Assembly: GCA_025449675.1 (NCBI GenBank)
Contig: JANWIX010000036.1
Coordinates: forward strand, 1 to 56,962
Direction: 5' to 3'
Length of the DNA stretch: 56,962 nt
Source: Nitrososphaera sp.
GTDB taxonomy: Archaea; Thermoproteota; Nitrososphaeria; Nitrososphaerales; Nitrososphaeraceae
How positions within the stretch are numbered: position 1 is the first letter of the stretch; the number at the start of each line of letters is the position of its first letter. This document shows positions 1-56,962 of this stretch, piece after piece. The position numbers and the translations under genes were made by a program. The notes under the pieces are model-generated. The model saw only the letters and a list, made by a program, of their open reading frames with translations, was not told the origin of the DNA and did not search any database.

Positions 1-108
1 ATCTAGCCCGCTCTGATTCTTCACAGAACGAGGCATGGAATCTCTGTATTTGTCGTAATTGAATGAAGTCCGTAGACAAACCGGTAGATTTTGTTTGATA
101 ATGAGAAA

Positions 109-1155
109 ATGGCTATATTACCATGCCAGAACGAAACATGGTGTGGCCGATGCATGGGAAAAGCGAACGATCAATCAATTGAAAAATTCCTGACTCTGCT
201 CGGATCCAACCCATCAGAATACTTGTCGGGTCAAATCTTGGCAAAGTCGGCGGGAATATCGCGCAGCGCCGTGTGGAAGCAGATAAGGCGGCTCCGCAGA
301 CTAGGTTACTCCATCGAGTCGGTACACGGGCTTGGATATAGGCTCAAAGATGGAACACAGCTTCCAGTTCCGTGGGAACTGAAAAAAGTCCTTCGAACCC
401 GGCGTTTGGGCCACAGAATCCTATACAAAGACGTCGTAGATTCCACCCAGAAGATCGCCATAGCGATTGCAGAGAAGGGAACCGGAACTCATGGAACGGT
501 GGTCATCGCTGAGAAGCAAAGGCAAGGAAGGGGCAGGCTCAGAAGAGAGTGGCTTTCTCCGTCAGGAGGTTTGTGGATGTCCGTCATACTGGAACCAGAC
601 GTGCCGACACGCATAGTTACGCTTCTGCCATTTGTCGCAGCGCTTTCGGTCTGCCATGCAATAAGACAATGCACGGGCTTGGACGCCAGGTTGAAGTGGC
701 CAAATGACGTGATGATCTCTGGAAAAAAGGTAGCGGGAATATTGCTTGACATCAGTGCGGAAGCGGAACATGTGAACTATTCGGTGATAGGGATCGGAAT
801 AAACGCAAACATTGACTCTACTTCCGTTTCTGCAAGGTTTGCAGAGGACGCACCAAGAATCACTTCAATCAGCGACCAGCTGGGCCACGATGTTAGCAAA
901 CTGGAACTGGCACGAACCGTGCTCGAGAACCTTGAGAAGCAACTTTCAGACCTGAATGACAAGGGGGCTCATGTCATTCTAAAGGAATGGGAGTCAAACG
1001 CCGACATGCTGGGGCGCCAAGTGAAGGTACTTCAAAACGGAAGAATGGTCTGTCAGGGCGTTGCTCGCGGCGTAGTCGATGATGGATCCCTGATAATACA
1101 AGATGGAAGCAGGGAGGTTAAGATATCATCGGGCGATATACGAGTCAGGTACTAG
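109..1155 (+). CDS. birA: Bifunctional biotin operon repressor / biotin-[acetyl-CoA-carboxylase] ligase (class II BirA)
   Basis: N-terminal HTH (SGQILAKSAGISRSAVWKQIRRLRRLGYSIESVHGLGYRL) plus ligase motifs (GRGRLRREWLSPSGGLWMSV, LKWPNDVMISGKKVAGILLD). ORF track starts at TTG 91; ATG 109 or 151 more likely. Confidence 0.93.
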   Translation: MAILPCQNETWCGRCMGKANDQSIEKFLTLLGSNPSEYLSGQILAKSAGISRSAVWKQIRRLRRLGYSIESVHGLGYRLKDGTQLPVPWELKKVLRTRRLGHRILYKDVVDSTQKIAIAIAEKGTGTHGTVVIAEKQRQGRGRLRREWLSPSGGLWMSVILEPDVPTRIVTLLPFVAALSVCHAIRQCTGLDARLKWPNDVMISGKKVAGILLDISAEAEHVNYSVIGIGINANIDSTSVSARFAEDAPRITSISDQLGHDVSKLELARTVLENLEKQLSDLNDKGAHVILKEWESNADMLGRQVKVLQNGRMVCQGVARGVVDDGSLIIQDGSREVKISSGDIRVRY

Positions 1156-1406
1156 TGCACCTTGTAAACTATGGCGGTATAGTTTAAGGACAGCGTGTGC
1201 ATAATTAGCAAAGTATACGATATGGAATCAATAAGAACGGCCTTGGGGCTTTGTTAGGTTACACGATCGAACTCATTCAAAGAGAGCGTTCTGCGTTAAT
1301 GGAAAAAGGGCATGATTTTCAGCTGGAAACTAACCCCAATACCTACAAGGGAAGGGATGACAAGTTAATATAGCTATTTTTTATAGCTCGCCGACAACCG
1401 GCAGCA

Positions 1407-1982
1407 ATGAGGCAATCATTCCTAATCGGAATAATAGCTTTAGTGGCTTTTGTAGCAGGCACATTCACGGCTTCGCCCCAACTCGCGGCTTTTGCGGCGG
1501 CGACCATTACGTCGACTGACATCGTAGACAATACTATCCAGTCGATTGACATCAAGGATGCACAAATCAAGACGGCAGACTTGGCAGGAAACGCGGTTAC
1601 TAGTGGAAAGATAAAGTCGGGTGAAGTCAAGCTGTTAGATATCGCGCCAAATTCTGTTGATTCTTCAAAGATTGTTGACGGCTCGATTACTGAGGCAGAC
1701 CTCAGCGACTCGCTTATGAAAACGGTTACGCTTCATGATGACGCATCTGGCCTGGCCGCGGGCTGGGATCCCGACACTGGAGGTAAGATGAACATAGTCG
1801 CACCCGATGTAACCCTTGAATCATCGATCGTAGTCAATCTGGTTTTCACTACGGGTCTGAACGAATCCGGCAAGCAGTGCTTTGTAGGCGATGTCAACTC
1901 GGGACAGTTCCAGCTGATTTGCAACTTTCAAGGAGGCACCGACCCGGTCGACCTAAGATACACAGTCATTAACACATCCTGA
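1407..1982 (+). CDS. Secreted/anchored protein with degenerate ~10-residue DI/KI repeats
   Basis: N-terminal hydrophobic signal (FLIGIIALVAFVAGTFTASPQLAAFAAA) followed by tandem STDIVDNTIQS-IDIKDAQIKT-ADLAGNAVTS-GKIKSGEVKL-LDIAPNSVDS-SKIVDGSITE. TATA-like tttttatagc about 25 nt upstream. Confidence 0.75.
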   Translation: MRQSFLIGIIALVAFVAGTFTASPQLAAFAAATITSTDIVDNTIQSIDIKDAQIKTADLAGNAVTSGKIKSGEVKLLDIAPNSVDSSKIVDGSITEADLSDSLMKTVTLHDDASGLAAGWDPDTGGKMNIVAPDVTLESSIVVNLVFTTGLNESGKQCFVGDVNSGQFQLICNFQGGTDPVDLRYTVINTS

Positions 1983-2086
1983 ACAGCTCAATCCCACTCC
2001 AGCTTGTCAGGCGCTGCTCCGACCCGATTCATCGAGGTTAGGCGAGTCGGTCATATCACCGTTGCAGACCTTCAAGGAATGACGGC

Positions 2087-3490
2087 TCACTTGGTTTTCT
2101 TTCTTGTATTATTTGCAGTATGTGCGTATATTATGACGACATCATTGACATTGGTGCCTGTCCTTCCAGTAACGATAAGTGATCTCAGTTTCCTGAGCGC
2201 TTGGTAGCTGTCATGACTCGCAAGATGGGCGCGGAGGTTTACGCGCTTGCTTTGCGCAATGCGCGCAGTCTTTTGCGAAACAATGGCACCAGCAGCATCA
2301 GAGTTGCCATCTATGCCATCTGTTCCCATGAACGCAGCTATTGCAGGAACGTTCTTCATCGCCATCGCGCAGGATAGCGCAGCCTCTTGGTTTCTGCCCC
2401 CAGTGCCTTCCTTCTTGTTTCCCATCTTCACGGTTGTTTCGCCTCCAAGAACCATTGCCAACGGTGGAAGCGCGCAATCCGCCAAGTGCGAAGCGAGTCG
2501 GCCTACAAAAATGCCAAGGTCCTTAGCCTCTCCGTCGAAGAGAGATCCGAGATAAACCGCCCTCAGGCCCTTGCGCTGGAGAAAACTAACGACACTCTGG
2601 CAGGCAAGGGAATTGCTCCCTATGAGTAAATTTTTGACGTCATGGAATAGCGGGTCGCCAGGTTTTGGCGTGTCGGCGAACCTACCACTTGCACCTTGGA
2701 CAAGGTAGTTCATGGAAGGATCACTGGCTTTCGCTACGCCGTACTTTCTGACTATCGAAACGGCATCGCCAAAGGTCGAGGTGTCGGGGTATGTCGGTCC
2801 AGAAGCGATGATTGACAGATCATCGTCAATGACGTCTGACAAAATGAGTGAAATGACACGGCATGAACTCCCAAGATATTTGAGCATCTGGCCCCCTTTG
2901 ATGGAGGAAAGGTGCTTTCGGACGACATTCATTTCTCGAATGTCGGCTCCAGAACGAAGGAGTTTACTTGTGATATTCTGCTTGTCAGAGAGTCGCAGTC
3001 CCGGGGCTGGAAACGGCATAAGTGATGAACCACCGCCGGACAACAGGACAAGTACCAAGTCATTCTTTCTCGCTTCCTTCAGCACCTTGACGATTCTGTG
3101 GGTGCCTTGCAGGCCAGAGTTGTCAGGGATCGGGTGCGATGCCTCTGTCACCGTAATTAGCGACCTGTTCTTTTTGCTTACTTTTGTTGCGTCGCCATAA
3201 GGAACCGATATCGAACCCCCTGCTACCGTTCTTCCCAGTATAGTGCAGAGTGCATCAGCCATGCGGGCGGTGGCTTTGCCGGCGCCAACCAAGTAAGCGT
3301 TATCGAATCCAGAGACGCTGGTTTTCTTGCCACTAATGTCGAGGATCGTTAATTCGCCCTCAAATCTGACGGCGCGCCTGATTAGGACTTGCGGATCGAC
3401 GCTATCCAGTCCGTGCTCAAGCGCAGAAAGGACAAGTCTTGCCGGCTTGCCGCCGTGTATTCTTGCAAGTTCTGCACGATTCCTTATCAA
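2087..3490 (-). CDS. Glycerate 2-kinase, MOFRL family
   Basis: VLLSGGGSSLMPFPAPGL, KHLSSIKGG, VLGGETTVKMGNKKEGTGGRNQEAAL, GTDGIDGNSDAAGA typical of GckA/MOFRL kinases. Confidence 0.9.
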   Translation of the reverse strand: MIRNRAELARIHGGKPARLVLSALEHGLDSVDPQVLIRRAVRFEGELTILDISGKKTSVSGFDNAYLVGAGKATARMADALCTILGRTVAGGSISVPYGDATKVSKKNRSLITVTEASHPIPDNSGLQGTHRIVKVLKEARKNDLVLVLLSGGGSSLMPFPAPGLRLSDKQNITSKLLRSGADIREMNVVRKHLSSIKGGQMLKYLGSSCRVISLILSDVIDDDLSIIASGPTYPDTSTFGDAVSIVRKYGVAKASDPSMNYLVQGASGRFADTPKPGDPLFHDVKNLLIGSNSLACQSVVSFLQRKGLRAVYLGSLFDGEAKDLGIFVGRLASHLADCALPPLAMVLGGETTVKMGNKKEGTGGRNQEAALSCAMAMKNVPAIAAFMGTDGIDGNSDAAGAIVSQKTARIAQSKRVNLRAHLASHDSYQALRKLRSLIVTGRTGTNVNDVVIIYAHTANNTRKKTK

Positions 3491-3622
3491 CCAGCTAGGA
3501 TATCATTTCTGGTGTTTAATTTTCCTTTGTTCCCATTTTCTAAGGTGAGCAAACAGGTCGCATGACTCACAGGTGCAGACTGATCAGTTCAGGGTAAGAT
3601 CCTACATTTTCAGAATAGGAGA

Positions 3623-4825
3623 CTATCTTAGGCCGCCGTGCTTTAGCATAGTTACGGCCTTATCTTTTAGGCCCTTTTCAAATTCGGACATGTCAATCGT
3701 GTTAATGGGTTCCATGATGTGACATCCCCGCCTGAAATCAGCCTTCCTTGCCTTCTTGCCTGTCGCCTGCCTGAGCTGTTCGATAATGCTTTCCTTTAGG
3801 TCACTCGGACAAATATCGCTACTGTATATCGTTCCCAAGGAGAGCTCGAGCATCTCGTTCAAATGTTCTATCCCTTTTTCCTCATGAAAATGGGGATTCC
3901 TTGTTTCTATCTGAAATATCTCCACTCCTTTGTCAATAACCTGTGGATAGTTAGATGGCAGCAAACCACCAAACTTTTCAAAAATGTCAATGACTTCGTG
4001 GGACTCTATAGAGTATCCACTTGAGTAATGAAGGCATTCGGCCAGGGGCATCGACAACGCATGCTCACCGGCATTTCCCGTCTTTATTATGTCTGATTCA
4101 AAGCCAGTGATGGTGGCAATTAGCGCGTTCAGATTCTTGTTCGTTATCTCTGAAACGCGTCCCCATTTTGAGAACTGGATAGAATTGTTCCTGACCTTTG
4201 GCTTGAAGACCCACGAAATCCTAACGTTGCAGTACGGCGTGTTGGACATCCCGAATCCGGCGGCGAAAATCTTGACGTATTCGTTCACAGCTCCGGGCAC
4301 ATAATTGTCACTGTCAATGAATCCAACGTAATCCTTATTGTACAGCTTTGCCATCAACAGCCCAATTACCATGCCCTCTGCTTTTCCGCTCCGGATTTTG
4401 CCCTGTGAATCAAGGATAGAAGTATACCCTATTTTCTTGAGGACATCGGCTAGACCAGAGTCCTGCTGATGAATAACGATCATGCGCTTGTCCATAAAGC
4501 GGCCAAGTTGTCGTATGGCCTCGGTCTCCATAGCGTACCTGTCGACAGGTGTCCTGGCACTGTTTGAGACTATTATTACAAGACATTCATTGGGTATTCC
4601 GCTAAGGACGCCTTCAAGAAGCTTTAATTTTTCGTTTTTTATCGGAATAACTATTGCAAGGTCGTGAAGTATGTTAGAGATTTCATCATAATCAAATTTC
4701 TTTATCGTCTGGTGAGAAGAAAGGAATCCCTTCGACTTGCCCGAATCGAGCTCATAGATCCTCTGTACAGCATGAATGCTCACGGAACCCAGTCTTTCGG
4801 TGTACCGGGGAAAATCCAGTTTCAC
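3623..4825 (-). CDS. mpgS: Mannosyl-3-phosphoglycerate synthase (GT55-type)
   Basis: AIVIPIKNEKLKLLEGVLSGIPNECLVIIVSNS, VGFIDSDNYVPGAVNEYVK, CNVRISWVFKPKV; full length; TATA (tatattaaa at 4847-4855, minus-strand sense TTTAATATA) about 25 nt upstream. Confidence 0.88.
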   Translation of the reverse strand: MKLDFPRYTERLGSVSIHAVQRIYELDSGKSKGFLSSHQTIKKFDYDEISNILHDLAIVIPIKNEKLKLLEGVLSGIPNECLVIIVSNSARTPVDRYAMETEAIRQLGRFMDKRMIVIHQQDSGLADVLKKIGYTSILDSQGKIRSGKAEGMVIGLLMAKLYNKDYVGFIDSDNYVPGAVNEYVKIFAAGFGMSNTPYCNVRISWVFKPKVRNNSIQFSKWGRVSEITNKNLNALIATITGFESDIIKTGNAGEHALSMPLAECLHYSSGYSIESHEVIDIFEKFGGLLPSNYPQVIDKGVEIFQIETRNPHFHEEKGIEHLNEMLELSLGTIYSSDICPSDLKESIIEQLRQATGKKARKADFRRGCHIMEPINTIDMSEFEKGLKDKAVTMLKHGGLR

Positions 4826-5075
4826 ATTAGTAGTACCAGAATGATTATATTAAATAGTTTGGCAATGATCACAAAATCTTGCAACGCGGTACGAGAAATA
4901 ATTTAGCCGAGTCGTTTGAGGAAAGACCCAATTGCTCCAACGCTCCACATCCTCTTAAAAAGGTGGATGCAAAATAGTCAGGACGCTTGACAGCATTCAT
5001 ACTGCGCTGTCCTATGTCAGCGGAAGCCTGCAAAACGTAACTGCGGTTCTGAACGGAAAAAAAGAGAGAGGGTTC

Positions 5076-7658
5076 ATGTTCTCCCTGTTGAATCCACCTG
5101 TTCCTCTTGGCGGCAATATCATTTCTCTGGATATTTACGTTGACGAAGTGCCAATGCAAAAAAAGTCAGTCTTTATTGCCACGCAGGACGACATGGTCAA
5201 TGCGGCCGCACTATCTGACACCAGGCCGCTTCCCTTCAAACCGTTTCAGAGCGCGAGGTTCTTGGTAATTAACAATGGCGGCCTTGAAGAAAAGAGAAAA
5301 CACAAGCTAGCAATCATGAGCAAGATGGAGGGTTTCGAACAAGTGATCATACCTTTTACTTTCATGGATCGTGTACGTCGTCAGGGCAGCACCATTTTCG
5401 TACATGAGCATGCGCTGGAATCAGAACCAATATCGCCTGGCGAAAATGCGACGATCTTCAAGAATTTCACCACACCTCTTGTTCTCTCGGGCAAGAAGGC
5501 ATACGTCGTCTGCTCCGCTCATGGCGGGCTTTCTGCCAACTGGACGTGGATGGGGGTAAGATATGACAACGGGGGGCTGTACGTGCCGCCAGCAAGAGCC
5601 TTTGGCAAGATAATCGTCGAGGTATCGATGGATGACGGTGTCAGAAAAAGGCTGCCTAATTTCGTTATCTCTTCTAGACACGAAAATGGCATGCTCGAGA
5701 CGCGTCATGAGATGGGCGGACTAGAAGTAAGGCGCAGGCTGACTGTGCCATATGAGAACAGGGGTTTCATCATGAGCCTAGAGTTGGCGCTTGTTCATCG
5801 GCAAGAAGATCTGATGGTCAGGTCTAAAAGAAGAAAAGAAATCCAAAAGCGCAAAATTCACATTCACTTCTTGATTGATGGCAACATTACAAGTTACGGG
5901 CTTGCCGCGGTTTCCCAGAATACCAGTGCCAAGTTTGACTCAAGAAATAATTGCCTCCGGGTAAGTACGACTGGACGAAAAAGTGTAGGCGTACAATACT
6001 TTGGCACCATAGGCGTCGCTCCAAAAGCGATCAGACCAAGCCGCGTTCTGGCCGACTCGTACGACAATGACATGGAGCTGTCATACGACTTTGAGCTGGA
6101 GTTGGGCAAGCCTGCTGTTAAGTTAGCACTGGTGGCGACTGGCAGTTTCTCAAGTCAGGCAAGCTGTCTGAAGGAGTACTGCGACATGCGAGATAACTAC
6201 CTCCGGTTGTCTGAAGCCACCACAAGAGGTTTTGCCGATTTCTCTTCATCCACCCTGCGCATAGGAGCTTCGTCTACCCCCCGACATTCTACGATTGCAA
6301 AACTGATCGCTGCCTACGAAAAGACAAAGACTTGCCTTAGATACCTAAAAACAGAGTACGACGGGCTTGGAGAAGGGATCTGCGCGGGCCTGCCACGTTT
6401 TCCAAACTATTGGGCTAGAGATACAGGTTGGACCTTGCGCGGATACCTGGCGATAGGCGACTATAGGTTCACTGCATCAACCATTGATAATTTCATTAAA
6501 CGCCAAGCCAGAAAAACCGCGAATGGCGCGTTTAAGGGAGAGCTGCCAATGATAATTAGCGGCAAAGCATTTCTTCATTCTACCACATACGGATCGGCTG
6601 ACTCAACTTTTCTTTTTCCATGGGCAATACTTCACTACGTACGGGCAACAGGCGATATTGCATATCTGGAAAAGAGATGGAACGCGATAGTGGACCTGAT
6701 CGAATATGGCTTTCTTAAGGATCTCGACGGAGACGGTCTGCTAGAGAATGATTTTACCGGGATCGCTGAGAAGATGCCAATTCAAGACTCGACTTGGATG
6801 GATCATATTGACAGACGAAAGAGTGCCAACGACATTCAAGCCCTGTTTTACGAGAGTCTGATGGTCGGAGGAGAGCTAGCAGTTTTGGCCGGAGATAACG
6901 AAAAGGCAAAGAGGTGGAAAGACAAGGCTGCTGCTCTACAGGAAAAGATCGATGCTGAGTATTGGAATCCGGAGACGGGTTTCTACTACGATACGATAAG
7001 AAAGGACGGTTCAAAGGACCCAAAGATCCGACCAAACGCACTAGTTCTCTTGCTGGCCGACGTAGTTAAAGACAGAAACAAGGCAGAATCGGTGCTGAAC
7101 AGGATCGAACAGCCTGACATGACGACTGCGTGGGGACTTCGGACCCTAAGTTCACAAGACCCGCGCTATCATCCTGCACTTTATCACGACGGGGCTGTCT
7201 GGCCGCTTGTAACCGGCTGGGCGGCGTTGAGTGAGATGAAATACGGCAGGAGGGAGCAGGCACTCCACTACCTCGAGTCAATGGCTGACAGGATTCTTGC
7301 AGAAAACGGCATGTTTGCTGAAACTTACAGGGGTGACCGGCCCGAACCGTTCAATTCGTGCATACTCCAGGCTTGGTCCGCAGGCATGTATGCTTTTGCG
7401 TTTTGTGAAATGATGCTCGGGATGAAACTGGACATGATAAATAACACGGTCCGAATCGACCCAATGATCCCCGATTCACTAAAAGACGGCGCGTCGATGC
7501 CAATTGACTTTGAACGCGTACTTCGTACCGCAAAAGGTACGACGATATTGCGGACATCGATAGACTTTCATAACGGCAAGATAATGGCATCGGTCAAGGG
7601 CAAGAACAGACCGGACATTTCTAGCGAATCGTATTCGGTTGTCGTTTCGACAGTTTGA
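5076..7658 (+). CDS. Large glycoside hydrolase, glycogen-debranching/amylo-alpha-1,6-glucosidase-like (alpha/alpha toroid)
   Basis: C-terminal catalytic-like region LPRFPNYWARDTGWTLRGYLAIGDY, DLDGDGLLENDF, STWMDHIDRR, YHDGAVWPLVTGWAALSE. Coding-like reading frame extends upstream of 5076 without an in-frame ATG. Confidence 0.78.
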   Translation: MFSLLNPPVPLGGNIISLDIYVDEVPMQKKSVFIATQDDMVNAAALSDTRPLPFKPFQSARFLVINNGGLEEKRKHKLAIMSKMEGFEQVIIPFTFMDRVRRQGSTIFVHEHALESEPISPGENATIFKNFTTPLVLSGKKAYVVCSAHGGLSANWTWMGVRYDNGGLYVPPARAFGKIIVEVSMDDGVRKRLPNFVISSRHENGMLETRHEMGGLEVRRRLTVPYENRGFIMSLELALVHRQEDLMVRSKRRKEIQKRKIHIHFLIDGNITSYGLAAVSQNTSAKFDSRNNCLRVSTTGRKSVGVQYFGTIGVAPKAIRPSRVLADSYDNDMELSYDFELELGKPAVKLALVATGSFSSQASCLKEYCDMRDNYLRLSEATTRGFADFSSSTLRIGASSTPRHSTIAKLIAAYEKTKTCLRYLKTEYDGLGEGICAGLPRFPNYWARDTGWTLRGYLAIGDYRFTASTIDNFIKRQARKTANGAFKGELPMIISGKAFLHSTTYGSADSTFLFPWAILHYVRATGDIAYLEKRWNAIVDLIEYGFLKDLDGDGLLENDFTGIAEKMPIQDSTWMDHIDRRKSANDIQALFYESLMVGGELAVLAGDNEKAKRWKDKAAALQEKIDAEYWNPETGFYYDTIRKDGSKDPKIRPNALVLLLADVVKDRNKAESVLNRIEQPDMTTAWGLRTLSSQDPRYHPALYHDGAVWPLVTGWAALSEMKYGRREQALHYLESMADRILAENGMFAETYRGDRPEPFNSCILQAWSAGMYAFAFCEMMLGMKLDMINNTVRIDPMIPDSLKDGASMPIDFERVLRTAKGTTILRTSIDFHNGKIMASVKGKNRPDISSESYSVVVSTV

Positions 7659-7670
7659 TGCCCGCAAAAC

Positions 7671-7710
7671 TCGCCAAAGTCCATGTGAGGCTTTGGCGAT
7701 TGCCAAAGGC
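7671..7710. promoter_or_regulatory. Inverted repeat TCGCCAAAG-N11-CTTTGGCGA plus third GCCAAAG copy directly upstream of a TATA-like element
   Basis: Perfect 9-bp inverted repeat 7671-7679/7691-7699; direct copy 7703-7709; ATAAATTA 7711-7718; next CDS ATG at 7748. Confidence 0.45.
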
Positions 7711-7747
7711 ATAAATTATCAGCCAATCGGAACGATCGTGTCAGGTC

Positions 7748-8149
7748 ATGTTCATGCTATACACGCCACAGGAAGCAAACAAGGTTCTGCCAGAAGTCAG
7801 GCAGATGTTTGCAAACATTGTGGCGCAAAAAAACAGGGCCGTTGCACTTCAGCAAGAGCTGACCATGATAACAGAGAGAGGTGCCAAGTTTGAGCCCTTT
7901 GTGAAGAAAAAGCAGGAGCTCAACACCGTTGTTTCAGAGCTTCACAAAGCGATAGAACAACTTGAAGGGACGGGTGTTGTGATAAAGAGTGTAGACGAAG
8001 GGCTGCTCGACTTTCCCTCAAAGCGCTTTGATGAAGAAGTCTGGCTCTGCTGGAAATCGGGCGAAACCGAAATAAAGTTCTGGCATGCGAAAAACGAAGG
8101 CTTTACGGGACGCAAGCCGCTTGAAACGACAGGCATTATTGAGCCCTGA
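7748..8149 (+). CDS. DUF2203-family protein
   Basis: YTPQEANKVLPEVRQMFANIV ... LLDFPSKRFDEEVWLCWKSGETEIKFWHAKNEGFTGRKPL, typical DUF2203. Confidence 0.85.
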   Translation: MFMLYTPQEANKVLPEVRQMFANIVAQKNRAVALQQELTMITERGAKFEPFVKKKQELNTVVSELHKAIEQLEGTGVVIKSVDEGLLDFPSKRFDEEVWLCWKSGETEIKFWHAKNEGFTGRKPLETTGIIEP

Positions 8150-8201
8150 CCCGAACTGGCTAATCGATTCACAAAACATAGTAAGATCTAGTGCTTTTTG
8201 A

Positions 8202-9089
8202 ATGGCAGTCGTGTTTTCTAGCTGGCTTCGTGCAATAAGGATACGATTCTTGCTAGCATCGGTGATCGCGGTAAGCAATGGTTTGGCACTAGCATATTGG
8301 AAGTACGGCCAGATTGACATTGCTTACGCCGCATTGACTTATGCCGGCGTGGTTTGCCTTCATGCGAGCGTGGATCTTCTCAATGACTACTGGGATCACA
8401 AGAGGGGCATAGACAGCGCGACCACCCGGACGAAATTTAGCGGTGGAACTGGCGTCCTACCGGAAAACATTCTGACTCCCCGAGCAGTATACGCTGCGGG
8501 AATGATCTTTCTGCTCCTGGGAGCATTAATCGGCACATATTTCGTTTTTGTGCGCGGAATTACAATAGCGCTAATACTTGGATTTGCGGTGGTTGCCATC
8601 TACTTTTACTCCACAAGCATAGTAAATGCGGGGCTTGGGGAGCTATTCGTAGCGATCAAGGGGGCGATGATAGTCCTGGGCACGTTTTACGTTCAGACAG
8701 CAGTCATTGACCTTGCGGCGATATATGTCGGCGCGATTGTAGGAATCCTGTCGGCGACGGTGCTGTTTATCAATTCATTTCCTGACTACGAAGCGGATCG
8801 GTCAAAGGGCCGCCGGACTCTTGTTATCCTACTCGGAAAAAGTACAGGCGCCAAGATCTTTCCTCTCATTATATTAGCTGCCTACGCCATGATAGTCGCG
8901 GGAATATTCCTTGGTTTTACAAAAGTGTATTCGCTGGCAGGCCTGGTATCTCTTCCTTTCGCGATCAAGGCCGTTGGCATGCTCAGAAAGAGTCACAGTG
9001 ACATCAACACGCTAGAGTCCGCAATGGGGTCAGCTGTCATGTACTCGAGGATAACTGGATTCGTGCTGGCGATCAGCCTAATCTGGTAG
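8202..9089 (+). CDS. UbiA-family prenyltransferase (MenA-like)
   Basis: Asp-rich motifs NDYWDHKRGID and DYEADRSKGRRT with multiple TM segments. Confidence 0.85.
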   Translation: MAVVFSSWLRAIRIRFLLASVIAVSNGLALAYWKYGQIDIAYAALTYAGVVCLHASVDLLNDYWDHKRGIDSATTRTKFSGGTGVLPENILTPRAVYAAGMIFLLLGALIGTYFVFVRGITIALILGFAVVAIYFYSTSIVNAGLGELFVAIKGAMIVLGTFYVQTAVIDLAAIYVGAIVGILSATVLFINSFPDYEADRSKGRRTLVILLGKSTGAKIFPLIILAAYAMIVAGIFLGFTKVYSLAGLVSLPFAIKAVGMLRKSHSDINTLESAMGSAVMYSRITGFVLAISLIW

Positions 9090-9124
9090 AAAAACCACCT
9101 TGATGCGTCTTTGGTGGGTATGGA

Positions 9125-9397
9125 TTACAATCCTGCGCTTTCGATTAGGTTTATCAGCTGGTCGTACTGCTCTATGAATTTCTTGCCTTTGCCAGTAATG
9201 GCGATTAGGCCACTTACTCTGTGTATCATCCCTTTTCCTTCCAGTTCGTCAAAGTGGTTCATCATCTTGTCATACGACAACCTCGTGAAATGCTGAATAT
9301 GGGTTGGCTTTGCCACCTCGTTGTGCATGACGTCCTCTTCTATCGCACAAAGGATATCGTAGAATAGCTGGAGCTTATGTCGCTTTTCTTGCTTCAA
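9125..9397 (-). CDS. Small winged-helix DNA-binding protein
   Basis: VAKPTHIQHFTRLSYDKMMNHFDELEGKGMIHRVSGLIAITGKGKKFIEQYDQLINLIES is a typical archaeal wHTH; likely TTG start at 9397 overlapping the upstream gene's 3' end. Confidence 0.7.
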   Translation of the reverse strand: MKQEKRHKLQLFYDILCAIEEDVMHNEVAKPTHIQHFTRLSYDKMMNHFDELEGKGMIHRVSGLIAITGKGKKFIEQYDQLINLIESAGL

Positions 9398-10136
9398 TCT
9401 CCATTTTTCTCCGGGAAGACACGCTATGCATAATGTACGCAAACAGGGCGAGACCGGCCAACCTTGCCGCGGCGGACCCGACAAAAGCCATCACGCTATT
9501 GTCAAAGTATGCGATGATTAGCGAGTACTGCTCAAGCCACAAGAGTGCAAAGGCGGCAGGCACGTACAAGAGTTTGATATTCGCCGCTCTTACCAGGGAT
9601 ACTATGGTAGTTCTGAATATGTACGCTATCACCGCCACGTTGAATATCCTCATGTAAAAGCTGAGGTCGGCAAGACCGGCGTAGTTGAAGTACGGCTCTG
9701 CCACTAGCGCTGCTGTAGGTACTATGAATGGAATAGTAACCATCATGAGCGGCAAAGCAGTAACCAGAATGTTTCTTCCCATCAATTGGCCCGGGCCGCC
9801 AGAAGAATTCCTGTAATAGTATGACAGTGCTATTAGCGCCAATGCCTCTGACTGCAATGACATTTGAATCCAAAAGAACGCGGGATGAAGGATTGGATTG
9901 GCAATATAGAGAACGCCTGCCATTTCGAAAACGAACGAGGCCCCTAAGAACGCGAACCCGACAGGCAGACCGAGAAGGTACCCGAACCCGGAGAAAGTGT
10001 AGGATCTAAAGAAATACCTGGATATCAAGAGCGACGCCACCACAGAGACTGAGGTAATAATGACTCCAAGAAAAGGAGCTACGGCTGGATCTAGCAATAC
10101 GTACGGATTGAGAACGTTCGGGTCCAGCATCGCCAT
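9375..10136 (-). CDS. Multi-pass membrane protein, 253 aa, unknown function
   Basis: About 6-7 hydrophobic helices; 3' end overlaps the wHTH gene. Confidence 0.7.
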   Translation of the reverse strand: MAMLDPNVLNPYVLLDPAVAPFLGVIITSVSVVASLLISRYFFRSYTFSGFGYLLGLPVGFAFLGASFVFEMAGVLYIANPILHPAFFWIQMSLQSEALALIALSYYYRNSSGGPGQLMGRNILVTALPLMMVTIPFIVPTAALVAEPYFNYAGLADLSFYMRIFNVAVIAYIFRTTIVSLVRAANIKLLYVPAAFALLWLEQYSLIIAYFDNSVMAFVGSAAARLAGLALFAYIMHSVSSRRKMEIEARKAT

Positions 10137-10245
10137 GCTTGTACAATTATTTCGTGCGCCGAAGAGATAAGGGTTGCTCCCTTCAGGGGAGTGTTCCTGT
10201 CAGATGCGTTTATTACGTATCGAGAGGCTTTCATGAAACGGCAAG

Positions 10246-11385
10246 TTGTCGTCTTATCAAGTGCTCGAGGGTTTTGCTACCCCGGAAGGAACCTCCAGAT
10301 ACATGCGCAAGGCAGTTTCAGGCGGCAAGCCCGATGCTCATTTTAGGACTTTTGACGGTTTGCGCCTCTCGAGTATCGGAATGGGCACCTATCTTGGCGA
10401 CATAACGCGTGAAGATGACGCCGCCGTCGAAAATGCCGTCTACCAGTCGATAATATCAGGGGCGATAAATGTCATTGATACTGCCATCAACTATCGCAGC
10501 ATGAAATCGGAGAAGAGCATCGGTCGTGCCCTTTTGCGGCTCGCAAATAGCAATACAGTGACCCGCGACGAAGTCTTTGTTGCGACAAAAAATGGATACA
10601 TCACAAATGACGGGGACTTTCCTGGCGTTGATGTGATGGAATACATGCAAAAGATGTTCATTGCGAATGACATCATCGAGCCAAGCGACATCAGCTCGGG
10701 CTACAACGTAATGAACCCGAACTATCTCGGCAAGTGCATCGACAAATCGCTGATGAACCTGCACCTTTCAACTATTGATCTGGTGTATATCCATAACGCG
10801 TTCGAAAGCTGGCACGAGGATGTATCCAGGGAGGAGTTTATGGAAATGCTGGCCAAGGCATTCGAACTGTATGAAAAATACCGGTCGGATGGAAAGATAA
10901 GGTACTACGGCATGGCAACATGGACTTGTTTTAGGGTCCCGCCAGATAGCAAAGAACACCTCTCAATTGAAAAGTGCATCAAGGTCGCGCAGACGGTCGG
11001 GGGCAAGAACCATGGGTTTAGGTTCGTCCAGCTGCCGTACAACCTTTCGTACAGCGAGGCGCTCTTGCTCAAAAGTCAGTCAGTAGGTTCTGAAGATAAT
11101 CTTACGATTCTCGATGCCGCTGCAAAACTGGGCATCGGAGTGTTTACCAGCGTACCTCTCTTTCAGGGGCGATTGCTTCAGGCGCAGATTCCTGACTATG
11201 GGGTGGATGGAAACGTTGCAAAGCTGGTTCAAATAATCCGATCAAGCCCAGCTGTAATTGCTCCCCTGATTGGACAAAAAAAGCCAAAGCATGTAGAGGA
11301 AAACCTTCAAGTTGCAAACATCCCTCCTCTAAATCGCGAAGAATTCAAGAACGCGATTCGAATCCTTACTGGTCAGGCACTGTAG
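10246..11385 (+). CDS. Aldo/keto reductase family protein
   Basis: GMGTYLGD, NVIDTAINYRSMKSEKSIGRAL, DLVYIHNAFE, RFVQLPYNLSYSEALLL. Confidence 0.88.
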   Translation: MSSYQVLEGFATPEGTSRYMRKAVSGGKPDAHFRTFDGLRLSSIGMGTYLGDITREDDAAVENAVYQSIISGAINVIDTAINYRSMKSEKSIGRALLRLANSNTVTRDEVFVATKNGYITNDGDFPGVDVMEYMQKMFIANDIIEPSDISSGYNVMNPNYLGKCIDKSLMNLHLSTIDLVYIHNAFESWHEDVSREEFMEMLAKAFELYEKYRSDGKIRYYGMATWTCFRVPPDSKEHLSIEKCIKVAQTVGGKNHGFRFVQLPYNLSYSEALLLKSQSVGSEDNLTILDAAAKLGIGVFTSVPLFQGRLLQAQIPDYGVDGNVAKLVQIIRSSPAVIAPLIGQKKPKHVEENLQVANIPPLNREEFKNAIRILTGQAL

Positions 11386-11402
11386 GTTGTCGCGGCAGTG
11401 CG

Positions 11403-12380
11403 CTACAATTGCAGCATGGCATCTTCGATGCTTTTTCTGTCTTCTGCGGCCGGAGTCTGATCAAGATATCTCTGAAGATCCTCCTTTGCCAACTGATTGC
11501 TGCCAAGCTGCATCCTGGCTATTGCCCTATTCTTGTAGATCGGCCCAAGACGTGTTGAATTGATTTCAATGGCTTTGCTGTAGTGGCTCTCAGCAAGCGG
11601 AAAGTTTTGTTTCTTGAGATAATGATTTCCTAGACCCCTATATGCAAGATAGTAGCTTGGATTTAGCTCAATTGCCTTCTGGTACAGGGAAACTGTTTCT
11701 TCAGATCCAATTTCATTGGACAAGCCGGCGAGGAGGCACCAGGCCTGCGCGTTATCGGGGTCGATCGAGGTGGCGCTTCTCGCCTTCTCGAAGGCAGCTT
11801 CCATGTTACCACGCTGCCTGTGACGCTCAGCTTCAAAACAAAGCCTGTTTGAAGTCTTGGATTTCAAGTCTTCATTCTTGAACAGGTCCTTCATATCGGC
11901 GGGCAGGATGACGATGGTAGTCATGTCGTCCTGCGACCAGTCCTTTTCAAACATTCCTTCGGGAATCGCACCAACGGTGTCAGGTTCAGGCACATAAGTA
12001 AGAATCCTGCGCTCTTCGGTATCATAGCCTGACACCACGGTAGCGTGTTGTACGATGCCCTGAATGCCCGGCATTATTACTATTGGAGGGATGCCTTGGT
12101 CGATTCTTTTCTTGAGATCCTTCATCGAACCCTTGTAGATATACGATACAAAGCCGTGTTTCTCTGCGAGTTCTATTCCGTCGATTAGAATCGTGCCTTT
12201 TGGGATCGAGGCAGAACCACTCGCCGCCGTATGCGCGATATCCTCTCCCCAATACTTGGCTATCACATTTATCACCAAGGGAAGGTCAACAGTTTCTTCC
12301 TCCTTTCCTACCAGCGGCAGGGTAATGAAATGCTCCTGAGCCTGAGTTCCCAAAACCAAGCCTGCTTGCGGCTGTAGCAA
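11403..12380 (-). CDS. Peptidase C39-like domain protein with C-terminal TPRs; canonical Cys not seen
   Basis: N-term LPLVGKEEETVDLPLVINVIAKYWGEDI ... QHATVVSGYDTEERRILTYVPEPD resembles C39-like fold; C-term TPR repeats (DNAQAWCLLAGLSNEIGSEETVSLYQKAIELNPSYYLAYRGLGNHYLKKQNFPLAESHYSKAIEIN). Confidence 0.68.
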   Translation of the reverse strand: MLQPQAGLVLGTQAQEHFITLPLVGKEEETVDLPLVINVIAKYWGEDIAHTAASGSASIPKGTILIDGIELAEKHGFVSYIYKGSMKDLKKRIDQGIPPIVIMPGIQGIVQHATVVSGYDTEERRILTYVPEPDTVGAIPEGMFEKDWSQDDMTTIVILPADMKDLFKNEDLKSKTSNRLCFEAERHRQRGNMEAAFEKARSATSIDPDNAQAWCLLAGLSNEIGSEETVSLYQKAIELNPSYYLAYRGLGNHYLKKQNFPLAESHYSKAIEINSTRLGPIYKNRAIARMQLGSNQLAKEDLQRYLDQTPAAEDRKSIEDAMLQL

Positions 12381-12395
12381 ATAAAATCCTTGTCG

Positions 12396-12935
12396 TCAAA
12401 GCATTGAAAAAGCCTTGAGCAACGCAATCCCGTCCCGTCCACTCTTTTCCGGGTGGAACTGAGTACCAAAGATTTTTTTACTTGCGTGGGAAAACATCTC
12501 GTGCGCGCAACCCTCCGAGCTGGCCTGCGACTTGAAATTCTCCGGCAGTCTGGCAACGCAGTACCGATGACTTTCGTAAACCTGCAACTCCCGCGAATTC
12601 TCCGTAAGGTCGCTTCGCTCTGTCACTGCCAAGGTGAAATAGCCCTGCACGTGGGAAGGCATTCTTCGCAGCGAACCGCCCAGCGTTAGCGCGATTATCT
12701 CGGCGCCGTAGCAAATCCCCAAAAGTGGCTTTCCATTTTCATAGCAATACCTCACTATTCGCGAGTTAGCTGCATTAATCTCCTTGCTGTTCTTTCGCCT
12801 GCCTGAAAGTATCACCTTGTCGCAGGCCTCAAGGTCTTTCTGGCCTACTTCAGAATACTTTCTGTGCGAATGGCCAACGCCCAATCCGTCAAGGCATGCC
12901 CTTATGTCGGAAGTAAAAGGTGACAGATTGTCCAC
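12396..12935 (-). CDS. Stand-alone class I glutamine amidotransferase
   Basis: KPLLGICYGAEIIALTLGG (nucleophile Cys) and GTQFHPEKSG (His-x-Glu); start GTG 12935 or slightly upstream non-ATG. Confidence 0.82.
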   Translation of the reverse strand: MDNLSPFTSDIRACLDGLGVGHSHRKYSEVGQKDLEACDKVILSGRRKNSKEINAANSRIVRYCYENGKPLLGICYGAEIIALTLGGSLRRMPSHVQGYFTLAVTERSDLTENSRELQVYESHRYCVARLPENFKSQASSEGCAHEMFSHASKKIFGTQFHPEKSGRDGIALLKAFSML

Positions 12936-12959
12936 TACAAGAACGGTATGCAGGAGTTA

Positions 12960-15911
12960 TCAGCCGACCTCTATGGCAATATAATGATTCTCGACTATGC
13001 CGTTGACTTCGACTAGGAATCCGAAATTGACTCTTGTCTCGTCTTGCCATTCAAAGACACGCGCAGCCTGTCCAGCTCCAAAGTCTCTGACAAAGCCTTG
13101 AATCGAGGATTCGGCTGCCACAAAATCCGATTCGATTTCGTATGTCGCCTCAACCTCTCGAAATGCCAGAGGTGCCGAGATCGTCGTTGGCTTTACTACA
13201 GTCAGGCCGGAATCTGCAAAGACTTTTTCGATTTTCTGAATGCGAGTCTCTTTGTCGAGGATCGCAGTCTGGTTGTTTCCAGTCGAGGGCTGGTCATCAG
13301 TGGCTACTCCAGACAACTTTAGCAGATAATCTCTAAAAGCGTCCACAGGATTATCTCCAAGCCCCACATAGTAAGTGCCTGTGACCGATGCGCCTCCAAC
13401 GGCAGCAATTGTGCCTGTCTGTGAAACTACTCCGCCGCCAGTATTCGAAGTGTAGACCGGAATGAAATACACCTCATGATCTCCAATTCTATATAATATG
13501 TTCTCGCCAGTTCTGGGGTTATTCAGCAGGGTCCTCAAGTTCTTGTAATCCTTGTCCTTATCGAGGGTCTCTTTTGCGCCTGTCGGTCCCAGCAGCTTTA
13601 CCTGCGAATCGCTAGGCACCGAAAAAAAGGTCATTTCTCCAAGGCCATCAAGGTCGTTTCTTACAGTCATGTACCCAACGAGGTTCTTTGTCTGTGAACC
13701 GCTGAGCTCAAGGGATTGAAAACCGACAAATGCTGGGTCGTCGAATCCCGGTGGCTTTGTTGTGATGTAGTAGGGCGGTATCGGCTTTGCGGCATCCTCC
13801 GGTATGCTAAAGAACTGCCTGGCTTCGATGTACGTCTTTGGATCAGTAACGTGGTATGTATTAAATTTGGAAATGGTCCAGATGAACATTTCCTCCGGGT
13901 ACTTTACCTGCTCGCTGAGCCACTCAGGTACCTGGTCGGTGGCTCCCAAACTCCTGTACTGCTCGAGCATGATCTTTGAAAAATAGTCATCTCCTGTTAC
14001 AATTATCCGCGTGTCGCCGTTGTACGTGTCAATAATGGCGTAGCCCACCAGCTTCAACATGAAATTAGAGCTCCATGGCACATGCGAAGTGTCAAGGGCG
14101 GCCACTAGCGGCATGAGCCAGTAGGTGCTTTCGCCATCGGTAACCGGATTGATGTCGATGGGCTTGAACTGGGGATTCGAGGAGCTGCCGAATCCAAAGT
14201 CATACACAAAATAGGGATAAAGCAATTCCATGCGTTCGTGCACGTCTTTGTATCGCATCACATGTATGGGTGTGCTCGGCGATGACAACATAAAGTTAGG
14301 CTCAAACATCCAGCTGAGCGGCGGCCAGACATCTACGCCCCCGGTCCCATTGTAAAAGAACTGGTCCACTTCCCTGCTTTCTGTTCGTCCAAGCGGGTAT
14401 GCAGACCAAACCTTGTCAAAGAGCCCCGCTTCACCGCTTTCTCCGTAGTAGATCCTTCGCTGCTCGAAGAATCTGGCTTCGTCTACGATGTTGCCAGTAT
14501 CGGCTTCTAGCATCTTCATGCCAACGTTGGCGTGGGTGTAGATTAGGTGCTCGCTGAACCACTTGTCTGTCTGAGCCACATTCTGAGGCAAATTGGGTGT
14601 CGTAGTGCCCGTCCAGTACATCGTTCCTCCGAATCTTAGAATATCGGTATCGACATAATGTAGATCGTTGCGCTGTCCAAGCTCTGGCGTGAGCTTTGAG
14701 CCGGCAGCCTCTTGATCCCAGAGTCTGATATTTGTCAGGGTTTCTCTATTTGCGTCAACTATAGTCTGCACCGCGGACGGTGTAACCGATGGTGTCAATA
14801 TGTCGTAGTTGACGATTCCAATCCGCTCAAGGTCATGCATATAGCGGTTAACAGCAATTTCTTGCGCAGTATACGGTCCTCGCCATTCGATTTTCTGCGC
14901 GTCGGCTATGCTGTTGTTAATAACCATTACAGATCCTGTCAAAACTACGACCACCGCAGCTGTGAGGAGTCTCGAATACATGTGCCTCTTAGTCGGATAT
15001 ATTATCACCCTGGCCCTTTTTCTGTCAAGCAACCCGTACGCGATAAATGCGGACCCAAGGGCAATGGTCCCTGCGATAGCGTAACGGGTATTGTAGTCTA
15101 TGGCGAAGTTGAAAAACAGGTTGAAGCCCAACCAGAGAATTGTCGCACCTATAATGATCTCTATGGCGGAAATGTATGATAGAAAGCGTGGCTTTGTTTC
15201 CCGTGCGTCGATCATGTACTGAGAAATAATACTGACGGTACCGGATGCGCCGACATAGAGCAGCAGCCGCAAGCTAGTCGCGGCTAGAAGGGGCGGGATC
15301 AGAAGAGTTAAAGCTGGAAACATTGGGACCACGGTTTCCTGGGCGAAGGTTCCTTGCATCGGCACGTCCGCGAAGGGAATAATGAAGATGTTGCCAATAG
15401 ATCCAAGGCCGATGTCATTTCCCTGTGCCAAGTGCTCGACTGCCATTCCAAATGTCAGGCTGCTGAACAAGGGTGCGAAGAGAATGACCTTCATTACCTG
15501 CCAAAGCGCAAAGCTGAGGCCGCTCATCTTGAAATCAGAGTAACTTGTCAGCTTTGTCTGATCGTACTCACTTCGTTTCAGGAAGCTAATGGCCGTCCTG
15601 ATGCCGTACCATGCGATAGAGTGCCGAGAAGCAAAGTTGACCCTGACGAGGACGATTGCCGCCAGGATAATCCCGGAGAGGGTTGAATAGTAAAGTGGCT
15701 TTGTAAAAACATCGCCAAATTCCGAAACGTTCATCAAGAGATTTACAGACTGGTTGCTTACGACAGCAAAGATGATCACACTGAGCGCGGAAAAGATAGC
15801 AATGCGCGCGATCCTACCAATGTCCGCACGAGGTGACCTATCCTCATTGTACGTGTCCCACAAGTGCACAAAGTATGGTGAAAGACCCTTTAATGTGTTT
15901 ATTAGATTCAA
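12960..15911 (-). CDS. UPF0182-family large membrane protein
   Basis: N-terminal ~7 TM region followed by WRGPYTAQEIAVNRYMHDLERIGI, NIRLWDQEA, DIDRF-like segment, W.SEHLIYTHANVGM. Confidence 0.75.
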   Translation of the reverse strand: MNLINTLKGLSPYFVHLWDTYNEDRSPRADIGRIARIAIFSALSVIIFAVVSNQSVNLLMNVSEFGDVFTKPLYYSTLSGIILAAIVLVRVNFASRHSIAWYGIRTAISFLKRSEYDQTKLTSYSDFKMSGLSFALWQVMKVILFAPLFSSLTFGMAVEHLAQGNDIGLGSIGNIFIIPFADVPMQGTFAQETVVPMFPALTLLIPPLLAATSLRLLLYVGASGTVSIISQYMIDARETKPRFLSYISAIEIIIGATILWLGFNLFFNFAIDYNTRYAIAGTIALGSAFIAYGLLDRKRARVIIYPTKRHMYSRLLTAAVVVVLTGSVMVINNSIADAQKIEWRGPYTAQEIAVNRYMHDLERIGIVNYDILTPSVTPSAVQTIVDANRETLTNIRLWDQEAAGSKLTPELGQRNDLHYVDTDILRFGGTMYWTGTTTPNLPQNVAQTDKWFSEHLIYTHANVGMKMLEADTGNIVDEARFFEQRRIYYGESGEAGLFDKVWSAYPLGRTESREVDQFFYNGTGGVDVWPPLSWMFEPNFMLSSPSTPIHVMRYKDVHERMELLYPYFVYDFGFGSSSNPQFKPIDINPVTDGESTYWLMPLVAALDTSHVPWSSNFMLKLVGYAIIDTYNGDTRIIVTGDDYFSKIMLEQYRSLGATDQVPEWLSEQVKYPEEMFIWTISKFNTYHVTDPKTYIEARQFFSIPEDAAKPIPPYYITTKPPGFDDPAFVGFQSLELSGSQTKNLVGYMTVRNDLDGLGEMTFFSVPSDSQVKLLGPTGAKETLDKDKDYKNLRTLLNNPRTGENILYRIGDHEVYFIPVYTSNTGGGVVSQTGTIAAVGGASVTGTYYVGLGDNPVDAFRDYLLKLSGVATDDQPSTGNNQTAILDKETRIQKIEKVFADSGLTVVKPTTISAPLAFREVEATYEIESDFVAAESSIQGFVRDFGAGQAARVFEWQDETRVNFGFLVEVNGIVENHYIAIEVG

Positions 15912-15935
15912 CTTTCTGATAGGAGTCGCTCGCGG

Positions 15936-16382
15936 CTAGGTGTGCGAGTATTCGCTGGACATCGCTCGCGTGTTGGCGAAAAATGTATCCCTCGACTCTG
16001 AGATAAACGGCAATATCATTTCTTCAATGACCTTCATACAATCACTTCCAACATCAAGCGACACTAGCAGATACATGCTACGAAACTCTTCCTTGACGTG
16101 ATTTATGGGAATGGTCGCGCGGATCAGTCTCTCATAAACTGCTACGGCGTACTTGTGTTCGCCCACTTGTGGTTTAAACTCTCCCCTGGATCTCGCGCGA
16201 AATACCGTCTGAAGGGCGTATCTTTCGGTTTGGGCCTTGTCTATCAGTGGAACCAATCCGCCCCTGTATGACGACGCAATTAGTTTGCCAGCATAGTCAG
16301 CTACTCCAGCAAACCTGATCGCATGATGCAGGGATAGAATCCGCTGGCAGAATGTCTCCACGTATTCCGAACCCGGCTCCAA
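15936..16382 (-). CDS. Thaumarchaeal conserved hypothetical (DUF6659-like sensor by recall)
   Basis: IRFAGVADYAGKLIASSYRGGLVPLIDKAQTERYALQTVFRARSRGEF...HKYAVAVYERLIRATIPI pattern. Confidence 0.6.
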   Translation of the reverse strand: MEPGSEYVETFCQRILSLHHAIRFAGVADYAGKLIASSYRGGLVPLIDKAQTERYALQTVFRARSRGEFKPQVGEHKYAVAVYERLIRATIPINHVKEEFRSMYLLVSLDVGSDCMKVIEEMILPFISESRDTFFANTRAMSSEYSHT

Positions 16383-16480
16383 ACGAAGTTGTGCCCTCAG
16401 TATGTTTCACAATGGCATGTTTTTCTATGTTTCCGTTATGCTTAATGGGATATTGCTCCAGTTGTTGGATTAGTTACGCT

Positions 16481-17647
16481 TTACGCTGCTTCTGCCAGTC
16501 CCTTGCAGACTAGATAAACAGCGACAAAGGCAGGCAACTCTGCGGATTCTTTCGAAATGTTGTATGCTTTTCCTTTAAGTTTGATTTTTACGGGGGATTT
16601 TACTTTGACAATCGTTTTGCTATCACCCAGCAGACACGCATCGACAAATGGATCGAAAGAGCCCAAGTTCGAACACTTTGTCTTCGCTAGGCCGCTCTTG
16701 CTGTTCAGAGTACCTGGCATTCGAAAGACCCTGTGGATATCGGTAGTGACTTGAGGGTCTATTCTTGCACCTTTTTCCCTCGCTTTCTTGTCGAGCTCCA
16801 TTTTGAAACCTGAATAGCCGCCTGCATGGTCAACAATATTGCGAAGTTTGATGGTCGAAGTACTGTTGATCCCCAGCTCATCGGCCATTCTGCTTCTCCA
16901 GCCGTATTCGATACCACCGCGGGGGAATTTTATGATGGAAGTGCCGCTGCCGTCACCCTTTCTGACTCCTAGGCTTTCTGCCATCAGTCCGGCTCCGCGA
17001 ACATAGCCAACCAGGTCAGAACGAGCTGCCGGGTCAAGAGGCACATAGGCTTCATCACTGATGTGGACATGAAAACCGTTGTTGCCTGAAAAATATATTC
17101 CAATATTGTCGGGTCCTATCCCAAGATCATTTTTTAGAAAATCGACCAGCTTCACCACTTCTTTTTTCGAACCCTCAACGCACCGACTGCAGGGAATCGA
17201 GCTGGATTCATACTTTCTGCTGCCGCACGATTGACAGACGTACGGCCCGCTCAGCTCCGCCCCAGGACTAGACGCGCCGCAGGTTGCGCAAAGGAGATGG
17301 GAATGAGAAGGGACACAGGGCAAGCCAAGGTCTTTGCCGTCGATGTCAAATATCATATCGGCCCCAGTCCACTCCTTATCCTGCATTGGGCTGGTGGGAA
17401 ATCGGTAGTACGCGTTTGAGCAGTATACGTCTGAAGGAACCTCCTTGACGAGAGTGGCGATGAGCTCCCCTGTATTGCGGAATGAAAGATGCCGGACCAT
17501 CCCTGGCTGGCCGAAATGACTGTATCCAAATTCACGCTGCTCTATCTTTTTTGGTTCCTCCAGAGTCTTTGCGGACTTGAAATAGTATTCCTTGAAAGCG
17601 CCCCTCAGCAGCACAGAAGTCTTTGTCAGTATTCCGTTCTCAATCAA
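16481..17647 (-). CDS. priS: DNA primase small (catalytic) subunit
   Basis: MIFDIDGKDL (catalytic DxD), YFSGNNGFHVHISDE, PGTLNSKSGL; adjacent to priL. Confidence 0.93.
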   Translation of the reverse strand: MIENGILTKTSVLLRGAFKEYYFKSAKTLEEPKKIEQREFGYSHFGQPGMVRHLSFRNTGELIATLVKEVPSDVYCSNAYYRFPTSPMQDKEWTGADMIFDIDGKDLGLPCVPSHSHLLCATCGASSPGAELSGPYVCQSCGSRKYESSSIPCSRCVEGSKKEVVKLVDFLKNDLGIGPDNIGIYFSGNNGFHVHISDEAYVPLDPAARSDLVGYVRGAGLMAESLGVRKGDGSGTSIIKFPRGGIEYGWRSRMADELGINSTSTIKLRNIVDHAGGYSGFKMELDKKAREKGARIDPQVTTDIHRVFRMPGTLNSKSGLAKTKCSNLGSFDPFVDACLLGDSKTIVKVKSPVKIKLKGKAYNISKESAELPAFVAVYLVCKGLAEAA

Positions 17648-17650
17648 CTG

Positions 17651-18664
17651 CTATTTCCTTTTCCTTCCGAACTGGATCGGATTGACAATTCCTGCGCATT
17701 CCTGCGTCGCAAAGCACAAGTTTTCATTGCGAAGTTTTTCGCACGAAGGCACGGAATACTTTGTTCGGCTGCCCTTTATTCCTGCAAGATGTTCGACCTG
17801 GTAGCGGGTGATCTTCTCGTTAAAGTCTGGGGCATTCTGAAACATTGCGACTATTTCGTCAACCGGCTTGCCTACTGCCAGCATGTATGTGGCAAGCATC
17901 AGCCGGGCAGAGTGAGGCAAATTTTCGCCCTTGTCCATCACATCTAGGGCGTGCTTTACGCAGGGTGGCAAGTCATTTGCCGATAGTACACGATATTCGT
18001 ATCGGGGCGCGAATCTTGCTCTAAGCTCCTCTGCGCGGTCCCTAATCGTCGTGGGCAGAGTGGGAAGAGCCATTGCCCTCACCTTTTCGTGGATCAGTAT
18101 GGAAAGCTCGTTTCGTACCAGCCTCACCGTTTCGTCTGCATCCAGATAGACGAAGCCGTGGCTGACAAGCCTGTTTATAAGCTTCCATTCCTGCTCATGG
18201 AAATGCGATGACCTTGCGAGATAATCTGTCACCTTCACCTTGAAGAGTCGCGTGTCACTTTCTGCCATCTCGATCTTTAGCGAAAACAGGTCCTCGAATA
18301 TCTTTGTGAAAAGGGAGCGCTTTAGAGGCTCGCTTTGTTTTCTAAGGTCATCAGTCAGGAACTTTTCGGCGCGTCTTGCCTCCGCAAGCGCATATTTCTT
18401 TAGAACCGGCTCGAGAGCAATTGCCTTCACCATTATCAAGGAGACTATGAACGTCAGGATTTCGATTTCGTATTTGTCCAGACCCGCGTAAACGTCTCCT
18501 GCGACTCCCACTTCAATGCGCTGGGCTGCCCTTTCTATCACATCCTTCATGTCTGGCCTTCCGAGCTCGTCCCAGCCAAAGCCAGACTTGCGCATATACT
18601 CGCCGGCCTCATTGAGAAATGGATACTTTGCGAGGTCGCCGGTACCCATCTTTATGGACGACAA
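17651..18664 (-). CDS. priL: DNA primase large (regulatory) subunit
   Basis: LPHSARLMLATYMLAVG, TRYQVEHLAGIKGSRTKYSVPSCEKLRNENLC, C-terminal Fe-S Cys pattern; adjacent to priS. Confidence 0.92.
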   Translation of the reverse strand: MSSIKMGTGDLAKYPFLNEAGEYMRKSGFGWDELGRPDMKDVIERAAQRIEVGVAGDVYAGLDKYEIEILTFIVSLIMVKAIALEPVLKKYALAEARRAEKFLTDDLRKQSEPLKRSLFTKIFEDLFSLKIEMAESDTRLFKVKVTDYLARSSHFHEQEWKLINRLVSHGFVYLDADETVRLVRNELSILIHEKVRAMALPTLPTTIRDRAEELRARFAPRYEYRVLSANDLPPCVKHALDVMDKGENLPHSARLMLATYMLAVGKPVDEIVAMFQNAPDFNEKITRYQVEHLAGIKGSRTKYSVPSCEKLRNENLCFATQECAGIVNPIQFGRKRK

Positions 18665-18754
18665 ACCGGGCTAGCTTAGCTCTCACTGCAATAAAAATAC
18701 AGTCGGAGGGGCTGTCAACAAGCTATAAAGCAAACATCTGCTCCCCGCAACGGT

Positions 18755-19621
18755 ATGGCCTCGATGAAGGTCGGATTCCATGTCTCGATCAAAGGAGGAA
18801 TCTCAAATGCGGTGGATAACGCGACAAAGATGGGCTGCACTGCTTTTCAGATTTTCAGCCGAAATCCTCGAGGATGGGCGGCAAAGGCGCTGGATCCAAA
18901 GGACGTCGAATCTTTCAAGAATAAACTTGCAGATAGCAGGATCCAGCAGGATTCAGTTATTGTCCACATGCCATATCTCCCGAATCTCTCAGGATCTGGT
19001 GAGTGCTACGAAAAGTCCGTGCAGACTTTGGGAGGTGAGATCGCTAGATGCAGCACACTGGGAATATCTAATCTTGTTATCCATCTGGGAAGCCATATGG
19101 GGCAGGGGAGAAACGCCGGAATTTCCCAGCTCGTGGCGGCAATCAAGACGGCCAGGCAGCAAGCCAGAAACGCCGAGCTCACTCATCCAGTAAGAGTACT
19201 TTTAGAAAACAGCGCCGGCCAAAACGGCAGTGTCGGGAGCACGTTTGCGGACCTGCGCCTGATACTTGACGCTCTGCCAGATTCGCAAAGGTATGGGATC
19301 TGTCTTGACACCTGTCACCTGTTCGCCTCGGGACACGACATCCGAACAAAGGATTCGGTGGATGAAACGCTCGCTGATTTTGACAGCTCGGTGGGTTTCG
19401 ATCATCTGGCGTTTATTCACCTCAACGACTCAAAAGGCGATCTGAATTCTGGGCTGGACAGGCATGACCATATCGGGCTTGGAACAATTGGCAAGGCAGG
19501 TTTAGCTGCATTTCTCAATCATAGTGCCACCAGAAAGCTTCCCAAGATAATGGAGACGCCTATTGATGCAAGACGGGGAGATGAGGAGAACATGAGAATC
19601 GTCCTTGGAATGGTCAAGTGA
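18755..19621 (+). CDS. nfo: Endonuclease IV
   Basis: KVGFHVSIKGGISNAVDNATKMGCTAFQIFSRNPRGW, LLENSAGQNGSVGSTF, GICLDTCHLFASGHDIRT, IHLNDSKGDLNSGLDRHDHIGLGTIG. Confidence 0.96.
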   Translation: MASMKVGFHVSIKGGISNAVDNATKMGCTAFQIFSRNPRGWAAKALDPKDVESFKNKLADSRIQQDSVIVHMPYLPNLSGSGECYEKSVQTLGGEIARCSTLGISNLVIHLGSHMGQGRNAGISQLVAAIKTARQQARNAELTHPVRVLLENSAGQNGSVGSTFADLRLILDALPDSQRYGICLDTCHLFASGHDIRTKDSVDETLADFDSSVGFDHLAFIHLNDSKGDLNSGLDRHDHIGLGTIGKAGLAAFLNHSATRKLPKIMETPIDARRGDEENMRIVLGMVK

Positions 19622-19622
19622 A

Positions 19623-19940
19623 TTACTTTGGCGAATGAGATTCAACCTTTGTTGAGCTGTGATAGTATGTCACGATCAAAACGTCGCCCACGGAATAGGG
19701 ACATTCTCGAATCTCTTTTGGCTGCCTATCGGATGGCTCTACGACGCATATGCCTGCCTGCTTTATCGAGACGACAACTTCTTCGGTTATTGTCTTTCGA
19801 TTTATCAGTTGTGCAAGGGGAAAGCCCTGTATCATCTGGATAAGCATGAAAGCTCCGAGAAAGGCCAGGCCAAAGAGGATGGCCAGCTTTTTCGTTGACA
19901 TCTTGCCCAGCTCTGAAGAGTCGTCGGAGCCATACGACAT
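19623..19940 (-). CDS. Small TM-anchored hypothetical protein
   Basis: One TM (LAILFGLAFLGAFMLIQMIQG) plus soluble domain. Confidence 0.5.
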   Translation of the reverse strand: MSYGSDDSSELGKMSTKKLAILFGLAFLGAFMLIQMIQGFPLAQLINRKTITEEVVVSIKQAGICVVEPSDRQPKEIRECPYSVGDVLIVTYYHSSTKVESHSPK

Positions 19941-20021
19941 GTGAGAACTTCATTGCCATTTCTAAAAAACCTATGGGCTCGTGATTGCCGCGGTCTTCGA
20001 GAGCGTTAGTGAATTTGAATT

Positions 20022-20225
20022 CTATCTTATGTGATGCGTTGATTCAAGCGCATCCTCAATAGCTTCTTGCTGCTCTAGCCAGTCATCAAAATAAGCCAGA
20101 AGAAGGTGCGATGCCAGCTCATCCTTTGTGTGGTCAACCTTGAGGTGGACCGGCAGGTAGTCTGGAGCAAAGAACAGATTACAAATGTAGCAGAACGGGT
20201 TTCGCTCGTGCTCCGTTAGCAGCAT
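20022..20225 (-). CDS. Small single C2H2-type zinc finger protein
   Basis: CYICNLFFAPDYLPVHLKVDH = C-x2-C-x11-H-x4-H. Confidence 0.62.
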   Translation of the reverse strand: MLLTEHERNPFCYICNLFFAPDYLPVHLKVDHTKDELASHLLLAYFDDWLEQQEAIEDALESTHHIR

Positions 20226-20508
20226 GGCTCACCTACAGGGAATGTAAATATAAAATCTCCTAAATCGACTATGAGATTGACTCGAAGCGCGACAGGCATT
20301 GGTTTCTCTCCAATTCGTTATAACTTCGAATATTTGTATATCGGTATGTCCTAATCAAGACAACTTGCAGGACTAAATCCGACTCTACTCATGTCAACTG
20401 GAGTACATCGATTTGCTTATATCGCAAGTATTCTTGAAGTTAGAAAAACAACGTTGCAAAAGTTTGGCGAAATCGAATGAGACAATTCAACTATTGTTGG
20501 CCTTAACA

Positions 20509-20520
20509 TTTAAGTTATAA
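20509..20520 (+). promoter_or_regulatory. TATA-like element for shikimate operon
   Basis: TTTAAGTTATAA-like box about 25-35 nt upstream of ATG 20546 and preceded by ~280 nt noncoding DNA. Confidence 0.5.
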
Positions 20521-20545
20521 GTAGGGGAAAAACCTGTCCTTACAT

Positions 20546-21328
20546 ATGGTCTTTGGTAGGGATGTAAGGCTTGGCAGGATACTGAAGGATGGCAAGATGG
20601 TATGCATTCCAATGGATCACGGCATCAGCAACGGCCCTATCAAAGGACTGGAGGACGTGCATGGGATGATCTACCAGTGCGCGCCTGCCGGCCTCACCTG
20701 CGTGCTGGTAAACAAAGGCATCATCAAGAGCATGCCAAGGCCGCCAGAGATCGGTCTCATCGCTCACTTTTCAGGAAGCACTTCGCTCGGCCCTGCCCCT
20801 AACAGGAAAATGCTGATGGGAGGCGTTGAAGAAGCGATCCGACTCGGAGCAGACGCTGTGTCACTTCATATCAACATCGGTGCAAAAGAAGAACCTGAGA
20901 TGCTGCAAAAGCTGGGCATGGTAGGAGACAAGTGCGATGAATGGAGCGTTCCCCTCGTTGCGATGATGTACCCCCGCGGAGAGAATATCAAGAACCCACA
21001 CGACCCAGAAATAGTTGCCCATGCAGCCAGGGTTGGTGCAGAAGCCGGAGCGGACATTGTCAAGGCAGTGTATACGGGAGACCCAGAGTCCTTCCGAAAA
21101 GTTGTGAGGAGCTGCCCAGTTCCCATAGTGATTGCCGGGGGCCCCAAGGGCGAGACTGACAAAGACATACTTGAAATGTGCGCAGGCGCCATGGCTGCAG
21201 GCGCAAAGGGAGTTACGTTTGGCCGCAACATCTTTCAACATAAGAATCCGCCTGCCATTGTTCGGGCCCTCAACAGAATAATAATTCAGGGCAAGACAGT
21301 GAAAGAGGCTTTGAAGGATCTTGGCTGA
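20546..21328 (+). CDS. aroA': 2-amino-3,7-dideoxy-D-threo-hept-6-ulosonate synthase (class I aldolase family)
   Basis: CIPMDHGISNGPIKGLED, DADIVKAVYTGDPESFRKVV, VIAGGPK; followed by DHQ synthase II. Confidence 0.9.
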   Translation: MVFGRDVRLGRILKDGKMVCIPMDHGISNGPIKGLEDVHGMIYQCAPAGLTCVLVNKGIIKSMPRPPEIGLIAHFSGSTSLGPAPNRKMLMGGVEEAIRLGADAVSLHINIGAKEEPEMLQKLGMVGDKCDEWSVPLVAMMYPRGENIKNPHDPEIVAHAARVGAEAGADIVKAVYTGDPESFRKVVRSCPVPIVIAGGPKGETDKDILEMCAGAMAAGAKGVTFGRNIFQHKNPPAIVRALNRIIIQGKTVKEALKDLG

Positions 21329-22394
21329 TCCGCCTATCAGAGGCAAGGACCTCATAGTCAGACCCACAGTAGCAAAATCTGCTCTAGCGGGGTTTGTCTC
21401 AAAGCTAAAGGCGCAGGGCATTTCAACGTTGAACGTAGATCCTAAATCCGTCGAAGGAAAGGGTGTTAGAACGCTTTACGAATCCCCTGACGCTGACATG
21501 ATAATATGCAAAAGCCTCGACCAACTGCGCTCATCCAGATCATCCGGAAAGAGCGTCGGTTTCTTCAAAAAGGTCCTTGGCAACGCGGACGTAAGCGAGA
21601 TTGAAAGGGCGTCGCAGGCGGGCGCCGAATTTATCATCGTCGACGCGTCTGACTGGAAGATAATTCCACTTGAGAATATCATTGCCAAGCTGCACAAATC
21701 AAAGACCAAAGTCTTTACCACCGCCAAGAGCGCCCGCGAGGTGACGACAATGTTCTCTGTTCTGGAGCTTGGAGTCGATGGAGTCATTCTTGCAACCGAC
21801 AGCGTAGACGAAGTGGAGAAGGCCGGTCAGCACCTTTCAACGATAAAGTTCCCAATTCAGGTTGCAAAGATCATTGAGGTGAAAGACGTTGGAGCCGGGG
21901 AGCGCGTGTGCGTGGATACTTCCTCGATGATGAGCATGGGAGAAGGCATGCTTGTCGGCAGCAGATCAAACTTTATGCTCTTGGTTCACAACGAATCGGT
22001 GGGATCTTCTTTTACTTCCCCCCGCCCGTTCAGGGTCAACGCCGGAGCGGTCTATTGCTATACCATAGCGCCCGATGGCAACACTCGATATCTTTCAGAA
22101 ATTGAATCTGGAAGCGAGGTCTGGATTGTGAACAAGGAAGGTCTCGCAAGGCGGGCCGTCGTAGGAAGATCAAAGATAGAAACCCGCCCGCTCAGGTTGC
22201 TTCGCGCCGAAATCGAAGGACATACAGGCACTGTCATACTGCAAAACGCCGAGACCATCAGGCTGATTGACCGGAGCGGCAAGCTGGTGTCTGTTACTGA
22301 CATCAAGGTAGGTGATCAGGTGCTTGGGTATGCCAAGCCGGCAACTGGCCGCCACTTTGGCATGGAAGTCGACGAGTACATTGTTGAAAAGTAG
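21321..22394 (+). CDS. aroB': 3-dehydroquinate synthase II
   Basis: VDTSSMMSMGEGMLVGSRSNFMLLVHNESVGSSFTSPRPFRVNAGAVYCYTIAPDGNTRYLSEIESG. Confidence 0.95.
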   Translation: MADPPIRGKDLIVRPTVAKSALAGFVSKLKAQGISTLNVDPKSVEGKGVRTLYESPDADMIICKSLDQLRSSRSSGKSVGFFKKVLGNADVSEIERASQAGAEFIIVDASDWKIIPLENIIAKLHKSKTKVFTTAKSAREVTTMFSVLELGVDGVILATDSVDEVEKAGQHLSTIKFPIQVAKIIEVKDVGAGERVCVDTSSMMSMGEGMLVGSRSNFMLLVHNESVGSSFTSPRPFRVNAGAVYCYTIAPDGNTRYLSEIESGSEVWIVNKEGLARRAVVGRSKIETRPLRLLRAEIEGHTGTVILQNAETIRLIDRSGKLVSVTDIKVGDQVLGYAKPATGRHFGMEVDEYIVEK

Positions 22395-22479
22395 TCGCAA
22401 ATAAAATTTCTTTATCAGCTGGTTCATTACTTTAGAGTATCTCTGATATGGACGCAATAGACGAGCATGCACGAAAACA

Positions 22480-23358
22480 ATGCTTGCCCGCCAAGAGCTA
22501 ACAAACCACCTCTTTGTGGGAAACTGCAGGGACATCCTTCAAAAAATGCCTGCCAATTCGGTCCAGCTCACAATTACCTCGCCACCCTATCGCAATGCTA
22601 TCGACTATGACATGCACGCTTCAGGAAAAGGAGGGTATTACAGGGGCAAGCTCAATCTCGATACAGCCGACTATTTGGACGACATGGAGGACATTTTCGG
22701 CGAAAGGGTCTACAGGGTAACCAAGGAAGGCGGTTACTGCTGCATAGTCATCGCCAACGAAGTGGTCAGCGGCACCATAATGCCTCTCCCGCACATGCTT
22801 TTATCGCGGCTGGTGCAGCCACTTGGAAAGTGGCAGCTACATGAAGAAATAATCTGGCACAAAGTCACCGGCGGAACCAATCGCTACGGTTCATTTGTCA
22901 TCAACCCGTACCCGAAATACTACAGGGCGAACATAATGCACGAGTTTATTCTCATTTTGAGAAAGGGAGATGTCAACACTGGCAGAATTAGGCGCAAGGA
23001 AACACTGCCGGCAACGCACGAGGAATGGACCAAAGAGATTGCCAATTCTGTCTGGCACATTGCGCCCGTGCCTCCAGGATACATCGACCATCCGTGTCCA
23101 TTTCCGGAAGAAATCCCCTACAGGCTAATGAAACTATATTCCTATGAGGATGATGTCGTCCTCGATCCGTTCAACGGGAGCGGGCAGACAACCAAGGTGG
23201 CACATCACTTTGGGCGCCGATACATCGGAATTGACCTCGTGAAGGAATATGTAGAACTGGCCAAGCTTCGAATCGCCCGCGAGCCATTGCACATACGCAA
23301 CGAAGCCCTGATAGCAAACTGGAAAAAAATCCCTTCGCATTGCAAGAGCCTAGAGTAG
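22480..23358 (+). CDS. Site-specific DNA methyltransferase, beta class (TSPPY; probable N4-cytosine)
   Basis: Motif IV TSPPYRNAIDYD near N-terminus, motif I DPFNGSGQTTKVAHHFGRRYIGIDL near C-terminus; no restriction endonuclease adjacent. Confidence 0.9.
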   Translation: MLARQELTNHLFVGNCRDILQKMPANSVQLTITSPPYRNAIDYDMHASGKGGYYRGKLNLDTADYLDDMEDIFGERVYRVTKEGGYCCIVIANEVVSGTIMPLPHMLLSRLVQPLGKWQLHEEIIWHKVTGGTNRYGSFVINPYPKYYRANIMHEFILILRKGDVNTGRIRRKETLPATHEEWTKEIANSVWHIAPVPPGYIDHPCPFPEEIPYRLMKLYSYEDDVVLDPFNGSGQTTKVAHHFGRRYIGIDLVKEYVELAKLRIAREPLHIRNEALIANWKKIPSHCKSLE

Positions 23359-23391
23359 CTGTTTTTATTCTCCAGTTGCTTACTAGTAGAC

Positions 23392-23799
23392 ATGAATAAT
23401 GGTATAAAGACCGCACCGGTGACAAAGCTCTTTGAATGCAAGAATTTTGCATACCTGGCGACGTTGATGGAGGACGGATCTCCGCAGGTGACTCCCGTTT
23501 GGATAGACATCGAAGGGGACTATCTCCTTGTCAATACAGCAGACGGACGGCTCAAACAGCGCAATGTGTCCCGTGATCCCAGAGTCGCCATATCAGTTGT
23601 GGATCACTCTAACCCGTACGAAATGGTGACGGTTCAGGGAGAAGTGGTAGAGCAGTCGACCAAGGGTGCCGACGATCACATCAACAAGATGGCAAAGAAA
23701 TACCTCGGACTTGACAAGTATCCGTTTCGCCAACCTGGAGAAAAAAGAGTGATACTGAAGATAAAGCCTGACAAAGTTTTTCATCAAAAGCCGGGCTGA
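23392..23799 (+). CDS. PPOX-class (pyridoxamine-5'-phosphate-oxidase-like, possibly F420-dependent) protein
   Basis: FAYLATLMEDGSPQVTPVWIDIEGDYLLVNTADGRLKQRNVSRDPRVAISVVD. Confidence 0.88.
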   Translation: MNNGIKTAPVTKLFECKNFAYLATLMEDGSPQVTPVWIDIEGDYLLVNTADGRLKQRNVSRDPRVAISVVDHSNPYEMVTVQGEVVEQSTKGADDHINKMAKKYLGLDKYPFRQPGEKRVILKIKPDKVFHQKPG

Positions 23800-24144
23800 T
23801 CAGGTCGGTCTGGTGTTTCGCTCTTTCAACAGCCGGCCTAGCGCCTTCTGCCTTATTGCAACTTCCACATACTGGGCGTCGCAGGCAGTGCAGACGAGAT
23901 AGATAGCTGCGCTGTCCTGGCTGGGCGTAACGACTTTCTCCCAGTGCAGCCCTTCTGCGCTTTTCGAACATATAGTACACGCAACTTTGTTTTCCAGGAC
24001 AGAACCGCCGGTACCCGTATACATCGCATACATTTCGTATCCTTCTTGCTGAAGCGGGTCCCACTGCTTCGAGAACAGATCCAGGATGACACCGTCAAGG
24101 CCAAGAGAATGCAATCTCGAAAGATGTTCGTCCTTCGAAGTCAT
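23800..24144 (-). CDS. Small zinc-binding-type hypothetical protein
   Basis: Two CxxC (CTICSK, CTACDA) in VACTICSKSAEGLHWEKVVTPSQDSAAIYLVCTACDAQYVEVA. Confidence 0.55.
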   Translation of the reverse strand: MTSKDEHLSRLHSLGLDGVILDLFSKQWDPLQQEGYEMYAMYTGTGGSVLENKVACTICSKSAEGLHWEKVVTPSQDSAAIYLVCTACDAQYVEVAIRQKALGRLLKERNTRPT

Positions 24145-24248
24145 GAGTCAGCCTCTAGAGGACTACGGGGATTAATAATCTGTAAGCATGTGTAGTTCAT
24201 TGTGACATACACGATCTTAACAGTTTTCTTTCGTCAGAGACAGTCAAA

Positions 24249-24572
24249 ATGCAGCCACAAAAAAAGAAGGTTGTGGTATTGATGGCTGTATCGCTTGGCA
24301 TCATCGGACTTGCTTCTCTAATCCCTACAGTGATAATACCAAGTTTCTTCAGCGTTTCAAACGCGAGCAACTGCGCGTCGTCGCTTGGATGCTCGCAGGA
24401 CACGTTCAACAGATGTGGCGCTTACGAGTCGTCTGGAAATTCCACTTCGCTCATCGACTCTATGGGCAGGGGGATGAAAGGAATGATGTGTATGCTGGGA
24501 TTGGACCAGAGCACGGAACTTGTTCTCTTTTACGGTTCTGATTTTATTTCTATCACGCTTAATAAGGCGTGA
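24249..24572 (+). CDS. Secreted or membrane-anchored hypothetical protein
   Basis: N-terminal hydrophobic segment VVVLMAVSLGIIGLASLIPTVIIPSFFSV, then Cys-containing region. Confidence 0.45.
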   Translation: MQPQKKKVVVLMAVSLGIIGLASLIPTVIIPSFFSVSNASNCASSLGCSQDTFNRCGAYESSGNSTSLIDSMGRGMKGMMCMLGLDQSTELVLFYGSDFISITLNKA

Positions 24573-24591
24573 CTTCCTATAAGATAATCGC

Positions 24592-24744
24592 ATGTCAGCA
24601 GCATCAGGTTCCAAACAACCGAAACAGTCGAGACAACACCACTGCAGCGTCTGCGGCAGGGATTTCGATACTGCGGAATCGCTGGAAGCCCACAAGAGAA
24701 TGGAACACGGAAAGCACAGTTCTCCGCCCGCAGGTGTTGGATAA
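24592..24744 (+). CDS. 50-aa single C2H2 zinc finger microprotein
   Basis: Hand translation MSAASGSKQPKQSRQHHCSVCGRDFDTAESLEAHKRMEHGKHSSPPAGVG*; canonical C-x2-C-x12-H-x4-H. Absent from the supplied ORF track. Confidence 0.72.
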   Translation: MSAASGSKQPKQSRQHHCSVCGRDFDTAESLEAHKRMEHGKHSSPPAGVG

Positions 24745-24767
24745 AAAATTAATTTGACCGGCGCATT

Positions 24768-25469
24768 ATGACTGGCGCTTTGGTCGCCAAGATTTGCGCC
24801 TCGATTGCTGTGAAAGATGCCGAACTGCTAAAGGATCATGCGCGCAGAGCGTTCTCTGCAGGCGCGGATTTTGTCGAGATTAGGTTCGATTTCATCAGGC
24901 CTGAGGCAATGCCAACGGTAATAGAGTCAACGCGGGAGTTTAAGGAGAAGTCAGTTTTCACACTCAGATCCAGTGCCCAGGGAGGCAACTTTGCAGGAAG
25001 CGAGCAGGAGCGGATAGACTGGCTCCGCAGGCTGGCAGAACTGCGGCCGATGCTACTTGATGTCGAACTGGACACGCTCAAGAACAACGATGATCTGGCA
25101 GACTTTCTCGAGAACCACAAGACAGCAGTCCTCGTGTCCTGGCACGATTTTCAGAAAACTCCTCCGAGCGAGGATATTGCCGATGTACTTTCCGAGATGA
25201 GAGTCTATGGCAACTATGTAAAGGTGGTAACCATGGCGCAGAAGGTTGAGGATTCCATGCGATTGCTCGACATCTATCAGGACACACTTGGGCTCTATCC
25301 CGTGATATTTGCAATGGGAGAGGCGGGCGTGGTGTCCAGAGTCCTGTGCACTATAGTTGGGAACGCGCCGTTTACCTACGCGAGTGTAGACGGTGCCGTT
25401 GCTCCTGGACAGCTTACGGTTGGGCAGATGCGAAAGTTATATGACAGGATAGCTGCAAATCGCCCCTGA
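24768..25469 (+). CDS. aroD: 3-dehydroquinate dehydratase, type I
   Basis: ADFVEIRFDFIRPEAM, VLVSWHDFQKTP, YVKVVTMA, FAMGEAGVVSRV, FTYASVDGAVAPGQLTVGQMR. Confidence 0.95.
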   Translation: MTGALVAKICASIAVKDAELLKDHARRAFSAGADFVEIRFDFIRPEAMPTVIESTREFKEKSVFTLRSSAQGGNFAGSEQERIDWLRRLAELRPMLLDVELDTLKNNDDLADFLENHKTAVLVSWHDFQKTPPSEDIADVLSEMRVYGNYVKVVTMAQKVEDSMRLLDIYQDTLGLYPVIFAMGEAGVVSRVLCTIVGNAPFTYASVDGAVAPGQLTVGQMRKLYDRIAANRP

Positions 25470-26314
25470 TGCAAAGCTCGGTAAAGACGTACTGCATAGT
25501 AGGTGACCCGATAAATCATTCCTTGTCACCCAGCATGCAAAACGCCGCATTTCTGGCTTTGGGACTGAACTGCACCTACATCGCCTTCAAGGTGACTTCA
25601 GGCGAGTTAAAGGAGTCTATCGAGTCTTTGCGTACGATAAAGATATCAGGTTTCAACGTGACTGTACCGCACAAGGTAGCGGTAATGAAATACTTGGACG
25701 AGCTGGATTCGACCGCGAAAAGAGCCAGCGCCGTGAACACCGTCAACAACATCGAGGGCATCTTTAAGGGATACAACACAGACATCGCCGGCTTTATCGA
25801 GCCGCTTCGCAGGCGCGGGATAGACTTGGGCGGAATGCAAGTCTTGCTTCTTGGAGCAGGAGGAGCTGCAAGGGCAGTTGTCGCAGCTCTTTCTGAAGAG
25901 CCCCGGCCTGAAAAGCTGGTTATAGCAAACCGGGACTTGGCAAGGGCAAAGGAGCTTTGCGGCATGGCGTCAGATCTAGGCTTGAAATGCGAAACAGTCC
26001 CACTCGATCACATGGCCCGTTTTTCAGCAGGATCCGACTTGATAGTCAACGCGACTTCAATCGGAATGAACGGTGAGCCTAGTCCCATCGACCAGGAGCA
26101 TATCAAGAAGGGAAGCGTCGTCTACGACATCGTATATCGTCCGATAACCACCGATCTTTTGGAAAACGCCAAGCACGCTCAGGCGATTGTTGTGTACGGA
26201 TACGAAATGCTTGTAGAGCAGGGGGCCAAGGCTTTTGAAATATGGACCGGAATACCTGCTCCCCGGGATGCGATGAAAAAGAGCTTGCTTGGGGCGTTTG
26301 GTGAGCCCACGTGA
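25469..26314 (+). CDS. aroE: Shikimate dehydrogenase
   Basis: CIVGDPINHSLSPSMQNAAF, GFNVTVPHKVAVM, GYNTDIAGF, LLLGAGGAARAV, NATSIGMNG. Confidence 0.96.
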   Translation: MQSSVKTYCIVGDPINHSLSPSMQNAAFLALGLNCTYIAFKVTSGELKESIESLRTIKISGFNVTVPHKVAVMKYLDELDSTAKRASAVNTVNNIEGIFKGYNTDIAGFIEPLRRRGIDLGGMQVLLLGAGGAARAVVAALSEEPRPEKLVIANRDLARAKELCGMASDLGLKCETVPLDHMARFSAGSDLIVNATSIGMNGEPSPIDQEHIKKGSVVYDIVYRPITTDLLENAKHAQAIVVYGYEMLVEQGAKAFEIWTGIPAPRDAMKKSLLGAFGEPT

Positions 26315-27165
26315 GAGCGACAAGAGCGCGAGCCACGATGCATGGGGCGATCTCGATCGTAAACGCGATAGCCACAGGCAACGGCTCATCGCTTGGTATT
26401 TCGCTCAGGGTCACCGCGGAGGCCGAGCTTGGAACCGGGAGGGGAGTGCGCTTCCTTACGGGCAAGACCGATGACAAGCTTGTCAGCAACATCGTTCATA
26501 ACATCATGCCAAAGGAAATCATTGACAATAACATGATATCGGTACGGGTAAGGTCCGAGATCCCTATAGGCTACGGGCTAAAGAGCTCCAGTGCCGTTTC
26601 AAATGCCGTCGCTCTTGCGTGTGCTAGGCTGGCAAAGGAAGAGGTGGATGATTACGCCGTCCTTGATGCTGCCGTGAGGGCTTCACTTGACGCCAAGGTG
26701 TCAATCACAGGCGCCTTTGATGACGCAACCGCATGCTACTTTGGCGGATTCACGGTTACTGACAACTATGCCCGGAGGCTTATCAAAAGAGAGGATGCGC
26801 CCGGGAACCTCTGGGCCATTATCTTTCTGCCACGAAACATCCCAAGAGGAGACGTGCGCAGGCTTAGCGCGCTCTCGGACCTCTTTAGCGACGCGTTCCA
26901 TCTTGCCGAAGCAGGAGAGTACTGGAAGGCGATGAAGCTTAACGGAGTACTCGCAGCCGCTGCCCTGTCAGCGCGTTACCGGCCTATCATGGCTGCAATC
27001 GACCACGGGGCACTGTCTGCTGGGATATCAGGAAACGGGCCATCGGTGGCCGCGGTGGCATACGAGGACGAAGTAGAAGAGATTAAATCCGCGCTCTCGA
27101 AATTTGAAGGAAGAATTATTGTTTCGCGAATCAATAACCAGAAGGCAAGCGTGGAGGCATCGTAG
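26311..27165 (+). CDS. aroK: Shikimate kinase, archaeal GHMP type
   Basis: GAISIVNAIATGNGSSLGI, IPIGYGLKSSSAVSNAVALA, GISGNGPSVAAV; overlaps aroE by 4 nt. Confidence 0.93.
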   Translation: MRATRARATMHGAISIVNAIATGNGSSLGISLRVTAEAELGTGRGVRFLTGKTDDKLVSNIVHNIMPKEIIDNNMISVRVRSEIPIGYGLKSSSAVSNAVALACARLAKEEVDDYAVLDAAVRASLDAKVSITGAFDDATACYFGGFTVTDNYARRLIKREDAPGNLWAIIFLPRNIPRGDVRRLSALSDLFSDAFHLAEAGEYWKAMKLNGVLAAAALSARYRPIMAAIDHGALSAGISGNGPSVAAVAYEDEVEEIKSALSKFEGRIIVSRINNQKASVEAS

Positions 27166-27171
27166 GACGGC

Positions 27172-28479
27172 ATGGTCAGCATCCTGGTGAGGCGCTCAAG
27201 GATCGGTGGCAGCGTCAGGTGCCCCTCAAGCAAGAGTTACAGCCACAGGGCCATAGCCATTGCCTCGCTTTCACCATCAAAGCAGAAATCGACCATAACC
27301 AACGCACTTCTCGCGCGTGACACGCTGGCTACGCTGGCAGGATGCCGGGCCCTTGGAGCAGAAATAAGCCACGAAAAAACAACCGTGCAGGTACGGGGGA
27401 AAAAGGCATTTGAACCGCCGGAAAACGTTGTAAACGCGGAAAATTCAGGCACGACGATAAGGATAATGACTGCCATGTCCGGGCTGGTCAGGACTGGCTA
27501 CACTGTCCTGACAGGCGACGAAAGCCTGCGCAGGCGTCCGATGCAGCCAATGCTGGACGCACTATCACAACTCGGAGTTCAGGCGTACTCCACTCAAATG
27601 AACGGTACCCCTCCGTTGGTGGTAAAGGGCGGCGGAATTCAGGGCGGAAATGCGCTGGTCGATGGCAGCGTTTCGAGTCAGTTCATCTCGGGGCTCCTTA
27701 TCGCTGGAATATATGCGAATTCGGAAGTCATGATAAAGATCAAAGGAGACCTCGTGTCAAAGCCATACGTTGACGCGACTCTTGCAACCATGAAGCATTT
27801 TGGCGTAAAAGTTGAGCACACAGAGGACATGCTAGAGTACCGCGTCGCAAACGCGCAATACAGAGCTGCAAAGTTTGATGTGCCTAGCGACTTTTCTACT
27901 GCCGCCCTGGTGCTCGCGGCGGGGGTATTGGTTGGAGACAGACTGAAGGTTAAGGGCCTTGATTTCTCACTGCCTCAGGGAGATTCGCAGATAGTGGAGA
28001 TATTGGAGAAAATGGGATGCAAGATAAAGATCGACAAGGCCGGGGGCGAAGTGACAGTTTATGGGACCGATGTACTGGAAGGCGGCGACTTTAACCTCGG
28101 CGATACTCCTGACCTTCTCCCCGTTGTTTCCATACTGGCGCTCAAGTCAAAGGCACCCGTGACCCTGACGGGAGTCGCGCACGCAAGGGTAAAGGAAACT
28201 GACAGGGTGGCCAACATCGCTTCAGAGCTGGTGAAGTTTGGCGCCCGAATAAAAGAGTTCCACGACGGGCTCAGAATAACTGCACCAAAAACCCTGAAGA
28301 ACGCCTCGCTTGAGGCATACAACGACCATCGGCTTTTCATGGCCTTCACAATCGCGGCAATGCTGACTGAAAAGTCGGTAGTTGCGGGAGCAGAGTCCGT
28401 AGACGTTTCATACCCGAATTTCATTTCAGACATGAAAGGGCTGGGAGCCAGACTGTCTCCGGCGCCTGATAGGGAATGA
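27172..28479 (+). CDS. aroA: 3-phosphoshikimate 1-carboxyvinyltransferase (EPSP synthase)
   Basis: CPSSKSYSHRAIAIASLS, NAENSGTTIRIMTA, GDESLRRRPMQPML, DTPDLLPVVSILA, KETDRVANIASEL, NDHRLFMAFTIA. Confidence 0.96.
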   Translation: MVSILVRRSRIGGSVRCPSSKSYSHRAIAIASLSPSKQKSTITNALLARDTLATLAGCRALGAEISHEKTTVQVRGKKAFEPPENVVNAENSGTTIRIMTAMSGLVRTGYTVLTGDESLRRRPMQPMLDALSQLGVQAYSTQMNGTPPLVVKGGGIQGGNALVDGSVSSQFISGLLIAGIYANSEVMIKIKGDLVSKPYVDATLATMKHFGVKVEHTEDMLEYRVANAQYRAAKFDVPSDFSTAALVLAAGVLVGDRLKVKGLDFSLPQGDSQIVEILEKMGCKIKIDKAGGEVTVYGTDVLEGGDFNLGDTPDLLPVVSILALKSKAPVTLTGVAHARVKETDRVANIASELVKFGARIKEFHDGLRITAPKTLKNASLEAYNDHRLFMAFTIAAMLTEKSVVAGAESVDVSYPNFISDMKGLGARLSPAPDRE

Positions 28480-28536
28480 ATGTGTTCCAAAAAGCCAATA
28501 TATAGAACGGGGCAAACAAATCTCGACAAGCAATCA

Positions 28537-29634
28537 ATGACTGGTGGAAACATGATAGGCGAACGTTTTGTCGCGATGAGCTTTGGAGAGAGTCATGGTA
28601 GATGCGTGGGCATCGTGGTTGATGGATGCCCGGCAGGCATGCCCCTAAGTGAATCAGACATCCAGGGGCAGCTCGACTTGAGAAAGCCCGGCCAGTCAGT
28701 CGTTACGACGCAAAGAAAGGAAGAGGACAAGGTCGAAATCCTTTCGGGCGTCTTTAACGGAAGGACTACCGGCGCCCCGATATGCATGCTCATATGGAAC
28801 AAGGATTCAGACTCTAGACCCTATGAATTGTTGAAGAATATTCCGCGTCCGGGTCACGCCGACTATCCGGCGGCAGTGAAGTACGGAGGATTTGCAGATT
28901 ACCGGGGCAGCGGGAGGTTTTCCGGCAGGCTCACGGCCACGATGGTAATGGCCGGCGCCGTTGCACAAAAATTGCTCCAGACTGTCCTGGGAATACAAAC
29001 TGTTGCCTACACCACTGAAATTGGCGGTATCAGGGCGGCTAACATTACGAGCGCAAGCATTGCCAAAAGATACGAAAATGAAGTGAGGTGTCCAGATCCC
29101 AAGGCAGCGGAGAAAATGAAAGAAGCAATAATGGAGGCCAGAAGGGACGGCGACTCACTTGGAGGCGTGATCGAATGCACAAGTTCCGGTCTCCCGGTGG
29201 GACTTGGCGAGCCGATATTTTCTTCATTGGAATCAGACATTAGCAGGGCGCTATTTAGCATTCCCGCTGTTAAGGCCGTTGAATTTGGATCGGGTTTTGA
29301 AGGCAGCAAAAGGCGTGGTTCGGAAAACAACGACCGCTATTTCATGGATGATGGCAAAGTCATGACTCGGACAAACAACTCTGGAGGAATTCTGGGAGGC
29401 CTATCAAACGGGATGCCGATAGTTGTCAGAGTCGCGTTCAAGCCGGCCGCTTCGATAGCGAAAAACCAGGAAACACTGGATATTTCTAAAAACACTAGCA
29501 CGAACCTGGCCGTGCCGGGCCGACATGATCCCTGCGTAGTGCCAAGAGCCCCACCAGTGATCGAGTGCATGGTTTCCATGGTCCTTGCCGACCATGCCCT
29601 CAGGGCAGGACTAATCCCTCCCGTCCTAAAGTGA
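28537..29634 (+). CDS. aroC: Chorismate synthase
   Basis: FGESHGRCVGIVVDGCPAGM, RPGHADYPAAVKYGGFADYRGSGRFSGR, NNSGGILGGLSNGMPIVVRVAFKP, GRHDPCVVPRAPPV; start probably ATG 28537 or 28552. Confidence 0.96.
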   Translation: MTGGNMIGERFVAMSFGESHGRCVGIVVDGCPAGMPLSESDIQGQLDLRKPGQSVVTTQRKEEDKVEILSGVFNGRTTGAPICMLIWNKDSDSRPYELLKNIPRPGHADYPAAVKYGGFADYRGSGRFSGRLTATMVMAGAVAQKLLQTVLGIQTVAYTTEIGGIRAANITSASIAKRYENEVRCPDPKAAEKMKEAIMEARRDGDSLGGVIECTSSGLPVGLGEPIFSSLESDISRALFSIPAVKAVEFGSGFEGSKRRGSENNDRYFMDDGKVMTRTNNSGGILGGLSNGMPIVVRVAFKPAASIAKNQETLDISKNTSTNLAVPGRHDPCVVPRAPPVIECMVSMVLADHALRAGLIPPVLK

Positions 29635-29638
29635 TGAA

Positions 29639-31018
29639 ATGATGAAAGACGATGGGGAATTAGAAGCGCTTCGCGAAAAGGTGCGACTGGTCACCGCGGA
29701 CATTGTACGTGATGTGCACAAGCGCATGGACCTGGCAAGGCAGATAGGAGAAATCAAGGGCAGGCTTGGAATAGATGTCAGGGATGAAAAGGTAGAGCAG
29801 GAAGTAAGAAACAACGTACTGGCATTAGCGGATGACATGGGGATGAATCAGGAATTCACGCTTCGTCTCCTGAACATCCTGCTCGAAGAATCGGAATCAC
29901 TTCAGGCCCTGAAACGGCCGCAGGTGCCGAGGCAGACCCACCTCGCGATTTTCATGAAAGCCAAGCAACTAGAGGCGGCTGGAAGGAAGATAATACACAT
30001 GGAAGTGGGTGAACCCGACTACCCACCACCGGCATCGGTCGGGGGTTCGCTTTTGGATTCCTTTGTTCAAGGAAAATATCATTACACAGACACGCGTGGC
30101 ACCCCGAAACTGCGCGAGGCTATTGCAAGGCAGGCAAAGGTGAACGAGGAACAGCTGATCGTGACTCCAGGGGGCCGCTTCGGAGTCTTTAGCGCCATAG
30201 TCTCCCTGCTGAGGGCGGGCCAGGAAATGATCGTTATAGAGCCGGCTTGGCCCGCGTACAGAGAATGCGCCGACTTTGCCGGAGTCAGGACGAAGGTTCT
30301 AAGGACTCGTCTGGAAGACAAATGGGTGCCAGATATTTCGCAACTTGAAGAAGCGATTACCCCTACAACCAAGATGATAGTCTTGAACTATCCGAATAAC
30401 CCGACAGGCAAGATTCTCGATGCCAAGACGATGGATAGGATCGTCTCACTGGCTAAGGATAACCGCCTGTACCTGCTCAGCGATGAGGTCTATGCAGACT
30501 ATGCCTTTGGCCGGCAGTTTCATGGTGTGCTAGAATATGACTATGACAAGAGTATCATGATTTCCTCCTTCTCAAAGCGATACGCCATGACAGGGTTTAG
30601 GGTAGGATACGCCATATCCAACAAAGAGATCATTTCGAAAATGACAAAGGTCCAGGCGATAGGAATTACGAGCGTCGCCGAGCCAATGCAGTTTGCGGCG
30701 CTGGCCGCCCTTTCCGAAGATCATCTGGAAAACGTAAAGACCATGAAGAGCAGGCTGGACTTTGTCACGACAAAACTGCGGGAACTGTCCCTGGACTTTG
30801 TCGCGCCTGATGGGGCCATGTATGTCTACCCAAAGGTTCCAAACACCGATGACATGACACTCGTTGAACGAATGCTTGAAAAAGGCGTAGCGGTTGCGCC
30901 AGGTAGCGGATTCGGCGAATCGTACAAGCAGTTTGTCCGGATCTCTGCCTGCCAGCCAATTGCAGAACTGGCCAGGGGCCTCGACGTAATGGGATCTGTA
31001 ATCAAGGAGCGCAGCTAG
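29639..31018 (+). CDS. Fused chorismate mutase (AroQ type) - class I/II PLP aminotransferase
   Basis: N-term LREKVRLVTADIVRDVHKRMDLARQIGEIKGRLGIDVRDEKVEQEV; C-term VGEPDYPPP, YPNNPTGKILD, SDEVYADYAF, SSFSKRYAMTGFRVGY. Confidence 0.93.
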   Translation: MMKDDGELEALREKVRLVTADIVRDVHKRMDLARQIGEIKGRLGIDVRDEKVEQEVRNNVLALADDMGMNQEFTLRLLNILLEESESLQALKRPQVPRQTHLAIFMKAKQLEAAGRKIIHMEVGEPDYPPPASVGGSLLDSFVQGKYHYTDTRGTPKLREAIARQAKVNEEQLIVTPGGRFGVFSAIVSLLRAGQEMIVIEPAWPAYRECADFAGVRTKVLRTRLEDKWVPDISQLEEAITPTTKMIVLNYPNNPTGKILDAKTMDRIVSLAKDNRLYLLSDEVYADYAFGRQFHGVLEYDYDKSIMISSFSKRYAMTGFRVGYAISNKEIISKMTKVQAIGITSVAEPMQFAALAALSEDHLENVKTMKSRLDFVTTKLRELSLDFVAPDGAMYVYPKVPNTDDMTLVERMLEKGVAVAPGSGFGESYKQFVRISACQPIAELARGLDVMGSVIKERS

Positions 31019-31019
31019 G

Positions 31020-31874
31020 ATGGGACAGAGAATAGCCATCGTGGGTGCTGGCGGCAAGATGGGCTCTTGGTTTGTCGGCTATTTCGCTCGCCGCAACTCT
31101 CGAGTTACTGCCTATGATGCAGTACAAGGATCGATAGGGCCCGTTCCAGACAATGTCTTTGTCGCGGCGGCTCTGGCCGAGTGCGTCAGGGATGCGGACT
31201 TTGTCATTGTCTGTGTTCCTGTTCAGCTGACTCCAAAAGTCATTCGTGAATGCTCAAGACACATGAAGCCGGGTGCGGCGATATCTGAAATATCTTCAGT
31301 CAAGCATCAAACCTTCCGAGCGCTTGCCAAGATCTCCCATGAGCTAACGCCTTTGTGCATCCATCCGATGTTTGGGCCAGGGGCCAGCGACAAAAAGCAG
31401 TTTAAGTTATTGATGATTCCTGTCAGAAACAAGGAAATAGAACTGGGGCTCTTGCGCGAAACATTCGAAGAGGCATCAATCAAGGTGCTTCCGAGTGCCA
31501 AAGAACACGACGACGCGATTGCGGTGATACTCGGCCTTACGTACTTTATGAACATCGTCTTTGCAAAGGTCGTCGCCAAGAAGATGGACGTGCTAAAAGA
31601 GATTTCCGGAACCACGTTTGGCATACAGTCCATGCTTGCAGAGAGCGTGCTCACAGACGAGCCCAGCCTTATCTCGGCCCTGATAGCTGGCAACCCTTCA
31701 GCGGCTGGTCAGATCAGAAAATATGTTCGAGAAGCGGCAGGGGTAGCAAAGGCCGCATCGAATGGGAGTGGCATAGAAAAGCAAGTTCGCCAAATCAAGG
31801 GCCTTCACAAGGGGCAGACTCTCCAGAGTTCCTACAAGCGACTTTATGAAATCGTAGAGACACTAAAGAGCTAA
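31020..31874 (+). CDS. tyrA: Prephenate dehydrogenase
   Basis: IAIVGAGGKMGSWFVGYF, ISEISSVKHQTFRAL, IHPMFGPGA; next to the CM-aminotransferase fusion. Confidence 0.88.
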   Translation: MGQRIAIVGAGGKMGSWFVGYFARRNSRVTAYDAVQGSIGPVPDNVFVAAALAECVRDADFVIVCVPVQLTPKVIRECSRHMKPGAAISEISSVKHQTFRALAKISHELTPLCIHPMFGPGASDKKQFKLLMIPVRNKEIELGLLRETFEEASIKVLPSAKEHDDAIAVILGLTYFMNIVFAKVVAKKMDVLKEISGTTFGIQSMLAESVLTDEPSLISALIAGNPSAAGQIRKYVREAAGVAKAASNGSGIEKQVRQIKGLHKGQTLQSSYKRLYEIVETLKS

Positions 31875-31906
31875 ACGGAGAAATACCTTCGAGCGTAATA
31901 ATCTGC

Positions 31907-32149
31907 ATGATAGTTCTGTGGCGCGACCCGTGGATAAAACCGCTGTCAGACGCTGATATCGGAACCGGAAGGTGCAGTCACTGCAAGAAGGCGCTTGTCG
32001 AACTGGCTTTTGTCACCTCCTGCGAATTTTGTGACATGGGAATAATGCACGATGAATGCGCAAACGGGCACATTCTAACGAAACACAAGAAATTGCTGCA
32101 GGCAAAAATGGCGGCTCACAAGGACAAGCCCCTTCACGACTACCAGTAA
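31907..32149 (+). CDS. Small Cys/His-rich zinc-binding protein
   Basis: CSHCKKALVELAFVTSCEFCDMGIMHDECANGHILTKH. Confidence 0.65.
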   Translation: MIVLWRDPWIKPLSDADIGTGRCSHCKKALVELAFVTSCEFCDMGIMHDECANGHILTKHKKLLQAKMAAHKDKPLHDYQ

Positions 32150-32151
32150 CC

Positions 32152-32478
32152 TCATTTTTCACTGATAAGGATCAGTTTGTTGTTGAATTCAAAGGCGAGG
32201 CTTTTCTGCCCAAGTGCAGCTCTTATCTTGTTGGCTTTGTGCATCATCTGCTTCTCGTTCACGTCGTTGGTGTGAATTTCTATCCTCATGTACTTGACAG
32301 GCTCGATTCTTCCTTCAAAATACCCATCGAATTCTATCAGCGACATACCTCCATATTGCGAAGCCATTTCGCGGACAATTTCAAGATAACCCTCGACGCG
32401 TGGCAGATAGAACTTCACCGAGTCTTTGAACGTCCGTACAGCAAATTTTCGGCTGACCATATGCTCTCTAGCACACAC
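32152..32478 (-). CDS. Conserved hypothetical protein, 108 aa
   Basis: Compact ORF convergent with 31907 gene; no domain recognised. Confidence 0.5.
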   Translation of the reverse strand: MCAREHMVSRKFAVRTFKDSVKFYLPRVEGYLEIVREMASQYGGMSLIEFDGYFEGRIEPVKYMRIEIHTNDVNEKQMMHKANKIRAALGQKSLAFEFNNKLILISEK

Positions 32479-32576
32479 TTGTATTTACGATTCTCTAGAG
32501 CGATCCGTGTTACCATTTGGTGTCAACTTTATTTGCGCAACTGTTTTTTTAAAAAGAAATTGATATCCGTTTGCGA

Positions 32577-33182
32577 ATGTCATCAAAAGTATTCACTTTC
32601 AATGCAAGCTCGTTTACTCTGGATCCTTCGCTAGAATCCTTCTTAAGGTCCAAGAACGCGATCTCTATGGACTTTGGAACAGCTGTTTACTTGGACTCCG
32701 AACTGATGCCGAAAATACTTGCCGAACTTGTCGACAGGTCGAGTGTTGACACCGTCCCGTCACCCAATGAGAGCGATCTGTCAGCAAAATCAAATCTTCA
32801 AGCAGTCGAACTCGAGGCACAGCGTGACAAGATCTCTGAAGAAAACCGCGTACTTGCCGCACAGGGGCAAGCACAGCTGGCCGAGATAACCGCACTGAAA
32901 GAGCAGGCATCCTATGCGCTCAAGACCGTTGAAACGCTGGAAGCAGAAAACATCAGGCTTCAGCATGCAGTCAGCAATGCCTCCAGTCACGTTCCAAAGA
33001 GCGCTGCGGACAATGAAATCTTGAGGCAATCGTGTGAAAAACTCCAGAGAGAGCTACAACAGGTGAGGGGTCAGAGCATCGAAGCTATAACATCACTCAA
33101 GGTTCTCGAAGATGAAAATGAAGAGCTTCGAAGGGAGTTGGAGAATCTCCGCGGCCAGCAAAAGGTTGCGCCCGCGCCGTAG
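32577..33182 (+). CDS. Coiled-coil protein
   Basis: Heptad-rich LEAQRDKISEENRVLAAQGQAQLAEITALKEQASYALKTVETLEAENIRL...; ATG 32577 preferred over TTG 32571. Confidence 0.6.
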   Translation: MSSKVFTFNASSFTLDPSLESFLRSKNAISMDFGTAVYLDSELMPKILAELVDRSSVDTVPSPNESDLSAKSNLQAVELEAQRDKISEENRVLAAQGQAQLAEITALKEQASYALKTVETLEAENIRLQHAVSNASSHVPKSAADNEILRQSCEKLQRELQQVRGQSIEAITSLKVLEDENEELRRELENLRGQQKVAPAP

Positions 33183-33240
33183 GCTTGCCACTCTCGAGCA
33201 TTTGAAGACTTATATAGCCAACGAAAATTTGATCGTACCG

Positions 33241-33396
33241 ATGGTCGAAAAGATGACAGCAGTATGGCTGATTATTCTTACGGTCATGGTCTGTGCCGCA
33301 GTCCCTGCCATCTTGATATGGTTGACGGCAACCCCAAAAATCCTGATTGGATTCCAGACCGTTGACAGCCTGCCTGCGTTACTTGCACTCCACTGA
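33241..33396 (+). CDS. 51-aa TM microprotein
   Basis: MVEKMTAVWLIILTVMVCAAVPAILIWLTATPKILIGFQTVDSLPALLALH*; nested C-terminal part of listed ORF 33112-33396. Confidence 0.4.
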   Translation: MVEKMTAVWLIILTVMVCAAVPAILIWLTATPKILIGFQTVDSLPALLALH

Positions 33397-33429
33397 CGAA
33401 AAGGATTTTATCGCATTTCCGCTTTAGGC

Positions 33430-33909
33430 TTGGCAGTGGCATTCGAAGGTCCTGAAAAGAAGAGAAAAGTCCTCTATTCGATGATAGCGCTTGCCGCCGT
33501 TCTCGGAGGAGCCGTGTTTGCCACAGCTGCGGTGACGACATACCTGCGATCACAGGATCCAATCAACCAGTGCATAACAGAGCCCTCTTCCCAGCCGTTT
33601 CAGATCTCGGTTCCCATAACCGTGACTAAGGATGGAGCGCCGTTTCCAGTCGAACAGGGAGTTGGCATGGACCCCGACTGCATCAGACCGGTTCACACTC
33701 TTGAAGAAAACGTCATTCATGTAGCATACGGGAAGCCACACGAGTTCACCCTGGGCCATTTCTTTTACTACTGGCTCGGACAGGACCTGCTAAAATACGA
33801 CGCTACCGTTCGCGTGAACGACGTCTTGCATTCCAATGGCGATATCCGTGACATAGAGTTGGGGCAGGGCGATTCGATAAGGATCGACCTTACCACCAAA
33901 AACCAGTGA
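33430..33909 (+). CDS. Single-TM exported hypothetical protein
   Basis: KRKVLYSMIALAAVLGGAVFATAAVTTYLRS anchor followed by extracytoplasmic domain. Confidence 0.6.
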   Translation: MAVAFEGPEKKRKVLYSMIALAAVLGGAVFATAAVTTYLRSQDPINQCITEPSSQPFQISVPITVTKDGAPFPVEQGVGMDPDCIRPVHTLEENVIHVAYGKPHEFTLGHFFYYWLGQDLLKYDATVRVNDVLHSNGDIRDIELGQGDSIRIDLTTKNQ

Positions 33910-33932
33910 AATAGTAATAAGCACATTAGACC

Positions 33933-34379
33933 TTGATGTCTGCTGTCTTGAAGGAGCTGCGCGCCCAGATCCAGGTAAATGCGAGCAGTACGCGCGTATG
34001 GAACATACTGACAGACTTTGAGAAGTACGAGCAGTGGAACCCTTTCATTCATAAAATAGTCGGCGCGCCAATAGAAGGATCAAGCATCAAGATACACCTG
34101 CGGACACCTGGCGGCAAGAGTCGTCAGTACGCACCCATGGTCACAAAGGTGGACCAGGGCCGCGAACTACGCTGGATCGGCAGAAGCATGCTGCTCACCG
34201 GCGAGCATATCTTTATGATTGAAGAGAAACAGGCAGACAGCGTTCTTTTCATCCAACGGGAAATATTCGGTGGGCTGCTGGCCGCTTTCTTTGGCCGCAG
34301 CACGCATGAGGACATCGAAGCAGGCTTTCGCCAAATGAACGAGGCTTTGAAGCAAAGATCAGAGCGCACGCAAGTCTAG
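33933..34379 (+). CDS. SRPBCC (START-like) family protein
   Basis: IQVNASSTRVWNILTDFEKYEQWNPFIHKIVG ... LRWIGRSMLLTGEHIFMIEE. Confidence 0.85.
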   Translation: MMSAVLKELRAQIQVNASSTRVWNILTDFEKYEQWNPFIHKIVGAPIEGSSIKIHLRTPGGKSRQYAPMVTKVDQGRELRWIGRSMLLTGEHIFMIEEKQADSVLFIQREIFGGLLAAFFGRSTHEDIEAGFRQMNEALKQRSERTQV

Positions 34380-34445
34380 CCTGAACGCCTGGCGACTTGC
34401 TCGAGGCACCAGAAGCACAAAACCTGAATGAAAATAAATATCTAG

Positions 34446-34895
34446 TTGACTACCCAACGATACGTAGTGCCGAACTACTACGAAATATTGGGCGTTACCG
34501 AAGAAGCGTCGCCAGACGACATCAAAAAGTCATTTAGAAATTTGGCACTCAAATATCATCCCGACAAGAATGGCAATTCTGAGGAATCAAAGCAAAAGTT
34601 CATGAGAATAGTTGAAGCGTATGAAGTCCTTTCGGAGGCACACTCGAGAAAAAGTTACGACGGTGTCCAGCCGAGGCCTCAAACCAGGCCTCCAAAGTGG
34701 ACTCCTTCCGCAGACTTTAGCAAAGTATACAGCTACGAAGAAATCCGGAAAAGATACCGCCAAAGTGGTCCCGACTATATGCGTGGTGGAATGTGGGATA
34801 TTAGCGACAAGGCAAGTGCGGGCATGTGGAAAGCTACAATGATTCTTTTCGGCTGTCTTGGGGCTATAGTGCTCTATATCTTGCTCTTCAGCTAG
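34446..34895 (+). CDS. DnaJ-domain protein with C-terminal TM anchor
   Basis: [33 protein letters not shown] (HPD) and C-terminal [18 protein letters not shown]. Confidence 0.87.
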
Positions 34896-35185
34896 TGCCT
34901 GTGCCTGTTTCTGCTTTTCTTGTGTTCTTCTGCCCGTCTTCTCGACCTGTCAAAAGTCGCATATTTGAACGCGAAGAACGCGCCGACCATAAATCCCGGA
35001 ACCGAAATAAACCATAGTGACAGCCCCACGGCCAGCGATAACAGAATTCCCAGAGCTCCGGAGGCAATGGACGCTATCATTAGCATAAGGGTAACCTGTT
35101 TTGTCGCGGCCAACGTGAAGGGTGTTGGAAATGACGATATAAGTCGTTTTCTATGGAACTCAAAAGGAATAAAAAGGGAACGCAT
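34892..35185 (-). CDS. Small membrane protein
   Basis: Two hydrophobic helices; convergent with DnaJ-domain gene. Confidence 0.5.
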
Positions 35186-35199
35186 TCACCGGCGCATCG

Positions 35200-35496
35200 A
35201 TGCAGATAGTCGCCATAGGAAGCCGGGTCTTTGTAACAAGTTTCCAGCTTGCTGGCGTCAAAGGAGTAAAGGTCGAAAATTCTCAGGATGCGCTCACTGA
35301 AATTAACAAGATGAGTGAAGGCAGTGGCATCGGGCTTGTCCTGTTGAGCGACGATATCGGCAAAGAGATCAGATCTCAGCTCACGAGCTTAAGAGCAAAG
35401 AGGCCGATCCCACTCATCTTTGAGCTGCCCTCTCCGGGAAGCAAAAAGGAGAAGGTAGACTATAGGGCCTTGCTGAAACAGATACTTGGAGTCTAA
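35200..35496 (+). CDS. atpF: A/V-type ATP synthase subunit F
   Basis: IVAIGSRVFVTSFQLAGVKGVKVENSQDALTEINKM...IGLVLLSDDIGKEIRSQL...PIPLIFELPSPGSKKEKVDYRALLKQILG. Confidence 0.85.
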   Translation: MQIVAIGSRVFVTSFQLAGVKGVKVENSQDALTEINKMSEGSGIGLVLLSDDIGKEIRSQLTSLRAKRPIPLIFELPSPGSKKEKVDYRALLKQILGV

Positions 35497-36080
35497 CCTT
35501 CTAGGTAGTCACGGGGGCCTCCGAATACTCTGGCGATTGTCAGGATCTTGGCCCACTCTTCAAGTGATTCAATGATAACTCTGGCATGGTGCAGGTCTTT
35601 GCCGCCGGCAACAACACCATGATTCTTGACAATTGTAACACGAGCGCCCTGCGCGAATTCATGTGCAACTGACTCTGCTAGGTCTTTCGAACCCGAGGGC
35701 TTGTTAGCGATAACCACTGGTGTTCCCACAACTATCCGCGCCTCCTCTATCACATGTCTAAATTCAGCCGATATCGATACGCCTATTGTAAACGGGCTGT
35801 GAGTATGAACGACCGCATTAACATCGGGAGCAGCGTTGTAGATGGCCCTGTGCATTTCCAGTTCAATGCTAGGCTTCATTTTGCCCAGCACCTTGCCAGT
35901 CTTGAGGTTCACCTTGACTAGGTCCGTTTTACGAATAAGATAGCGCGGGATGCCGGACGGCGTGATCCACATCCAGTTCAGGCTGGTCCTCACGCTGTGA
36001 TTGCCAGAGATAGAAGTTGTCAACCCCATTGCGTACAATCCTGCCACACAATCTACCAGCTCTTGCTTGCTTGCCGACAC
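35493..36080 (-). CDS. Class II aldolase/adducin family protein
   Basis: SGNHSVR, MWITPSGIPRYLI, NAVVHTHSPFTIGVS, VTIVKNHGVVAGGKDLHHA. Confidence 0.88.
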   Translation of the reverse strand: MSASKQELVDCVAGLYAMGLTTSISGNHSVRTSLNWMWITPSGIPRYLIRKTDLVKVNLKTGKVLGKMKPSIELEMHRAIYNAAPDVNAVVHTHSPFTIGVSISAEFRHVIEEARIVVGTPVVIANKPSGSKDLAESVAHEFAQGARVTIVKNHGVVAGGKDLHHARVIIESLEEWAKILTIARVFGGPRDYLEG

Positions 36081-36207
36081 GGATTAGAAAACCCGATACG
36101 ATGCTAAAAGGCATATCGATAGCGCCTTAGTCAGATTAAGTGCGAATTGGAAATGCCGCTGAGCCCCTGGAACACATAATAGCAGGAAACTGACATTCTG
36201 TTTTGGG

Positions 36208-37530
36208 ATGGACAAGACAAGGGCGGCAATAGTTGTCATCGTTGCCGCAGTTGCTATAGGAGTCGGCATTTCACTTGCCTTTCAGGCCAGCAGCAATCCG
36301 CCTGTAGTCCCACCGCCTTCCAATAACATACCGCCTCCAACCAACAACGGAAACAACAATACCGACGATCACGATAATTTCTCAGTCTTGCCCGATTCGA
36401 ATCCGCCTGTGATAAGAGATGCCACCCTGAGAGTCGAGAAGGTGATAGAGGGACTGTCAGCGCCAACCAGCATGACGTTTCTCGACCGGGACGACCTCAT
36501 GATTGTGCAAAAAGACAATGGCAGGGTACGCCACGTGTCAAATGGCGCCCTCCAGCCCGCCTCTTTGCTGGAAGTCTCTGTGAGGAATAATAGCGAAAGA
36601 GGTCTGCTTGGTCTGGCTGTGGCAGACAGGACGGGAACAAGCGACGTGTTCCTGTACTTTACCGAAGAAAGTAACGGAGACACAAGAAACAGGGTCTACA
36701 GGTATGACTGGTCCAGTCAAGGTATCATGGGAAGGACCCTCTTGCTGGACCTGCCAGGCACGCCCGGGCCAAATCATGACGGGGGCAAGATCACTCTGGG
36801 CCCTGATGGACTGCTTTACGTCATAATAGGCGATCTGAATCGCGACGGCATGCTGCAGAATTTTAGAAATGGTCCAAGCCCTGATGATACTTCAGTAATT
36901 ATTCGCGTGGATAGAAATGGAATGGCCGCAGGGAACGCACCACTCTCAGACAGTGATCCCGCAATAAATGATGCTTTGGCCACGTACTATGCCTATGGAA
37001 TACGCAATAGCTTTGGTATGGATTTTGATCCGTTGACCGATACCCTGTGGGACACTGAAAATGGGCCAGCCGACTACGATGAAATCAATGTTGTGCAGCC
37101 TGGATTTAACAGCGGATGGCAACGGGTCATGGGACCAATAGAGCGAACTGACGATGTACCTGATGACCTGGTCAGCTTTGAAGGCTCTAAATATTCGGAT
37201 CCCGCGTTCAGCTGGCGGCAGGCAGAGGGAATAACAGACATTGAATTTTTGAATTCAACAAAACTAGGTGACAGGTATTCCTTCAACATCTTTGTCGGCG
37301 ATATTAACAACGGAAATATCTACTTCTTTACAGTCAACGATGAAAGGGAGGGGATCACTGCTGACGGCGCAGGACTTCAGGACCTTGTCGCGGACAATCG
37401 CGACGAGGTCTCAGCCGTAACTTTTGGAACGGGATTTGGCGGAATAACTGATATTGAAACTGGGCCCGATGGCTATCTCTACATTCTTACCTTTGGCGGA
37501 GACCTGTATCGCATTGTTCCTGCGCAATAG
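36208..37530 (+). CDS. PQQ-type glucose/sorbosone dehydrogenase, membrane anchored
   Basis: N-terminal TM + P/N-rich linker; GLSAPTSMTFLDRDDLMIVQKDNGRV, PGPNHDGGKITLGPDGLLYVIIGD, YGIRNSFGMDFDPLTDTLWDTENGPADYDEINVVQPGFNSGW. Confidence 0.92.
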   Translation: MDKTRAAIVVIVAAVAIGVGISLAFQASSNPPVVPPPSNNIPPPTNNGNNNTDDHDNFSVLPDSNPPVIRDATLRVEKVIEGLSAPTSMTFLDRDDLMIVQKDNGRVRHVSNGALQPASLLEVSVRNNSERGLLGLAVADRTGTSDVFLYFTEESNGDTRNRVYRYDWSSQGIMGRTLLLDLPGTPGPNHDGGKITLGPDGLLYVIIGDLNRDGMLQNFRNGPSPDDTSVIIRVDRNGMAAGNAPLSDSDPAINDALATYYAYGIRNSFGMDFDPLTDTLWDTENGPADYDEINVVQPGFNSGWQRVMGPIERTDDVPDDLVSFEGSKYSDPAFSWRQAEGITDIEFLNSTKLGDRYSFNIFVGDINNGNIYFFTVNDEREGITADGAGLQDLVADNRDEVSAVTFGTGFGGITDIETGPDGYLYILTFGGDLYRIVPAQ

Positions 37531-37554
37531 TATTCGAATGCGAGCCGGGAGTTT

Positions 37555-38208
37555 ATGAAAAAGAACAACCTTAAACTATTATGTAAGAATCATGTTGAAC
37601 AATCGACTTTGCTGAACAAGCTGCGAGATTTGTTGCAGCCAACGATGGCCAGATTGGGAGCGAGCTTTGCTTCGACAGGGCTATCCGCGAATTTTTGGAC
37701 TGGTCTTGGGCTGTCCATCGCAATTGCAGCCGGGATAGTGTATGCTTCGCCAGCGCTGGGTCTGCCATGGTATTATGCCGCGGTGGTTGGCGGAATATTG
37801 CTGCTTGTTTCTGGATTCCTGGACGTGATTGACGGGAGCGTTGCGCGCGTCACCGGCAAGTCTTCAAAGAAGGGCGCCTTTCTGGATTCGTCATTTGACA
37901 AGATTGCCGAATCTGTGGTATTCGTCGGAATAGCCGCCGGTGGATTGGCGCAACCCGTGTGGGTAATCGTAGCGCTTGCAGCGTCTCTTCTTGTGAGCTA
38001 CTCTAGAGCAAGGGCAGAGTCACTTGGCGTGGAGTTGAAGGGCATCGGAATAGGAGAACGTGCCGAGCGGCTGTTGATAGTTGCGTTGGTAGGAATGGTT
38101 CCGCATCCTGAAGCCATGAACTGGGCGATGATAATAGTGGCGGTAGTTGCGGCTATAACGCTTGCGCAGCGCATTGCGTCAACATCAAAGAAACTGTCCT
38201 TTACCTGA
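37555..38208 (+). CDS. CDP-alcohol phosphatidyltransferase (possibly archaetidylinositol phosphate synthase)
   Basis: DVIDGSVARVTGKSSKKGAFLDSSFDK (DGx2ARx8Gx3Dx3D motif). Confidence 0.88.
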   Translation: MKKNNLKLLCKNHVEQSTLLNKLRDLLQPTMARLGASFASTGLSANFWTGLGLSIAIAAGIVYASPALGLPWYYAAVVGGILLLVSGFLDVIDGSVARVTGKSSKKGAFLDSSFDKIAESVVFVGIAAGGLAQPVWVIVALAASLLVSYSRARAESLGVELKGIGIGERAERLLIVALVGMVPHPEAMNWAMIIVAVVAAITLAQRIASTSKKLSFT

Positions 38209-38497
38209 GTCTTCCGCCCATGCGCCTTTCGGCTTCGGACCGCACCTTGACGATGCCCCTGTGGACGGCGCAAGATACGCAATAGAACTTTACATCAGTC
38301 GATTGCGGCGCGTAGAACGTATCAGGATAGGTCTGCCTCAGCTCCTTGGCAAGAGTTGGCTCAATCATGGTGATCCTTCCAGTGACTTTCTTTGCCTTGT
38401 CCCGCGGAACCAAAGCACCACACTGGCTGCAATGCACTGTGCCGGAACTGCCCTTGCCACCCTTGGATCTGCCTCTACTTGCTCTCTTCTTTGGCAT
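38201..38497 (-). CDS. rps26e: 30S ribosomal protein S26e
   Basis: MPKKRASRGRSKGGKGSSGTVHCSQCGALVPRDKAKKVTGR ... FYCVSCAVHRGIVKVRSEAERR. Confidence 0.93.
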   Translation of the reverse strand: MPKKRASRGRSKGGKGSSGTVHCSQCGALVPRDKAKKVTGRITMIEPTLAKELRQTYPDTFYAPQSTDVKFYCVSCAVHRGIVKVRSEAERRMGGRLR

Positions 38498-38736
38498 GGA
38501 GCGTTTAGGTCTCTTGCCATCCTTTAAATCTTGTGATGATTCTGTTAACCCAGAGTAAATGCAGGTAGTCAGAAAAATTTGCTCAAAAAGTATATAGCTT
38601 AGTTGCGTCGCATTTCAATATACAAGAGGGCTAATGCCGCCAGCTGCGGGACCGCCATCCCAAACTCGCTGCTGTGCGTGCGACCCTTTCTTGTCGCTAT
38701 CTTATTATTAAAAGCCACTTACAAAAGCAGCAATCT

Positions 38737-39651
38737 TTGAGAATAGGTATTGCTTCGCATGTTGTGCTAGACACCATCAGGAAAAATGATGGATCGTCGA
38801 TCGACAGTCTCGGCGGGCCGCCCTGTTACTGCGGGCTGACGAGCAGGCGATTTGGGTTTGAGGTGGCACTTGCCACCAGAATTGGCAGTGATTTTCCCAG
38901 CCAGATGGTTGATCTTTTACGACAGAACAAGATCTTCGTCAAAGAGAACCACCGGGATCATCAAAATCCTACGACACGATTCTCTATTTCCACCCAGCAA
39001 GACACGCGCATGCTGTCACTCACATCAAAGTGTGGACCCCTGGCGGCCGAAGATATCGAAAAGATGAACGTAGATTGCTGGTTGGCAAGTCCTGTTGTCG
39101 ACGAAATTTCGACTGAAGTGCTTGCAGCGATCAAAGAGGATGGAGGAACCAGACATTTCTGCATGCTAGACCCGCAGGGATACATGCGAAGCATCGATAG
39201 CAATGGTGTCGTGACCCTCAAGGATAGACTGAATCTGGATCTTTCCGGCGTACGCGCCATCAAAGTGGATGAAGATGAGATGAGGGCTCTGACTGGAGGG
39301 CTCGGTGGGCTGGAAGGTATGAAGGTCTTGCAGTCAAGGGGAGTCGAATTCGTAGTTTCGACGGTTCATCGGGAGATCCATCTGTTGCACGAAGAGACGC
39401 ACTACTGGGCGAAAATGAAAGAAATAGATGCGCCGGATTCGACTGGCGCAGGCGACATTTTGTGTGCCGCTTTTTGCTGCAGTTTTGTAAAGGAAAAAGA
39501 TCCACTTTGGGCACTATGTTTCGGGGCAGGTGCGGTAAGGGCCGCCTTGGAATCAGGACAGAATGGCCTGGACAAGGTGCCTTCGATGGGCAGGATAGAA
39601 GAGAACGCCTCTTACTTTTACAACACGATAGGCTTCAAGCAACTCTCTTAG
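38737..39651 (+). CDS. PfkB-family sugar/nucleoside kinase
   Basis: C-terminal APDSTGAGDILCAAF; N-term LGGPPCYCGLTSRRFG; likely TTG start at 38737. Confidence 0.87.
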   Translation: MRIGIASHVVLDTIRKNDGSSIDSLGGPPCYCGLTSRRFGFEVALATRIGSDFPSQMVDLLRQNKIFVKENHRDHQNPTTRFSISTQQDTRMLSLTSKCGPLAAEDIEKMNVDCWLASPVVDEISTEVLAAIKEDGGTRHFCMLDPQGYMRSIDSNGVVTLKDRLNLDLSGVRAIKVDEDEMRALTGGLGGLEGMKVLQSRGVEFVVSTVHREIHLLHEETHYWAKMKEIDAPDSTGAGDILCAAFCCSFVKEKDPLWALCFGAGAVRAALESGQNGLDKVPSMGRIEENASYFYNTIGFKQLS

Positions 39652-39722
39652 CTTTAGATCTGAGCACCGTTGTGTGTGTTTCGTTCGCCGTGCTCACCTT
39701 CAAGGTGTAGGTAGTAGAACGG

Positions 39723-40124
39723 CTAAGTCAATGCATTCAGAAAAATTCTGGTATCTTTTCTTGATAGCAAACAAAACGATGCGGTACTAACGACCATCGA
39801 AGCTAATCGGTCGATAGAAGTGTAGGGCGGTAACAGTATCAATGCTATCAAGTAAATACCAAACACTAATACATGTAAGATTATTGCGGCAAACCAAGAC
39901 CATCTTTGTTTTTTCAAGATACCAATGCCTGTTATTATGCTGAAAATGAACAACCCACCTTGGGCAAGAAATAGTGAAAAAGTCAGGGTCAGGTATGAAA
40001 CCGTGTCTAACTGTGGTCTGTCGGGTCTTGGGTACCTGAAAGCAACTTCAAGGGAGTCTCGCGTAAGTCGATCATAAACAGCCTGAATTATGGCAGGCGA
40101 TAAAGCCAAAAATGTGAGAATCAC
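39723..40124 (-). CDS. Membrane protein, unknown
   Basis: Four hydrophobic segments. Confidence 0.5.
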   Translation of the reverse strand: MILTFLALSPAIIQAVYDRLTRDSLEVAFRYPRPDRPQLDTVSYLTLTFSLFLAQGGLFIFSIITGIGILKKQRWSWFAAIILHVLVFGIYLIALILLPPYTSIDRLASMVVSTASFCLLSRKDTRIFLNALT

Positions 40125-40210
40125 CAGAAGAATGATAGCAATGGGTCGCCTGCGTGTAGCTGTTTCTGCCGTAACAGCGTTTAGAAAAATGAGCTATTTT
40201 AGGCTTAGAG

Positions 40211-40483
40211 TCATAGCATTAGCATAGGCTGTCTAGCGAGGCAGAAGTATCTGAAAGCGAACAAAGTGATTGTCAGCGTCAGCGCTAGCATCAATGAAAA
40301 CGAGAGTGTGTCTGAGTGAGACCAAAAAGTTCCATTTTGCCAAGTTAGGCATGCCGTTGAAGGGTTACATTGTGAAGAATGACCAAAGGCGCTTTCCATA
40401 CTCGCAATCAAGTCGAATGCGAAGCAAGCTACGACCAACACAAAAACTAGCCCTACCTGCAAACTTATCATTATTCGTAGCAT
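40211..40483 (-). CDS. Small membrane protein, unknown
   Basis: Two hydrophobic segments. Confidence 0.38.
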   Translation of the reverse strand: MLRIMISLQVGLVFVLVVACFAFDLIASMESAFGHSSQCNPSTACLTWQNGTFWSHSDTLSFSLMLALTLTITLFAFRYFCLARQPMLML

Positions 40484-40525
40484 GTTCAGATAAGGTTATT
40501 GTAGTCGCACTTCGCATCAGAGTCA

Positions 40526-40933
40526 ATGCCAGCGAATCATAAGGTCAGCGTCGCTTGGCAGATTGTATTCACGTTCATACCGATTCTTGATCTGTGGGCA
40601 TTCTACAGAATCAGAAAATTACAAAAATACGTGCTCTGGGTCATTTTACCAATGATAGCTCTGTCTGTCGCTATCGCTTCGTACTACTTCTATGTCATAA
40701 CAAAAGAGCTAATAGATGGCGCGTTGAGATATGACAATAGCACTTTAGATTCTAACAATGGCACGCAGGTCGCGGTTTCAAGAGTAGTACCAGCGCAAGG
40801 TTCTTTTCGAGAAGTCTCTGACTCTAGTAATATCGTTTTCATTGGCGCAGGCATAGGTTTTCAAGGTCTCTCAATCTATCTCATAATTAGTTGGTCGAGA
40901 CAGCATAATCGCACTTTTGACACATCCGCTTAA
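40526..40933 (+). CDS. Membrane protein, unknown
   Basis: Hydrophobic segments (IVFTFIPILDLWAF, VLWVILPMIALSVAIASYYFYV, IVFIGAGIGFQGLSIYLII). Confidence 0.5.
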   Translation: MPANHKVSVAWQIVFTFIPILDLWAFYRIRKLQKYVLWVILPMIALSVAIASYYFYVITKELIDGALRYDNSTLDSNNGTQVAVSRVVPAQGSFREVSDSSNIVFIGAGIGFQGLSIYLIISWSRQHNRTFDTSA

Positions 40934-40995
40934 TCAACAAGTAAGAAAATCTGAACATACGTTACGGCTCTCTTAGCTTTAAATCCCACCCTGAC

Positions 40996-42015
40996 TTGAC
41001 CCAGACTGCTGTGAAAGTAGCGCTTTCAGGCGTCGATTCCAGAGACGAGGCCATGCTGTCGAAAGTGAAAAAGACGCTGGAATACCTTAACGTAAAAACT
41101 CAAGTCATGAAAGATAATGATTATCACGCGGCAAGAGAAGTGGACCTGGTCCTCGTCGCCGGTGGCGATCGCGGGATCTTGGACTACTTCCACAAGGTAG
41201 TTACCGAATCTGCCCCCGTTTTGGGAATCCATGAAACTGATGCTACCGGGTTCCTGGCGCAATTGGAAGTCCGCGATCTAGAGTTCGCTACTTCTCGTCT
41301 AAAACGTGGTGACTACTCTGTCGACGAGGTATTCCGCCTTGCCGTCAAGGTTGATGGCCGTCCGATAGATCCGGCTCTAAATGACGTCGCGGTATTTCCC
41401 AGCAAGAGCGCGACTCTGATGGAGCACGTGCTTCGGATAGATGGAAAGGACGTATGGCATGACAAGAGCGATGGTGTCATTATCGCGACTCCGACAGGCT
41501 CGACGGCGTACTCGATGTCGGCCGGCGGCCCCATGGCAATGCAAAGATCCCAGATCTTTATTGTAGTCTCTGTGAATTCATTGGACAATACCCGCAGGCC
41601 ACTGGTGGTTCCAAACGACAGCAAGCTGGAAATCGCCGACATTACAAGCCGTTACCACTGCGAGGTAGTTCTGGACGGGGGTCGCAGGCTGCAAGTAAAA
41701 ACAATGCTGGAATGCTCAAAACACGAATTTCCGGCGAGACTTGTCAGGCTGGCCGGGGACTCATCCGCGGCCGCGCTTATGGCAAAGAAGGTGAAACTTG
41801 CAGAGGACATGCTAAAGATGCCTCCAAGCGCCAAGCTCATCCTAAAGACCCTTGAATACGAAGGAGCGCTGAGCCAGAAGGATCTGGCGGCGAGGACTCT
41901 TCTGCCGGAGCGAACGATCAGGCTTTCGCTAAGCCACCTCCTGAGCCAGGGCTACGTCAAGAAAAAGACCTCCCTCAGAGATGCCAGACAGAGGATCTAC
42001 GAGCTGAAACTCTAG
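40996..42015 (+). CDS. NAD kinase with C-terminal winged-helix domain
   Basis: LVAGGDRGILDYF (GGDG-like), ALNDVAV, IIATPTGSTAYSMSAGGP, LVVPNDSKLEI; C-term LKTLEYEGALSQKDLAARTLLPERTIRLSLSHLLSQGYVKKKTSLRDARQRIYEL. Confidence 0.85.
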   Translation: MTQTAVKVALSGVDSRDEAMLSKVKKTLEYLNVKTQVMKDNDYHAAREVDLVLVAGGDRGILDYFHKVVTESAPVLGIHETDATGFLAQLEVRDLEFATSRLKRGDYSVDEVFRLAVKVDGRPIDPALNDVAVFPSKSATLMEHVLRIDGKDVWHDKSDGVIIATPTGSTAYSMSAGGPMAMQRSQIFIVVSVNSLDNTRRPLVVPNDSKLEIADITSRYHCEVVLDGGRRLQVKTMLECSKHEFPARLVRLAGDSSAAALMAKKVKLAEDMLKMPPSAKLILKTLEYEGALSQKDLAARTLLPERTIRLSLSHLLSQGYVKKKTSLRDARQRIYELKL

Positions 42016-43643
42016 CGCCTGGCCGCTGCCTTTACAAACGCGTCAAAAGCCTGTTCGGGCTTGCCGGGCCTGCTGCTGAATTCCGCGTGATATTGCACCG
42101 CAAAGTAGAACCTGTGATTTGGTATCTCTAGGATTTCGATGCGCCTGCCACTGTCCGAGCTGGCTGAAAGCACAAGACCCTTCTTTGTGAGCAGGTCGAG
42201 ATAACGCTGGTTGAATTCGTATCGGTGTCTGTGTCTGCGCTCTATAGTGTTTGACGCGTAGAGCTTCGCTGCTTTTGTGCCGGCTGCAACGGATATCTTG
42301 TGGCTGCCCAGACGCATTGTTCCTCCCATGTCATGCACATTTCTCTGTTCAGGCATGAAATCTACGACAGGATTCTTGGTGTGCGGATCGAGCTCGCTTG
42401 AATTCGCGTCCGTCAGCCCTCCTGCATGTCTCGCAAATGCAACTATTGCAAGCTGAAATCCAAAACAAATCCCTAGATACGGGATGTCATTTACCCTTGC
42501 AAAGTTGGCGGCGTCTATGATGCCTTCACTGCCGCGCTTGCCAAATCCGCCGGGGGCAAGTATCCCGTCAAAGTTCTTGAGCTGGGCCAGGTTCTCTGCG
42601 GCTCCGTTCTCGAAGCCTTCGGAATCTATCCACTGGATTTCAATCTTTTTGCCGATGCTTGCACCTGCGTGCGAAAGAGCATGGTAGACGCTCACGTAAC
42701 TGTCTGGAAGAGTAACGTACTTGCCGACGATTGCGATCTTTACCATCCCGCTTTGATTCGAGAAGGAATCTGCTATAGACTGCCAGTTGCCCCACCGCAG
42801 CGCTGGCTTTCTTAGCCCGAGCCGTTCGGTGATTGCGCTGAGCACGCCCTGGGCTTCAAGAACTTCAGGAACCTTGTATATGGAGGGCGCATCGTGGCAT
42901 GAAATCACGCATTTTTCTTCTACGCTGCCAAAGAGCGAGATTTTGCGCCTGGCGTCAGCGCTCAGTGGCGTTTTGCATCGAACTGCCAGAAGGTCCGGCT
43001 GTATTCCTATCCTGCGCAGCTCCTGAACGCTGTGCTGGGTCGGCTTGGTCTTTTGCTCTCCAACTACATCAAGGACCGGAGCCAGAGTAACATGGATAAA
43101 CAGCGTATTTGAAAGCCCCTGGTCGAGCTCCATCTGCCGGAAGGCCTCGAGAAACGGCAGGCTCTCAATGTCGCCGACTGTGCCTCCGCACTCAACGACC
43201 ATGATATCAAGACCCTCATCGTCCGCTATCTTGCGCAGCGTTTTCTTTATCGCATCTGTAACATGCGGGATTATTTGCACGCACTGGCCTAGGTACTTGC
43301 CTTCGCGTTCTGCTTTTATTACATCCATGTACACCCGGCCGGTCGTAATGTTGTGCTCCTTTGTCATGGGCATGTCTATGAATCGTTCATAGTTTCCGAT
43401 GTCCATGTCGCATTCTCCGCCGTCGTCTGTGACAAAGACCTCGCCATGCGCGACAGGGTTCATTGTTCCGGCATCATAGTTCACGTAAGGATCGATCTTT
43501 ACACACGATACTTTGTAGCCGGCAAGCTGGAGCAACTTTGCAGTGGAAGACGTTGTAACACCCTTGCCAAGACCGGACATGACGCCGCCCGTAACGAAAA
43601 TGAACTTGCATGGTCCGTTTCGCGGCCTGGCCTTTGACTGCAC
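42012..43643 (-). CDS. pyrG: CTP synthase
   Basis: [87 protein letters not shown]. Confidence 0.97.
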
Positions 43644-43721
43644 ATTAAACTTTGAATGAACACCCTTTTATTCCTTTTCGGGAGCGTGTCGCTATGTTAA
43701 TAAGAAGAAAATGAGCAATTC

Positions 43722-44126
43722 ATGTCGTATCAGCAAACCATGCAAGAACTCCCTAACATGAAAAAATTGCGAGGGCGAAATGCCATAGAGGCTGCTCATG
43801 CTGGCATGAGCGGTGAAGACGAAGCGAGGCTCGAGTCCACGATATCTGGCTTGTACGGAGTATCTCACGACGAAGCAGTGGAAATTCACACAAACTATCA
43901 TGTCGACAGAATTTTCCTATCACTTTACACGCGCGCGTTGGCTAACGGAATGAAAAAAGAAGCAATCCTGCAACGGTTTCAGGAGCTCGACTTTCTCGGA
44001 ATCGCACAACAGGTAACGCAAGGCAAAATTGCCGAGCCGGCAGCTGTAGAAGTGTTATTCAGGAGCTTGGCAAAGTTAGAGACCAGGGGAAAAGTTGAAG
44101 ACAGATACCTGAGTTTCTACGGATAG
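43722..44126 (+). CDS. Conserved hypothetical protein, 134 aa
   Basis: Helical soluble protein; no domain recognised. Confidence 0.5.
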   Translation: MSYQQTMQELPNMKKLRGRNAIEAAHAGMSGEDEARLESTISGLYGVSHDEAVEIHTNYHVDRIFLSLYTRALANGMKKEAILQRFQELDFLGIAQQVTQGKIAEPAAVEVLFRSLAKLETRGKVEDRYLSFYG

Positions 44127-44135
44127 CGACTCTGA

Positions 44136-44441
44136 TTATTCCATTGGATGCCGCTTGCGTCCGTACACAAAAGGTGTCCTGTTGTTTTCCAGATTGCGCC
44201 TGAAGTAGTCAAACAGCACCACAGTCTTTGATACTTCGGCATCCGAGAGGGAAAGCAGTGCTGGATTGAAATAGCTAAGAATTATTCTCCATCCCTTGAG
44301 TTGACCGGCCTTGATGTATTGTTCTGGATTGCTATCTACCAGGTGTTCAATGAATTCATTGGTGAAGTAGAATTCGTCTTGACGCTTCGCAACCACGCCG
44401 GCAGCCAGCAACTTTCCTACGACTCCTTGTGACAAAGACAC
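44136..44441 (-). CDS. Hypothetical protein, 101 aa
   Basis: Convergent with 43722 gene; helix-turn-helix-like N-term (LSQGVVGKLLAAGVVAKRQDEFYFTNEF). Confidence 0.45.
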   Translation of the reverse strand: MSLSQGVVGKLLAAGVVAKRQDEFYFTNEFIEHLVDSNPEQYIKAGQLKGWRIILSYFNPALLSLSDAEVSKTVVLFDYFRRNLENNRTPFVYGRKRHPME

Positions 44442-44604
44442 TCAGTTTCAGGATGTCTCTGGTAATCATGTTATAACTGCGATATGGTCATTTTGTCTCG
44501 TCGAAATGGCAGAACTTGCCTCGGAAGGCTGTATCGATGGAAAATCTGTCTTGCCAACCTGCAAGACTGGAACGGGCGAACTATACTGCTCGCGGTCAGA
44601 CGTT

Positions 44605-44889
44605 TCAGGACTGCCCCACGTAGCCGACATCGCGGAGAAAATTGACCAGTTTACTGACGTATGGGTTTTCCATGTTTATGCTGTACATCACGTTGGCATA
44701 TCTGTTCTGGTTTACCCAGCCCAAACCAACCAGGTCATCCAGGTTGCTCTTGATATCTTCGCGCTTTAGGTGGGTTTTCTTGTGGAGCAGGTATACAGTC
44801 GCCATTTTCTGTTCTTCTGCCAGCGCTCTGATTATCTTGATCTTGCCTATGCTCCCGAGACCCGTTTCGATTGTCTTCTTGGCATCCAT
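44605..44889 (-). CDS. Small winged-helix protein in operon with cdc6
   Basis: IGKIKIIRALAEEQKMATVYLLHKKTHLKREDIKSNLDDLVGLGWVNQNRYANVMYSINMENPYVSKLVNFLRDVGYV. Confidence 0.7.
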   Translation of the reverse strand: MDAKKTIETGLGSIGKIKIIRALAEEQKMATVYLLHKKTHLKREDIKSNLDDLVGLGWVNQNRYANVMYSINMENPYVSKLVNFLRDVGYVGQS

Positions 44890-44890
44890 C

Positions 44891-46051
44891 CTATTTGCCA
44901 GTCCTGACCTTGTCCATCAGCACAGGCTCGAGTTCTGCAAGCGACGCGCCGTGAAGTCCGATCTCCTTGAACGATCTGATGTCAACGAGCTTTCTGACCT
45001 TGAGGTCGTCCAGGTAATCCTCAACTTCAACTTTTTTTGCCCCCAGCTGCTCAGCAAGTTCTGACGCGTGAATTCTGACGTCTTTGAGATCAACGTACTG
45101 CCTTTTTCTTGCGCGCAGGGCGCGAACAATAGCTATCAGGCTTAGGAGCTGCGGCCGCGACAATTGCTCCAGCTCTTCGGTCGTGATGGATGGGTGTATC
45201 TGCCCATGAACCTTCCGGATCTGGTCCAGCGTGATCCTGCCGGTGCCTTGCGACTCGGCAAGGTTTCCTGCGTACAAGAGCAGATCAAGAGCGTATCTGA
45301 CGTCACCCTTTACCTGCTCTGACGTGGTAATGCTCGCAACCTTGTCAATGATGTCTGACCCGATTGCGCGGGGCATGAACGCCTCGGCACAGCGTTTCTC
45401 CAGGATATCGCTTACCTCGCTTATGGTGTATGGCTGAAATTCAAGTGGGATGCGTCCCAGCGTACTCAGCTCGGTGGGATCAAGCCGACTGTAGAATTCC
45501 GTGTTCTTTGCGATAAAGACAACGCCTTTGACGTTGGAAGGCCTTTCGGGCTCAAATTCATTCAGCCGGGTAAGGTCATAGATGATGGTGGTATCCTTGC
45601 TCGTCTTTATCAGGTAGTCGATCTCGTCCATGATAATAACTGCATAAAGGTTATTGTCGCGCAGGTATCTCAGCAAATATCTTAGCATTTCTTCTGCGCT
45701 CAGACCCTGTGCGGGCAACTCCGGCGCCAGACATTCGAGCAGGAACCTATAGATCGCAAACTTGTTTCCTCCCTGCAGCTTTAGATTAATGTATGCCACC
45801 CTGAATGCCAGTCTGCGTGCGGAGAAACGCGCCTCGATCATTTTAGAAGACCGAATGACGGTAGAGGTTTTTCCGATCCCGGCAGGTCCGATAACTTGCA
45901 CGATAGTGAGTGGAAATTTGTCAGGATCCACTTCTGCCTTTGAGAAGCTGTGCGCGACCTGTTCTATCTGCGACTCGCGGTGTGGCAACTCTTCCGGTAT
46001 GTATCGCGGCGAAAGTTTGGACCGATCGCGGAATATGACACTGTCAGACAT
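44891..46051 (-). CDS. cdc6: Orc1/Cdc6 family replication initiator
   Basis: LPHRESQIEQVAHSF, Walker A VIGPAGIGKTSTVIR, Walker B VIIMDEIDYLI, C-terminal wHD. Confidence 0.93.
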   Translation of the reverse strand: MSDSVIFRDRSKLSPRYIPEELPHRESQIEQVAHSFSKAEVDPDKFPLTIVQVIGPAGIGKTSTVIRSSKMIEARFSARRLAFRVAYINLKLQGGNKFAIYRFLLECLAPELPAQGLSAEEMLRYLLRYLRDNNLYAVIIMDEIDYLIKTSKDTTIIYDLTRLNEFEPERPSNVKGVVFIAKNTEFYSRLDPTELSTLGRIPLEFQPYTISEVSDILEKRCAEAFMPRAIGSDIIDKVASITTSEQVKGDVRYALDLLLYAGNLAESQGTGRITLDQIRKVHGQIHPSITTEELEQLSRPQLLSLIAIVRALRARKRQYVDLKDVRIHASELAEQLGAKKVEVEDYLDDLKVRKLVDIRSFKEIGLHGASLAELEPVLMDKVRTGK

Positions 46052-46176
46052 CCTAAGTCGTTATTGCTCAATAGTGCGCGACCATCCATATATACGTGAA
46101 CAGAGTCGCTCGGTGTTTCGGCCGATGCGCCACTTTGAATAGAATTAATATCCGCCGAGATTATCGTAGGCAGAGG

Positions 46177-46974
46177 ATGAACAAGTTCCTGCGCGCCGAT
46201 TTCAGCATCAAGCGCTTGGCCGAAAATTCTTTCAGGGCCATAGACGATGGCGCGTATGACTTGAAAACCAGCCTCACGCATGATCCCGCAAGCCTCAAGA
46301 AAGCCATCTTGTCATGCCCGCACGCCCCACTAATAACAGAAGTAAAGTTTTCCTCTCCCTCTCAGGGACGCATAAGGAAAACTGATGTGCCGACTGAAAT
46401 CGCAGCCACGATGGTAAAGTCCGGTGCCGTCGCGATATCCGTTCTGACCCAGCCCTATCTCTTTGATGGATCCATGGATTACTTGGTAGCGATTCGCAAA
46501 GTAGTCAGTGTGCCGTTATTGATGAAAGATATCATGGTAAGTCGTCTACAGATCGATGCTGCCAGAAAGGCGGGTGCTGATTGCATACTGTTGATAAAGA
46601 CGCTCTTTGATCGCGACCTGGCGGAGGAAAGCATGGAAAGCCTGTCAGAATACGCGACAAAAAAAGGACTGCATGTTCTGGTAGAGATTCATACTGACGA
46701 AGAATTTGCCGAAGTACTAAAGTCAAAGCGTGACCTTGTCGGCATCAACAACAGAAATCTTGATAATCTCAAGGTGGACATTTCAACAACTGAGCGGTTG
46801 CTCTCAAGTCATGACAAAGGCAAGAGCACGATAATAAGTGAAAGCGGGATTGCAGCACCGGAAGATATACAGTATCTTCGAAAGGCTGGCGCCGATGCTT
46901 TTCTTGTGGGAACAAGCATAATGGAGACGGGAGACATCGCACACAAAGTCCGCGAGCTCTATAATTCGCTCTGA
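46177..46974 (+). CDS. trpC: Indole-3-glycerol-phosphate synthase
   Basis: PLITEVKFSSPSQGRIR, LMKDIMVSRLQIDAARKAGADCILLI, LVEIHTDEEFAEV, LVGINNRNLDNLKVD, SESGIAAPEDIQYLRKAGADAFLVGTSIM; ATG 46177 chosen over 46096. Confidence 0.95.
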   Translation: MNKFLRADFSIKRLAENSFRAIDDGAYDLKTSLTHDPASLKKAILSCPHAPLITEVKFSSPSQGRIRKTDVPTEIAATMVKSGAVAISVLTQPYLFDGSMDYLVAIRKVVSVPLLMKDIMVSRLQIDAARKAGADCILLIKTLFDRDLAEESMESLSEYATKKGLHVLVEIHTDEEFAEVLKSKRDLVGINNRNLDNLKVDISTTERLLSSHDKGKSTIISESGIAAPEDIQYLRKAGADAFLVGTSIMETGDIAHKVRELYNSL

Positions 46975-47021
46975 TTGCGAATCCCTTAATACCCCTTTTC
47001 AGGTAGAGAAAATAATCATTC

Positions 47022-48242
47022 ATGCTGGGCAACTATCCGGTCGGCGGCAAATTCGGAAAGTACGGGGGCAAGTACATCCCAGAAACGCTGGCGCCGGCGA
47101 TAGAGGAGCTCGAGACTGCCTACAACAAGTACAAAGGCGACAATGATTTTCAGAAGGAACTCTCGTACTATTTGACCGAATATGCTGGCCGTCCCACGCC
47201 TCTTTATTTTGCAAAGAATCTTACAAAGCTCGCCGGCGGTGCCAAGATTTTTCTAAAGCGCGAGGACCTGCTTCACGGTGGTGCTCACAAGACTAACAAC
47301 ACTCTTGGGCAGGCACTGCTGGCCAAGCGGATGGGCAAGAAGCGAATCATCGCGGAGACAGGGGCGGGTCAGCATGGTGTTGGGACGGCAATCGCATGTG
47401 CAGTGCTCGGACTGGACGCGGAAATATACATGGGTTCAAAAGATGTCGAGCGGCAAAAGCTCAATGTTTTCAGGATGGAGCTTTTAGGGGCAAAAGTCCA
47501 TTCTGTAGAGTCCGGGAGCAGGACTCTAAAAGACGCCATAAACGAGGCATTCAGAGACTGGATTGCAAACGTCAAGACGACTTATTATCTCATCGGCTCT
47601 GTGGTGGGAGCGCATCCGTATCCTATGATGGTAAGAGATTTTCAAAGTGTGATAGGGAGAGAAATAAAACAGCAACTTCAAAACAGCATGGGGCGCCTGC
47701 CAAATGCGATCGTGGCGTGCGTCGGCGGCGGAAGCAATGCTATCGGTTCGTTCTATCCTTTCCTGGACGATTCCGGGGTGGAACTATGGGGGGTAGAAGC
47801 AGGAGGGCACGGGCTGAATTCAGGCGAGCATTCTGCAACTCTGGCGGCAGGCTCGGAAGGCGTTCTCCATGGCATGCTTACGTATCTCCTGCAGGACGAA
47901 TATGGCCAAATTACCGAAACACACAGCATTTCCGCCGGCCTTGACTACTCGGGGGTTGGCCCGGAGCACGCGATGCTCAAGGACGTAAAGCGGGCAAAGT
48001 ATGCGACTGCAACAGACGACGAAGCGGTAAGAGCATTTCTCACTTTGTCGAAACTTGAAGGGATCATACCTGCGCTTGAGCCTTCTCACGCCGTCTCGCA
48101 TGCCATAAAGCTCGCCGGCAAGATGGATAAGGAAGACATAATCGTCGTCACGCTTTCTGGACGCGGCGATAAAGACGTCCAGGTCGTTCAAGATTATCTG
48201 AACAAGAAGGGCAAGGCGGATAGACGACATGCCAGAAAGTAG
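47022..48242 (+). CDS. trpB: Tryptophan synthase beta subunit (TrpB1 type)
   Basis: [72 protein letters not shown]. Confidence 0.97.
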
Positions 48243-49047
48243 GATAAAAGCCAAATTCGAAGCACTTGCAAAAAAGGGCGAGGGGGCCCTTATTTGCTAC
48301 GTGGTTGCGGGTTATCCTGACATCAGGACTTCCGAACGGGTCATCGATTCGTTGGTCGCCGGAGGAGCAGACATGATCGAGATCGGAATACCTTTCTCCG
48401 ATCCGATTGCTGACGGGCGAACTATACAGGCAGCCTGCAACTATGCGCTTGGGAAAGGCACGAGACCTGAAGATGCAATGCGGGTTGCTCGAAATGTCAG
48501 GAAAAAATACCCCGATCTTCCGCTTCTCTTTATGACGTATTCCAACATACTGTTGCGAACAGGCTTTGAAAAATTCATGGCGCGATCAAAGGATTCCGGA
48601 ATCGACGGCTTTATCATCCCGGACATGCCTGCCGAAGAAGCGCAGCCGTATATCGCGGCGGCATCGGAACTAGATTTGGCGACCGTATTTCTTGCATCGC
48701 CAAATACCTCTCCCGAACGGCTTTCGAATATAATACAGAGCACGGCAGGCTTTCTATATCTCGTTTCCGTCTTTGGCATCACAGGAGCTCGCGATTCATT
48801 CGAAGATTACACTCGGGATGCCGTCAAGCGTGCAAAAACGGCAGCTAATCACAAGATTCCAGTAGCAGTTGGCTTTGGCATCAGCACTCCAGCGCATGCC
48901 AGATACATGATGGCTGCAGGCGCCGATGCAGTAATAGTCGGGAGCGCCATACTGGACAAGATTGGAACAGCAGGCGGCAAGACTGATATGCTCCGCAAAA
49001 TAGAAAAGTTTGCAAAGTCGATGAAGAGGGCATGCACAAGAAATTGA
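48229..49047 (+). CDS. trpA: Tryptophan synthase alpha subunit
   Basis: [46 protein letters not shown]; overlaps trpB by 14 nt. Confidence 0.96.
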
Positions 49048-49096
49048 GTCGATCAACGTTATTGTTTTTGCTTGAATGAAAAATCAATCGCGTTTG

Positions 49097-49420
49097 CTAT
49101 GGCAGCACGAGTCCCGAATTATCTGTTGCAAAAAGGATGTTGTTGAGGGTGACCTGGAATTTCTTGCCCCCTTGCTCAACTATTACCTCAAGATCGTCGA
49201 GCGAATCAGAAACTTCAGTGTCAGTAATTGATTTGATAGTGACATGAATGGATTCGTGCGATATCAGGGCCTCCATGAAGGGCTCGATTAAGGCAAAACT
49301 GCTGATGCCTGCTTTGGCCTCCTTCTCGGACTGTATCATGAGCATGGTATGGTCGTGATAGGTAAAATAAGCCGATGATTGGTCTATGGCACACGCCAAC
49401 GCGAAATCATTTATCGTCAT
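49097..49420 (-). CDS. Conserved hypothetical protein, 107 aa
   Basis: Compact alpha/beta ORF downstream of coiled-coil gene. Confidence 0.45.
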   Translation of the reverse strand: MTINDFALACAIDQSSAYFTYHDHTMLMIQSEKEAKAGISSFALIEPFMEALISHESIHVTIKSITDTEVSDSLDDLEVIVEQGGKKFQVTLNNILFATDNSGLVLP

Positions 49421-49446
49421 GGCGCAAAAGAGGCACGATTAGTAGA

Positions 49447-50292
49447 TTAATCTTTTTCACCATAAAGCAGCTTCAGCTCGTCAAAACTCAGCTTCTCTCC
49501 TGATTGGAGCTTTTTCCGCGCGGTCTCTATCGCTTTGAACAGTGCGTCGCTGGGCAGGCCGTGACCGTATTCTTCCCGCTGCTTCCTCCTCATTTCGGCC
49601 ATCGCGTCGAGGCGCGCGTTGATCGCGTCGAACTGCCTTGCCAGTTCATCGTATTCAGTCAAAGACGAGTCGCGCTCACCTGCCATTTTTCTTTTTGAAT
49701 CGTAGAGTCCATCCAGCGCGCGATTGATTTCGGAAGCCTTTACTCTAATAGAGTCGCGTTCTTCGTTTAGACGCATGATCGAGCTATTGATGTTTGTTGA
49801 TTCCTGAGTCAGCAGACCCATCTGTTCCCGTATGGTGCGCACAGCCTTGATGGCTTCCTGCTTCATCGAAGCGTCCTTGACCCTTGACAGGATTTCGTTC
49901 TTTTCGCGTTCGCTCTTGTAATCCTTGGAATCTACCAGTGCCTGATTTTTCTTTATCGTCTCCTGGAGGTCTTCTTCCTTTTCGGCTGGCAGTCTCGCTT
50001 CCATCAAGGAAAGAAAGTTCTTGGACTGCGAGATCTTTTCGCTGACTGCCAACAAGGCCGCGTTGCCAGAGTCGATTTCACCGCGCAATTGTTTTTGCCT
50101 GTCTGTCATACCATCGAGAATGCTCCGCTGGTCCCTAATCTCTCCCCCTACCTTGTGGGAATGATTCCTGTCGAGCTCTACGATTCTATCGGTCAACGTC
50201 TTGAGCTCGGAAGAAAGTTTGCGTTTGCGCGCAACGAGTTCATCCCAGCCAAGAGCTTCCAGGTCGGGGCGCTCGATGTCAGTGCCAGACAA
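49447..50292 (-). CDS. Coiled-coil protein, archaeal
   Basis: Long heptad pattern; terminal EYGHGLPSDALFKAIETARKKLQSGEKLSFDELKLLYGEKD. Confidence 0.7.
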   Translation of the reverse strand: MSGTDIERPDLEALGWDELVARKRKLSSELKTLTDRIVELDRNHSHKVGGEIRDQRSILDGMTDRQKQLRGEIDSGNAALLAVSEKISQSKNFLSLMEARLPAEKEEDLQETIKKNQALVDSKDYKSEREKNEILSRVKDASMKQEAIKAVRTIREQMGLLTQESTNINSSIMRLNEERDSIRVKASEINRALDGLYDSKRKMAGERDSSLTEYDELARQFDAINARLDAMAEMRRKQREEYGHGLPSDALFKAIETARKKLQSGEKLSFDELKLLYGEKD

Positions 50293-50679
50293 TTTGATAA
50301 AGCTAGAATTAGATGATATAAAAATTTACCAACGCTCACAGGAGTACCTAAAGCATCGTTACAGGGAATGGGCCCTAACTTATGTGAAAAACGTCGGAAA
50401 TGAATATCGTGCTTGACGTAAATCGCAAATCCAAAGGTCACTTTTCCTATGGACGGATGCCGATTTCTGATGTGATTCCTTCGGGATGTCGTAGCGATTT
50501 CGGCAATGGGCATGCGGCGGGACGAAGCTTTGTGCCGGGTTTCAATCTCGTATCGCCTCGTGGAGGTCTTGTTGGAGCGTGATTATCCATCCAGACGTGA
50601 AATATTGTCCTACTTTGGACGCAATTCACATTGAAACACGCGGAGAGAGCGCTCTCTAGAGCTATTCTTATATCCAAGC

Positions 50680-50913
50680 GTGCAAGAGCTACGCCTGTTG
50701 GCAACGACGGGATATTGTGTAAAATGCAAAGCAAAGAGGGAAATGAAAGGCGAGAGAGCTGTAGTTATGAAAAACGGGCGTAATGCAATGACCGGAACAT
50801 GCTCGGTCTGTGGGACCAAGATGTTCAAGATCGGTGGCGGCGGACCGGCGAAAGCAAAGCCCAAGGCCAAATCCGGCAGCAAGAAAAAGTCGAAAGCAAA
50901 GAAAAGAAAGTAA
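50680..50913 (+). CDS. DUF5679-type zinc ribbon with Lys-rich C-terminal tail
   Basis: YCVKCKAKREMKGERAVVMKNGRNAMTGTCSVCGTKMFKI + AKPKAKSGSKKKSKAKKRK. Confidence 0.85.
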   Translation: MQELRLLATTGYCVKCKAKREMKGERAVVMKNGRNAMTGTCSVCGTKMFKIGGGGPAKAKPKAKSGSKKKSKAKKRK

Positions 50914-50926
50914 CGATAACGACGCT

Positions 50927-50967
50927 GGGGCCTAGGTGATACCTAGGCGCCTTTTTTCTGTTTTTTT
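50927..50967 (+). terminator. Hairpin plus T-tract terminator
   Basis: GGGGCCTAGGT-GAT-ACCTAGGCGCC (one mismatch) followed by TTTTTTCTGTTTTTTT, 13 nt after the stop codon at 50911-50913. Confidence 0.75.
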
Positions 50968-51020
50968 CATGTCAGTTATGTCAGATGGCATACCCCCTCC
51001 CCCCGCAGTGCGTTACTTGT

Positions 51021-51026
51021 TATATA
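51021..51026 (+). promoter_or_regulatory. TATA box for radA
   Basis: tTATATAcc about 26-31 nt upstream of ATG 51052, consistent with a (near-)leaderless transcript. Confidence 0.55.
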
Positions 51027-51051
51027 CCACTGTTAGAAAATATATCGCAGG

Positions 51052-52077
51052 ATGACCGATTCGAAAAATGTGGTAGAACTGGAAATAGAAGACATTGAGG
51101 GTATCGGGCCAACCACTGCCCGCAAGATGAAGGAAGCAGGAATAAGCTCTGTAATGGAGCTGGCTACAACTGTGCCGGATGAACTGGCTTCAGACCTAGG
51201 TGGCTCGAAGGAAACTGCTGCCGCATTTATCATTGCAGCACAAAAATTGCTAAGGGACAGCGGAGTGCTCGACAATGAATTCACTACTGCAGACGTTGAG
51301 CTTGAAAAGAGAAAGGCTTTGCTGCGATGTACCACGGGGGCGAAGGTTCTGGATGAATTGCTGCTCGGCGGTATAGAGACACAGGCTATCACCGAATTCT
51401 ATGGTGAATTTGGCAGTGGCAAGAGCCAGATATGCCACACATTATGCGTTACATCCCAAATGCCGGTGGAAGCCGGAGGACTGGACGGAGGAGTCATACT
51501 GATAGATACAGAAGGCACATTCAGGCCCGAAAGAGTGGATCAGATAGCCAGGGCAAGGGGCATTGATTCAGACGAGATATTGAAGAAGATAGCGATATGC
51601 AAGGCGTATAACAGCAGCCACCTTGAGCTTATAATAAAGTCGATGGGCAAGTACATCGATGATTTCAAGGCGAAAATGATAATCATTGACAGCATCATCT
51701 CGCTCCATCGGGCCGAGTTCGCTGGCAGGGGAACGCTTGCCGACAGGCAGCAGCGCCTGAACGGCATCATGCACAAGTTGGTGAGAATCGCAGAAATCTA
51801 CAATGTCGCAATCGTGATAACGAACCAGGTGCAATCGACGCCAGACACGTTCTTTGGTGATCCGACAAAACCTGCAGGCGGAAACATAATTGGGCATGCA
51901 TCGACATACCGAATATACCTTAGAAAGGCTGGCACCGATAGGATAGCAAAGATGATAGACTCGCCTTATCATCCTTATGACGATGTCAGATTTACTGTAA
52001 ATGAGAAAGGCATCGACGACACAGATCAGGATGCGCCCAAGAAAAGGTCGTCAAAGGAAAAGGACTCGGAAGAATAG
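51052..52077 (+). CDS. radA: DNA repair and recombination protein RadA
   Basis: IEGIGPTTARKMKEAGISSVMELA, EFYGEFGSGKSQICHTLCV, GGVILIDTEGTFRPERVDQIA, VVITNQVQSTPDTFFGDPTKPAGGNIIGHASTYRIYLRK. Confidence 0.97.
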   Translation: MTDSKNVVELEIEDIEGIGPTTARKMKEAGISSVMELATTVPDELASDLGGSKETAAAFIIAAQKLLRDSGVLDNEFTTADVELEKRKALLRCTTGAKVLDELLLGGIETQAITEFYGEFGSGKSQICHTLCVTSQMPVEAGGLDGGVILIDTEGTFRPERVDQIARARGIDSDEILKKIAICKAYNSSHLELIIKSMGKYIDDFKAKMIIIDSIISLHRAEFAGRGTLADRQQRLNGIMHKLVRIAEIYNVAIVITNQVQSTPDTFFGDPTKPAGGNIIGHASTYRIYLRKAGTDRIAKMIDSPYHPYDDVRFTVNEKGIDDTDQDAPKKRSSKEKDSEE

Positions 52078-52078
52078 T

Positions 52079-53146
52079 TTAGAGGAACTTTTTCTCCGCC
52101 TCTTTTAGTTTTGTTTCGTCGCCGCTATACTTGATCAGCTGCGATAGTTTATGCTGGGCCTTGCCTGTTCTTATCGAGTCTCGGGCCAGCTCCACCCCTT
52201 CTTTGAAATCGCCTGCAACTTTGCCAAGAACAAGGGCGGCAGATGCATTCATGACGACGATGTCTTCCTTCTCTCTTGGCGCCTTGCCGTATATCGTTTG
52301 AAGGGTTGCGCTTATCGATTCATTTTTTGAGCTAACAACCAGCTGTTCTGGCTTGGCCAAGGGCATCCCAAGGATCTTGGGGTGCAGGCGCAGCCTTTTG
52401 GTCTGGCCGTTGCTGGTCCACAAGACGTCGTTTTCACAGGTGTTTGAGAGCTCGTCAAACCCGTCAGCGGCGTGAACTATCATGGCTTCCTTCACGTGTC
52501 CCTGACAAGCCTCAGAAAAAATCTCCATCAAAGCCGGCTCAAAGACACCGATGACCTGGCCCCATATGTTGGTGCACGGATTGCTCAGCGGACCAACTAT
52601 GTTAAAGACGGTCCTTATCCCGATCGCTTTGCGAGAGCTCGCCACATTCTTCATTGCCGGATGAAAGTTTGGAGCATACAGAAAGCCAATGCCCACTTTT
52701 TCGATGCAGGATTTTGTCTTTTCGGGAGTGGAGTTAAGGTCAAGCCCAACCTCTTCAAGGAAATCTGCGCTCCCGCATATGCCCGATACGGATCTATTCC
52801 CATGCTTGGCGATTTTCGCTCCCGCAGAGGAGGCAACAACTGCTGCGGCGGTGCTTATGTTAAACGACCTTATCGAGTCACCGCCCGTGCCACAGGTGTC
52901 TATTAGTGGTTCCTTTACATTGGGTGTGATTCGTATCGCATGCTTTCGAATAGTTTCAAGTATTGCCCGTATCTCGCCAGCGGTTTCACCCTTCATTGCC
53001 AGTGCGACTAGAAACGCAGAAACCGAAGTCTCTGGTGCGGTGCCCTTCAGAATCGCGTCGAATACGAACCTGATCTCACCGTCCGAAAGGTCGGTTCTTG
53101 CGACCAGCTTTCTGATCGCCGGGCGCAGGTCCGTAGTAACGCTCAT
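52079..53146 (-). CDS. trpD: Anthranilate phosphoribosyltransferase
   Basis: LIDTCGTGGDSIRSFNISTAAAVVASSAGAKIAKHGNRSVSGICGSADFLEEVG, FLYAPNFHPAMKNVASSRKAIGIRTVFNIVGPLSNP. Confidence 0.96.
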   Translation of the reverse strand: MSVTTDLRPAIRKLVARTDLSDGEIRFVFDAILKGTAPETSVSAFLVALAMKGETAGEIRAILETIRKHAIRITPNVKEPLIDTCGTGGDSIRSFNISTAAAVVASSAGAKIAKHGNRSVSGICGSADFLEEVGLDLNSTPEKTKSCIEKVGIGFLYAPNFHPAMKNVASSRKAIGIRTVFNIVGPLSNPCTNIWGQVIGVFEPALMEIFSEACQGHVKEAMIVHAADGFDELSNTCENDVLWTSNGQTKRLRLHPKILGMPLAKPEQLVVSSKNESISATLQTIYGKAPREKEDIVVMNASAALVLGKVAGDFKEGVELARDSIRTGKAQHKLSQLIKYSGDETKLKEAEKKFL

Positions 53147-53730
53147 TTCTTCACCATCGAAATAAAGTTCTTCAGAATCTTGCGCCCTTCTCCCGTCAGG
53201 ACAGATTCGGGATGGAACTGGACACCTTCTATGATGTATTTTTCGTGCTTGATCCCCATTATTTCTCCGTCGTCAAGAGCTCGCGCGGTGACCTTGAGAC
53301 ATGAAGGCACGGTCTTTTTGTCCGCGACAAGGGAATGGTACCTTGTTGCTCTGAATGGATTCTTTACGTCTTCAAATAGCCTGTCTTCGGTGTACTGAAT
53401 CGGGCTTGTTTTGCCGTGCCTTACCTTTCCTGCATTTATCACCTTGCCCCCAAAGGCATGCACAATCCCCTGGTGCCCAAGGCATACTCCCAGGATAGGC
53501 GTCTTGGGACCAAGCTCTGTGATGACATCGGTGCATACTCCGAAATACTTTCTATCTGCCGGATGGCCTGGCCCGGGGGAGATTACTATTGCGTCCGGAT
53601 TCATGGAAGCAATTTCCTTCAAAGTCAGGCTGTCGTTCCGCTCGACAGTCGGTTCCACATTCATCTCGCCTAGCAGCTGGGCAATATTGTAGACAAACGA
53701 ATCATAGTTGTCGATTACAAGTACTTTCAT
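53143..53730 (-). CDS. trpG: Anthranilate synthase component II (glutamine amidotransferase)
   Basis: VIDNYDSFVYNIAQLLGE, ISPGPGHPADRKYFG, ILGVCLGHQGIVHAFGG, GVQFHPESVLTGEG. Confidence 0.95.
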   Translation of the reverse strand: MKVLVIDNYDSFVYNIAQLLGEMNVEPTVERNDSLTLKEIASMNPDAIVISPGPGHPADRKYFGVCTDVITELGPKTPILGVCLGHQGIVHAFGGKVINAGKVRHGKTSPIQYTEDRLFEDVKNPFRATRYHSLVADKKTVPSCLKVTARALDDGEIMGIKHEKYIIEGVQFHPESVLTGEGRKILKNFISMVKK

Positions 53731-53945
53731 GAGAAGAGTTCTCCTAACGGTAGGTAACTAGGCAGAAAATGCTCGAAGTTGCCAAAGAAAACCGCCTCTT
53801 TGCATTCTACTCCAAAATTCCAAATGCGTACAGGGTATTTAAGTCTAGTGTGCAGCGTATGTGCTTGAAAATACATACCTCGATATCCATAACATATTTA
53901 ATGGAAGCGACATATTTCAAAATTGTATATCTTTCGAACAAGTGA

Positions 53946-54995
53946 TTGATTTTGACTAGAGTGTTCATAAACGGATATGGAAACATAGGCAGGCGACTTG
54001 CAAGCGCACTCTCTGTCGACAAAGAAATCCAGCTGGTCGGCGTAGCAAAGTACACGATAGACGACAAGGTCAAAGAAGCGCTGGACAATCGGCTTAGCGT
54101 CTATGTGCCCAAGGATATGGTGGCCCAGTTCAGAGACAAGGGGTACGGCATTGCCGGCTCTGTTGACGAGGCCGTCAAGCAAAGCGATCTGGTCATTGAC
54201 GCGGCAAAGGAGGGAGGAGGATACGAGAACAAGAAACAGCTGTACGAACCCATGGGAAAGTCGGCGATATTCCAAGGTGGTGAGGACAGGCACGGGGAAA
54301 AGGCAGTTGCAGACATGATCCACAATTCACGCGTAAATTATTCAAAGGCTGCTGGCAAGACTTTTGTTATCCAGGGCAGCTGCAACGTCTCGGGGATGGG
54401 AAGAATGATGCAACCCCTGATCGAAAAGTTTGGTGAGCGGATCGTCCGGTATGATGTCCAGCTGATCAGAAGGTGGGCGGATCTGGAAGACACCAAGGCA
54501 GTCAAGGATTCTATCGAGTGGGACAGAAACCCCCATCACCAAGACGATGTCAAGGACTTTATTCCGGGCGCAAACCTGTACGTTGACGCGTTCAAGGTGC
54601 CCTCAAGGATGATGCACCTCCACCACATGTTCATCCGCTTCAAGGATAAGGCGCCCACAAAAGACGAATTACTGGAATGCTATAAAAATGAATTTGGCGT
54701 GGCCATCGTCAGCTCTGCCAAGGGAACAGGAGACGTCAGAAAGAGGGCGATCGAGCTGGGCTTTGCCCATGGCGATACCAACATGGTGCACCTCCACCAG
54801 GATATTTTGAGGGTCCAGGATGACACAGTCAAGATAGGATATTCAGACGACCAGACGGGTATGGTGATCCCAGAGAACCACCTGTTGCTCCAGTCGATGC
54901 TTTTCAAGCGTTCACGGGAAGAAGCGCTGAAAAGAACGGACAACCTCTTTCAGGTCAGCAAGAAACGCAAGGTGTTAGAGGAAGAATTCAAGTAG
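53946..54995 (+). CDS. gap: Type II glyceraldehyde-3-phosphate dehydrogenase
   Basis: VFINGYGNIGRRLASALS, FQGGEDRHGEKAVADMIHNSRVNY, VIQGSCNVSGMGRMMQPL (catalytic Cys), MVIPENHLLLQSML. Confidence 0.94.
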   Translation: MILTRVFINGYGNIGRRLASALSVDKEIQLVGVAKYTIDDKVKEALDNRLSVYVPKDMVAQFRDKGYGIAGSVDEAVKQSDLVIDAAKEGGGYENKKQLYEPMGKSAIFQGGEDRHGEKAVADMIHNSRVNYSKAAGKTFVIQGSCNVSGMGRMMQPLIEKFGERIVRYDVQLIRRWADLEDTKAVKDSIEWDRNPHHQDDVKDFIPGANLYVDAFKVPSRMMHLHHMFIRFKDKAPTKDELLECYKNEFGVAIVSSAKGTGDVRKRAIELGFAHGDTNMVHLHQDILRVQDDTVKIGYSDDQTGMVIPENHLLLQSMLFKRSREEALKRTDNLFQVSKKRKVLEEEFK

Positions 54996-55515
54996 CTACC
55001 TTGCAGTTCGCGACAACTCTCTTGTGCGCAGCATAGTACGCAAGAATGAGAAGGGCCAGTGCAACCAGCCTGAGTGGGAGCTGATAATTTGACAAGAAAC
55101 TCGAAGCAGCCACTCCTGCGGCGCCAAATGTGCTCGCAAGGTAAAATCCAACCGAAGAGCAGCCAGCGCACATGCTCGAAACAGTGCCAAGAGTTGAACC
55201 GGACAAGACGGATGATTTGTCCGCCTTCAGCTTTGATCTGACCATAAACACGTTCATGCTGACAACAATACCCACCAACGCCGCTGTTATTATCGACAAG
55301 ATAAATCCAGGTATTGCGTCGTCAGGTATTGGATAGTAAAAGTTAACGATTGGAGAGAAGAAAAGCAGGCCATCAAGCACGTTGAAAACGATCCACATCG
55401 CAGCTGCCACCAAAACTGCCAGTACCCAGTATGCTCTGTTTGAGAACACGATTCTAGCCGCCAGCGTTGACCCCGATGTAAATCCCATTAACTTGATCTC
55501 CAGCGCAGCGTTCAC
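54988..55515 (-). CDS. Four/five-TM membrane protein with CAGC motif
   Basis: Hydrophobic helices; TLGTVSSMCAGCSSVGFYLASTFGAAGVAASSFL. Confidence 0.65.
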   Translation of the reverse strand: MNAALEIKLMGFTSGSTLAARIVFSNRAYWVLAVLVAAAMWIVFNVLDGLLFFSPIVNFYYPIPDDAIPGFILSIITAALVGIVVSMNVFMVRSKLKADKSSVLSGSTLGTVSSMCAGCSSVGFYLASTFGAAGVAASSFLSNYQLPLRLVALALLILAYYAAHKRVVANCKVAT

Positions 55516-55594
55516 TAGAGAATAGCGCGTTTATTATCTCTTGGTTCTAACGTGAATGGAACGCCTGGGACTGTTAGCCGTAGCATATGTCAGA

Positions 55595-55900
55595 CTAGTA
55601 TGTCCGGGTAAGTTCCATACGGTGCGTCTTGACGCTTGACTTGTCAATCAACCCAAAAAGTGTCATGCAGTTCGGATCCTTCGCGGCGATCTTGGCTGCC
55701 TGGTCGGCATCAGCGCGGCTTCGCCATTTTACGATGTCAACCCAGTTCAATCCGTCCGGAGTCCGCACGAGTTCTCTATGAACAAACCCCCTTGACCTGT
55801 TCAGGAACGACTGCACGTTGTCCGATGCCTTCAGAAAGGTCTCCTCATCTACTCCTCTTGCTATCTTGAAATGAACAAGATCAACAGCTGTGCTTTCCAT
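55595..55900 (-). CDS. Small ferredoxin-like/monooxygenase-fold (ABM-like) hypothetical protein
   Basis: VDLVHFKIARGVDEETFLKASDNVQSFLNRSRGFVHRELVRTPDGLNWVDIVKWRSRADADQAAKIA; ATG at 55900 preferred. Confidence 0.6.
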   Translation of the reverse strand: MESTAVDLVHFKIARGVDEETFLKASDNVQSFLNRSRGFVHRELVRTPDGLNWVDIVKWRSRADADQAAKIAAKDPNCMTLFGLIDKSSVKTHRMELTRTY

Positions 55901-56007
55901 GATATGTTCACGGCGATTTCTCGGTATAAAAGAACAGAGGTGTACTGGGAACCTACAGCAGGTAGGAGAAGGCTTCAAATAGCGTGCATGCTCATGTCAG
56001 GTATCGC

Positions 56008-56142
56008 ATGGCACAATTGCAGACGGGAAAGGAATGCGCTCTGTGTGGAACCAGATTGCCTGTAGGTAGCGAAGTAAGCATATGCAGCGAGTGCATGAAA
56101 TGTGCGGACTGTTGCGTTGGTCTTGAGAAACTGAAGGACTAG
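56008..56142 (+). CDS. 44-aa Cys-rich zinc-ribbon microprotein
   Basis: Hand translation MAQLQTGKECALCGTRLPVGSEVSICSECMKCADCCVGLEKLKD*; seven Cys in CxxC arrangements; absent from the ORF track. Confidence 0.6.
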   Translation: MAQLQTGKECALCGTRLPVGSEVSICSECMKCADCCVGLEKLKD

Positions 56143-56697
56143 CTATTCTACCATCTTTAGCGTGTCAGTTATTGTTACTATGCCAATAACGTTCGCTCTT
56201 TCGCTCACCAGTATGCACTTGGCGAAACGCACCAGAGGGATCAGCGCCTTGGCAGGAGTCGAAGTATCCACAATCGGAGGAGGGGGCTCCATCATCTGGA
56301 AAGCGGGAACGTTGCGGAGTTCCTTTTCTTCCTTTTCCACCATTATCTTTGCCAGTCCGTCCTCAGTCAGAATGCCGACCACCTTTGAAGAATCAAAGAC
56401 AGGTATCTGGCTTATCGAATTTTTCCTCATTATATCTATGGCAGAATGGAGCTTTTGGTCCTTCTGCACCGATATCAGGTTACGGCTGCAGATATCTCCT
56501 GCCTTCATCGACGTTCGCCCTTCCAGAGAACCGAGAATCTCAAAGATCTTTCTTGCGGTTTCATAGCTCGGCTTGCATCGGCCAGATTCGATCTGGTTTA
56601 TCATCGACGTGCTTACTCCGGTGAGTGTCGCCAGTTTTCTCTGGGTTATTCCAAGTCTGATCCTTGCCTGCTTGATGTACTCCAATCGCGGGAGCAT
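56143..56697 (-). CDS. XRE-type HTH + CBS-domain-pair transcriptional regulator
   Basis: YIKQARIRLGITQRKLATLTGVSTSMINQIESGRCKPSYETARKIFEIL then two CBS motifs (HSAIDIMRKNSISQIPVFDSSKVVGILTEDGLA; NVIGIVTITDTLKMV). Confidence 0.9.
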   Translation of the reverse strand: MLPRLEYIKQARIRLGITQRKLATLTGVSTSMINQIESGRCKPSYETARKIFEILGSLEGRTSMKAGDICSRNLISVQKDQKLHSAIDIMRKNSISQIPVFDSSKVVGILTEDGLAKIMVEKEEKELRNVPAFQMMEPPPPIVDTSTPAKALIPLVRFAKCILVSERANVIGIVTITDTLKMVE

Positions 56698-56884
56698 GGC
56701 GAATCTAATTCCCCATTTCCTATACTTATATAAGCTTGTGAAAAATGGCTGCGCGCTCTGCTGTTCTTGTTACCGTCGAATCCTCCGACACCTCTGAAGC
56801 CATGAACCAGTAAGCTCGACTATTTCCTGCGGAAATTCACGCTCTATATCCTTATATTATGTGCGGGAGATTTTTTTCTTTGCC

Positions 56885-56962
56885 ATGGTTAATGCCAACG
56901 CGAGCACCAAATGGGATTCGGTTCGAAGATACAAGTTAACCAGAATGATAAACGAATTGGCG
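56885..56962 (+). CDS. 5' fragment of a CDS running off the window
   Basis: ATG 56885 open to window end: MVNANASTKWDSVRRYKLTRMINELA... Confidence 0.4.
   Translation, partial: MVNANASTKWDSVRRYKLTRMINELA

Follow-up and report, generated by a model that had tools for sequence, protein, structure and literature searches.

A NAD kinase paralogue with a winged-helix tail as a candidate regulator of NAD synthesis in Thermoproteota

The gene at positions 40996–42015 of the window (the whole analysed stretch of 56,962 nucleotides) encodes a NAD-kinase-like paralogue, referred to below as H. Judging from sequence comparisons, H would be, with a probability of about 0.8, a transcription factor derived from NAD kinase that responds to NAD(P) and controls de novo NAD synthesis. 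A genomic link to nad genes and an operator-like site at these genes, as expected of a regulator of NAD synthesis, were both found. The original prediction offered two readings of the gene, a DNA-binding sensor of NADP level and a kinase with a changed phosphate-donor preference. The former is well supported by the second gene carrying GGDGT, the phylum-wide presence of the C-terminal tail, the synteny with nadA, nadC and nadX, and the palindrome at nadA promoters, whereas the latter is not favored.

The open reading frame (plus strand) starts with TTG, ends with TAG and encodes 339 amino acids. The true start is probably the GTG codon at 41011, giving 334 amino acids, since the MKVALSG position opens most orthologues. 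The features of the locus are listed in Table 1. Codons 56–60 read GGT GGC GAT CGC GGG, exactly as quoted in the original prediction, and the encoded GGDRG departs from the GGDG(T/S/N/M) motif of NAD kinases. The other motifs quoted there, GIHETDATGFL, LND, TPTGSTAY and SAGGP, were all found in the protein. The C-terminus is indeed a MarR-type winged helix-turn-helix (wHTH), as had been suggested, but it comprises about 64 residues (276–339) and not about 65, and is joined by a helix. Neither GGDR nor the tail is a chance feature, because conservation of both GGD[R/K] and the tail extends throughout the phylum.

Table 1. Features of H and of its neighbors in the window. Residues are numbered along the 339-aa open reading frame.
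Feature	Position	Strand	Details
PfkB-family kinase gene	38674..39651	+	PF00294, 2.6e-11
H gene, NADK-like domain and C-terminal winged helix	41011..42015	+	probable GTG start
NAD_kinase N-terminal domain, PF01513	41086..41316	+	residues 31–107, Pfam E 3.1e-7
GGDR, altered GGDG phosphate loop, D58 kept	41161..41172	+	residues 56–59
GIHETDATGFL, altered GxN...GFL segment	41224..41256	+	residues 77–87
NAD_kinase_C domain, PF20143, beginning at the conserved LND (NE/D) motif	41377..41703	+	residues 128–236, E 1.3e-22
TPTGSTAY, conserved NAD-binding region II	41488..41511	+	residues 165–172
Linker helix	41767..41814	+	residues 258–273, lower confidence, pLDDT about 62–76
MarR-like winged helix-turn-helix	41821..42012	+	residues 276–339, most conserved region of the H family
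CTP synthase-like gene pyrG, convergent with H, conserved neighbor in ammonia oxidizers	42012..43643	-	named by sequence; context only

The AlphaFold model of the window protein, which rests on 45 orthologues (pLDDT 84, pTM 0.75), consists of a NAD kinase (NADK) fold, a helix at residues 258–273 and a C-terminal winged helix. Structure prediction, recommended in the original prediction as a check, thus returned both the kinase fold and the MarR-like domain. The closest PDB structures are the NAD kinases of Mtb (1u0t), Pseudomonas (7qvs) and Archaeoglobus (1suw). When folded by itself (pLDDT 84), the winged helix resembles MarR proteins, some of them solved with operator DNA, and BpsR, with Foldseek E-values of about 1e-4 to 1e-3 against MarR, BpsR, MepR and OhrR. 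The sequence profile of the tail retrieves MarR and archaeal HTH regulators, and Pfam yields weak MarR_2 and HTH_24 matches at residues 275–332, that of MarR_2 being under the cut-off. The NCBIfam NAD kinase cut-off is missed by H (best score 138.7 bits versus 326), which is weak evidence given that the canonical copy from the same genome misses it as well.

The fourth residue of the GGDx loop was determined for 113 H loci. It is R in 78 loci, K in 25, S in 4, G in 4 and D in 1, the region being missing from the remaining one; in the four loci with G the next residue is always D, and GGDGT occurs in none of the 113. Among 46 non-H proteins, 44 have G at this position and the remaining two are pieces of a single H gene split by contig ends. 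The altered GIHETDATGFL segment is also a family trait, ammonia oxidizers having G[IVL]xE[ST]DSTGFLAQ. At the same time H keeps the catalytic Asp, the NE/D motif and conserved region II (D58, N129, D/E130 and TPxGS(T/S)AY), and positions D58, N129, T165, P166, G168, S169, D227 and G228 are invariant over the 45-row alignment of the family. Mtb Ppnk depends on D85, N159, E160, T200 and Y202 (PMC8553519), the counterparts of which in the window protein are D58, N129, D130, T170 and Y172. Since the catalytic residues are kept, kinase activity could persist in H. The residue following GGDG has been linked to the choice of phosphate donor (PMC8553519); one may speculate that R or K at the fourth loop position either grips the 2'-phosphate of NADP or keeps the phosphate donor out. 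Mean column identity is highest in the winged helix, 0.71 compared to 0.53–0.65 in the NADK parts. The original prediction held that a tail universal among orthologues and not binding DNA would speak against a sensor. The tail does prove universal, yet its being the best-conserved region, together with the conserved operator-like site described below, argues for DNA binding.

As far as sequence data can tell, H is an ancient paralogue of NAD kinase and not the housekeeping enzyme. It is distributed throughout Nitrososphaeria and occurs in many further Thermoproteota families. The genome to which the window belongs (1.74 Mb, 87% complete) carries, on a separate contig, a canonical NADK-family gene encoding a 277-aa protein with GGDGT (L001), which answers in the affirmative the question of a second, canonical NAD kinase raised in the original prediction. 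At least one further NADK-family gene, usually of about 245–300 aa, was present in all 27 H-bearing genomes examined, and some complete genomes (G330, G460, G377, G410) retain the canonical gene and lack H. In the NADK tree (80 rows) all H sequences and one H fragment are placed on one branch (SH-aLRT 82); for one clade the AU test yielded p=0.0496, a value probably due to the truncated H fragment L122 having been labelled canonical. Several Thermoproteota genomes possess a third NADK-family gene with an open frame of about 350–410 aa (e.g. L167, L168).

H might be bifunctional like NadR or the prototypic NrtR (PMC6800001), combining weak kinase activity with regulation of nadA, which would be a sub-case of the regulator reading and not exclusive of it. 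The invariant catalytic Asp and NAD-binding motifs agree with such a protein, as does all the regulatory evidence, but the phosphate loop is changed in every H sequence spanning the region and the activity would be redundant with that of the canonical gene; we consider a bifunctional H possible, with the odds against it.

Gene neighborhoods were counted outside the three main ammonia-oxidizer families for 77 loci from 22 families, two genomes being counted twice. At 18 of these loci, representing 7 families, nadA, nadC or nadX lies within two open reading frames of H, usually in divergent orientation; in family f33 the gene order is H-nadA-nadC. One representative of each cluster of nad neighbors scores above the cut-off of the respective model (NadA TIGR00550, NadC TIGR00078, NadX TIGR03855). 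Another 11 loci from 6 families have an MFS transporter gene near H, for which the nearest model, aromatic acid/H+ symporter, is under the cut-off. H and nadA are unlinked in ammonia oxidizers. There, the gene directly upstream of H in most of the sampled genomes (51 loci) encodes the PfkB-family kinase, usually at a distance of 18–84 nt; in the window the two genes are separated by about 1.3 kb holding two small open reading frames.

The palindrome GGCAA-N3-TTGCC was found in the H/nadA and H/MFS intergenic regions of several families, e.g. as GGCAATAATTGCC (10/10) at locus L136. Upstream of nadA, GGCAAGTATTGCC is present in almost all sampled Nitrososphaeraceae, including the genome of the window (L238). 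Scored out of 10 positions in the region from −200 to +30 of nadA, the palindrome reaches 9–10 in 56 of 75 promoters of H-bearing genomes (32 of them perfect), and at least 9 in 0 of 41 promoters of genomes called as lacking H, that is, having profile E-values within the canonical NADK range. Among shuffled sequences 0.3% reach at least 9. The association of the palindrome with H is significant at the level of genomes if shared descent is ignored (Fisher p=5e-17) and at the level of families (9 of 14 families with H versus 0 of 17 without it, p=1e-4), and also under a stricter count demanding the site in at least half of the promoters of a family (7 of 14 with H, p=0.0013). Of four supported phylogenetically independent pairs, 0–3 were concordant and none discordant, too few for significance. 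In control promoters the palindrome is at the background level: 1 of 29 for pyrG, 2 of 45 for PfkB, 1 of 36 for S26e and 1 of 46 for the canonical NADK. Despite the presence of H, scores stay below 9 in families f3, f4, f6, f32 and f67 and in parts of f33, f45 and f50; for f33 this is so even with the H-nadA-nadC linkage. At the promoter of H itself, the palindrome was not found in ammonia oxidizers. The genome of the window has 9 exact palindromes, of which 8 are within open reading frames and the sole intergenic copy lies between the divergent nadA and nadX, the latter recognized by sequence. A wide genome-wide regulon was considered, as the reversed-pattern control gave 3 occurrences versus these 9, and rejected because of the location of all but the nadA/nadX copy in open reading frames.

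The link between the palindrome and H is correlative, and another co-inherited factor could bind the palindrome. A different transcription factor would then own the site at nadA, and H would be a passenger beside NAD genes. The separation of H from nadA in ammonia oxidizers, the lack of the palindrome at the promoter of H there and the low power of the independent-pairs test agree with this explanation. What makes it unlikely is that H is itself a winged-helix protein, that in several families the palindrome falls within the intergenic region between H and nadA or the transporter gene, and that none of the 17 sampled families lacking H has the palindrome at nadA.

Where ammonia-oxidizer promoters have the site, a TATA-like box (TTTAAAT or CTTAAAT) follows 42–44 nt after the end of the palindrome in nearly all cases, whereas the distance of the palindrome to the ATG in nadA promoters varies, from −61 to −97. 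A second, weaker copy follows, most commonly at a spacing of 31 bp downstream (mean score 5.2 vs 2.3 ± 0.65) and about 13 nt from the TATA box; it is present in most Nitrososphaeraceae, where it is clearest, and weak in Nitrosopumilaceae. Families f29 and f82 have a single site 12–13 nt from the TATA box, matching the slot of the second copy. When 13 Nitrososphaeraceae nadA promoters are aligned, conservation falls mainly on the palindrome, its second copy and the TATA region. NAD kinases are homomultimers, and binding as a dimer of dimers would agree with a site upstream of the TATA box whose second copy follows three helical turns later. A riboswitch at nadA was also considered and ruled out, since a conserved palindrome upstream of the TATA box should not be transcribed.

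The following mechanism may be proposed for H as a regulator. H would have arisen in Thermoproteota by duplication of a NAD kinase, and its NADK domain, retuned by R or K in the phosphate loop and by the changed GxN segment, would still bind NAD(P) within the dimeric or tetrameric NADK scaffold. Ligand occupancy would reposition the MarR-like winged helices at the C-terminus. These would bind GGCAA-N3-TTGCC in front of the nadA TATA box, along with nadC or nadX where these are linked, so that de novo NAD synthesis would be matched to the NAD(P) pool. In genomes without nadA, the neighboring transporter is probably under the control of H. Both DNA binding by H and the identity of NAD(P) as its ligand are inferred from these data. 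In archaeal promoters, a site upstream of the TATA box fits an activator more than a repressor. Because of this position, activation at low NAD(P) is slightly preferred as the sign of regulation.

The least likely explanation is that H works as a NAD kinase with an altered use of phosphate donors (ATP vs polyphosphate), its tail being an oligomerization or allosteric module: the presence of the residues essential in Mtb Ppnk, the invariance of D58, N129, T165, G168 and S169, and the link of the residue after GGDG to donor choice (PMC8553519) speak for it, but it leaves the synteny and the palindrome unexplained, every H-bearing genome checked has a further NADK-family gene, H is dispensable in some complete genomes, GGDGT is missing from all H loci, and the MarR-like tail is the best-conserved part of the protein.

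Compared to canonical NAD kinases (PF01513/PF20143; Mtb Ppnk 1u0t, A. fulgidus 1suw), H shares the fold, the catalytic Asp, the NE/D motif and region II, and differs in having GGDR/K instead of GGDG(T), an altered GxN segment and an added winged helix, as well as in accompanying a further NADK-family gene in every genome checked. NadR and NrtR are enzyme-derived regulators of NAD synthesis as well, with enzyme domains of families other than NADK (PMC6800001). The logic of H is that of the bacterial NrtR, in which a motif-degraded domain of a nucleotide-metabolism enzyme combined with a winged helix controls nad genes; the sensor domain of NrtR is, however, Nudix (ADP-ribose) and not NAD kinase, and a Pfam scan of the window protein found no Nudix domain. 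The trifunctional enterobacterial NadR, a NAD-liganded repressor of NAD synthesis genes, resembles H in its enzymatic origin and in the NAD(P) ligand proposed here. Unlike H, it consists of N-terminal DNA-binding, NMN adenylyltransferase and ribosylnicotinamide kinase domains and has no NAD kinase domain; neither of these two enzymatic domains was found in the window protein by Pfam and NCBIfam scans. NiaR, a niacin-responsive repressor of NAD synthesis and niacin transport genes, is similar to H in the type of targets proposed here, but it responds to nicotinic acid, belongs to a different family and has been described from the Bacillus/Clostridium group, Fusobacteria and Thermotogales. With MarR proteins, which bind short palindromes as dimers, H shares the winged-helix fold; it has only the winged-helix core, and its dimerization presumably involves the NADK domain.

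The regulatory logic is thus already known from NadR and NrtR, and its proposed NAD-kinase-derived version is new to the open literature searched: no NADK-derived regulator was found there (subscription papers being outside the search), nor any NAD kinase with a winged helix or HTH from archaea, Thaumarchaeota or Sulfolobus. It is fairly likely that H represents a family of transcription factors not described before, which would sense NAD(P) by means of a catalytically retuned NAD kinase. The family is present across Thermoproteota and may go back to the ancestor of the phylum; through the GGCAA-N3-TTGCC operator it would act directly on de novo NAD synthesis and, in organisms that have lost this pathway, on niacin-type transporters. 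If so, archaea have a dedicated regulator of NAD synthesis that is a NAD kinase turned regulator, a single protein and a single promoter suffice to test NAD(P) homeostasis in ammonia-oxidizing archaea, and NAD metabolism becomes a candidate role for the neighboring MFS transporter and PfkB kinase. Proteins of the H family may now pass as duplicate NAD kinases, and metabolic models of the organisms concerned may therefore be wrong.

Several minor observations concern the neighborhoods of H. The PfkB-family kinase encoded upstream is possibly a nucleoside or nicotinate-riboside kinase. The two small open reading frames between it and H in the window (39723–40933) are membrane-protein-like, and the 1.3-kb insert is missing from most of the close relatives examined. 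An Orc1/Cdc6-like AAA ATPase gene, as judged by sequence, lies at positions 44891–46051 on the minus strand. The MFS transporter, a candidate niacin transporter, adjoins H at loci L109, L112, L124–L127, L130, L131, L134 and L136, some of which have the palindrome (10/10 at L136, 9/10 at L134). In family f42, H is found in one genus (L141–L143, L203, L204), of which the sampled genome G346 has no nadA; H there faces a gene of the amino-acid-permease family, and the intergenic region between the two at L203 contains the palindrome (9/10). Other f42 genera have nadA and lack H. Finally, a gene of the isochorismatase/nicotinamidase family is located near H in three families (L128:511–1245, PF00857; L142:4134–4877; L189:5840–6403), which fits a link to niacin salvage.
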